Shown here: positions 1 through 38,078 of the stretch, in pieces | Position numbering within the stretch: position 1 is the first letter of the stretch | How the letters are laid out: every line of letters begins with the position of its first letter | Assembly (NCBI GenBank): GCA_021157815.1 | Contig: JAGGVT010000008.1 | Span: 1 to 38,078, forward strand | Reading direction: 5' to 3' | DNA: 38,078 nucleotides | Origin: a bacterium | Lineage (GTDB): Bacteria > JAJVIF01 > JAGGVT01 | Notes under the pieces: model-generated | What the model saw: only the letters and a program-made list of their open reading frames with translations | What the model was told of the DNA's origin: nothing | The model's database searches: none | Made by a program: the position numbers and the translations under genes

Positions 1-81
1 GCAAAAGATGTTTATGTTTCCGGCAAATATTTATATGCATTGACTCTTCATAATGGTATGCGAATAATCGAACTATGGTAA
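1..81 (+). CDS. 3' end of a beta-propeller-like (LVIVD-type) protein, partial
   Basis: Frame 1 is open from the window edge to a TAA at 79-81 and encodes 26 residues. The peptide has the rhythm VYVSGKYLYA followed by GMRIIEL, which resembles the 'V-x-G-x-Y-A-Y-V ... L-x-I-I-D' unit of LVIVD or related beta-propeller repeats in secreted bacterial proteins. A hairpin terminator follows about 70 bp downstream, which supports this being a true gene end. Only the last repeat is visible, so the family call is tentative. Confidence 0.6.
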   Translation, partial: AKDVYVSGKYLYALTLHNGMRIIELW

Positions 82-150
82 ATTCTCGTTTACCTCATTT
101 TATCGGGCAATTGGATTGCTGATATTTGGATAATCGGAATTCAGTGGAAT

Positions 151-174
151 AGCAGAGGGTTTAAACCCTTTGCT
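151..174 (+). terminator. Rho-independent terminator with the GCAGAGGG stem
   Basis: Two 12-base arms, AGCAGAGGGTTT and AAACCCTTTGCT, pair with one G-T wobble and are followed by ATTTTT. It lies 70 bp after the partial gene at the window start and before the promoter of the lipoprotein gene. The same stem sequence recurs at 6081, 31901 and 32923. Confidence 0.75.
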
Positions 175-199
175 ATTTTTCATCAAATGATTTGATTTA

Positions 200-208
200 T
201 GCTATAAT
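200..208 (+). promoter_or_regulatory. Extended -10 promoter for the first lipoprotein gene
   Basis: TGCTATAAT is a perfect extended -10 element. No good -35 box is visible 16-18 bp upstream. Transcription from here would give a leader of roughly 145 nt before the ATG at 361. The same TGCTATAAT motif occurs on the minus strand before the second lipoprotein gene. Confidence 0.5.
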
Positions 209-360
209 TGAACGCAAATGCTATGTTCATTATTCTGGGGATTCGTGGATTTTTCCAATAGTGGCAGATAGAGTGCATTGCTTTGCATTGCATTACTTAC
301 ATATAAGAATAGCAGTTTCTATCAGTACCTAATATATTTAAAATTTCCCGGAGGGATGTT

Positions 361-3246
361 ATGCGTTACCTATTTTTGGTCACTATTGCATTGTCATTGC
401 TTGTTTGCGGATGCTCATCCAATAGCAATGATCCATTTAATAATCCAGTAACACCCGCTTTTTCAGAATCGGAATCGATGCCTGTTGGAGTTAGCGACAG
501 GTTCCCGGATGGCTCACCCGCTGCGGGATTCGGCGTTATGGGAGTTTACAACCTGGAATTGAATCCTGAGCAGATGTCGGCGGAGCTGATATCGCTTCGT
601 ACAGGCGCATTAACAGATACACTGGAAGTTGTTGATATAACGAATTTTTTGTCGATGGCTCCATGTACCGATTGCGCGAAAATCAAAAGCGTCTCGCTTG
701 ACGTTGACGGTAATCTTGTTGTTTCAATCGGCATTAAGCATCCGTTTGAAGCAGGCGACCCGCTCAAGCCGATAACCGGACGGAATCGCGGAGATTTGCA
801 TGTTTTCAATGTCGAGGGAATTGTCGCTGCGCAGGATGCATCAACTATAGTTTTCCCGGCGATGGGTAACAGTATCGCGTCGGTACAACTTATAAACGCA
901 TCGGGATATACTCCCTATCTGGATGATGTCCTTGATGCGGAAGTGTTTGAGACTGATGCTGATATTCATCCATACATACTTCATTTTGATGATTACACCG
1001 CTGGTAATTTCCTGCCTGAAAATCCGATGGGATTCGAATCTGTAACCGACCCGCCACCGAGCGGGAATCTGGTCATGGCGATGGGGTGCGATTACGATTA
1101 CAAGGACTATGTCTTTGATCTTTCGGCTGGGGATATCAGTTACACTTACGCGATTGGCTGTACTTATGCGGTCAGCAGCGCATCGAAAAATGATAGATTC
1201 ACTCCTGAATATCGAGTTCCACAGCATCAGAAAAAAGCCGCGAGTGAGATTAATGTCATTCCTCTTACTGAAATGCTAAAAGCAACTCAACCGTTGGAGA
1301 CGGTAACGCTTCAGGTTGAGGTGGTTGACCCATCGCATGGCGTTGCGGTTGGAGAGGAATTAAACGAGATGGCGGCTGATTCATCAGTGGGTACAGTCGG
1401 AATTGAAATTCCGGGCGTTATTGGCAGTATTATTTCACAAGCTGGCAGTGCTGCAATTTCAGGAACGGGACATGATCCGACTGACCCGTTGCTTTTTGAA
1501 ATAACGTTCGGGAATGAACTGTCCGCAACTGAGGGCATCTATACAGGATTAATCAAGGTTACTGATGCTTATCCGCCGGGAAACAATGAGTCGCCACTTC
1601 TAAACGGCATGGACGGCATCAAGCGCGTTGGTCCTGTCTCGAATCCTCTTGAGGGCCTTTTTGATATTTCCGAATTTGCGACGTACGCGACTTTTGAAGT
1701 TGAGGTTGAACGTAGAAATCCACCCGTTGCGGATATCACAGTTGATGTTCCCTGCTGTGTAAATTTTGATGTTACGTTTGATGCCTCAGGTTCGACTGAC
1801 ATAGAGGATGATGCCGCGTCTATTCCGTTGAATTTTGAATTTGATTTCGATTATGACGGAATAACATTCGATATTGACAGGGCGATGTCAACTGATCCGA
1901 TTGCTGTAACACAATATTCCAGTCAAGGCATATATACAGCCGCGGTTCGTGTAACTGACAGCGACCTTGACACCAATATCGCAACCGTGACTTTCGGAGT
2001 TGGCGTATTGGTTCCCGGTGATCCTGAAATCGATATTACCGATGGCGTTTCGATTACTGATATCGATTATGCTCACGGAACGAAAGTTACAGGCGATTTC
2101 AACTGGCCCGGTGCGGTAAAAACGGTAACCAAAGGCACTGCGAGAGGGGATGGCTATATGTATATTGTGTTTTACGGCGTTCAGGGCGGAACAAGAAGCG
2201 TTTTCCTGACTAAATCCAATGATAACGGCCTGTCCTGGTCAACACCGGTGTCCGTGCATGATTATGACTCTACCGGTGAATATGGCGGATGCTCGATTGC
2301 CGCCGATGATACCGGCATTGTCTTGATTGTATGGGCGGACTGCTTCCATCGCGATCTTTTCCTTGAATACAGCCTGGATCACGGCGACACATTCGCATCG
2401 AATGAGATACGCAATTACTCTGATACTTACAGTTATGCGAATAACCAATACCGTTCGCCTGATGTCGCGATTGACCCGACCAATTCTGATAACATAACTA
2501 TCATTACAACGTCATGGATAAGAACCGGAACCAGTTGGTTTCTCAGTTGGACGGAGATGTATATACACAACAGTACAACGGGGCCCAGCGGCACTTTCAA
2601 TGAGGCTCTTCATCTGGATCGATATTTGGAAGATGCCCCATACAGCAAGAACATCTTTAACGCTCAAGTTCATTACGCGGTTGATGGCGATGCATATATG
2701 CTGCTTGGAGAAAACGCAAGGAATTACGTTTACAGGTCATCTGACAGTGGCGCGACATGGCCTAATAATAGCAGTCATCGATCAATAATATATATTGGCG
2801 GATGGCATCGCGAAATGAATTCAGTTCTAGATCCGACAAATCCCGATGTCTTTTATATGACAAGGGGTTATCGTAATATGCATTCAACAACATATCCAAT
2901 CAAGCTGTATAAAGCCACCAATGGCCTGAATTTAAGTCAGATTCAGGCACATGTAAATGACAGCACATCATCAATTCACAGGGCAAACAGCTCAGTCGCT
3001 GTCGATGATGGTGGAATTGTATATGTCATGTGGCAGTCGGAGGCATCCGGTAATTACGAGATAATGGTGGATTACTCCTGCGATGGCGGCGCGACATTTG
3101 GAACGGATGCTGTGTTTAATGCAGTGGATATCGATGATGAAATCGATTGTGATCTGCTGCCTGATATTGACGGCGCCGGAGTGATTTGTGTCTGGGAGCA
3201 GGATGGATTTAATTCAGGCGGGAAGCTGGTTGTACGTCAAGGTTAA
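361..3246 (+). CDS. Large PKD-domain lipoprotein with C-terminal propeller-like region
   Basis: This encodes 961 residues. The N-terminus is a lipoprotein signal peptide (hydrophobic residues 4-16, lipobox ending G17-C18, then a Ser/Asn-rich linker), so the mature protein should be membrane-anchored outside the cytoplasm. Residues about 50-300 form an unrecognised domain containing a CTDC pair. Residues about 453-545 form a PKD-type Ig-like domain (VTFDASGSTD, a FDFDYDG stretch, then YTAAVRVTD). The remaining 400 residues have repeated SxDxGxTW-like turns (SNDNGLSW, SSDSGATW, SCDGGATF), typical of BNR/sialidase-like beta-propellers; no catalytic residues can be assigned. The start is supported by GGAGGG 6 bp upstream. 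The same order of parts (lipobox, CxxC-bearing domain, PKD, propeller) is seen in the minus-strand gene ending at 6220. A surface binding or adhesion role is inferred, not shown. Confidence 0.85.
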   Translation: MRYLFLVTIALSLLVCGCSSNSNDPFNNPVTPAFSESESMPVGVSDRFPDGSPAAGFGVMGVYNLELNPEQMSAELISLRTGALTDTLEVVDITNFLSMAPCTDCAKIKSVSLDVDGNLVVSIGIKHPFEAGDPLKPITGRNRGDLHVFNVEGIVAAQDASTIVFPAMGNSIASVQLINASGYTPYLDDVLDAEVFETDADIHPYILHFDDYTAGNFLPENPMGFESVTDPPPSGNLVMAMGCDYDYKDYVFDLSAGDISYTYAIGCTYAVSSASKNDRFTPEYRVPQHQKKAASEINVIPLTEMLKATQPLETVTLQVEVVDPSHGVAVGEELNEMAADSSVGTVGIEIPGVIGSIISQAGSAAISGTGHDPTDPLLFEITFGNELSATEGIYTGLIKVTDAYPPGNNESPLLNGMDGIKRVGPVSNPLEGLFDISEFATYATFEVEVERRNPPVADITVDVPCCVNFDVTFDASGSTDIEDDAASIPLNFEFDFDYDGITFDIDRAMSTDPIAVTQYSSQGIYTAAVRVTDSDLDTNIATVTFGVGVLVPGDPEIDITDGVSITDIDYAHGTKVTGDFNWPGAVKTVTKGTARGDGYMYIVFYGVQGGTRSVFLTKSNDNGLSWSTPVSVHDYDSTGEYGGCSIAADDTGIVLIVWADCFHRDLFLEYSLDHGDTFASNEIRNYSDTYSYANNQYRSPDVAIDPTNSDNITIITTSWIRTGTSWFLSWTEMYIHNSTTGPSGTFNEALHLDRYLEDAPYSKNIFNAQVHYAVDGDAYMLLGENARNYVYRSSDSGATWPNNSSHRSIIYIGGWHREMNSVLDPTNPDVFYMTRGYRNMHSTTYPIKLYKATNGLNLSQIQAHVNDSTSSIHRANSSVAVDDGGIVYVMWQSEASGNYEIMVDYSCDGGATFGTDAVFNAVDIDDEIDCDLLPDIDGAGVICVWEQDGFNSGGKLVVRQG

Positions 3247-3260
3247 TTTACTCCCCCCCT

Positions 3261-3428
3261 GGGAGCGCTGGTCTCTGACCGGCACCTGTGTTAGGTTAAT
3301 AGAAATCAATAGAGTATATCTAACCGATGACATATCTAAAGACATGAGTTAATCAACCATGTTTGTTAGATTCCTGTTTTAAAATTTTAGTTAGACCGTT
3401 CAGGTGCCGGTCAGAGACCAGCGCTCCC
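3261..3428. repeat. Inverted-repeat element with perfect 28-bp arms
   Basis: The arms at 3261-3288 and 3401-3428 are perfect reverse complements. The left arm begins GGGAGCGCTGGTCTCTGACC and the right arm begins CAGGTGCCGGTCAGAGACCA. They enclose 112 bp of AT-rich DNA with no gene. The arm starts with the same GGGAGCGCTGG as the element at 8698-8798, so the two belong to one family. It fills the gap between the lipoprotein gene and the serS promoter. Confidence 0.85.
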
Positions 3429-3474
3429 AAGGGAAGATTTTTAATCTCCTCACTGCTTTCATCAAATCCAATGG

Positions 3475-3483
3475 TGTTATAAT
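3475..3483 (+). promoter_or_regulatory. Extended -10 promoter for serS
   Basis: TGTTATAAT is an extended -10 element 42 bp upstream of the serS ATG. The implied leader is about 36 nt. No convincing -35 box is present. Confidence 0.5.
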
Positions 3484-3525
3484 ATTTCTCTTAAAAACAG
3501 GAACGCCTGTCGGGAAAATAAGAAC

Positions 3526-4800
3526 ATGCTTGATTTGAAATCGATAATGGAAGAACCGGAACTCATTCAGGAAATGATGAAATTCCGTAATGTGGATATT
3601 AATTTGAGTGAGGTTATTGAGCTGGATAAAAAACGCCGCGATATAATCCAGGATGTCGAGGCGCTTAAACAGGAACGGAATGACAAGTCGAAACTGGTAG
3701 GTAAAATCAAGAAAGAGGGCGGCGACCCATCGGAGATAATCGATTCGATGGGCGGCATTTCGGATAGAATCAAGGCGTGGGACGCTGAACAGAAAGAGGT
3801 CGAGGATGATATAAAATCGATTGTCGAGGTACTGCCGAATATTCTTCATGAATCGGTGCCGCGTTCGCTGGATAAGGCTGATAATCAGGTGATTGAAACG
3901 GTTGGCGAGAAGCCGTCGTTTGATTTTGAGTTTAAGAATCATCTCGATTTGGCGCGTGAGCTGGACATCGTTGATTTTGAAGCAGGGGGACGAATCGCGG
4001 GAAATAATTTTGCCCTGTATAAAGGGCTTGGAGCGCGGCTTGAATGGGCGCTTCTCAGCTATATGATTCACGCAAATTCTGTGGAGGGCCCCTATCAGTT
4101 TATAATTCCGCCCGCGCTTGTTAATGAGGAGAGTTTTTATGCATCGGGGCAGCTGCCTAAATTCGCAGATCAGGCGTACAAGTGCGAGGATGATGACCTT
4201 TATTTAATACCGACATCTGAAACAGCTTTGTTGAATATGCATCGTGAGCAGATTTTAAAAGAGGACAATCTGCCGATTCTTTACACGGCGTGTACGCCAT
4301 GTTTCAGGCGTGAGGCCGGCACTTATGGCGCGGATGAACGTGGGTTGATTCGTATTCACCAGTTTAACAAGGTTGAGATTTTCAAGTTTACAACGCCTGA
4401 GACATCATACGATGAATTGGAAAATATGCTTGTGGATGCCCAAAAAGTTTTGAAACCGCTTGGTCTTCATTATCAGGTCAGCCTGCTTGTGAGCAGCGAT
4501 TTGGGGCAGCAGGCGGCGAAAACGTATGATATCGAGGTTTGGCTACCAGGTCAGGATGGTTACAAGGAAATCAGTTCAGTTTCAAATTGCGAGGATTATC
4601 AGGCGCGGCGGGGAAATATTCGGTATCGTGAAAAGGAATCGAAAAAGGTTCGATTTGTGCATACGCTGAATGGAAGCGCTCTCGCGACGCCGCGATTGAT
4701 GGTCGCGATTCTTGAACAGTACCAGCAGTCGGATGGCAGCGTTGTTATTCCAGAGGCGATACGGCCGTTTATGGCGGGATTGGACAGGATTACGAAGTAG
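3526..4800 (+). CDS. serS: Seryl-tRNA synthetase
   Basis: This 424-residue protein charges tRNA-Ser with serine using ATP in the cytoplasm, and its length matches bacterial SerRS. Residues 1-110 are the N-terminal antiparallel coiled-coil arm (LDLKSIMEEPELIQEMM onward, rich in K/E heptads) that grips the tRNA variable arm. The class II catalytic core follows: motif 2 is FRREAGTYGADERG with RIHQFNKVE after it, and motif 3 is the NGSALATPR segment near the C-terminus. An ATG at 3526 with a weak GGGAAAA upstream is the best start. It appears to be monocistronic, between an inverted-repeat element and a larger composite repeat. Nothing is missing or truncated. Confidence 0.98.
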   Translation: MLDLKSIMEEPELIQEMMKFRNVDINLSEVIELDKKRRDIIQDVEALKQERNDKSKLVGKIKKEGGDPSEIIDSMGGISDRIKAWDAEQKEVEDDIKSIVEVLPNILHESVPRSLDKADNQVIETVGEKPSFDFEFKNHLDLARELDIVDFEAGGRIAGNNFALYKGLGARLEWALLSYMIHANSVEGPYQFIIPPALVNEESFYASGQLPKFADQAYKCEDDDLYLIPTSETALLNMHREQILKEDNLPILYTACTPCFRREAGTYGADERGLIRIHQFNKVEIFKFTTPETSYDELENMLVDAQKVLKPLGLHYQVSLLVSSDLGQQAAKTYDIEVWLPGQDGYKEISSVSNCEDYQARRGNIRYREKESKKVRFVHTLNGSALATPRLMVAILEQYQQSDGSVVIPEAIRPFMAGLDRITK

Positions 4801-4832
4801 TACTTAAAATGCGTTATAATGAAAAATCAGAA

Positions 4833-5063
4833 TGGTACATTTCCGTAGGGGCAGGGTTTAAGAATGTTTCTCAGAACTCGTCTTTTTCTGTCATCCTGAG
4901 CGCAGCGAAGGATCTCTCCTCGACAGCGTGGATTAATTTCGTTTGGTTTAATCATCAACACCGCAACTTATAGATTCTTCGCTGCGCTCAGAATGACAAA
5001 CTTTTTCGCTCATCAGGAGTTCTGAGACACTTTCTTAAAACCCACCCCTATGATGTCGTACCA
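4833..5063. repeat. Nested inverted-repeat element, copy A
   Basis: Three levels of pairing are nested. The outermost TGGTAC (4833-4838) pairs with GTACCA (5058-5063). Outer arms of 34 bp lie at 4846-4879 and 5017-5050. Inner arms of 27 bp lie at 4889-4915 and 4972-4998, with the core GAGCGCAGCGAAG. The whole could fold into one long hairpin or cruciform. The inner arm family recurs at 21718-21826 and 23081-23190, and the outer arms recur with changes at 23028-23252. It encodes nothing convincing. Confidence 0.85.
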
Positions 5064-5167
5064 CACTATTTTTGACAAATTTTCACCTTACCCGACAGGC
5101 TCGTTAGTGAGAGGTAGTGAATGTGAACCAGTATCGATGCAACCCCTCACTCACGTTCGGGGCTCGG

Positions 5168-5198
5168 TTGATTTTCGAGGTTCGGTTTAACTTATAAT
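5168..5198 (+). promoter_or_regulatory. Promoter placing transcription start at the ATG of the CoA-transferase-like gene
   Basis: TTGATT (5168-5173) and a perfect TATAAT (5193-5198) are separated by 19 bp. The TATAAT ends 6 bp before the ATG at 5205, and there is no Shine-Dalgarno sequence, so the transcript would begin at or next to the start codon (leaderless). The rest of 5064-5204 shows no gene. Confidence 0.45.
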
Positions 5199-5204
5199 AA
5201 TCAA

Positions 5205-6002
5205 ATGCCCGATTATTCCCCAAAAGAATTTATGGCTGTTTTGATTTCACGCCGGATTAAAAACAACTGGCTGGTGTGGATAGGAACATCATCGGATATT
5301 CCCCGAGCGGGAGCGATACTCGCGAATCTTACACATGCTCCCAATTCCTCTATCATTCTAGGGCTTGATGAATATAACTTCACAGGTTTAACCCCTCGCG
5401 AGGGAAAGCCGCGTGAGGTTGATTTCCACGGGCTGACATCAAGCGTCGGAGCGTTGGAGTATCGAATGAAAACTCACAATCTCGTGGAGTTATTCGAGAA
5501 TATTTCAATGGTTGACTTTTTTGTAATCGGCGGGATGGAGGTTGACAAGTACGGCAACACGAATCTTATGGGCATCTATGACGAAGCGGGGAAGCTGATT
5601 GCGAAAGGGCCGGGACCGATAGGGGCGGCATCAATGGCGTCAAGCGCGAAAACGTATGTCATTTTCATGAACCGCCATGACAGAAAAACGTTTGTGGAGA
5701 AAGTCAGTTTCAGATCAGCTTTCGGATTCGGTGATGGCGGGAATCATCGCGAGGAATTAGGCATGGTGGGGAATGGGCCGTCTGTTTTGATTTCGCCTCT
5801 TGGAGTGTTTGATTTTCCCAAGCCTGAAAGAGCGATGAGATTGTTGAGCCGCCATCCGGGAATCAGCGTGAGTGAGATTCAGGACAATACCGGATTTGAT
5901 TTGGGGATTGTGTCGGAGGGAATGCAGACCAAAGAGCCATCGCGGGAGGAGTTGGAGATTTTGCGTGGTGTTATTGATATCGAGGGCGATTTGCGAATGT
6001 AG
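5205..6002 (+). CDS. CoA-transferase beta-subunit-like protein (GctB/IpdB type), orphan
   Basis: This 265-residue protein belongs to family I CoA transferases, beta subunit, most like the IpdB/glutaconate CoA-transferase B group. Visible family features are the RRIKNN..VWIGTSSDIPRAGAILAN opening, ANLTHAPN (matching the 'LTHAPD' motif), GGMEVDKYGNTNLMGI (matching 'G.A.VD.YGN.N'), a Gly-rich GPGPIGAASMASSAKT, and a C-terminal segment on PxLRLLSxHPGISVSEIQ. Active CoA transferases need a partner alpha subunit and a catalytic Glu in beta; the usual 'ENG/ESG' is replaced here by a GLDEYN stretch, so a CoA-transferase reaction is uncertain and an IpdB-like hydrolase is possible. No alpha-subunit gene is adjacent; both neighbours are unrelated. 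The start is set by the apparent leaderless promoter. Cytoplasmic. Confidence 0.8.
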   Translation: MPDYSPKEFMAVLISRRIKNNWLVWIGTSSDIPRAGAILANLTHAPNSSIILGLDEYNFTGLTPREGKPREVDFHGLTSSVGALEYRMKTHNLVELFENISMVDFFVIGGMEVDKYGNTNLMGIYDEAGKLIAKGPGPIGAASMASSAKTYVIFMNRHDRKTFVEKVSFRSAFGFGDGGNHREELGMVGNGPSVLISPLGVFDFPKPERAMRLLSRHPGISVSEIQDNTGFDLGIVSEGMQTKEPSREELEILRGVIDIEGDLRM

Positions 6003-6018
6003 GGATATGGCAAAAATA

Positions 6019-6039
6019 CCCCGGCGAGGGGACGCCGGG
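6019..6039 (+). other. GC-rich hairpin after the CoA-transferase-like gene
   Basis: CCCCGGC and GCCGGG arms enclose GAGGGGAC 17 bp after the stop codon. No U-run follows, so it may stabilise the transcript end rather than terminate. It may also be a degenerate intergenic repeat. Confidence 0.35.
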
Positions 6040-6080
6040 TTACAATTCAGGTTAAACAAAAAGGCAGAGGGTTAATTAAA

Positions 6081-6104
6081 AGCAGAGGGTTAAAACCCTC
6101 TGCT
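6081..6104 (+). terminator. Terminator-like hairpin with GCAGAGGG stem
   Basis: AGCAGAGGGTT pairs perfectly with AACCCTCTGCT around a two-base loop, followed by ATTTATTAAT. A half copy (GGCAGAGGGTTAA) sits just upstream at 6063. It lies between convergent genes and ends the plus-strand CoA-transferase-like transcript. Confidence 0.55.
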
Positions 6105-6150
6105 ATTTATTAATGAAAATATCCACAAAAGAATTGATTCAAAAATAAAA

Positions 6151-6180
6151 GAAAAAGACCCGGGATAGAAGCCTGGGTCT
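6151..6180 (-). terminator. Rho-independent terminator of the second lipoprotein gene
   Basis: On the minus strand AGACCCAGG and CCCGGGTCT form a 9-bp stem (one wobble), followed immediately by TTTTTCTTTT. It lies 40 bp past the stop codon at 6220 and is a textbook intrinsic terminator. Confidence 0.85.
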
Positions 6181-6219
6181 GATTGTTAAATTAAAATCAA
6201 GCAATCATGAAAACGACTA

Positions 6220-8562
6220 TTAATAATACATCGCGAAGAATATTTCACCCATCGACACATGAACTGGCAAGTCTCTCTGGTCATCCCAGACAGCGTACCA
6301 ATGGCCGTCAGGGCTGAATGCGACGTTGGGCCACCATTGCCTTGTCTCGACCGAATCATCCAGCCTGAAGGAAAAGGCGTTCAGCATGTCGGTTGGTGAA
6401 TCGGACACGTTGTAAATCTTGCACCAGTTATGGTATTCACCAGTTGGCTTGTTGTTCTGAATATGCATTATGTCGCCATTGTTTGGGTTGATATCATAAC
6501 TCCAATTGTTAGGATTGCTGTCAATTTTAAATGATGGGTCAAACGTTGTGTTTCCAGCGTATTTAATCGAGAAGTAATTTCCTGAATATGTACGGTATCC
6601 GCACCAGACATTGTCATCGGCATCGACACGAAAAAGCGGGAAGAATTCCGGTGTGGATGTTGCCGCGATATCGCTGACCGCACTGAGCGCGCCGTCATAG
6701 TACGCATGCCAAATCTGCCGGTTTGAATTTCCGTAAGCAGGGAGACCATCCCATGCCATGTGGAATACGCCTGTTGAATCCGCAATGGCGTCAACAGTGA
6801 TTCCAACTCCCTGGCCATTGCCGGGAGGAATATAGTTGGTCCACCTGTCCGGAGTCGCAATTGTGGTTTTGGGTGAAAACCCGCTTCCCTCATCAACAGC
6901 ATAAGAAATATAGGCCGGATTCGGAATGGTCTGTGTGGGTTCCTCGCCGCCGTATTCGGACATCATGGCAAGAACATCGCCATCGCTGTTTACCGCATAA
7001 GCTGAATAATCAGCATGTTTCCCGGGTTCGCTCGAAAAGGCGTAAACTTCAGGTTCAAAAGTTCCACTCGCATTTTTACGATAGACAATGCCGTTATTTT
7101 TCACATAGAAAGCGTAGAAGTCATCGTTTGGCGTAACTACCAGACCAATGTCGGAGATATATCCGGCGTAAATCTCTTCTGTAAACAACAAGCCAGTTTC
7201 ATCGCACTTAAAATACTCAACTTTGGATCCGCCCGGGTCATAATAGCTTGAGGCGATAATATGTGCTGTGCCGTCGGACGTTGTCGCGATTCGCTTGTCA
7301 ACGCACCACCACATATCCGTGTAAGAAGGATCAGTCAGTTTGGTTGGTGGAAGCACCCAGCCGTGAACGATTATTTCATCCGAGAAAATCGGGCTTGTTT
7401 CCGCCGGGGAAGCGTTGTTTGTAACTCTGAGACCGGCCAGATATGTTCCCGGAGCAGTATATGTCCAGTTTGTCGGCGGTGTTGTAGTTGAATCATCAAC
7501 GGTGAAATTGCCCGGGACACCATCCCAGTCAAAATCCCATTCATAAAGCACGATATCGTAACCGCCGTCATCATGGCTGCAGGAACCATCGAAATAGACA
7601 GTCGGGTCGATTTCCATGCGGACCTCATCCGGGTCAACGGTGAAACACGCGACCAAATCACCGCTTGCCTGTGAAACGTTGATTTCAACGTAGTTGTAGG
7701 TGCTGATATTTTGTCCATTCGGACTCAGCGCCATGATGAGCTGGTTGTATGTGCCTTCCGGCGCGCCCTGTGTGTTGGAGATTTCAACTTCGTAATATGG
7801 GTCGTTAAATGTCAACTGCACAGGATTGCCGGTGAATGGTATCGAATTCATATAAACAGCGGAAATGTTATCCTGATGGTCATCAACCTTGCATCTGATT
7901 GTCGCGCTTCCGCCTGTTGTTGTCAGTGTGCCTGTCTGAGACATTTCACTGATTTCATACGGCTCAGCGGTCATGCCTGGCAGATGTGCTGTAATCGCAT
8001 AATTAACCGCGGATGGCGATCCCGGAGGAAAATCGAGGAACATTGTCACGGTGTCCATCCCACCGGGACCCACTGGAAACGCACGGTTGGGGTCTTCTTT
8101 GGCAAATGCCGTGAATGGATAAATTCCAGTGATTGGTGTTCCCATGAAGTCGGTGTAGGAGTCCGGGTTAAGGACAGTTTTTCCGAACAGATTAAGATAC
8201 ATGACTCGCGCGTCATAGACCTGAATCGTGAGCGGATTTTCAAGCGTCAGCTCGATTTCCAAAACGGTGCCGACAACTCCGACAATTGCAAATCGGAAAC
8301 ATCCGCCCGGACATTTGTCAGGCAGGAATCCTGTGATGTCATAGATAAAATCTGACTGCCTGTTTTCGATTTGTGTGATTGTCTGAGTCTCAAGGTCGAT
8401 GTCAAAAGTTCCCTCATATAGAAGCGAAAGTTTGTCAGTTTGAGTATCGGCAGATGGAATCTGAGGATTATCAGGCTGTGTTGGCAGGGATGATGAGCTG
8501 GAGCATCCTGCAAAAACCGCTAAAAGTAATACTAGTAATATCGCGAATATTGATCGATTCAT
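6220..8562 (-). CDS. Second PKD-domain lipoprotein
   Basis: This encodes 780 residues. Residues 5-18 are hydrophobic and the lipobox is VFAGC at 16-20, followed by five serines, so the product is a lipid-anchored exported protein. Residues about 30-300 are an unrecognised beta-rich region that includes a CPGGC motif. Residues about 300-400 are a PKD domain (VYFDGSCSHDDGG, YEWDFDWDG, YTAPGTYLAGLRVTN). The C-terminal 380 residues look like a propeller, with repeated short blades such as ADDNVWCGYRTYSGN and FSPDGHWYAVWDDQRD. RBS AGGAAGTGG lies just upstream of ATG, and an extended -10 precedes it. Its architecture mirrors the 961-aa lipoprotein, pointing to an expanded surface-protein family. 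Ligand and role are unknown. Confidence 0.85.
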   Translation of the reverse strand: MNRSIFAILLVLLLAVFAGCSSSSSLPTQPDNPQIPSADTQTDKLSLLYEGTFDIDLETQTITQIENRQSDFIYDITGFLPDKCPGGCFRFAIVGVVGTVLEIELTLENPLTIQVYDARVMYLNLFGKTVLNPDSYTDFMGTPITGIYPFTAFAKEDPNRAFPVGPGGMDTVTMFLDFPPGSPSAVNYAITAHLPGMTAEPYEISEMSQTGTLTTTGGSATIRCKVDDHQDNISAVYMNSIPFTGNPVQLTFNDPYYEVEISNTQGAPEGTYNQLIMALSPNGQNISTYNYVEINVSQASGDLVACFTVDPDEVRMEIDPTVYFDGSCSHDDGGYDIVLYEWDFDWDGVPGNFTVDDSTTTPPTNWTYTAPGTYLAGLRVTNNASPAETSPIFSDEIIVHGWVLPPTKLTDPSYTDMWWCVDKRIATTSDGTAHIIASSYYDPGGSKVEYFKCDETGLLFTEEIYAGYISDIGLVVTPNDDFYAFYVKNNGIVYRKNASGTFEPEVYAFSSEPGKHADYSAYAVNSDGDVLAMMSEYGGEEPTQTIPNPAYISYAVDEGSGFSPKTTIATPDRWTNYIPPGNGQGVGITVDAIADSTGVFHMAWDGLPAYGNSNRQIWHAYYDGALSAVSDIAATSTPEFFPLFRVDADDNVWCGYRTYSGNYFSIKYAGNTTFDPSFKIDSNPNNWSYDINPNNGDIMHIQNNKPTGEYHNWCKIYNVSDSPTDMLNAFSFRLDDSVETRQWWPNVAFSPDGHWYAVWDDQRDLPVHVSMGEIFFAMYY

Positions 8563-8612
8563 AAAACCACTTCCTGTAATGGATAGATTGAGACGACAGA
8601 TATACAGGATAT

Positions 8613-8621
8613 ATTATAGCA
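8613..8621 (-). promoter_or_regulatory. Extended -10 promoter of the second lipoprotein gene
   Basis: The minus strand reads TGCTATAAT here, 50 bp upstream of the ATG. The -35 position is weak. The motif is identical to the one before the first lipoprotein gene at 200-208. Confidence 0.5.
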
Positions 8622-8649
8622 GAAGAATATGTATATGGCTATTTCAAAT

Positions 8650-8692
8650 AAGTTAGTAAGTTTGTAGGTTAGCAGGTTAGTAGGTTAAAAAG
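8650..8692. repeat. Short octamer array (AGTTAGTA/GGTTAGCA type)
   Basis: About five 8-bp units of the AGYAGGTT/AGTAAGTT type run here, the reverse complement of the AACYTRCT units at 21073 and 36840. The array ends in TTAAAAAGAGAAACCTG, which abuts the inverted-repeat element. A closely similar junction occurs at 10514-10541. Confidence 0.7.
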
Positions 8693-8697
8693 AGAAA

Positions 8698-8798
8698 CCT
8701 GGGAGCGCTGGAATCTTGCCGGCGCAATAAGGCGTTCACGCCTTTTGACGGGAGCGCTTTAGCGCTCCATGCGCCGGCAAGATTCCGGCGCTCCCAGG
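8698..8798. repeat. Cloverleaf-like inverted-repeat element with 29-bp arms
   Basis: The arms at 8698-8726 and 8770-8798 match as reverse complements with one mismatch. The left arm begins CCTGGGAGCGCTGGAATCTT. Between them are two smaller perfect hairpins: AAGGCG/CGCCTT around TTCA, and GGAGCGCT/AGCGCTCC around TT. The predicted shape is a long stem with two side loops. The outer motif GGGAGCGCTGG is shared with the element at 3261-3428. Confidence 0.85.
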
Positions 8799-8809
8799 GG
8801 GATAATTAT

Positions 8810-8837
8810 TTGGTGTTTGGGAAATCCGGGTTAAAAT
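8810..8837 (+). promoter_or_regulatory. Candidate promoter for the 546-aa protein
   Basis: TTGGTG (8810-8815) and TAAAAT (8832-8837) are separated by 16 bp. The start would fall about 29 nt before the ATG at 8873, leaving room for the AGGAG ribosome binding site. Confidence 0.4.
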
Positions 8838-8872
8838 AGAGTTAGGGACAATTATTCTCAGGAGTGAAATTC

Positions 8873-10513
8873 ATGAGACGCTTTATCATTCCAATTGCAT
8901 TACTGTTTATACTTGCTTTGGGTGTTTATAGTATTCTTGTATCCAGGAGTATGCTTTCAACCAGGCAGATATCTCCAAAACCTGTTACCGAGTATGAGAT
9001 AAGCGATTATCACAAGGAAACTCTTGTAAAGAATAATGAACATGCTGGTTTGGCGGATGCCCATTTTAAAATGGCGGAGGATATTGTTGAGATATCGCCA
9101 TCAATTGCATTGCTGCATTATTACAACACGTTAAAGCATCTGGATTATTTCAAGTGTGGTAGAGTACAAAAGATTTCGGTTGACTGGTTTGGTGAATCGG
9201 AAGAAAAACGAATACTTGAACTGATGCGTTTCATCGATGAAGAAAAAATCCCTGACACAAGAATGAAGGCAATTGTCAAAGCAAAAGATGATATCGCTGA
9301 ATGTGCATTATATTTACTTGTTACTGATAAGGCTGGCATAGGGTATGGCAGGACCTATTCAATAATCGGATATAAACAGGTGGTTGCGAAAACCGGATAT
9401 GAACAGGTGATTGCGAAGAGGATATTTGAAATTATCAGTGCGACAGAACAGGTTGAAAATGTTGAACGCATTCGCGAAAGCCTGGACACACTTGGATTGA
9501 ATTTTAATTATGTTGAGAAGCCAAACGATAATGATGATGAAAAACAGCATCAGGATTTGGTTGAGCTGTTGAATAAACATGATCAACTGGCAGGAAATCC
9601 AACTCTTAAAAGGAAATATCTTCGCGAAATTCTTCTGGCAAATCTGGATGAATCAATTAAGACTTCCGTTGAATGGGGTTTGAGCGAAAGTAATCTGGGC
9701 TTCAATACTTATGAAGACATCTGGAAATGCGTATTGGCAAAGGCAAAAGAGCCATCTTACGATAATCTTTTTGATGAAAACAGGCTTGTAGCAGGGCTGA
9801 AGGGTTGCATTAAGGGTGGGAGAGTTGATGACTCCAGGGAGTTAAAATCCATTCTTGTTGCGAAGGATTTAATCACATTGGAAGAGATTGCATTCTATAA
9901 CAGGAAGATTGCACTTGCCCAGGCATACGAAAATATGGGGTTAGTTGAGGACATGAACAGGATTAACGGGAATTTTATCGACAGATACAGTCACTTTCAT
10001 TTCATTCAATCCTGGCTTGAAATCGCACGGAGCAATTGCGGTTATCCAGAAAAGGCGTTTGAAAATGTAATGGATTGGAAGTATTCCTATTTTGACACGA
10101 ATTGCTTTTACAGTTCAAAAATAAGAGCGTTGGAGGGAGCTATTCCTCTTCTATTCAATAAATACCTGTTGGACATGGCGTATGAATGTGTGCAGGAAAC
10201 CAGCAGTATTGAGTATTGTCAGGAGGGGGACAGGGCACCACTTATGAGTGACTGGCGCTCTGAATATGTTTCAAAGTTCGCCCGTGCCGGCAGGTTTGAT
10301 CTCGCTTTTAAAACAATCCCTCTTGTGTTAGAGGATTCATCACTAATTGATGCGCTAGTAGATATCGCGATGATAGTTGAGGAAACCGGATATGATATTA
10401 CGGAAAATGATAAGCGCTGTTTAAGAGCGTTGGTTTTCAATCGTGCTTTTTTTCGGAAATATGGTTATGAGGAAATAAAAAAGATTATCATTTTAAAAAC
10501 CGGAGTAAGATAA
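8873..10513 (+). CDS. Membrane-anchored protein of unknown function with helical-repeat character
   Basis: I do not recognise this 546-residue protein. Starting at the ATG at 8873 places AGGAG (8860-8864) eight bases upstream; an upstream in-frame GTG at 8864 would overlap that site and is less likely. The N-terminus (RRFIIPIALLFILALGVYSILV) is one membrane segment or uncleaved signal anchor. The rest is almost entirely charged, helix-rich sequence with evenly spaced aromatic and leucine residues, suggesting TPR/SEL1-like or other alpha-solenoid folding; this is inference. A short internal duplication, GYKQVVAK then GYEQVIAK, is seen around residues 168-183. No cysteine motif or catalytic signature was found. 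It is flanked by octamer repeats on both sides and has no co-directional partner. Confidence 0.7.
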   Translation: MRRFIIPIALLFILALGVYSILVSRSMLSTRQISPKPVTEYEISDYHKETLVKNNEHAGLADAHFKMAEDIVEISPSIALLHYYNTLKHLDYFKCGRVQKISVDWFGESEEKRILELMRFIDEEKIPDTRMKAIVKAKDDIAECALYLLVTDKAGIGYGRTYSIIGYKQVVAKTGYEQVIAKRIFEIISATEQVENVERIRESLDTLGLNFNYVEKPNDNDDEKQHQDLVELLNKHDQLAGNPTLKRKYLREILLANLDESIKTSVEWGLSESNLGFNTYEDIWKCVLAKAKEPSYDNLFDENRLVAGLKGCIKGGRVDDSRELKSILVAKDLITLEEIAFYNRKIALAQAYENMGLVEDMNRINGNFIDRYSHFHFIQSWLEIARSNCGYPEKAFENVMDWKYSYFDTNCFYSSKIRALEGAIPLLFNKYLLDMAYECVQETSSIEYCQEGDRAPLMSDWRSEYVSKFARAGRFDLAFKTIPLVLEDSSLIDALVDIAMIVEETGYDITENDKRCLRALVFNRAFFRKYGYEEIKKIIILKTGVR

Positions 10514-10541
10514 TAGGTTAGTAGGTTGAAAAAGAGAAACT
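10514..10541. repeat. Octamer-repeat remnant at a gene end
   Basis: TAGGTTAGTAGGTTGAAAAA starts directly after the TAA stop and is followed by GAGAAACTTG. This matches 8677-8702 closely (one or two changes), so the same repeat plus tail was inserted or conserved at two sites bracketing the 546-aa gene. Confidence 0.65.
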
Positions 10542-10547
10542 TGAGGT

Positions 10548-10745
10548 TTATCCGCCACTAATTAAATGAAAAACTTTGATTTTGTCGTTGTCGTTGATGA
10601 TGTGCTTGTCGAGATGCTTTTGCTCTATCACTTTGCCGTTTACGGATACGATAACGAGAGGAAATGAGTATTTAACCTCGTTCATGGCGTCGCGTACAGT
10701 CATGCCATCGCGCCATTCTATCTTTTCCTCGTTAATCTGAATCAT
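10548..10745 (-). CDS. ThiS/MoaD-like sulfur carrier protein of the AOR locus
   Basis: This 65-residue ubiquitin-fold protein ends in Gly-Gly (HLISGG), the tail that is adenylated and thiocarboxylated in ThiS and MoaD. The pattern IQINEEKIEW at the start, SVNGKVIEQKHLDKHIINDNDKIKV in the middle and the C-terminal GG fit the family at normal length. Its ATG overlaps the stop of the upstream thiF-like gene by four bases (ATGA), indicating translational coupling. Placed last in a locus for a tungsten enzyme, it most likely feeds sulfur to pterin cofactor synthesis rather than to thiamine; no other thiamine genes are present. A general ThiS role cannot be excluded. Confidence 0.85.
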   Translation of the reverse strand: MIQINEEKIEWRDGMTVRDAMNEVKYSFPLVIVSVNGKVIEQKHLDKHIINDNDKIKVFHLISGG

Positions 10746-11374
10746 TTTAGCTCCAGCAGATATTCGACTGCAAGCGATGCCTGCATCGATGCGACCATCA
10801 CAACTTTTGGCGCCATGAGCCCGGCATCCGGATTGCTTTTGAAATCGCCGACAATAATTAGATTTTCCATTTTGTTGATTTGGATTTTATCGATATTGCC
10901 CGTACCTGCCAGCCCTGATGCGGCAATCAGGAGTTTGTTGTTTTGCAGTCCTGTCCAGGTGTCGATCAACATAGATTTATTCTCCGCTTTGTCGAATGCC
11001 TCGATTAGAACATCGACGTTGCTGAATACATCAGGGATATTCTCCGGTGTTAGATTTACATTCACAGGTTGATAGTTGATTTTCGGATTGATTCTCTTGA
11101 TTGTATCACCAAGAGCATCGACCTTGAGCTTGCCAATCTGGTCGATGAAGAAATGCTGTCGGTTTAGATTTTCGGGTGCTACTGTATCGAAATCGGCGAC
11201 AATGAGTTTCCCGACACCGGCGCGCGCGAGCAATACCGCGATATTCGAGCCGAGTCCGCCGCACCCCGCGATTCCGGCACATTTCGTTTTCAGAATGGGA
11301 AAAGAACCCGGAGCGTTCCGGGCATAAATTACTATTTCAGCTACTTCCGGCATTTCAGGATTATGATTCGTCAT
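10742..11374 (-). CDS. ThiF/MoeB-family adenylyltransferase (E1-like)
   Basis: This 210-residue protein adenylates the C-terminal glycine of its sulfur carrier with ATP. The nucleotide-binding loop is GCGGLGSNIAVLLARAGVG, followed by the conserved LIVADFDTVAPENLNRQHF (Asp and Asn/Arg/Gln for Mg-ATP). It is a short form: the paired CxxC zinc site and the catalytic Cys of full-length MoeB are absent, as in the short ThiF proteins that work with ThiS. The start ATG shares one base with the stop of the AOR C-terminal gene (TGATG), and its own end overlaps the ThiS-like gene, so the three form one operon. The likely job is activation of the 65-aa carrier for tungstopterin dithiolene formation. Confidence 0.88.
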   Translation of the reverse strand: MTNHNPEMPEVAEIVIYARNAPGSFPILKTKCAGIAGCGGLGSNIAVLLARAGVGKLIVADFDTVAPENLNRQHFFIDQIGKLKVDALGDTIKRINPKINYQPVNVNLTPENIPDVFSNVDVLIEAFDKAENKSMLIDTWTGLQNNKLLIAASGLAGTGNIDKIQINKMENLIIVGDFKSNPDAGLMAPKVVMVASMQASLAVEYLLELK

Positions 11375-13356
11375 CAGACATCCGGGTATCGCTTGACAAC
11401 CTCGACCACCTCGGGGAAATCAATCCCGAGTTTTTTCAGTGTTTCGAGTTTGGGTACGCCGTCCGATGTCCAGCCTCGCCGTTTGTAAACAGCGTCCTGA
11501 AGCTGGCGGTATTGGTCTTCGCGATATTCGCGGAGTTTCAGGCGTTTTTCATCGGTGCTCATGGATTCGGGGTCAATGCCGACTTTTTCCTTGAGTTGCT
11601 TGTCGTATCGCTCCTGCCGTGATTCATATTCCGTATTGGTGACAGGGCCCATTGCGCGGTAGGGAACTCTGTCGTGTTCACGGGTGCCATAGCCGAGCCG
11701 CAGGTTGAATACTCGTTGGAAGTTATAGACTTTTTCCGACATGCGAATCAGCTTGTCCGAATCGAGTTCGATTCCTGTCATGCCTGTGAAATATTTGCAG
11801 TAACCCTCGACATGCTCCGGTATTTTGTGGGGTTCATCTGTCTGGGCGTTATCAGCGGGGGAGATATCATTCCACGGCAGCTTGCATAGTCCGACAAGCC
11901 CGAACCAAGTGCGGAACATCGGAAAATAGTGGAGCGCGTCCGCTTTATTCTCGAAAGTCGGAATCTGGTTGTTTACCTGGTCCATGAAAATCAGCCACGC
12001 CTCATCGTGCTGGGCGCCTTTGTTTGTCATGCAGTATCCGCCCTGCTGCGCGAGAGATTCCTTTGTAACATATTCGGAAAATTCCAGCCCCTTATTTTCC
12101 ATTCCGATATCCTCGACAAAATCGAGGTCAGCGCCGTATTCCTCAATAAAGAGTTTTTTCATATTGCGAATACCCTTGCCAAGAATCATTCCAAAACCCT
12201 CGCCGCGGCTCATCTGATGCAGAACCTCACATGCCGCTTCTTTGTTTCCGAAAGTCAATTCAAGCCCGCCGGTATGTTCCTTTGTGATAACGCCGTTTTC
12301 GTAACATTCCATGGCGAAAGCGAGAGCTGTTCCGAATGAGATTGTGTCTATTCCGTATGTGTCGCAGTAGAAGTTAAGTTCCGCGACATAATGGGGGTCG
12401 AAGTTGCCAATGTTGGAGCCACATGCGGCGATTGTTTCATACTCGGGACCATCAACGAGAACTTTCCGGCCTTTGTATGGGCCTGTTTTGAGTTCGAATT
12501 TTTCGATTGCATGAGCGCATGACATCGAGCATCCGTACCAGCAGCCATCGGGAAGTCCCTGCGTGAAATATTCATTCTGCCATACCCATGAATTTATTTT
12601 CTTGGCGTTTTCATGGCTGCCGTACTGGTAGTTGAGGGTTGGGAGGAGATCGTAATCATCCATTATTTCCACAAGGTTGCCGGTGCCGATTTTTCTCATT
12701 CGGCACTGCTGGTCATCGAGAGTAATCATTTGGCTGGTTACTTTCATTCCCCAGTTTCTAATCATTTTTGGTCTGACGGGATGATTTGCTTCATTGGTTA
12801 CTTGAATCGCGCCGGTCGGACAAACCCATGCGCAAGCGCCGCATCCTGCGCAGCGTTCATAGAATTTATCGAAAGGCATTGAAACTTTTCGCTCCGCGCC
12901 CCTGCCTGCAAATGTAATTATATCTTCCCAGATGCCCTCAGAGCATACACGGACACATCGTCCGCACAGGACACATGCGTTTTTAGATTCGTTTTTCAGG
13001 GGATGTTCATAGCGTGGCTTGTCAACGCCGTTTGCTTTCGCGAGCGCTTTGATTGCGGGAACATTGGGCCATCGCGCGAGGTGCATTTCAATCACACCGC
13101 GACGGGTATTCAGGGCTTCCTCTGAATCAGTGAATACCGCAATGGGTTCATGAATCTCATAGTTGCATGATGTTGTGATTTCCTTTTCGCCGTTGGCGTG
13201 AACCTCAACGACACACATTCTGCATGCGCCGTACGGTTTAAGGATATTATGGTTGCACAGCGCCGGGATTTTTATTCCAAGTGATTCCGCGGCGGCAAGA
13301 ATGGTAGTGCCTTCCTCGACGCTTATTTTCCTTTTGTTTATGGTTATCTCTATCAT
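11374..13356 (-). CDS. NuoG-like iron-sulfur module fused to the C-terminal half of aldehyde:ferredoxin oxidoreductase
   Basis: This 660-residue protein is a fusion. Residues 1-80 are a plant-type [2Fe-2S] domain as in NuoG and NADH-linked hydrogenases (C34, C45, C48, C64). Residues 85-120 correspond to the NuoG His-Cys cluster domain, but its cysteines are gone (HLARWPNVPAIKALAKANG). Two [4Fe-4S] motifs follow: C128/131/134/138 and C169/172/175/179. From about residue 225 on it is AOR domains 2 and 3: LLPTLNYQYGS, cluster cysteines C272/C276/C280, GPEYETIAACGSN (the conserved Glu), the DTISFGTALAFAMECYENG signature, KGAQHDEAW (proton-donor His) and a final cluster Cys in GLCKLPW. AOR domain 1, which holds the tungstopterin, is absent here and is encoded by the gene at 15188-15955. 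AAGGAG precedes the ATG, 24 bp after the NuoEF-like gene. The inferred role is the cytoplasmic electron-transfer plus substrate half of a split AOR; the substrate is unknown. Confidence 0.9.
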   Translation of the reverse strand: MIEITINKRKISVEEGTTILAAAESLGIKIPALCNHNILKPYGACRMCVVEVHANGEKEITTSCNYEIHEPIAVFTDSEEALNTRRGVIEMHLARWPNVPAIKALAKANGVDKPRYEHPLKNESKNACVLCGRCVRVCSEGIWEDIITFAGRGAERKVSMPFDKFYERCAGCGACAWVCPTGAIQVTNEANHPVRPKMIRNWGMKVTSQMITLDDQQCRMRKIGTGNLVEIMDDYDLLPTLNYQYGSHENAKKINSWVWQNEYFTQGLPDGCWYGCSMSCAHAIEKFELKTGPYKGRKVLVDGPEYETIAACGSNIGNFDPHYVAELNFYCDTYGIDTISFGTALAFAMECYENGVITKEHTGGLELTFGNKEAACEVLHQMSRGEGFGMILGKGIRNMKKLFIEEYGADLDFVEDIGMENKGLEFSEYVTKESLAQQGGYCMTNKGAQHDEAWLIFMDQVNNQIPTFENKADALHYFPMFRTWFGLVGLCKLPWNDISPADNAQTDEPHKIPEHVEGYCKYFTGMTGIELDSDKLIRMSEKVYNFQRVFNLRLGYGTREHDRVPYRAMGPVTNTEYESRQERYDKQLKEKVGIDPESMSTDEKRLKLREYREDQYRQLQDAVYKRRGWTSDGVPKLETLKKLGIDFPEVVEVVKRYPDV

Positions 13357-13380
13357 TGTTTTCTCCTTGTCGGGTAAAGA

Positions 13381-14880
13381 TTAATTCTTGAAATATCCCG
13401 TGTAATCATCTTCAAAGTGTTTGATTGTGGAAAGTATCGAATTGCCGGCTGATTTGCCCAATCCTGAAAGGCTGGCCGCGGACATGGTTTCGCAGATTGA
13501 TTTCAGTGTGTCGAGGTCCTCTTTTTTGCCATTGCCCTGAGAGATATTTTCCAGGATGCTGAATAGAATTACAGAACCCTCACGGTCGGGTGCGGCTTTG
13601 CCGAAACATTCGCTTTTTAAAAACTCAATTGAATCTTTCGCTGCTTCCACCATGCACCTGCTGTTGTCGTAAACTCGAATCAAACCGGGACCTATAATTG
13701 ACCCCGCTTTTTCGATTTCAGCGTAATCGAGCGGTGTGTCGAGCATATCGGCAGGGAAACATCCACCGGATGGCCCTCCGACCTGAACAGCTTTGAATTC
13801 CCGTCCCTCGGGGATACCGCCGCCGATATCGAAGATTAACTCGCGAAGAGTGATTCCCAGCGGCACCTCGACAAATCCGGAGTTTACAATATCTCCAACC
13901 AGTGAAACTACCTTCGTGCCTGAGTTGCCGATTTTTTTGAACGCATCCCCGCCCTTTTCGATAATCACAGGGACATTCATCCATGTTTCAACGCAGCTTA
14001 AAACTGTCGGCATGTCCTTGTAGCCTTTTTCTGTTAACGGTACATTTGATGCCGTTGGGATAGCTGGCTTGCCCTGAAGGGATTCAAGCATCGCGCTTAA
14101 ATCGAGATTCATGTACGCGCCGGGGCCTCGTCGAATTTTAATATCGAACGAGAAATCCTTTCCCTTTATATTTTCACCAAGCAGTTTTTTTGCTCTGGCG
14201 TCCTCGATTGCTTCAGCCATTTGTTCGATTGCCTGTGAATAACAATTTCTGATGTGGATTATTCCCTCTTTCGCGCCTACTGCATACGCGCAGATCAACA
14301 TGCCCTCGATAATTGAGTGCGGGTCTGATTCGACAATGTTTTTATATGCGAATGCTCCGGGTATGCCCTCGTCAGCATTGCAGATTACATACGCCGGGTT
14401 GGATGAATCGTTAACTGCTTTTGCGCACGCTTTCCATTTGTCGGCGGTGGGGTTGCCGAAACCGCATCGACCGAGAAGCCCTGATTTTTCCACCTCGGAA
14501 ATCACATCATCCGGGGACATTGTTTCAAGAACTTTTTCGAAGGATTTGTATTCGCCAGCATCGGCATTGCCCATGTTGCGAAACACAATCGATGGAGCAT
14601 CCGGTTTTGATGGAATCCGTTTATCATTCTGCTGTTTCATGAATGCTTCGATTGGTTTTTGGGGAAGTTCATCTTCCGATGGCTCAAGTGTGAAAACATC
14701 ATAGAATGTACCCACAAAATAGAGTTGTCCCAGCGGAACTTCGATTTCATCCGCGATGTATCTGACAACATCCTCAGGAAGATGCTTGAATTCATCCTGA
14801 ATATCGAGGAGCATTTCGATTGCGCAATCGGCATCTCGATTGTAACTCTCTATGATTTTATTTATTTTTGCGGTATCCAT
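13381..14880 (-). CDS. NuoE/NuoF-like fusion lacking the usual cofactor ligands
   Basis: This encodes 499 residues. Residues 1-68 match the helical N-terminus of NuoE (LLDIQDEFKHLPEDVVRYIA, GTFYDVFTLEP), but the [2Fe-2S] thioredoxin-like half with four Cys is missing. From about residue 97 it follows NuoF end to end: SPDDVISEVEKSGLLGR, ICNADEGIPGAFAYKN, DPHSIIEGMLICAYAVGA, SLBB-like LFDIGGGIPEGR and the C-terminal four-helix bundle. Key motifs are altered: the FMN loop GRGGAGFPT is GRCGFGNPT (137-145), the NADH-site GAYICGEET is GAYMNLDLS, and the N3 cluster motif CGKCxPCREG is CFGKAAPDREG (one Cys, C425), with the fourth ligand replaced by S472. It therefore probably cannot hold the N3 cluster or bind NADH normally. 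It lies 24 bp upstream of the AOR C-terminal gene with GGAG before ATG. A structural or flavin-only subunit of the AOR complex is inferred. Confidence 0.85.
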   Translation of the reverse strand: MDTAKINKIIESYNRDADCAIEMLLDIQDEFKHLPEDVVRYIADEIEVPLGQLYFVGTFYDVFTLEPSEDELPQKPIEAFMKQQNDKRIPSKPDAPSIVFRNMGNADAGEYKSFEKVLETMSPDDVISEVEKSGLLGRCGFGNPTADKWKACAKAVNDSSNPAYVICNADEGIPGAFAYKNIVESDPHSIIEGMLICAYAVGAKEGIIHIRNCYSQAIEQMAEAIEDARAKKLLGENIKGKDFSFDIKIRRGPGAYMNLDLSAMLESLQGKPAIPTASNVPLTEKGYKDMPTVLSCVETWMNVPVIIEKGGDAFKKIGNSGTKVVSLVGDIVNSGFVEVPLGITLRELIFDIGGGIPEGREFKAVQVGGPSGGCFPADMLDTPLDYAEIEKAGSIIGPGLIRVYDNSRCMVEAAKDSIEFLKSECFGKAAPDREGSVILFSILENISQGNGKKEDLDTLKSICETMSAASLSGLGKSAGNSILSTIKHFEDDYTGYFKN

Positions 14881-14894
14881 TTATGATCTCCGTG

Positions 14895-14916
14895 ACAAGA
14901 GGCATAAGCCGCTTGT
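14895..14916 (-). promoter_or_regulatory. Hairpin in the leader of the NuoEF-like gene
   Basis: ACAAGAGG and CCGCTTGT form an 8-bp stem (one mismatch) around CATAAG, just upstream of the GGAG ribosome binding site. It could affect translation of the operon, but it may be chance. I see no match to the molybdenum/tungsten cofactor riboswitch. Confidence 0.25.
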
Positions 14917-15017
14917 TAGATATTTGTATTTATCAGGCATAAATCGAATTTGAATACCGAATCGTTCTATCCGTAAAAAGAGGACAGTCCATATAGGGCT
15001 TCAAATCTGACGTTATC

Positions 15018-15026
15018 AATATACCA
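15018..15026 (-). promoter_or_regulatory. Candidate extended -10 promoter for the NuoEF/AOR-C/thiF/thiS operon
   Basis: The minus strand reads TGGTATATT in the 307-bp gap between the AOR N-domain gene and the NuoEF-like gene. The implied leader is about 130 nt. The -35 box is not evident. Confidence 0.3.
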
Positions 15027-15117
15027 TGCTGCAAACTCTCATTTTATACAGTACTTATTCACTTGGTTGGGACAATCCCCTTTTTACTACCATCGTGCAA
15101 AATTCTCAGTTTCCCAT

Positions 15118-15162
15118 GGGTGCCGCCCACACATCACGTCTTTTTGTGATTTGTGGGTGAAA
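15118..15162. repeat. Copy 1 (left part) of the GGGTGCCGCCCA element
   Basis: Forty-five bases starting GGGTGCCGCCCACACATCAC are identical to 30020-30064. Internally CCCACA-ATCAC and GTGAT-TGTGGG can pair around GTCTTTTT. The closing arm TGGGCGGCACCC found in copy 2 is missing here, so this copy looks truncated. It sits in the gap between two AOR-locus genes. Confidence 0.8.
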
Positions 15163-15187
15163 TGCAAAACTTCGTATCTATCACACA

Positions 15188-15955
15188 CTAATCAGCAGTA
15201 ATCGACCAATCCGGTTTCCATTTGTCGCATCTGATTGCCAGAGCGAGTATTTTCTTGTCGCGGAAAACAGTGCCGATACCGCCGCGTCCCGCTTGTTTGT
15301 ATCGCGCTTCTTTCCTGCGCCAGTCGTAATATGAAAAATTTAGAATTCCGAAATATGTGTGAGCAGCGCCGCTTCCCGCAGCGACTACAGCGATATACTG
15401 GCGGCCATCCTTGTTTGGCGCGAGTTGTTCAGTCAGTTTGTTGCATATCAGATGCGCATCGTCGCAGGTGGCGTTTATCTCCCGGACGCTCACATGATTT
15501 TCCACACCATCAATAAATATCATGACATCCTTTTCAGCTTTGCCGGTAATCGCGATGGCGTCAAAACCGGAGAATTTGAGGAACGGACCGAAATAGCCGC
15601 CGACATTTGAATCTATTGCGACATTGGTCAGCGGTGAAATTGAGGTAACCAGCGATTTGCCTGAGCCGGGATAGCTTGTCGTTCCGCCAAGCGGCCCTGA
15701 TGAAATGCAAATCGCGTTTTCCGGTGAATCCCATTTTGTGCCATCGTTGACAATATCCCACATCAGTTTGAGGTCGAATCCTTTACCGCCGATGAATATT
15801 TCCTTCATTTCATCGGTAACGGGTTTTGTTTCGATGCTCTTCTTGCCAAGGTCGATTTGCAGAGTGCGGTTGGCATAGCCCTTTTCCAGTTTGACAGGTT
15901 CGTAGGGAAATTTAACAAGTTCCTGTCCCAGGTTGATTTTAAATTCGTCGTTCAT
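15188..15955 (-). CDS. Stand-alone N-terminal domain of aldehyde:ferredoxin oxidoreductase
   Basis: These 255 residues correspond to AOR domain 1, the beta-rich domain that cradles the bis-tungstopterin. Matching landmarks are YANRTLQIDLGKKS near residue 26, IFIGGKGFDLKLMWDI, SSGPLGGTTSYPGSGK, the SPLTNVAIDSNVGGYFGPFLKFSGFD core that contacts the pterin, and the closing QAGRGGIGTVFRDKK. The protein ends where domain 2 would begin; no domain 2/3 or cluster cysteines are present, and these are encoded 1.8 kb downstream in the same direction. The ATG at 15955 has GAGG a few bases upstream. There is no frameshift that would simply join it to the downstream gene, because a complete NuoEF-like gene stands between. 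It is inferred to assemble with the Fd-AOR C-terminal protein into one active enzyme. Confidence 0.9.
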   Translation of the reverse strand: MNDEFKINLGQELVKFPYEPVKLEKGYANRTLQIDLGKKSIETKPVTDEMKEIFIGGKGFDLKLMWDIVNDGTKWDSPENAICISSGPLGGTTSYPGSGKSLVTSISPLTNVAIDSNVGGYFGPFLKFSGFDAIAITGKAEKDVMIFIDGVENHVSVREINATCDDAHLICNKLTEQLAPNKDGRQYIAVVAAGSGAAHTYFGILNFSYYDWRRKEARYKQAGRGGIGTVFRDKKILALAIRCDKWKPDWSITAD

Positions 15956-16139
15956 GATTCCTCAATGTCCATAGAAATAGTAAACTCAATATTCCAGTAA
16001 AGATAATGAATCCTTCTGTCATATCGAATTGGAATTTTATCCTGATTTTTAAAATGAAGCAAATACGAAACTCGGCAACGCTGATTTGCTTTATGTGCGC
16101 ATTCCCACCCCCATCAGCATGCGATGGCCGGGGTACGTG

Positions 16140-16235
16140 CTAATATGCATTAAAGAAGCACCCATAGAAGCGAATAATACATAAAACTAGAATAATCAGA
16201 ATAAGCAAAATGTAATGTAGAAATCTCTTTTGCAT
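16140..16235 (-). CDS. Possible 31-aa hydrophobic membrane peptide
   Basis: An ATG at 16235 is preceded by CAGGTGAAAAT (a fair Shine-Dalgarno) and opens a 31-codon frame ending TAG. The peptide starts MQKRFLHY, then has a run of about 14 Leu/Ile/Val/Cys residues (ILLILIILVLCII), then RFYGCFFNAY, a basic-in, single-span pattern like small membrane proteins or toxin peptides. It lies in an AT-rich gap of 374 bp between the AOR N-domain gene and the DUF6602-like gene. Only composition and the RBS support it. Confidence 0.35.
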   Translation of the reverse strand: MQKRFLHYILLILIILVLCIIRFYGCFFNAY

Positions 16236-16251
16236 ATTTTCACCTGCAATC

Positions 16252-16288
16252 CTACGTAACCCAGCATCCCTATGCCGGGTGATCGTAG
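16252..16288. repeat. Hairpin-forming intergenic element
   Basis: ACCCAGCAT (16259-16267) pairs with ATGCCGGGT (16272-16280) with one wobble, and CTACG/CGTAG pair outside it. It lies 42 bp past the stop of the DUF6602-like gene. No U-run lies at the right place for an intrinsic terminator in that direction, so it may be a repeat remnant. Confidence 0.35.
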
Positions 16289-16329
16289 CGAGTCTTTTTT
16301 TTCGACTATTTCAGGGATGTGTAGTTGGT

Positions 16330-17112
16330 TTATGTATTTTCTTGCTTTGACTGTAATTCTTTGATCAATCTTTTTAAATGATCTAAATCTGTCTGTTGCA
16401 TCATTTCGTCACAATAGCTTCTTGGTGTCATCATGTGTTTTCCAGTTATAAACAAATCCTCGGTTAGGCAATGTAATAATCCCATCAAGCAGTCATTATC
16501 ATCAGTACAAACTGTGTTCCTTTCAAACCAATCACTGAAATTTCTTGGGTCTTTCTGTACGTAAGAAAAAAACCACTTTTTATTAATTTGAAGTATTCCG
16601 TTAATGGGATTTGATGTTTGATACTTCACTAAATAATCGATTTTACTCCAACCTTCAAAGCCAACAACATAAAAGGGAATCTTTTGTAATGATTCAGTAA
16701 TATAATTGGCCTCTTGAATAGAGTATCGTTGTCTTTTAACATTATTGATTTGCTTCGCTTTTTTAATAATTTGAGCCTTTTGATGCCGCAAATTTGATTT
16801 TACCTCGATAACAGCTGCCACTCCTTCTGCGAAATACAATCTTGGCGACTCCAAACCGCTTAACGGAAAACTTGGTAAAAATGGATATTCAATCACAATA
16901 TCTACTTGTCCACTCAAGTTTCCATTAATATCTATTATTTCTCCTGATCCAAAGCGAAATTGTGGTGGAAAAATACTTCTTAAAAACTGATTAATGAATA
17001 TCTCTCTTTCAAATCCTTTTGTTACATTCGACCCTTTTTTGCCTGCTTTAAAGGCTCCCATAAGAATATCTAATATTCCCTCAAAACGATTATTCAATAC
17101 TTCATTTTTCAT
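16330..17112 (-). CDS. DUF6602-like protein with PD-(D/E)xK nuclease-type core
   Basis: This encodes 260 residues. The central pattern FEREIFINQFLRSIFPPQF, then FGSGEIID..G..SGQVDIVIEYPFLPSF, then GVAAVIEVKSNL is the layout of the DUF6602 family, whose D...ExK spacing (Asp in QVDIVIE, Glu and Lys in IEVKS) is that of PD-(D/E)xK nucleases and Holliday-resolvase-like folds. Nuclease activity is inferred from the motif only. GAGG lies about seven bases before the ATG. The gene and its flanks are clearly richer in A+T than the AOR and peptidase genes on either side, a common sign of horizontal transfer. It has no neighbour of obvious partnership; a defence or mobile-element link is possible but not shown. 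Confidence 0.7.
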   Translation of the reverse strand: MKNEVLNNRFEGILDILMGAFKAGKKGSNVTKGFEREIFINQFLRSIFPPQFRFGSGEIIDINGNLSGQVDIVIEYPFLPSFPLSGLESPRLYFAEGVAAVIEVKSNLRHQKAQIIKKAKQINNVKRQRYSIQEANYITESLQKIPFYVVGFEGWSKIDYLVKYQTSNPINGILQINKKWFFSYVQKDPRNFSDWFERNTVCTDDNDCLMGLLHCLTEDLFITGKHMMTPRSYCDEMMQQTDLDHLKRLIKELQSKQENT

Positions 17113-17262
17113 GGAAATTCCTCATTGAACTATTAACTAGTTCCCCGGACTCTTCCTGTCCAAGTCTTATGAAAAAAACACGCCCCTCCCGTCCCCCACC
17201 TAATCAAAACTATCACATCATGCTTGCGCTTATTCTATCGCACTACCCGTAACCCTGCAATC

Positions 17263-17582
17263 CTACTCCTCAACCGACTCCTTAACCTTCCTCGCGAACT
17301 CCCTCCCAAACTCGACACACTCCTCAAGCTGCTCCTCGGACGGCACATACTTGATTCGCAGTCCCGGATTAACTACATCTATTTTCATTTTTTCCATCCA
17401 TGCATTCAAGTGTTTAACCGCTTCGGCGCCCCAACCATATGAGCGAACGCAGCGCCGATTTTGTCTTTCGGTCGAAGACCTTTAATATAAGTCAGCGAAT
17501 CGGCTAATGATGGCAAAATCCCGTTGTTGAGTGTGGGCGACCCGAAAATAACAGCTTTAGCATCGAGAATGTCGGTTATCTG
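17263..17582 (-). pseudogene. Frameshifted C-terminal fragment of a second flavodiiron gene
   Basis: Reading the minus strand from 17582 gives QITDILDAKAVIFGSPTLNN and GILPSLADSLTYIKGLRPKD, nearly the same as the flavodoxin domain of the intact gene at 19637-20839. One base is missing near 17444 (GAGCGAACG instead of GAGCCGAACG), breaking the GSYGWG motif. After restoring it the frame continues EAVKHLNAWMEKMK to a TAG at 17263. Everything upstream of this point, meaning the diiron domain and the first half of the flavodoxin domain, is absent. The fragment abuts the 3' end of the S9 peptidase gene. It is a decayed paralog, not part of a functional gene. Confidence 0.9.
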
Positions 17583-17602
17583 AAAAGGCTATTTAAAATA
17601 CT

Positions 17603-19609
17603 CTACATATACTTATCAAACCATCTTTTAATATGTTCAAGCCTTGCGATTCTCCTGTCAGTTCGACCGCCTCTGCTGAGTCCGTGGGGTTCATCGGGGA
17701 AGCGAACCAGTTCCGTGTCGATGCCCTGCTTCTTGAGAGCGATATAGAATTGCTCTCCCTGCTCGATAGCGCAGCGGAAATCGCTCTCACTGTGAATAAC
17801 CAGCGTTGGAGTTTTCACGTTGCCGGCGTATTTAATCGGCGATTGTCGCCAGAAATTTTCGTAATTCTCGAAAGGCGGTTTTTTGCCGAATTCATCCTGG
17901 AATATCCAGTTCATATCCGATGATCCCCACATGCTGATAAGGTTGGATACCATGCGCTGTGCGACCGCTGCCTTGAATCGATTGGTGTGCCCGACAATCC
18001 ATCCGGTCATGTATCCGCCGTATGATCCGCCGGTTACACCCATCCGTTTTTCATCAATGTAGGGTTTCTTTGCGGCAAAATCAGTCCATTTCATCAGGTC
18101 TTTGTAATCCTTGTTGCCCCAGTCGTTTACGATTGTTCCTGAATGAGCTTCACCGTATCCCTGCCCACCGCGGGGATTGCAGAAATAGACAACATATCCT
18201 GCGGCAGCGAGGTAGAAAAACTCATGCATAATCATGTTGCCGTACTGTACACGGGGTCCGCCGTGGATTTCAAGAATGGAAGGGTATTTCTTTTTAGGGT
18301 TAAATCCCGGAGGTTTGATAATCCAGCCCTGAAGGTCGTTTTTATCAGAACCTTTGAACCAGACTTCTTCGACTTCTCCCATATCGATTTTTTTCATCCA
18401 GCTCTCGTTTAGTTTTGTGAGTTTTTTCGTAGTGCCTTTTGAATTATCTCTCACGAATATTTGTCCCGGGTCAGTCATGGATGTGTGGAAATATGCCAGT
18501 TTGTGGTGTTCGGGATCGGTATTGAAAGTGCCGATAACGCCGGTCATGTTGAGAACATCCTCGATTTCACCGGTTTGGAAGTTTACGCGTTTAAGAACTG
18601 AATCCCCATGATATGCCACCTGAAAACATATCCATTCCATGTCAGGCATCCACGTGGGAGGCATTTGTTCATGTGCTCCGACAAGATCGTTGACTGTCCA
18701 GTTAACGCAATTTAAATCGTGATTTGCACTCAGGCATTTGGCTTTCCCCTTGGCATCCGATGGCACAACCCATACTCGAGTATTCCTGTACCATTCACCT
18801 TTGCCTTCCTGTCCCAGGTATGCAAGCCATTTGCCGTCGGGTGACCATGACGGCATATAACTCTGGCCGGGAGGAGTGGGGATTAGTTTCATTTTCCCAC
18901 CCTTGGATGGCATTACCCAAATATCGTATGCTTCATAATCCAACTCGGGATTATCGGCCCTGTTTGAAACAAACGCTATCTTGCTGCCATCGGGTGAGAT
19001 AACAGCGTTACCCTCATCGTATTTATCACCCTTTGTAAGTTGAGCTGCCTTGCCGGATTTGGCATCGACTGTCCACAGATGCCATTTTCCCTTGGGAATG
19101 TAGCCGGCGCCATCCATTTTGAAAAACATATTTGTGATATGCCTGGACACAACTCCGAGCTTTTTCTTTTGTTCATTTGCTTCGCGCTCAAGGACATCCT
19201 TGTCTTTACTCCTGAAATTGACCAGGAATTTTTTCCCATCCGGGAACCACTGGATGCCTGCGAACGAACCTTTCAAAGAGGTTACCTTGCGAGCTTCTCC
19301 ACCATCGAAGGGAATAATGTATATTTGCGGATCAGTCTCATCATGCCTGTTCGACATGAACGAGATGAACCTGCCACAGGGAGACCATCGCGGTAAGTAA
19401 TCGGAATGATTGCCATAGGTGAACTGCTTTGGCTTACCGCCTTTTGTCGGAACGATCCATATATTTGAATATTTCTTCTCGGTTTTTCGATCGACTCTCT
19501 GAATCGTATAAACGACATTCCGGGCATCGGGGGATATTCTCAGGTCAGTAATTAATTCGATGCGATAGAGATCTTCTGCTTTAATCATGATTCTCTTTGC
19601 TTTAGCCAT
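17603..19609 (-). CDS. S9 family (acylaminoacyl-peptidase-like) serine peptidase
   Basis: This encodes 668 residues. Residues about 10-400 form a TolB/WD40-like propeller with repeated SPDG blades (SPDARNVVYT, SPCGRFISFMS, SPDGSKIAFVSNR, SPDGKWLAYLG). Residues about 420-668 are an alpha/beta-hydrolase domain with ILEIHGGPRVQYG, the nucleophile GGSYGGYM, the acid in HSESDFRC and the catalytic His in EPHGLSRGG. Such enzymes remove acylated residues or short peptides from peptide N-termini, with the propeller gating entry. There is no signal peptide, so it should be cytoplasmic. The ATG lies 27 bp downstream of the flavodiiron gene, so the two may be co-transcribed, although the start has only a weak AAGGA-type RBS. 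Confidence 0.93.
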   Translation of the reverse strand: MAKAKRIMIKAEDLYRIELITDLRISPDARNVVYTIQRVDRKTEKKYSNIWIVPTKGGKPKQFTYGNHSDYLPRWSPCGRFISFMSNRHDETDPQIYIIPFDGGEARKVTSLKGSFAGIQWFPDGKKFLVNFRSKDKDVLEREANEQKKKLGVVSRHITNMFFKMDGAGYIPKGKWHLWTVDAKSGKAAQLTKGDKYDEGNAVISPDGSKIAFVSNRADNPELDYEAYDIWVMPSKGGKMKLIPTPPGQSYMPSWSPDGKWLAYLGQEGKGEWYRNTRVWVVPSDAKGKAKCLSANHDLNCVNWTVNDLVGAHEQMPPTWMPDMEWICFQVAYHGDSVLKRVNFQTGEIEDVLNMTGVIGTFNTDPEHHKLAYFHTSMTDPGQIFVRDNSKGTTKKLTKLNESWMKKIDMGEVEEVWFKGSDKNDLQGWIIKPPGFNPKKKYPSILEIHGGPRVQYGNMIMHEFFYLAAAGYVVYFCNPRGGQGYGEAHSGTIVNDWGNKDYKDLMKWTDFAAKKPYIDEKRMGVTGGSYGGYMTGWIVGHTNRFKAAVAQRMVSNLISMWGSSDMNWIFQDEFGKKPPFENYENFWRQSPIKYAGNVKTPTLVIHSESDFRCAIEQGEQFYIALKKQGIDTELVRFPDEPHGLSRGGRTDRRIARLEHIKRWFDKYM

Positions 19610-19636
19610 TTGTTTTTCCTTCTAAAATTGATTGGA

Positions 19637-20839
19637 TTAATTTTCCGGCACAAGTTCTTTTACCTTACCAGCCACGAGTTTTCCCAGCTGGACACATGCT
19701 TTCAAATCATCCTGATTTGGAATGTATTTGATTCTTACGCCATCGTCCACGATATCGAAATTCATATCGAGCATCCACTGGTTGAGGATTTTAACCGCCT
19801 CGCCGCCCCAGCCGTACGAGCCGAACGCAGCGCCGATTTTATCTTTCGGGCGAAGGCCTTTGATATATGTCAACGAATCCGCGACTGATGGCAAAATTCC
19901 GTTGTTGAGTGTTGGAGAGCCAAAGATAACAGCTTTGGCATCGAGAATTTCGGTTATGACCTCGCTTCGATGCGTGCTGCTCAGATTAAGCGATTTTACC
20001 TCGATTCTCTCCTCTACAAGACCGCGCTCAATCGATTTTGCCATCATATCTGTACTGCCCCACATTGTGCCGTAAACAATAACCGCTTTTCTTTTTGCTT
20101 TCTGCAGCGCCCATTTGCGGTATGCGGCAAGGATTTTATCGATATGAGTTCGCCAGATTACGCCGTGGTCAGTCGCGAGAATTTCCGGTTTGATATTCAA
20201 CTCAGTTACAAAATCAAGAAACTTAATGGCCACTGGTGAATACGGCAGGATGATATTGGCATAATATTTGGCGGATTCGAACATGAGATTGTCAAAGGAA
20301 ACCTCATCGTCGAAACGTTCGTTCATTGCCCAATGCTGTCCGAAAATGTCATTTGATATAAGGACTTTATCCTCCTGTAAATATGAGCACATGCTGTCGG
20401 GCCAGTGAAGCATGCGGGATTCGAGGAATTTAATCGTTCTTTTCCCGATGCTGATTTCATCGCCGGTCTTGACAATTTCAAGCGGTAAATCAAGATTATG
20501 GAAATGCCCGCGGATTGCCTTTTCACCCATTGGTGAACAGAATACTTTTTCAGGTTTTACCAGCGCGACAATATCCGGCAGGCATCCAGAATGATCAAGC
20601 TCGACATGGTCAATTACAAGATAGTCTATCTTTTCAGGATTAATCACATTCTTGATGTTATCCACCAATTCGTCCATAAATCCTTTTTTGACCGTATCAA
20701 ATAAAACGGTTTTGTCATCGACAACGAGATAGGAGTTATATGTCGTCCCATGGGGAATTTCATATCCGTGGAAGTCGCGAATATCCCAGTCAATCGCTCC
20801 CACCCAGTATATATCTTTTTTGATTTCAACTGATGCCAT
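19637..20839 (-). CDS. fprA: Flavodiiron protein (type A flavoprotein), O2/NO reductase
   Basis: I place the start at the ATG at 20839 because AGGAG sits just upstream (CAGGAGAAACAAC); a longer frame to 20908 would lack an RBS and overlap the promoter. The 400 residues contain a metallo-beta-lactamase-fold diiron domain with all ligands visible (HVELDH, then MLHWPDSM, NDIFGQHW and ATDHGVIWR), followed by a flavodoxin domain with the FMN phosphate loop YGTMWGSTDMM and the isoalloxazine loop GSYGWGGEAV. These proteins reduce O2 to water, or NO to N2O, with electrons from rubredoxin or F420, protecting anaerobes. No rubredoxin gene is nearby. A frameshifted relative of its C-terminus lies on the far side of the peptidase gene. 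Confidence 0.96.
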   Translation of the reverse strand: MASVEIKKDIYWVGAIDWDIRDFHGYEIPHGTTYNSYLVVDDKTVLFDTVKKGFMDELVDNIKNVINPEKIDYLVIDHVELDHSGCLPDIVALVKPEKVFCSPMGEKAIRGHFHNLDLPLEIVKTGDEISIGKRTIKFLESRMLHWPDSMCSYLQEDKVLISNDIFGQHWAMNERFDDEVSFDNLMFESAKYYANIILPYSPVAIKFLDFVTELNIKPEILATDHGVIWRTHIDKILAAYRKWALQKAKRKAVIVYGTMWGSTDMMAKSIERGLVEERIEVKSLNLSSTHRSEVITEILDAKAVIFGSPTLNNGILPSVADSLTYIKGLRPKDKIGAAFGSYGWGGEAVKILNQWMLDMNFDIVDDGVRIKYIPNQDDLKACVQLGKLVAGKVKELVPEN

Positions 20840-20879
20840 GTTGTTTCTCCTGAAAGGATACATATAAGAGGGTATTAAG

Positions 20880-20908
20880 TATATAGCATATTGTTTTGGT
20901 TTGTTCAA
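20880..20908 (-). promoter_or_regulatory. Promoter of the flavodiiron gene
   Basis: On the minus strand TTGAAC (20903-20908) and TATATA (20880-20885) are 17 bp apart, with TGC directly before the -10 (extended -10). The leader would be about 34 nt. This is the best two-box promoter in the window. Confidence 0.6.
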
Positions 20909-20956
20909 ATCTCTTTTGCGTTTAACGCTTATTTTTAATGGTTTCTAAATAGCGAC

Positions 20957-21023
20957 TTCCCCGGCATGCCCGGGTTACGGGGAAAATAGGATTTTTAAAC
21001 AGCTCAGGGGTGCTGATGCACCC
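20957..21023. repeat. Cluster of small GC-rich hairpins
   Basis: TTCCCC (20957-20962) pairs with GGGGAA (20979-20984), and GGGTGC (21008-21013) pairs with GCACCC (21018-21023). They lie between the divergent flavodiiron and mazG genes just before the octamer array. The gap 20909-21263 otherwise shows no gene. Confidence 0.4.
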
Positions 21024-21072
21024 AAATTTCCGGCAAGGATGCCGAATCTCCCAGCCGGTGCTTTCAACAACC

Positions 21073-21220
21073 AACCTGCTAACTTACTAACCTGCTAACC
21101 TGCTAACCTGCTAACTTACTAACCTGCTAACTTACTAACCTGCTAACTTACTAACCTGCTAACCTGCTAACCTGCCAACCTGCTAACTTACTAACTTGCT
21201 AACTTACTAACTTGCTAACC
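21073..21220. repeat. Octamer tandem array, AACYTRCT
   Basis: Eighteen and a half units of eight bases run without interruption. AACCTGCT is most frequent and alternates with AACTTACT and AACTTGCT; one unit is AACCTGCC. The variation is at fixed positions 4, 6 and 8 of the unit. The same unit appears at 36840-37227 and, on the other strand, at 8650, 10514 and 36767. The array ends 28 bp before the mazG promoter. Confidence 0.95.
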
Positions 21221-21247
21221 TTTTATATGGAAAGGATTTAATGTATA

Positions 21248-21256
21248 TGACATAAT
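21248..21256 (+). promoter_or_regulatory. Extended -10 element at the mazG start (leaderless)
   Basis: TGACATAAT ends seven bases before the in-frame GTG at 21264. No Shine-Dalgarno sequence lies between them. The spacing equals that seen at two other apparently leaderless genes (5205 and 34416). Confidence 0.4.
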
Positions 21257-21263
21257 AGGCAAT

Positions 21264-21710
21264 GTGAATCCCAATGAGCCAAATAACGAAAGTGTGAGTA
21301 AATCAGGTCGCCCTGAAATCCCATCGGATGACACGCCGTTCTATAATCTGGTTAAGCTGATGGAAATTCTGCGTGGTTCGGATGGCTGTGTTTGGGATAA
21401 GGAGCAGGATATTCAGAGTTTGAAGAAGTATTTCCTTGAGGAGGCAAAGGAGGTGTATGACGCTGTTGAACATGAGGACTGGGATGGCATGATGGAGGAA
21501 GCCGGGGATGTTATTTTTGGAATGATTTTCCTCGCTCAGATAGGCAAGGAGAAGGGAAAATTTACGATTGATGATTCGCTTAAGTGTTGCATTGAGAAAA
21601 TGGTCAGGCGGCATCCGCATGTTTTTGGCGATGTTGAGGCTGATACGCCTGAGAAAGTGACCGAGAACTGGCATAAGATCAAGGCGCTGGAAAAGAAGAA
21701 TAACAAGTGA
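21264..21710 (+). CDS. mazG: MazG-family nucleoside triphosphate pyrophosphohydrolase
   Basis: This 148-residue, single-domain protein should hydrolyse NTPs or aberrant dNTPs to monophosphate and PPi. The family signature is clear: FYNLVKLMEILRG..GCVWDKEQDIQSLKKYFLEEAKEVYDAVEHEDWDGMMEEAGDVIFGMIFLAQI, giving the Ex2E...ExxD magnesium site, then MVRRHPHVFGD. It is about half the length of E. coli MazG, which has two such domains, and is like many short bacterial forms. The GTG start is uncertain; it is preferred because of the -10 element seven bases upstream, and the first 20 residues (Asn/Ser-rich) are poorly conserved. A nested-repeat half-element follows the stop. Confidence 0.9.
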   Translation: MNPNEPNNESVSKSGRPEIPSDDTPFYNLVKLMEILRGSDGCVWDKEQDIQSLKKYFLEEAKEVYDAVEHEDWDGMMEEAGDVIFGMIFLAQIGKEKGKFTIDDSLKCCIEKMVRRHPHVFGDVEADTPEKVTENWHKIKALEKKNNK

Positions 21711-21717
21711 AATTCAC

Positions 21718-21826
21718 TGTCATCCTGAGCGAAGCGAAGGATCTGTATGCTGTTGCGTTAATGATTAAACAAGAAGAAAAAATTCACTCCATTACGAATA
21801 GATTCTTCGCTTCGCTCAGAATGACA
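21718..21826. repeat. Nested inverted-repeat element, copy B (inner arms only)
   Basis: Arms at 21718-21744 and 21800-21826, with core GAGCGAAGCGAAG, match the inner arms of copies A and C. The outer arms of the other copies are not present. It lies between mazG and the sigma-factor gene. Confidence 0.85.
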
Positions 21827-21871
21827 AATTAGAAGAATGACAAATTAGTTTATTCGCAAAGAGGTTTTTGA

Positions 21872-22462
21872 TTGTCCATTCAGACTGACAGGGAATTTAT
21901 ATCGGCACTGGTTAACGGCGATAACGCCGCGTGGACAGAGATTGCGAAATGCGTTGAAAGCTGGCTGCGGACAGCATCGCGGCGTCATTTCATCCCCGAT
22001 GAGGATATACAGGATTTAAGGCAGGACATACTGGAAAAATTTCTTGAAAATAATCACGAAAGATTGCAGCGTTTTTCGTTTCGGTGCCGTCTATCAAGTT
22101 GGATAGGCAGTGTTGTGAATAATCATTTGTATGATAACTATACGTCATCAATCAGGCGAGAGCGCAGGGAAGAGGGATTCGAGACTTTTAAGCGGAACAT
22201 ATTTGAACAGGAGAAGCAAAGCGAGCGCCTGATTGAAAAGATAGACAGCAGGGAGAAGGTGGAAAAGGCGCTTGAACAATTAACGCCGGCTGAGCGAAGG
22301 ACAATACGAATGCTCTATTGGGATGGTTTGAAACCGGTTGATATCGCTCGAATTACAGGAGAAAAGAACACAACGATAACATCTCGAATATCAAGAGCAC
22401 GAGGGAAATTAAGGGAGGTTTTTCTTGAAAACGACAAGGGGAAAGGGGAAAAAGCAATATGA
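21872..22462 (+). CDS. ECF-type RNA polymerase sigma factor
   Basis: This encodes 196 residues. Region 2 covers about 15-95 (WTEIAKCVESWLRTASRRH, DIQDLRQDILEKFLEN, FSFRCRLSSWIGSVVNNHLYD) and region 4 about 130-190 (ALEQLTPAERRTIRMLYWDGLKPVDIARITGEKNTTITSRISRARGKL), with no region 1 or 3, as in extracytoplasmic-function sigmas. The start is a TTG at 21872 supported by AGAGG seven bases upstream. Its stop overlaps the anti-sigma start by four bases (ATGA). The genes it controls cannot be read here. Confidence 0.92.
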   Translation: MSIQTDREFISALVNGDNAAWTEIAKCVESWLRTASRRHFIPDEDIQDLRQDILEKFLENNHERLQRFSFRCRLSSWIGSVVNNHLYDNYTSSIRRERREEGFETFKRNIFEQEKQSERLIEKIDSREKVEKALEQLTPAERRTIRMLYWDGLKPVDIARITGEKNTTITSRISRARGKLREVFLENDKGKGEKAI

Positions 22463-22989
22463 GAATATCCGAAAATAACATCTACATTGATGACCATCCT
22501 GACCATGAGGATTTGGCGGCGGTCGCCGAGGGCAATGTTTCGCCATGGATTCGCAAGCGAATCCTGGAGCATATCGAGAACTGCGAATCGTGCAGATTCA
22601 TTCTTGTCGAGCTGGCAAAACAGGTCGATGAGATACCCAATCTTGCATTGCCGGCAGTGGAGAACAAACCGCTTGAAATGAAAATAGTTGAGGAATCATC
22701 GGAGGATAAACAAACAGATGAGCCGGTTAAGGCATCGAAACGCCCGTGGCGTCGAGCCGGTGACACGTTCTTTTTCTGGGTGGCGAGTTCGATGTTTGTG
22801 ATTTCCTTATTAACCACGCAATTGAATGTTCATTTTCTGGTAGCCGGAGCGTTTTTCGGGCTGCTTGCTGTTGTCGATTACTCATACCGAAACATATTCG
22901 CGTCTCTTGTTAAAGCGTGGCGTGAGGGTGATGATGAAAAAGCGGATGAGGTTATCGAGCAGCTGAAAGACCGTTTTAAGATCGGGTGA
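22459..22989 (+). CDS. Zinc-finger membrane anti-sigma factor
   Basis: This 176-residue protein is the expected partner of the overlapping sigma factor. Residues 13-46 form the zinc-binding anti-sigma motif (H38-x3-C42-x2-C45 in ILEHIENCESCRF, with upstream HPDHEDLAAVAEG). A Glu/Lys-rich linker (about 70-95) leads to two hydrophobic spans around 103-118 and 124-140, then a short basic cytoplasmic tail ending in KDRFKIG. It would hold the sigma factor at the inner membrane until a signal releases it. The signal is unknown. It could also sense redox, because this motif does so in some relatives. Confidence 0.88.
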   Translation: MRISENNIYIDDHPDHEDLAAVAEGNVSPWIRKRILEHIENCESCRFILVELAKQVDEIPNLALPAVENKPLEMKIVEESSEDKQTDEPVKASKRPWRRAGDTFFFWVASSMFVISLLTTQLNVHFLVAGAFFGLLAVVDYSYRNIFASLVKAWREGDDEKADEVIEQLKDRFKIG

Positions 22990-23027
22990 AGCGACTTGTC
23001 TGAAGTATGGTGAGACGCTTGATTGCT

Positions 23028-23252
23028 GTAGGGGCACTGCTTGGAAGGTGTCCCGGAACATGGAATTATGTGCGAAACATTGTCATTCTGAGCGCAGCGA
23101 AGAATCTATATGCTACTGTGTTAATGATTATATCTGATGAAAATTATTTACATCATCGCGAATATATTCTTCACTTCGTTCAGAATGACAGAAAATATAT
23201 AGAATAACAAAAAATATGCGGTTCTGAGACACTTTCCGTGCTGTACCCCTAC
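23028..23252. repeat. Nested inverted-repeat element, copy C
   Basis: Outer arms lie at 23028-23059 and 23221-23252 (GTAGGGGCACTGC... and ...GCTGTACCCCTAC, several mismatches) and inner arms at 23081-23107 and 23166-23190 with core GAGCGCAGCGAAG. It is the closest relative of copy A, again spanning the gap between two genes. It ends 19 bp before the stop of the large mosaic gene. Confidence 0.85.
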
Positions 23253-23271
23253 AAAGTGATATTTATCGGGT

Positions 23272-26200
23272 TTATTCTTCCTCTTCTTCCGGTACAGGGG
23301 TTTCCTGGTTTAAATCGTAACTGACAAGTTTGCCGTTCATTATCGTTCTAAACAGGCCTTTGGGTGTAACCTCGATGCCGCCTGTTGGGATCGCCGGCAG
23401 TTCGAAATAGCTCACCAGTTCACCAGCGGGTGAGTATCGATAAACATTCCTGGTTCGCTTTTCAGCGACATACACGTTGCCGGCTATATCAATAGTAATA
23501 AACAACGGAACCGGATTGAAAAAGGTGTCCTTTCGCGGCAGCGGAATTATTGACACCATCTCAAGGTCGGAATTGAATTTCTGAATATACTGTTTTGAAC
23601 GGTCAACGACATAAATCGAACCTCTTGAGTCGATTGCGATATCGGACGGTGTCAGGAAATATCCGGGATGAAGCGATGATCCGCCTGTCCAGCTGATTAG
23701 AGACAAATCCTTGTTGAATTTCTGCAAAAGGTCACTGTCGTCGCTGATTGTGTAGATATAATCCTCTTTGTCTCTGACAATCGCGGTGATTCCAGCGATA
23801 CCACCGGGTGCTTCGCCGGGCAGTTTTTTCAAATCAGCGTATTCAAGGGAATCATCGAAAAATACAATGTAACCAGGATGGGCATCAAGGAGCATCACGC
23901 GCTCGTTTCTGTCCATGTACAGATCGGCAACGTCATCAAGGATTATGCCCGTTGGCAGTTTTGCCTGCGATTGCGAAACAACAACGCCGTCCGGTGCGAT
24001 TTTCAGGATTGTTCCGGTTTTTCGGTCGGCGGTATAGGTGATGTCATCCATATTGACAGCAAGGCCTTTAAAATCCCCCTTGAACGGTTTTTTGTCTCCT
24101 ATAACAACTTTGCTGACCTCAAGCGGATTTATCATTTCGATATTTCTTCGTTCAGTGTCAATCGCAAATTTCCGTTCTGTAATACTTTTTGAAAGAAGTC
24201 CAATATGCGATTTGATATCGTTGCTGATATGAGTTCCGCTGAAAACAACGCCCACAACCTGCGGAACGGTATCGTAATATTTGACGATGTTGGCAATTTG
24301 ATCCGATGCCAGTGGTGCGGCAATCGAACTGGAATTTAGCGGTATGCCCATAATAAGGGGCATCTCTGGTATTGCTGCCCTGGCGTGTTCAATCGGTCTC
24401 ATCAGATGTGATCGCAGAATAAAATCAGGAGTTGTTTTCCCTTTGGCATTGATACTCGTAGGTAAATCGACAATCAGGCAGTCGAATTTATTGCAATATG
24501 CCGTATCAAGATCGGACGCAAGCAACTTTTCGGTGGTTATGCCGGTTATGACAGGACGGTCGGGGAAACTACCGCGTAAAGCAGTTAGGATTTCGTCCAT
24601 TGAGGAAACGCTGTCGGATGGCAGTTGCCATGGCAGATAGAACGCAAAGGGCGGCAGGATTTGTTTTTCTTCTCCTTCTTCTCTTCCTTCTTTGAACGAT
24701 TCAATGAAACTTTTGATTGATTTGCCAAGATGCCTTGGATTCAGATAATACAGGTTGGATGGTTCCAGCAGAACCGCGCGACCGTTTTGGAACTCAGCCA
24801 ATATCATCGATGCGGGATTAGGCAGTTCGGACATTGAGAGGAAACTTAGATTAATGCGCGTGTCGCCGAAATATTTTTCCGGTGGTATGCCACTGCGAAT
24901 GCCGTCATCAAATCCAAAGTATTTCAGATGCTGGAATGTTAGAGGTGGTATAACACGAATGTCCTGGGTCATAATATTGCTTCTAAGATCAACTTCAACA
25001 ATAATCGCACCTTCATTGTCACTGAGCTTGGCGGTGTCGTTCATCATAATCATGAGTTCTCCCTCATGTTCCGAGATGAACGATTGTGATTTTCCAACCG
25101 GGAATGGTTGTGATTCACCAATTCGTGCAATAAGCATCCCGATTGGTTTGTCCGGGATTGTGGCGTTGTTGTCAAGCAGATTGGCATTGCCATCGGGATC
25201 AACCCATGCTGAAGAGCGAGTTTTCGCGCTGCGCCATGTGCCTTGCGATGCCAATCCGATGAAATCCCCTTCATGAAGATGTATTCCGGTTTTAAGCCAT
25301 CGCGTGCCGGCTTCAAGTAGAGGCCGTAAATCATTCTCTCCACATTCATCCTTGATATTTCTTTTCCATTTTAGTGGCCTGGGCTTATATTTCGGGTGGA
25401 ACAAACCAGCGAAAAACCGCTTGAATCCTATTAATCCGGAATTCGGGCTGCCAATTTCCGTGTCGGACGCGTATATGGTTTTTCTTGATTTGCCATCCCA
25501 ACGCATTTTGTAAATCGCATTGGGGGTATCACCATTCATATTATCTTTGTAGTCAGCGAAGATCCATTTCCCGCTTGAGCTGAATGAGCATCCGCCAAGT
25601 TCATCACCGACAGTGTAGGTTACTCTGGTAATATTTGAACCATCGGTATCCATATAGAAAAGCTCGTAATTGCCCGGATTGTTGCTTGCGAACAGGATTC
25701 GCTTGTTGCCATACGCAAACAGGGGGTTCAGGCAGTTTGACGATTCATCGCTTATTTTATTCACTTCGTCGCCATTGGCTTTCATAATGTAGATTTCCCA
25801 CTGTTTGGATGGTTTCAGCGCGAAGGTAACATATTTGCCATCTGATGAAAAGTCATATCGCCCAAGCTCACCCGCCGGTATGGGAATGAGTTTTGTATCG
25901 GAGCCATCCAGGCGTGATGTATAAACATCATTGCTGCCGCTGCGGTCGCTGAGCCATACGACATGCCCGTTCTGTGAGAATCCCGGATTAGTGTCATTAC
26001 CCGGGTTGTTGGATATATTGATGGGGGTTTTGCCGGATGCTTTAGCGATAAAAATCTCATTGTTGCCTTCGATGTTTTTTACATACACGATGTGCTTTCC
26101 ATCTGGGGAGAATACCGGCTGCGATGCCTCTCCCAGGTTATCAAATATCTTGAGGCTTTTTCCCGATGTCAGCATTGTGGCTATGAATTGTTTCTCATCC

Positions 26201-27426
26201 TGCTTGATTGTGAACGCGATTTTCTCCGTCGCGAGAATGTTCGCGAAAAAGAGGTATATGATAAAAATGCTCAACAGCAGGTAAACCCAACGCTTTGCGA
26301 CATCGCGTTTTCGTCCGGAGACCTTGACCAGCGATTCCCAGAAACCGGATAACAAATACATGATTCTGCGCGACAGTCCCGGCTCAAGTTCCTTTTCGAT
26401 TAAACGCCTTTGTTCATCCTGGATTTTTTGCAGTTCATCCTCAAGTTCGGTGATTCTTCTGTCGTGAAGAACCATTTTCTCATGCTCTTTCGCCAGATTT
26501 CTGGCTTTTTTCTCCAGTTCCAACTGCACGACCAGCCTGTTAATGCGGCTCTTTTCATGTTTGCGTTTTTCGGAGATGTCATAATCAAACACAAGCGATG
26601 TGTTTTTCGCGCATCTGAAGCCGGTGTCAGGCCCGTGTTCATCGGGAAGAGCGTATCTTCTATCGGATGCGGAAACCGGGTGGAAGGGAGTCAGGTTGCC
26701 GCCTCGAAGCACTTTGTGTGATTTGCCGTATGACGGATCGTTGAATGCATTGCCGGGGTAAGGGTCATACCAGTCCTCGACCCATTCCTGAAGATCGCCG
26801 ACACCGCCGTAAATGCCTAACTGGCTTAATGCAAGTGATGAGATTCTTGCCGCGAATTCATCCGCGGATACATCGGAATCGTCAGGCAGTTCATTGCCCC
26901 AGGGATAGTTCAAGCCATCCACGCCACGTACGGCTTTTTCCCATTCCTGTTCTGTCGGAAGGCGTTTTCCCGCAAGTCCGGCGTATTTCTTCGCGTTAAT
27001 CCAACTGACTCCGCGAACGGGTTCGTTTTCGAATCCGGGTTTGAATTCATGGTCGGGCATTAATCGTTGATATTCAGCGTTGGTTACCGGATGTTCATCA
27101 ATGTAGTATGCCGGGAGATGTACAATATGCGCTGGCGCGCAATTGAGTTCGCCATCATCCCTGCCAAAGATAAAATTTCCCGGGCTGACAAAAACCATCC
27201 CGGGTGGAGTTTCCTCGAACAGCTTTATGGAAATACGCTCGAATTCCTCGGTTCGGACCATACGGGCGCATTCACTGCATATCATCAACCAATTGTCACG
27301 ATGTTTCGGGCATATCAAATCCATCCCGCATTCAGGACAGCGAAAGACATCCCGTCCGCGGTTGAATTCTCCGCATATCGGGCAGTATAAATCCTTTTGA
27401 CGTGTTGAGGTTTTATCGGCAGACAA
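23272..27426 (-). CDS. Very large mosaic membrane protein: zinc ribbon, SUMF-like domain, coiled coil, TM, two propellers
   Basis: I choose a TTG start at 27426 because GAGGAGG lies six bases upstream; a longer frame to 27468 has no RBS. The 1384 residues run as follows. At 15-50, three CxxC pairs form a zinc ribbon. At 70-290, an FGE/SUMF-type domain (VTNAEYQRLM, WINAKKYAGLAGKRLPTEQEWEKA, YPWGNEL, VLRGGN, GFRCA) lacks the catalytic cysteine pair, so it is probably a binding domain. At 290-365 is a charged coiled coil. Around 385-405 is one hydrophobic span (YLLLSIFIIYLFFANIL). At 410-690 are TolB/WD40-like blades (FSPDGKHIVYVKN). Around 720-830 is a possible galactose-binding PA-IL-like segment (GDFIGLASQGTWRS). 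Around 850-1130 is an unassigned domain. At 1150-1370 are NHL-like repeats (DSRGSIYVVDRSK, DIAGNVYVAEKRT). It ends in acidic EEEEE. It would span one membrane with the zinc/SUMF part inside and the propellers outside. Function unknown. Confidence 0.8.
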   Translation of the reverse strand: MSADKTSTRQKDLYCPICGEFNRGRDVFRCPECGMDLICPKHRDNWLMICSECARMVRTEEFERISIKLFEETPPGMVFVSPGNFIFGRDDGELNCAPAHIVHLPAYYIDEHPVTNAEYQRLMPDHEFKPGFENEPVRGVSWINAKKYAGLAGKRLPTEQEWEKAVRGVDGLNYPWGNELPDDSDVSADEFAARISSLALSQLGIYGGVGDLQEWVEDWYDPYPGNAFNDPSYGKSHKVLRGGNLTPFHPVSASDRRYALPDEHGPDTGFRCAKNTSLVFDYDISEKRKHEKSRINRLVVQLELEKKARNLAKEHEKMVLHDRRITELEDELQKIQDEQRRLIEKELEPGLSRRIMYLLSGFWESLVKVSGRKRDVAKRWVYLLLSIFIIYLFFANILATEKIAFTIKQDEKQFIATMLTSGKSLKIFDNLGEASQPVFSPDGKHIVYVKNIEGNNEIFIAKASGKTPINISNNPGNDTNPGFSQNGHVVWLSDRSGSNDVYTSRLDGSDTKLIPIPAGELGRYDFSSDGKYVTFALKPSKQWEIYIMKANGDEVNKISDESSNCLNPLFAYGNKRILFASNNPGNYELFYMDTDGSNITRVTYTVGDELGGCSFSSSGKWIFADYKDNMNGDTPNAIYKMRWDGKSRKTIYASDTEIGSPNSGLIGFKRFFAGLFHPKYKPRPLKWKRNIKDECGENDLRPLLEAGTRWLKTGIHLHEGDFIGLASQGTWRSAKTRSSAWVDPDGNANLLDNNATIPDKPIGMLIARIGESQPFPVGKSQSFISEHEGELMIMMNDTAKLSDNEGAIIVEVDLRSNIMTQDIRVIPPLTFQHLKYFGFDDGIRSGIPPEKYFGDTRINLSFLSMSELPNPASMILAEFQNGRAVLLEPSNLYYLNPRHLGKSIKSFIESFKEGREEGEEKQILPPFAFYLPWQLPSDSVSSMDEILTALRGSFPDRPVITGITTEKLLASDLDTAYCNKFDCLIVDLPTSINAKGKTTPDFILRSHLMRPIEHARAAIPEMPLIMGIPLNSSSIAAPLASDQIANIVKYYDTVPQVVGVVFSGTHISNDIKSHIGLLSKSITERKFAIDTERRNIEMINPLEVSKVVIGDKKPFKGDFKGLAVNMDDITYTADRKTGTILKIAPDGVVVSQSQAKLPTGIILDDVADLYMDRNERVMLLDAHPGYIVFFDDSLEYADLKKLPGEAPGGIAGITAIVRDKEDYIYTISDDSDLLQKFNKDLSLISWTGGSSLHPGYFLTPSDIAIDSRGSIYVVDRSKQYIQKFNSDLEMVSIIPLPRKDTFFNPVPLFITIDIAGNVYVAEKRTRNVYRYSPAGELVSYFELPAIPTGGIEVTPKGLFRTIMNGKLVSYDLNQETPVPEEEEE

Positions 27427-27514
27427 AACACGCCTCCTCTGGATTGATAATTGAGATAGAAAAAACAACTATCCCTGGCAACTGAATGTTGATTTCACTC
27501 AACCAGATTTTGTA

Positions 27515-27523
27515 ATTTTAACA
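27515..27523 (-). promoter_or_regulatory. Extended -10 promoter of the large mosaic gene
   Basis: The minus strand reads TGTTAAAAT about 88 bp upstream of the TTG start, with a weak TTTAAT 16 bp further up. Confidence 0.4.
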
Positions 27524-27590
27524 CAGATTTCATGTGATTAAATCATGATGAGCATCATATCCGCTGATTTTTTTGTTGTGGCGCTTATCA

Positions 27591-27626
27591 AACTAAAAAG
27601 AAGCGCCATGCTAAAGCATGGCGCTA
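27591..27626 (-). terminator. Rho-independent terminator of the VIT/vWA gene
   Basis: On the minus strand AGCGCCATGC and GCATGGCGCT form a 10-bp perfect stem with a 4-base loop, followed by TCTTTTTAGTTT. It lies 31 bp past the stop at 27658. Confidence 0.85.
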
Positions 27627-27657
27627 TGTTGATAAAATGAGACTTCTATTAAGTTAA

Positions 27658-29877
27658 TCACTCGTCCGATGTGATTATATAAACCTTGCCTTCCCAGACC
27701 AGCTTGATATTATCGCCAACCGCTAGGTATTCGCTGATATCCGGGAATTTGTCCATCAGGTTGAAATACTCATCGCTCATGAATTCGATTTCAATCTCTT
27801 TTAATTTATCATCGGGGTCATATTCGCTGTCCACCCAGTAGTCGTTTTTGAGAATGAATGTTTTATCCTCGACATGCTGGACTTTTCCCTGAGCGCTTCC
27901 TTCTCCATCATGTTCAACAGCATCCAGACTTTCGGCTTCTTCCTTCATTGCCAGCGATTTTGAGACGTTTCGCGCCGCTTTCCCCTTGACAACTCCGCCA
28001 GCCATTCCTCCAGCTCCACCTTCGCCGTATGACCTGCCTGATGAAAAGGAATCCCGTCCGCTTCTTGACATCTCTATTGGCATCGGCATTGGTATCCCCG
28101 GAGGAGGTATTGAACTGTCCTCAAGAACAAGGTAACTTGTGTATGGCGTGATAATTCCATATCGCTTTGCGAGTTTAATCACCTGATCGATCGTTTCCTG
28201 ATTCTCGCCGTAAAGCCTTACCTGATTCAGAAGATATCCGACTTTGCGGTTTGCCCACAACGGCGGGATGAAAGTGTTTTCGTCATAGCTGCTGAATTTT
28301 TTTGAGTATGAGAATGTTTTCGATGACGCTCCTCGCAGTTTGCCTTTTAGACTGATTTTCGCATTACCGCTTCCGGTGTAGCGTCCCGTGATAATAAGCT
28401 GGCTTCCCTTGAAAAGGTCGGGGAGTTCTTTTGGGTAGATGTCGTAAGCTCTTACGCCGGACACATCGAGGTTCAAATCTGTAAGAACTGGCGATTTGAT
28501 TTTCTGATAGAGATTGGAAAGCGGGATTTCCAAATCCTCACTGGGCGCGACATTCGAGGATGCTCCCCCGTTTTCGCGAGCGAGTTTGTCGATAAATGCT
28601 ATGTTGACATCATCGCCGACTCCGAACGAGAAAACTCTCGCGTCCCTTTCGTTTGCTTTCTTAGCATTGCGAAGGATATTGTCCGTATTCTGTTCGCCGA
28701 TTGTGGGAAGGCCATCTGTGAGGAAGATAATATAAAACGGGCGGTTTCCACCACCGACGAATTTCAATCCCTCTTTCAGTGCGCCATCAATATAGGTTCC
28801 TCCTACCGCAGCAAGGCCGTCGACATAATTCAACGCGTCATTTACAGCGGAGACCGATGAGAGAGAATCGCGGAATTTGTGAACATCCGAGGAGAAGTTA
28901 ATAACTCCAAAACGGTCATCAGGATTGAGATTCCTCAGGATATACCGCAGCGCTTCTTTTGCCTGCTTGATCTTTTCTCCTTCCATCGAGCCGGATGTAT
29001 CGAGAATGAAAAGGAAATCCTTCGGGATTGGTTTTTGCCCTGATGTGTCGTAATCGAAGCGCGGGCTTATCAGTCCGAGGAAGTAGCCGTCCTCGCCGGA
29101 TGGTTTATGCGTGATAAGTTCAACTCCGAATTCTTTTTGCGGATGGGTCATGAAAAGCACGAATTCACGGGTTGGCCTGTAATAGCTTTTTTCAAGCGTC
29201 GCGCGAGCGTGTTTGGAGTCGTGCATGTCGATTCCGATATCATGAGTTGGCGAATAAATCCGACCCATGGGTGAGCTGGAATTGATTTCAACATCGATAA
29301 TAAGAGTTCCTATCGGGTCGTTTAAACCTCTGATTTCCAGCGGGAAAGCGTACTTCGACAGCGTGCCCTCTTTTGTGATTACCTCGCGATATTCAAGTTC
29401 GATTTCCTTTGTGCCGTTCGCGGGAATTGGATAGATGCGGCATCTGAGAAGGCCATCACCGGCGTGTTCAAGAAGTCCGGGGTCGCGCATTCGACGTACG
29501 ATATCCTCATAGATATTTCTTGCTTTTCCGGCTTCCATTGTTTCAAATGTGAGCTTTTTGCCGTCCATCCACAATACGAAATCGCTCATCGTGGCGCGAT
29601 CAGCTGGAAGAGGAAATAAAAATTCTCCCTCGAGCTGCATTCGATTGTTATTACGCCATATCTGCCTGATATGCGTTCGCGCTATTTGTCCGTCAATTGT
29701 GGTTTTAACCTCCTGTCGTTCCAGAATGAGAGGTTGGAAACGCGGCCGTGGAATCGGAGGGGCGGGGATAATCAACCGTCCGTTTGCATGAGCCGCGGAT
29801 GCGAATAGCGGCGTTATCATCATCGCGAATAATGAGATAAGGATTGTTCTGATTGTTGTTTTCATAAAGGTTGTCAT
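27658..29877 (-). CDS. Exported VIT- and von Willebrand A-domain protein
   Basis: The best start is the ATG at 29877, with AAGGAG six bases upstream (CAAAAGGAGAACATC); an in-frame ATG at 29928 would not have one. The 739 residues begin with a signal peptide (RTILISLFAMMITPLFASAAHANG). Residues about 40-180 are a VIT (inter-alpha-trypsin) domain, with RTHIRQIWRN..QLEGEFLFPLPADRATMSDFVLW. Residues about 255-440 are a vWA domain with a complete metal site (DTSGSMEG, a Thr at GGTYIDGAL, and LTDGLPTIG). A Gly/Ser-rich low-complexity stretch (RSGRDSFSSGRSYGEGGAGG) leads to a C-terminal region with a negatively charged segment. Such proteins bind partners at the cell envelope; an interaction with the neighbouring mosaic protein is possible. 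A trailing hydrophobic anchor is absent. Confidence 0.88.
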   Translation of the reverse strand: MTTFMKTTIRTILISLFAMMITPLFASAAHANGRLIIPAPPIPRPRFQPLILERQEVKTTIDGQIARTHIRQIWRNNNRMQLEGEFLFPLPADRATMSDFVLWMDGKKLTFETMEAGKARNIYEDIVRRMRDPGLLEHAGDGLLRCRIYPIPANGTKEIELEYREVITKEGTLSKYAFPLEIRGLNDPIGTLIIDVEINSSSPMGRIYSPTHDIGIDMHDSKHARATLEKSYYRPTREFVLFMTHPQKEFGVELITHKPSGEDGYFLGLISPRFDYDTSGQKPIPKDFLFILDTSGSMEGEKIKQAKEALRYILRNLNPDDRFGVINFSSDVHKFRDSLSSVSAVNDALNYVDGLAAVGGTYIDGALKEGLKFVGGGNRPFYIIFLTDGLPTIGEQNTDNILRNAKKANERDARVFSFGVGDDVNIAFIDKLARENGGASSNVAPSEDLEIPLSNLYQKIKSPVLTDLNLDVSGVRAYDIYPKELPDLFKGSQLIITGRYTGSGNAKISLKGKLRGASSKTFSYSKKFSSYDENTFIPPLWANRKVGYLLNQVRLYGENQETIDQVIKLAKRYGIITPYTSYLVLEDSSIPPPGIPMPMPIEMSRSGRDSFSSGRSYGEGGAGGMAGGVVKGKAARNVSKSLAMKEEAESLDAVEHDGEGSAQGKVQHVEDKTFILKNDYWVDSEYDPDDKLKEIEIEFMSDEYFNLMDKFPDISEYLAVGDNIKLVWEGKVYIITSDE

Positions 29878-30019
29878 GATGTTCTCCTTTTGCCTGAGTG
29901 AAGCAATCTTGATTGTAATATTTTTCATGCGCCATTCAATAATTTTGCAGGCACTATGTTAAAGAGCATATCGGGAAAGCATGTTGATTTATAAACATAT
30001 CATTTCCCTGATAACTATC

Positions 30020-30121
30020 GGGTGCCGCCCACACATCACGTCTTTTTGTGATTTGTGGGTGAAACGTGCAAATTCATATCATTTCACCCATGAAGCCCGG
30101 AGAGCTGTATGGGCGGCACCC
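30020..30121. repeat. GGGTGCCGCCCA-bounded inverted-repeat element (complete copy)
   Basis: GGGTGCCGCCCA (30020-30031) and TGGGCGGCACCC (30110-30121) are perfect terminal inverted repeats enclosing 78 bp. The first 45 bases are identical to 15118-15162. Inside, CACATCAC/GTGAT and TGTGGGTGAAA/TTTCACCCA can form further stems. It is short, has clean ends and codes for nothing, as in non-autonomous mobile elements (MITE-like). Confidence 0.85.
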
Positions 30122-30179
30122 AATGTTTTGAATAAAATTGACACCTTTTTCGCAATCATTGCAAAGCAAATAAATTGCG

Positions 30180-30196
30180 GTTTCAATTATTGAAAC
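30180..30196 (-). terminator. Weak hairpin after the nucleoside phosphorylase gene
   Basis: GTTTCAA and TTGAAAC pair perfectly around TTA, 21 bp past the stop on the minus strand. No strong U-run follows, so termination is uncertain. Confidence 0.35.
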
Positions 30197-30216
30197 GTAC
30201 CTGATATCTAAAAAGT

Positions 30217-31521
30217 TCAAATTATTTCTCGGATTAAAGGTGTTATTTCACCTTGTGAATCGGATGTCTCGATAGCGGATTTCAGCGTGGATTCAATCAG
30301 TTCCTTGTGTTGTTTGTCATTATAGTAGGCATCAACGATTCGCTCTCCTTTTTCGACAGGATAGGATTTCCATTTGAAAAATCGCAGGCCCACGGCGGGG
30401 TCGATTACATCATCTTTTTTCAGACGGCCTCCGCCAAGCTGGCGTACAAGATTGCCGATTTGGCGCATCGCTATTTTTGAAATGAAACCGGATTCGGGTG
30501 CGGTGTAGCTGAAGCGGAATTCAGCGTGAGGCAGGATGCCGTAATCATCGATAATGCGCTCATCGCCACCCTGAGCTGTTATCATCGATTTGAATTTTTT
30601 AAGTGCGCTGGCATCTGAAATGCGGTTTAGAACCTCTGCCTTGATTGAATCAAAATCATCATCGCCGCGTGAAAGCGCCACCATGCGTGATGCCAGTTCA
30701 ACGCTCAATTCAACCAGATCATCATTGCCATTCCCTTTAAGTACTTCAATTGCCTCAATTACCTCCATTGTGTTTCCGACGTTCTGTCCGAGAGGGCTGT
30801 CCATCGAGCTGAGAATAGCGCGCACTTTTTTGCCGAGTTTTGTTCCGATTGAAACCATCGAATTGGCAAGGGATTTGGCATCGTCGTATTTTTGCATGAA
30901 AGCGCCGTCGCCGAATTTGACATCCAGAACAATATTCGCAGCTCCACCCGCGATTTTTTTCGATATTATACTTGCTGCAATCAGCGGAATTGAATCGACA
31001 GTGGAGGTGACATCGCGAAGGGAGTAGAGGATTTTATCCGCGGGGACCATATTTTTCGATGTCCCTGCAAGGACAAGCCCGATGTCACTCGCCTGTTTTT
31101 TTATGTGTTCTGAACTCAGCGATGTTTGAAATCCTGGAATGCTTTCCAATTTATCGAGAGTTCCGCCAGTGAAATCGAGTGCGCGTCCTGAGAATTTAAT
31201 AACAGGCACACCGCACGCCGCTGCCAGCGGAGCGGCAATCAACGTGGTTTTATCGCCGACACCGCCGGTTGAATGCTTGTCCGCTGAGTTGGGGAAATCA
31301 TCGAGATTGATAATCTCGCCGTTTTGTGCCATTGCATTAGTCAGCGATGCGGTTTCCAAATCAGTCATGCCGTTGAGCCGTACTGCCATTAGCCACGCCG
31401 CGGTTTGGTAGTCGGGGATTTCATTCGCGACAAGAGATTTGATGAATTGCTCGATTGAATCAGGAGAGTGTTCTCTTGCGAGTTTCTTTTTCTCTATAAA
31501 ATCAGGCATTCGGAAGGTCAT
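30217..31521 (-). CDS. Pyrimidine-nucleoside (thymidine) phosphorylase
   Basis: This 434-residue protein has the length and motifs of the class II nucleoside phosphorylases (DeoA/Pdp), which split thymidine, uridine or deoxyuridine with phosphate. Key landmarks are the DKHSTGGVGDKTTLIAAPLAAACG phosphate-binding loop, the KFSGRALDFTGGTLDKLESIPGF base/ribose site, and VTSTVDSIPLIAASIISKKIA (catalytic Lys/Arg neighbourhood). The C-terminal lid contains FKWKSYPVEKGE. The ATG at 31521 has GAGG six bases upstream. It salvages pyrimidines in the cytoplasm. I cannot distinguish thymidine-specific from broad-range activity by eye. Confidence 0.92.
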   Translation of the reverse strand: MTFRMPDFIEKKKLAREHSPDSIEQFIKSLVANEIPDYQTAAWLMAVRLNGMTDLETASLTNAMAQNGEIINLDDFPNSADKHSTGGVGDKTTLIAAPLAAACGVPVIKFSGRALDFTGGTLDKLESIPGFQTSLSSEHIKKQASDIGLVLAGTSKNMVPADKILYSLRDVTSTVDSIPLIAASIISKKIAGGAANIVLDVKFGDGAFMQKYDDAKSLANSMVSIGTKLGKKVRAILSSMDSPLGQNVGNTMEVIEAIEVLKGNGNDDLVELSVELASRMVALSRGDDDFDSIKAEVLNRISDASALKKFKSMITAQGGDERIIDDYGILPHAEFRFSYTAPESGFISKIAMRQIGNLVRQLGGGRLKKDDVIDPAVGLRFFKWKSYPVEKGERIVDAYYNDKQHKELIESTLKSAIETSDSQGEITPLIREII

Positions 31522-31573
31522 GGTGTCCTCGGAGCGGTGGTGAAAATGCTGTTTACATTATTGCAACAATTGA

Positions 31574-31582
31574 ATAATAGCA
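31574..31582 (-). promoter_or_regulatory. Extended -10 promoter of the nucleoside phosphorylase gene
   Basis: The minus strand reads TGCTATTAT about 52 bp upstream of the ATG. The -35 region is weak. Confidence 0.45.
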
Positions 31583-31651
31583 TATTGAGATTGTATATAT
31601 TGGCGCTGGGTATAAATTAATCTGCTCTGTTGGAAAAGGTGAAATTTTACC

Positions 31652-31832
31652 GGTGTCAGACCCCTTGATAATGGTGTTGTCAAGGTGTCAGACCCCTATA
31701 TCCCAAGTTAATTTAAAATGCCATACATGGTAAAATCTGTCTACAAGCCTGTTTATGCCTTGCAACGCCATGGTGCAAAATGCATCAAGGTGTCTGACAC
31801 CCTACATTAGGGCACTCAAGGTGTCTGACACC
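31652..31832. repeat. Four GGTGTCWGACMCC sites
   Basis: GGTGTCAGACCCC occurs at 31652-31664 and 31684-31696, and GGTGTCTGACACC at 31789-31801 and 31820-31832. Each of the last two is a perfect 6-bp palindrome around one base. Three are preceded by CAAG or similar. Motifs of this type often mark sites associated with REP-type tyrosine transposases, but no transposase is present here. The remainder of the 440-bp gap between genes shows nothing. Confidence 0.75.
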
Positions 31833-31900
31833 GATTTTTCTTTAAAAACAGTCCGCTACATTTTACCGATTGCTGGCACTTGTCTTCTATAAAACAAAAA

Positions 31901-31930
31901 CAGCAGAGAGTTAAAAACCATCTGCTGTCA
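31901..31930 (-). terminator. Terminator of the serA-like gene (GCAGAG-type stem)
   Basis: On the minus strand ACAGCAGA and TCTGCTGT form the base of a stem with a larger internal loop, followed by TTTTTGTTTT. It belongs to the recurring GCAGAGG hairpin family. Confidence 0.7.
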
Positions 31931-31960
31931 AATTGCATATTAAATTGCCTGTTTAGTCGC

Positions 31961-32875
31961 TTATTTAAATTCAGCTATTAGCTTCTCCGCGAGTTCAGTA
32001 CCCACTCTGAATTGTCCCTCCACCGTGCTTGCTCCGATGTGGGGTGTCAGGTAGATATTCGGATGATTCCTGATGTTTTCATCATCGAGAGGTTCCTTTG
32101 CGAGGACATCCAAAGCCGCGCGAGCTACTTTCCCGCTGTTAAGAGCGTCCAGAAGCGCGTTTTCATCAACTGTACCACCGCGCGAGGCGTTTACGAGAAA
32201 TACGCCATCCTTCATTTTCGCAAATTCATCCGCTTTTATAGTTGGGCCGAAATCAGGATCAAACGGGATATGCAGTGTGATGAAATCGCTCTGTGCGAGA
32301 AGTTCATCCTTTGGAAGCATCTTGACAATGTCAGGAAGCGGTGAATCGGGAATGTATTCATCGTAAGCAACGCATGTCATTCCCAACGCTGTAGCTCGTT
32401 TCGCTACCTCTTGTCCGATTCTGCCGATTCCGATAATGCCGAGTGTCTTGCCGCCAAGCTCGACGCCTTTCATTTTGTTCTTGGGCCATTCGCCCTTTTT
32501 GATTTCATGATTGCCAAACGGGATGAATCGCGCGATACCGAACATCATTCCAATCACAAGTTCCGCTACGGATGCGCTTGATGCCGCAGGGGTGTTTACC
32601 ACTTTGATAGCAAGCCCTTTGTCCTTAATGTACTTCTGGTCAATATTATCAAGCCCCACGCCCCCTCTTGCGATGATTTTCATGTTCTCCATCGCGTCAA
32701 TAATGGCCGCGGTCACTTTTGTTCGGCTTCGAACAACCATGGCATCGTAGTCCTTTATCTCAGCAACTAACTCATCGGGTGTGATTGTGGTTTTTTCGAT
32801 TACCTCCAACCCGGCATCTTTCATCATCTGTACCGCTTCATTTGCAATCGGGTCGCAAATCAGTATTTTAGCCAT
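31961..32875 (-). CDS. serA: D-3-phosphoglycerate dehydrogenase-like 2-hydroxyacid dehydrogenase
   Basis: I start at the ATG at 32875, because GAGGTG lies six bases upstream; a GTG nine bases earlier is part of that RBS. The 304 residues are the short two-domain form without an ACT or ASB regulatory domain. Visible features are the substrate domain VVRSRTKVTAAIIDA, NAD-binding GGKTLGIIGIGRIGQEVAKRA with a charged DE after it, NASRGGTVDENALLDAL, the catalytic Arg in VRSRT/GGVGLDNID region, and the His in LTPHIGAST. It oxidises 3-phosphoglycerate to 3-phosphohydroxypyruvate with NAD. The following gene on the same strand encodes a suitable aminotransferase, supporting a serine role. Glyoxylate/hydroxypyruvate reductase is the alternative. 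Confidence 0.88.
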   Translation of the reverse strand: MAKILICDPIANEAVQMMKDAGLEVIEKTTITPDELVAEIKDYDAMVVRSRTKVTAAIIDAMENMKIIARGGVGLDNIDQKYIKDKGLAIKVVNTPAASSASVAELVIGMMFGIARFIPFGNHEIKKGEWPKNKMKGVELGGKTLGIIGIGRIGQEVAKRATALGMTCVAYDEYIPDSPLPDIVKMLPKDELLAQSDFITLHIPFDPDFGPTIKADEFAKMKDGVFLVNASRGGTVDENALLDALNSGKVARAALDVLAKEPLDDENIRNHPNIYLTPHIGASTVEGQFRVGTELAEKLIAEFK

Positions 32876-32911
32876 TTTTTTCACCTCATATTTTTAATAA
32901 TAAACCGATAT

Positions 32912-32950
32912 GAAAAAATTGGCAGCAGAGGATTAAAATCCTCTGCTGTC
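32912..32950 (-). terminator. Terminator between the aminotransferase and serA-like genes
   Basis: CAGCAGAGGATT (32923-32934) and AATCCTCTGCTG (32937-32948) form a perfect 12-bp stem; on the minus strand it is followed by CCAATTTTTT. It closes the aminotransferase transcript, so the serA-like gene likely has its own promoter or is read through. Confidence 0.8.
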
Positions 32951-32955
32951 AACAA

Positions 32956-34062
32956 TTATTTCTTGTCCGGTAATAGTTCATCTCCGTATTTCTCTATGGT
33001 TCTCTCGATTGCCTGAAGAAGTCCCTCAATCTCCCACATCTGCGTATCTCCCATGTGAGCGATTCGGAAACATTTCTCTTTAAGTTCGCCATAACCATTG
33101 GATATCACCAGGTACTCCTTGCCCAGCGCTGCGTTGAGTTTCGCGATGCTTATCCCGCGATTGTTTGCGATATTCGTGACTGTATTCGACTCAAATCCCT
33201 TTTCAGTATAGGGTTCCCATTTTTCTTCTACGTATTTCCTGACTCTTTTAGCGAGTGCCAGATGGCGCTCGTAACGCGCATCACCCTCGGCGAGGATGAA
33301 ATCAAGTTGCTTGTCCAGCGCGAACATGTGGGCGACGGATGGCGTTGATGGTGTTTGCATGTTCTTTTTCTGTCGTGCCAACTGGGCGATGAAATCGATA
33401 TATCCGCCGCGGAATTTGATTGTTTCCGCTTTTTTAATCGCCTTGTCCGATACCCATGAAATTGTTAATCCGGCTGGAAGCGCGAATGCTTTCTGAACTC
33501 CGGCGAGGACAACATCGATGCCAAGATTGGCTGGTTCGATTTTGATCCCAGCCATTGCGCTGACAGCGTCAACAAGGAACATGACATTGGGATAATCTTT
33601 CTGCATCATTGCGCCGATTTCAGGAATCGGGCTCATGACACCTGTGGATGTTTCATTCCACACAACAGTTATGGCATCGACATCGGGGTTGGCGTCAAGG
33701 ACTTCTTTCACCATTTCAGGCTTGATAGCCTTGCCCATATCGACATTATATTTGACAATCTCGATTCCATTAGCCTCGATTAGCTGGGACCATCTTTTTG
33801 AAAAAGCCCCGTTGATAAAACACGCGCATTTTTTCGCGCATGTGTTTCTGGCAGCACCCTCCATTATTCCGGATGATGAGCATGTCCAGATGAGAATATT
33901 GCCCTCTTTAGTGCCGAAAAACGTTTGCAATTTCTCGACACAACGTGTGTGCAGATTTGTGTATTCCTTTGATCTGTGTCCGATTTGAGGTGTCGCCATT
34001 GCCTGGAGAATCTCAGGGCGAACCTCTGATGGTCCCGGGATAAAAAGACGTTTGTGATTCAT
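32956..34062 (-). CDS. Class V aminotransferase (serine/alanine-glyoxylate or phosphoserine type)
   Basis: The start is the ATG at 34062, with GGAGA seven bases upstream, not the longer frame to 34107. The 368 residues are a PLP fold-type I enzyme: FIPGPSEVRPEILQAMATPQIGHRS at the N-terminus, TCSSSGIMEGAARN for phosphate binding, VVWNETSTGVMSPI, the PLP Asp in FLVDAVSAMAG and the Schiff-base lysine in VLAGVQKAFALPAG. Archaea and some anaerobic bacteria use this family instead of classical SerC for phosphohydroxypyruvate, which is attractive because the serA-like gene follows. Alanine-glyoxylate or serine-pyruvate transamination cannot be excluded. Confidence 0.85.
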   Translation of the reverse strand: MNHKRLFIPGPSEVRPEILQAMATPQIGHRSKEYTNLHTRCVEKLQTFFGTKEGNILIWTCSSSGIMEGAARNTCAKKCACFINGAFSKRWSQLIEANGIEIVKYNVDMGKAIKPEMVKEVLDANPDVDAITVVWNETSTGVMSPIPEIGAMMQKDYPNVMFLVDAVSAMAGIKIEPANLGIDVVLAGVQKAFALPAGLTISWVSDKAIKKAETIKFRGGYIDFIAQLARQKKNMQTPSTPSVAHMFALDKQLDFILAEGDARYERHLALAKRVRKYVEEKWEPYTEKGFESNTVTNIANNRGISIAKLNAALGKEYLVISNGYGELKEKCFRIAHMGDTQMWEIEGLLQAIERTIEKYGDELLPDKK

Positions 34063-34235
34063 TAGCGTTCTCCGATATATTTGATCGATTAGGTTCTGTT
34101 TCATCATATATAAATCCCATAACGGGAATGTACATAAATCACGCCCTGAAAAGAAGGGCGGTTGGTTTCCAAAACTGCTCGCAGAATCGAGATTATAAAT
34201 CAGGCATTATTGTTTCTCAAGAGAATTTCACAATA

Positions 34236-34260
34236 TTAATTTGTACCGGGTACAAATTAA
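34236..34260. repeat. 25-bp palindrome 1 near thpR
   Basis: TTAATTTGTACC and GGTACAAATTAA are perfect reverse complements around one G. A second palindrome with the same core GTACCGGGTAC lies at 34369-34389, 109 bp on. Confidence 0.7.
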
Positions 34261-34368
34261 ATTGTGAGCATTATGGGGATTTTCATCATTCTGCTTGCTT
34301 TGCGCATAGGATATGGAGATAGCGCGCTTTATCCAACTCAGTATAATTAGTCATATTAACTCAATTTC

Positions 34369-34389
34369 AATTCGTACCGGGTACGAATT
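34369..34389. promoter_or_regulatory. 21-bp palindrome 2 upstream of thpR (possible operator)
   Basis: AATTCGTACC and GGTACGAATT pair perfectly around one G. It covers the region where a -35 box would sit for the element at 34400-34408, so binding of a dimeric regulator there could block thpR. It also resembles palindrome 1, and together they could be the ends of a short element. Confidence 0.45.
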
Positions 34390-34399
34390 AATTTTTTTA

Positions 34400-34408
34400 T
34401 GCTAAAAT
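34400..34408 (+). promoter_or_regulatory. Extended -10 element at the thpR start (leaderless)
   Basis: TGCTAAAAT ends seven bases before the ATG at 34416. No Shine-Dalgarno is visible, so the transcript probably starts at the ATG. Confidence 0.45.
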
Positions 34409-34415
34409 CACAAAC

Positions 34416-34994
34416 ATGCCGAATCCTTATGAGATAATTCGGGCTTTTCTGGCTGTGGATATGCCGGATGAAATCAGAACACTAGCCGCTGAAACCGGTG
34501 AGCGTCTGTTGACTCATGAAAAGGGATTGAAAATCGTGGCTCCGGAAAACTATCACATTACTCTGGCGTTCATCGGGGATGTTCAACGCGATTTGCTTGA
34601 TGCCATCGACATACCAATAGCACGATTGGCGGAGGGGATATCTGTCATTAGTGTCCAGTTCAACAAAATTGGGACTTTCCCGTCTGTTGTTTTCCTGAAG
34701 ACATCCGAAGGTGAAGAGGAACTTGCACGGCTATCCAAAGGCGTGAGAGATATTCTTGCGCGGAACGAAATTCCGTGCGATTCCAAACCGTTCAAGGGAC
34801 ATTTAACAATCGCGCGTTCGAGGAATCGAAAGATGAAAGCGAAAGAGTTTCTTAAAAGCTATGCTTTTGATACCAGATTTGATATTGGATTTGAAATAGA
34901 CAGTTTCAGCCTGATACAATCAGAATTGACATCGGCGGGACCTATCTATACAACACTTAAACAATACTATCTTGATGCCCAAGAAGTGAAATGA
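34416..34994 (+). CDS. thpR: RNA 2',3'-cyclic 3'-phosphodiesterase (2H family)
   Basis: The 192 residues contain the two HxT motifs of the 2H phosphoesterase superfamily: [10 protein letters not shown] around residue 47 and GHLTIARSR around residue 128, in two related halves. [13 protein letters not shown] opens the protein as in known ThpR (LigT) enzymes. They hydrolyse 2',3'-cyclic phosphates of RNA and may ligate tRNA halves in vitro. Its stop overlaps the next ATG by four bases (ATGA). It appears to be leaderless. Confidence 0.93.
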
Positions 34995-35194
34995 TGACAG
35001 ATTGCCCGAATAAGGAGAAAAATTTCCAGAAATGCAACTGCACTTATAACTGTTCAAAAAAAGGAAATTGCTGTGAGTGCATCGCGTATCATAATGCAAT
35101 GGGCGAGTTTCCGGCATGCCTTTTCTCGAAAGAGGCGGAAGCGACATTCGACAGGTCGCTTGAAATGCTGATTAAAGACCGTAAGGGCGGATAG
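34991..35194 (+). CDS. Small Cys-rich protein (DUF6485-like)
   Basis: This encodes 67 residues. The pattern [41 protein letters not shown] has nine cysteines within residues 5-44 and matches my memory of the DUF6485 family. The C-terminus is a short amphipathic helix ([17 protein letters not shown]). It probably binds metal or an iron-sulfur cluster. It is translated with thpR through the ATGA overlap. Function unknown. Confidence 0.85.
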
Positions 35195-35228
35195 TGCCTG
35201 TTGATTAACCCCGATAAATATAAATAAT

Positions 35229-35245
35229 AAACCCATCGTGGGTTT
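35229..35245 (-). terminator. Hairpin between convergent genes
   Basis: AAACCCA and TGGGTTT pair around TCG, with T-rich DNA on the minus-strand side (ATTATTTATATTT). It lies 6 bp past the purF stop and 34 bp past the Cys-rich gene. Confidence 0.5.
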
Positions 35246-35250
35246 AGGGT

Positions 35251-36711
35251 TTAATCAGGTTCAAGCGCGAGTTTGGTTAAACTTAACTGATGTTTGATTG
35301 GTATGGGGTATTTATCGTTCAGGCATGCAAGACAGAACTGGTCGTATTTAAGCCCTGTCGCATCGATTAATCCATCAATGGAGAGGTAATTAACACTGTC
35401 AGCCCCAAGGAATTTCGTCAATTCTGGAATTGTCATCTGCGACGCAATGAGTTCTTCCTGCGTGGCGGTGTCGATTCCGTAGAAACAAGGATATTTGACT
35501 GGCGGGCTGGCGACCGCCATGTGAACCTCTTTTGCTCCTGCATCCCTGATTAATTCTATAATTTGCTTGGATGTGTTTCCGCGTACGATTGAATCATCGA
35601 CAAGAATCACCCGTTTGTTTTTCATAACCTCTTTTAAGGGGTTGAGTTTCATTCTGACTTTTGTCTTGCGCATTCGCGCACTGGGAGAGATGAAAGTCCT
35701 TCCGACATAACGATTTTTAATAAGGCCTTCCATGAAAGGGATTCCAGTCGCTTTTGCAAGACCGATAGCGTGCGGTGTGCCCGAGTCGGGTACGGAAATC
35801 ACGATATCCGCGTCGAAATTAACCTCTCCTGCCAGATTTGTGCCCATTTTCTGCCGGCACAGATGCAGTAGGCGCCCAAGGATGTAGCTGTCAGGCCGGG
35901 CGAAATAGATAAACTCGAACATGCAGATCTTTTCCTGCGTTGGTTTCTCCTCAGTCCAGAAGAAAGATTTCATGCCGTTCATATCAAACACGACAGCTTC
36001 CCCCGGTTGGACTTCCCTAATAAGTTCAGCATTGACAATATCCAGTGCAGCGCTTTCGGATGAGAAAAAGTACGCGGTTTTACCATTCTGTTCCTGTTTG
36101 CCGATGCACAACGGGCGGACTCCAAGCGGGTCACGAAGGCAGATTACTTTTCGTGGCGTTATTATAGCAAGCGTGAATGCTCCCTGGCACTGTGGGAGGG
36201 CGATTTCAACAGCTTCCTCGATGGTCATGCCCGTGCTGTAGTATTTCATCAGCAGCTTTGCCATCACCTCGGAATCATTAGTTGTCTCGAAATGAACTCC
36301 CTCGCGTTTGAGTTTCTCGCGAAGAATTCTTGTATTGACAAGATTCCCGTTGTGCCCGAGAGCCAGTTTGTATCCGTTCTCCTGAAGAAAAATCGGTTGT
36401 GCGTTAGCCTGAACAGCGCTGCCTGTGGTTGAGTATCTGACATGCCCGATTCCGCCCTGTCCGCGAAGGATATTCAGAATGCGTTCATCAAATACCTGGC
36501 TGACAAGCCCCATTCCGCGATATTCAGTAAGGGCGTTTCCAACCGAGACAGCCATGCCGGCGGATTCCTGTCCCCTGTGTTGAAGGGCGAACAGCCCAAA
36601 ATAGAGAAGGCGGGAAATGTCGAGATGTGGCGCCCAGACTCCGAAAACCCCGCATTCTTCCCTGGGTTTCGAACCAAGCGTCATGTATTGAGCGGGACAG
36701 CAGTTTTTCAT
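35251..36711 (-). CDS. purF: Amidophosphoribosyltransferase
   Basis: The 486 residues catalyse the first committed step of purine synthesis (PRPP + glutamine to phosphoribosylamine). The N-terminal glutaminase begins after a propeptide, with the nucleophile C20 in EECGVFGVWAP, and includes GIGHVRYSTTGS. The PRPP-binding loop is VILVDDSIVRGNTS. It is the iron-sulfur type, with ligand cysteines recognisable in ICMFEFIYFARPDS, YPCFYGIDTAT and QFCLACLND, an arrangement typical of Bacillus-like PurF and consistent with an anaerobic lifestyle. The propeptide implies self-cleavage. I see no clear Shine-Dalgarno before ATG 36711, so an in-frame ATG nine codons on is possible. purC lies 510 bp upstream, beyond the minisatellite. 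Confidence 0.96.
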   Translation of the reverse strand: MKNCCPAQYMTLGSKPREECGVFGVWAPHLDISRLLYFGLFALQHRGQESAGMAVSVGNALTEYRGMGLVSQVFDERILNILRGQGGIGHVRYSTTGSAVQANAQPIFLQENGYKLALGHNGNLVNTRILREKLKREGVHFETTNDSEVMAKLLMKYYSTGMTIEEAVEIALPQCQGAFTLAIITPRKVICLRDPLGVRPLCIGKQEQNGKTAYFFSSESAALDIVNAELIREVQPGEAVVFDMNGMKSFFWTEEKPTQEKICMFEFIYFARPDSYILGRLLHLCRQKMGTNLAGEVNFDADIVISVPDSGTPHAIGLAKATGIPFMEGLIKNRYVGRTFISPSARMRKTKVRMKLNPLKEVMKNKRVILVDDSIVRGNTSKQIIELIRDAGAKEVHMAVASPPVKYPCFYGIDTATQEELIASQMTIPELTKFLGADSVNYLSIDGLIDATGLKYDQFCLACLNDKYPIPIKHQLSLTKLALEPD

Positions 36712-36766
36712 TTTGTTTTTAAGTTAGGTTCAATTTATTAAATCAACAGCGATTAGTTTAACACAT

Positions 36767-36824
36767 AGTTAGTAAGTTAGTAAGTTAGCAGGTTAGCAGG
36801 TTAATAGGTTAGTAGGTTAGTAGG
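36767..36824. repeat. Reverse-oriented octamer array
   Basis: Seven units (AGTTAGTA, AGTTAGCA, GGTTAGCA, GGTTAATA, GGTTAGTA and so on) run in the opposite orientation to the adjacent minisatellite. The two arrays together form an inverted arrangement that could pair. Confidence 0.9.
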
Positions 36825-36839
36825 GAAAAGACGGGAATA

Positions 36840-37227
36840 TTTCTTTTACGCATGCAACGGAACAGGTATTTTTTCTTTTAACCTGCTAACTTACTAACCT
36901 GCTAACTTGCTAACTTTCTTTTGCGAGTGCAACGGGACAGGTTTTTTTTCTTTTAACCTGCTAACTTGCTAACCTGCTAACTTGTTAACTTTCTTTTGCG
37001 ATTGAAACGGGACAGGTTTTTTTTCTTTTAACCTGCTAACTTGCTAACTTGTTAACTTTCTTTTGCGAGTGCAACGGGACAGGCTTTTTTTCTTTTAACC
37101 TGCTAACTTGCTAACCTGCTAACTTGTTAACTTTCTTTTGCGATTGAAACGCTCCAGGCTTTTTTTCTTTTTAACTTGCTAACTTACTAACTTGCTAACC
37201 TGCTAACTTTTTTTTAACCTGCTAACC
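36840..37227. repeat. Minisatellite with about 75-bp units that embed octamer repeats
   Basis: Five units run head to tail: 36840-36914 (75 bp), 36915-36989 (75), 36990-37056 (67), 37057-37131 (75), 37132-37207 (76), then a partial unit. Each has a spacer TTTCTTTTGCGAGTGCAACG (variants ATTGAAACG, GCATGCAACG), then GGACAGG, a T-run, CTTTT and three to four AACYTGCT octamers. The third unit differs by exactly one octamer. The array enters the last codon and stop of purC at 37222-37227. It codes for nothing. Confidence 0.95.
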
Positions 37228-37944
37228 TTCCTTTCCCACTACCCGTTTAAGGACCTCTTGGTATGCGCCTTCGACATCGCCGAGGTCGAATCTGAATCTG
37301 TCCTTGTCGAGTTTCTTTCCGGTTTCGACATCCCAGAGGCGGCAGGTGTCGGGGCTTATTTCATCGCCGAGAAGGATTTCGCCTTTGTGGCGTCCGAATT
37401 CGAGTTTGAAATCGACGAGTTTTAAATTCAGAGTGAGGAAATACTCTTTCATGATTTCGTTTATCTCTCGTGCTTTGGTTCGGATGTGATTCAGCTCATC
37501 CATCGATGCCAGTTTGAGATGAACCGCGTGTTGATCATTGATTAGAGGATCGTGGAGCGCATCGTCCTTGAGGAAAAATTCGACAATCGGCGGATCGAGA
37601 ATTTGTCCCTCGGTGAATCCGAGCCGTCTCACGAGTGAACCTGCGGCGATGTTTCTCGCGATGACCTCGACCATCATGATGTCGAGGCGTTTTACCAGCA
37701 TGTTGCGATCATCGAGTTTTTCAACCAGATGGGTTTTAATTCCCTTTGATTCGAGAAGTTTGAACATGGCGCATGAGATGCTATTGTTCACGATACCCTT
37801 GGACGCGATTGTGTCTTTCTTGGTGCCATCGAACGCGGTAGCTGAATCCTTGAATTCCTGAATGACCAGATCGGGGTCGGATGTTAGAAAAACCTTCTTG
37901 GCTTTGCCCTCATAAAGGAGGTCGCCTTTTTGTATGGCTGACAT
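37222..37944 (-). CDS. purC: Phosphoribosylaminoimidazole-succinocarboxamide synthase
   Basis: The 240 residues join CAIR with aspartate using ATP in purine synthesis. Family landmarks are LLYEGKAKKVF at the start, FKDSATAFDGTKKD, KRLDIMMVEVIARNIAAGSLVRR, PPIVEFFLKDDALHDPLIND and the C-terminal LVDFKLEFGRHKGEILLGDEISPDTCRLWD. GAGGGA precedes the ATG by nine bases. The last glycine codon and the TAG stop fall inside an octamer repeat unit (GGTTAGCAGG on the minus strand), so the repeat shaped the end of the gene. It is normal in length for the bacterial enzyme (about 235-240). Confidence 0.96.
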   Translation of the reverse strand: MSAIQKGDLLYEGKAKKVFLTSDPDLVIQEFKDSATAFDGTKKDTIASKGIVNNSISCAMFKLLESKGIKTHLVEKLDDRNMLVKRLDIMMVEVIARNIAAGSLVRRLGFTEGQILDPPIVEFFLKDDALHDPLINDQHAVHLKLASMDELNHIRTKAREINEIMKEYFLTLNLKLVDFKLEFGRHKGEILLGDEISPDTCRLWDVETGKKLDKDRFRFDLGDVEGAYQEVLKRVVGKEG

Positions 37945-37966
37945 TGTGATGTTCCCTCGACTGTTT

Positions 37967-37995
37967 ACGGTTACATGTCCGGCATGTCGAACCGT
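37967..37995 (-). promoter_or_regulatory. Hairpin in the purC upstream region
   Basis: ACGGTT/AACCGT and ACATG/CATGT form a stem with a 2-base bulge 23 bp upstream of the purC ATG. On the plus strand it is followed by TTTATTTTTT, so it could also terminate antisense transcripts. It is not a purine riboswitch; none of the conserved junction sequence is present. The final 38000-38078 bases show no gene. Confidence 0.35.
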
Positions 37996-38078
37996 TTATT
38001 TTTTACCGCTCGAATATAACCATCATGCCTTGCGAAAATCAAGGGCGATGGTCGAATTATGTGGGGTTTTTGGGGGGA

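Follow-up and report, generated by a model that had tools for sequence, protein, structure and literature searches.

The catalytic subunits (WorL) of tungsten oxidoreductases (WORs) of the aldehyde:ferredoxin oxidoreductase (AOR) family were grouped into five classes using 4,064 WorL sequences, all chosen for having both AOR domains (PMC13328260). Four PfAOR positions, T243, E313, Y427 and H448, vary little in the aldehyde-oxidising WORs and lie near the cofactor (PMC13328260). Class II consists of WorL, as one chain of about 710-730 aa, and an often separate WorS with four [4Fe-4S] clusters. Class IV consists of WorL and WorS joined to separate WorA, WorB and WorC (PMC13328260); an example is the bifurcating WorABCSL of Acetomicrobium mobile (PDB 9mqx), in which a single-chain WorL is combined with NuoE/NuoF/NuoG-type proteins (WorC/B/A). 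In the accessible sections of PMC9304861, enzymes of Type 1 Bfu (hydrogenase, Nfn, Fdh and F420) have the catalytic domain fused to BfuA and no WOR member is described among them, WOR is listed as Type 2 with separate subunits, and the BfuBC core is called invariant. An AOR-fold catalytic subunit linked to NuoEFG-like proteins is also present in benzoyl-CoA reductase (BamBC with BamGHI), where BamB is a single chain. The AOR-MoaD-MoeB gene neighbourhood has been described since 2006 (PMC1779556). For the expression of WORs, Eubacterium limosum has served as host (PMC13328260). In the published cases found in the open-access literature the enzyme was always one protein, and neither a split AOR nor biochemistry of the split clade presented here was found there, most subscription papers and preprints being outside the search.

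The window analysed is the whole of contig JAGGVT010000008.1 (38,078 nucleotides), one contig of the 221-contig draft genome GCA_021157815.1 (3.2 Mb, 91% complete; GTDB lineage Bacteria; JAJVIF01; JAGGVT01). The locus described below is the sole AOR_C match of this genome. Its five ORFs are all open, lie on the minus strand and have the same boundaries as in the original prediction, which was made from the sequence alone. AOR domain 1, the tungstopterin-binding N-terminal domain, is encoded as a separate 255-aa protein (15188..15955), which was the only one to match AFOR_N (E=7.8e-46) in the Pfam search. It is followed by a spacer of 307 bases without a plausible gene (14881..15187) and by a degenerate NuoE::NuoF-like protein of 499 aa (13381..14880), identified by matches to Complex1_51K, NADH_4Fe-4S and part of 2Fe-2S_thioredx and by alignment with intact relatives. 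The next gene (11374..13356) encodes a fusion protein of 660 aa, in which AFOR_C (E=9e-102) is preceded by Fer2_4 and two 4Fe-4S domains. Residues 1-187 (12796..13356) were assigned to a NuoG/HydA/BfuA-type iron-sulfur module using the cysteines and a PDB sequence match, and residues 191-660 (11377..12786) to AOR domains 2-3 using the 1AOR alignment and a structural match. The locus ends with a ThiF family-2 adenylyltransferase (10742..11374; NF006395, 231 bits, above cut-off) and a WorX-like ThiS/MoaD-like sulfur carrier with a GG end (10548..10745; TIGR01683, 55 bits).

The layout originally predicted, with a separate domain 1 gene, domains 2-3 behind a NuoG-type module of one [2Fe-2S] and two [4Fe-4S] clusters, and NuoEF between them, was thus confirmed by the ORFs and the Pfam search. 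The claim that gene order and overlap point to one dedicated complex was kept in part. The locus is conserved as one unit, but the overlap argument is limited to the last three genes (1 base between ThiF and the 660-aa gene, 4 bases between ThiS and ThiF) because the spacer parts domain 1 from the NuoEF-like gene. A riboswitch was rejected, as Rfam gave no match in the spacer or upstream, and promoter sites were rarer than in shuffles. Near the locus, the window encodes a flavodiiron-type protein (19637-20908, minus strand; ODP beta-lactamase plus flavodoxin), which fits an oxygen-coping anaerobe.

The two AOR proteins were compared with an intact WorL of 719 aa from a genome of another group (L028:6600-8759). 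Domain 1 of the window is 52% identical to residues 1-256 of this WorL, and the AOR part of the 660-aa protein is about 62% identical to it from about residue 247-252 onward. Because both parts of the reference match proteins of the window, the window holds a whole normal WorL cut at the domain 1/2 border, with NuoEF and the NuoG module sitting between the halves. Judged by these alignments, the two AOR proteins complement each other as halves of a WorL that is normally a single chain. Structure models were separate single-chain predictions of the 255-aa and 660-aa proteins. The AlphaFold model of domain 1 (pLDDT 90, pTM 0.90) matched AOR-family chains only, over chain residues 1 to about 215 (VIA Z 19-23). 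The 660-aa model, which has low confidence in the 4Fe-4S region of its NuoG-type part, matched AOR structures over chain residues of about 203-619 (highest Z, 28). The AOR body would be assembled from two chains.

Residues T225, E307, Y429 and H450 of the 660-aa protein correspond to PfAOR T243, E313, Y427 and H448, as mapped by hand from the 1AOR alignment. The AOR [4Fe-4S] cysteines are C272, C276, C280 and C491, the last being assigned as fourth ligand from its position in GLC and not from the 1AOR alignment. These cysteines and the four active-site residues are invariant across 46 aligned rows, and the first cluster spacing is CX3C throughout the clade, compared with CX2C in PfAOR. In the NuoG-type module, the [2Fe-2S] ligands are C34, C45, C48 and C64 and the [4Fe-4S] cysteines are C128, C131, C134, C138 and C169, C172, C175, C179; all twelve are invariant in 8 fused homologues. 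The window therefore encodes a BfuA-type module with ligands for one [2Fe-2S] and two [4Fe-4S] clusters. The best PDB sequence match of this module is 9mqx_A (2.9e-33), WorA of the A. mobile bifurcating WOR.

Compared with the described systems, the locus carries both domains of the WOR/AOR family (AFOR_N and AFOR_C), yet on two chains and not on the same chain as in the PMC13328260 classification. It belongs to the same AOR clade as the Class II WORs (intact clade L028, L036-L108), with about 50-60% identity in domain 1, about 65% in domains 2-3, the same residues, and ThiS often near; the Class II worL cluster, unlike the split locus, has no NuoG module, NuoE or NuoF. As in Class IV, an AOR unit is combined with NuoE/NuoF/NuoG-type proteins, but a single protein holds the WorA-type module and AOR domains 2-3, domain 1 is a protein of its own, and the WorB/C equivalents of the window are without clusters. 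A separate WorS with four [4Fe-4S] clusters is absent from the split loci examined, and complete WorB and WorC are absent from the window and present in most relatives. The catalytic domain lies behind BfuA, replacing the H-cluster domain, as in the Type 1 Bfu enzymes treated in the accessible sections of PMC9304861 (FeFe-HydABC, Fdh-, Nfn- and F420-Bfu); unlike in these, the catalytic unit needs a second chain and BfuBC is degenerate (window) or absent (L153). The aldehyde-type T/E/Y/H residues are kept, which disfavours a benzoyl-CoA reductase. The split WOR fits none of the classes of PMC13328260 or of the Bfu types in the accessible sections of PMC9304861.

In a scan of 84,980 species genomes, seven further NuoG-AOR_C fusions were found among the matches listed, with the record labels Cloacimonadota/Cloacimonetes (3), Armatimonadota (1), Deltaproteobacteria (2) and Elusimicrobia (1). 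The other 73 loci among the matches listed have an ordinary-form WorL of this clade; contig ends truncate a few of them. All seven genomes encode a close match to domain 1 separately from the fusion protein, followed by NuoE and NuoF where the contig is long enough. Of 385 genomes in a spread sample, 6, including the source genome, had the fusion and 21 the intact form. The fusion was present in 24 of 42 genomes of one phylum if partial contigs and a single frameshifted copy are included. About 35 other genomes share the split order (Cloacimonadota, Armatimonadota, Deltaproteobacteria, Elusimicrobia and further lineages), a number that is approximate because the genome sets may overlap. The arrangement recurs beyond chance, in many uncultured bacteria that are not related to one another. 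The expectation stated with the original prediction, that the architecture is rare rather than unique, was borne out.

The same order is seen in L029-L035 where contigs allow, in L150-L152 and in L177-L180. Domain 1 is tied to the complex because it is fused to NuoE (L035, L151, L152) or to NuoE-NuoF (L154) in four relatives. In L153, domain 1 ends 8 bases before the NuoG-AOR_C gene, giving the same order without NuoE and NuoF. Of the compared loci, 41 have WorS upstream, with no split locus among them, and no WorS-like ORF was found in any split locus examined. One split locus, L176 (G415:C4:184500-189500), has frame breaks in NuoF and in the AOR_C part and is either a pseudogene or a sequencing error.

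The 499-aa protein is composed of the N-terminal helical part of NuoE (about residues 6-68) and the body of NuoF (about 106-494). The [2Fe-2S] half of NuoE, the N-terminal [2Fe-2S] domain of NuoF, the four [4Fe-4S] cysteines and the C-terminal ferredoxin domain are missing, and the FMN and NADH motifs are altered in the alignment with intact relatives. GRGGGGFPTG of the intact relatives is GRCGFGNPTA in the window, GAGAFVCGES/EETAL is GPGAYMNLDLSAM, ESCGKCTPCREG is SECFGKAAPDREG, and SLCALG is SLSGLG, with the C-terminal 2x[4Fe-4S] gone. The six Fe-S clusters and FMN of a BfuBC core are therefore not found in the window. Their motifs are kept in L030, L033-L035 and L150-L152, together with the NADH motif and both terminal domains, [2Fe-2S] at the N-terminus and 2x[4Fe-4S] at the C-terminus. 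The FMN motif carries a deletion in L029 and L031, and L154 has lost the terminal domains. A working NADH module, as implied by the original prediction, was not upheld for the window, where the cofactor sites are gone. Because of this loss, NuoEF of the window would be at most a scaffold, and electrons would leave from the NuoG-type clusters. The open 499-codon frame and the identity of about 43-49% to intact NuoF speak for selection on the NuoEF fold. The NADH module is absent or degraded in some loci, yet the NuoG-module cysteines and the AOR residues are invariant in the aligned rows, and the constant core appears to be domain 1 plus NuoG-AOR_C.

The ThiS-like protein is the sole ThiS-family protein found when the source genome was searched. 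This GG-ending sulfur carrier and the E1-like enzyme adjoin the AOR gene; MoaD/ThiS and MoeB/ThiF beside AOR genes are a known pattern, and the original view of the pair as a special feature was not upheld. A pterin role is preferred for ThiS/ThiF, and a thiamine role disfavoured, because the source genome gave no ThiG above cut-off. MoaA-, MoaC-, MoeA-, MogA- and MobA/FdhD-like ORFs lie on another contig of the source genome (C102; L186 = G000:C102). A search of the 91% complete genome for MoaE found none, though the gene could lie in the missing 9%, so that cofactor synthesis is not fully accounted for. The split locus L150 adjoins TupA/TupB-like tungstate transporter genes and a WtpC-like ATPase, the one split locus where such a neighbour was annotated, with Tup-model scores that fall short of the curated cut-offs. 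Tungsten as the metal is suggested by the family, the pterin genes and the TupA/TupB-like genes at L150. Between 17 and 23 intact loci lie near SoxA/SoxB-like amino-acid oxidase subunits, a hint that the intact clade handles an aldehyde from amino-acid oxidation. This hint was not transferred to the split form because no split locus has such neighbours. Many of the intact relatives L036-L108 have these oxidase subunits and also a small ferredoxin-like protein beside them (e.g., L080:5389-6549, L048:3638-4741 and L040:1636-2142).

The locus is likely to encode an AOR with a two-chain active site whose electron link is the fused NuoG module; in the window, the partner is probably ferredoxin and not NADH. 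Domain 1 (255 aa) and domains 2-3 (the C-terminal 470 aa of the 660-aa protein) would form one AOR body enclosing a bis-pterin metal site, and the enzyme would oxidise an aldehyde or reduce an acid. By analogy with the families, electrons would leave the metal for the [4Fe-4S] cluster of domains 2-3 and move on into the fused NuoG-type module, which would substitute for WorS, the usual small subunit. Most relatives would extend this path into a complete NuoE/NuoF (HydBC/BfuBC-like) with predicted NAD(H) coupling, perhaps also with ferredoxin. In the window, NuoEF would probably act only as a scaffold, with electrons going from the NuoG-type clusters to ferredoxin or another carrier. ThiF and ThiS would provide the pterin sulfur. 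It is doubtful that the split itself is functional, with domain 1 as a detachable active-site half (for example, a pterin-loaded lid served by ThiS/ThiF) that allows assembly or switching in trans, and the NuoG-fused half as a reusable platform from which the NADH module is plugged or unplugged by lineage.

Other explanations were weighed against the two-chain AOR. An ordinary Class IV (Wor-Bfu) bifurcating WOR with rearranged genes, whose NuoEF in the window remains active with NADH and ferredoxin, would agree with the closeness of the NuoG module to A. mobile WorA and with the FMN, NADH and cluster motifs and C-terminal ferredoxin domain kept by NuoE/NuoF of most split relatives. It is improbable, however, given that NuoEF of the window is without Fe-S ligands and has altered FMN/NADH motifs, that L153 has neither NuoE nor NuoF, that L029 and L031 have the FMN-motif deletion, and that an absent WorS and a split WorL are unlike the definition in PMC13328260. 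A decaying pseudogene locus, in which the whole enzyme is dying in the source genome, could account for the cofactor loss of NuoEF and the spacer after domain 1, and a split locus elsewhere, L176, is broken by a frameshift or sequence error. The five open ORFs, the retention of every tested AOR and NuoG-module residue, the frame and NuoF identity kept by NuoEF, and the core kept in L153 make this quite improbable. It is scarcely conceivable that an assembly or sequencing artefact cut a normal worL gene; although the window spans one complete contig of a draft genome, the same junctions are present in about 35 other genomes, including the 24 of 42 in one phylum, and the junction carries different fusions in different relatives. 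Assembly error, named with the original prediction as what would overturn it, was answered by the same junctions in many independent genomes, and the artefact was rejected for the family on this recurrence.

If the two-chain AOR is correct, two polypeptides can together form a tungstopterin active site, which has until now been known only from one-chain enzymes, and a WOR can be connected to an electron module of the complex-I/hydrogenase type by fusing directly with it. Any survey that demands both AOR domains per chain overlooks the split group, as the selection rule of PMC13328260 would. The series of NADH modules (complete, partly deleted, ligand-free and absent) would offer a natural test of the role of NuoE/NuoF in electron bifurcation, and the locus would be a clear example of how inserting a module at the border between domains splits a gene.

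When closer intact outgroups were used, the split sequences were nested within the intact ones, which superseded the basal placement obtained in the first tree with very distant outgroups. Constraining the split rows to one clade gave lnL 29 above the free quick tree (p-AU 0.897), and in the NuoG-module tree 17 of 17 split rows fall on one side (support 97). The intact row L108 falls among the split rows with weak support (71). As the simplest reading of these trees, a single origin nested inside the intact clade, then transfer between phyla, is favoured. A HydC-HydB-HydA(N)-like cassette would have entered an intact worL at the junction of domains 1 and 2, probably once. A small cupin-like protein (about 92-111 aa) is repeatedly encoded downstream of the AOR locus, whether the AOR is intact or split (L028:8778-9056, L029:5764-6078 and L030:8245-8577).
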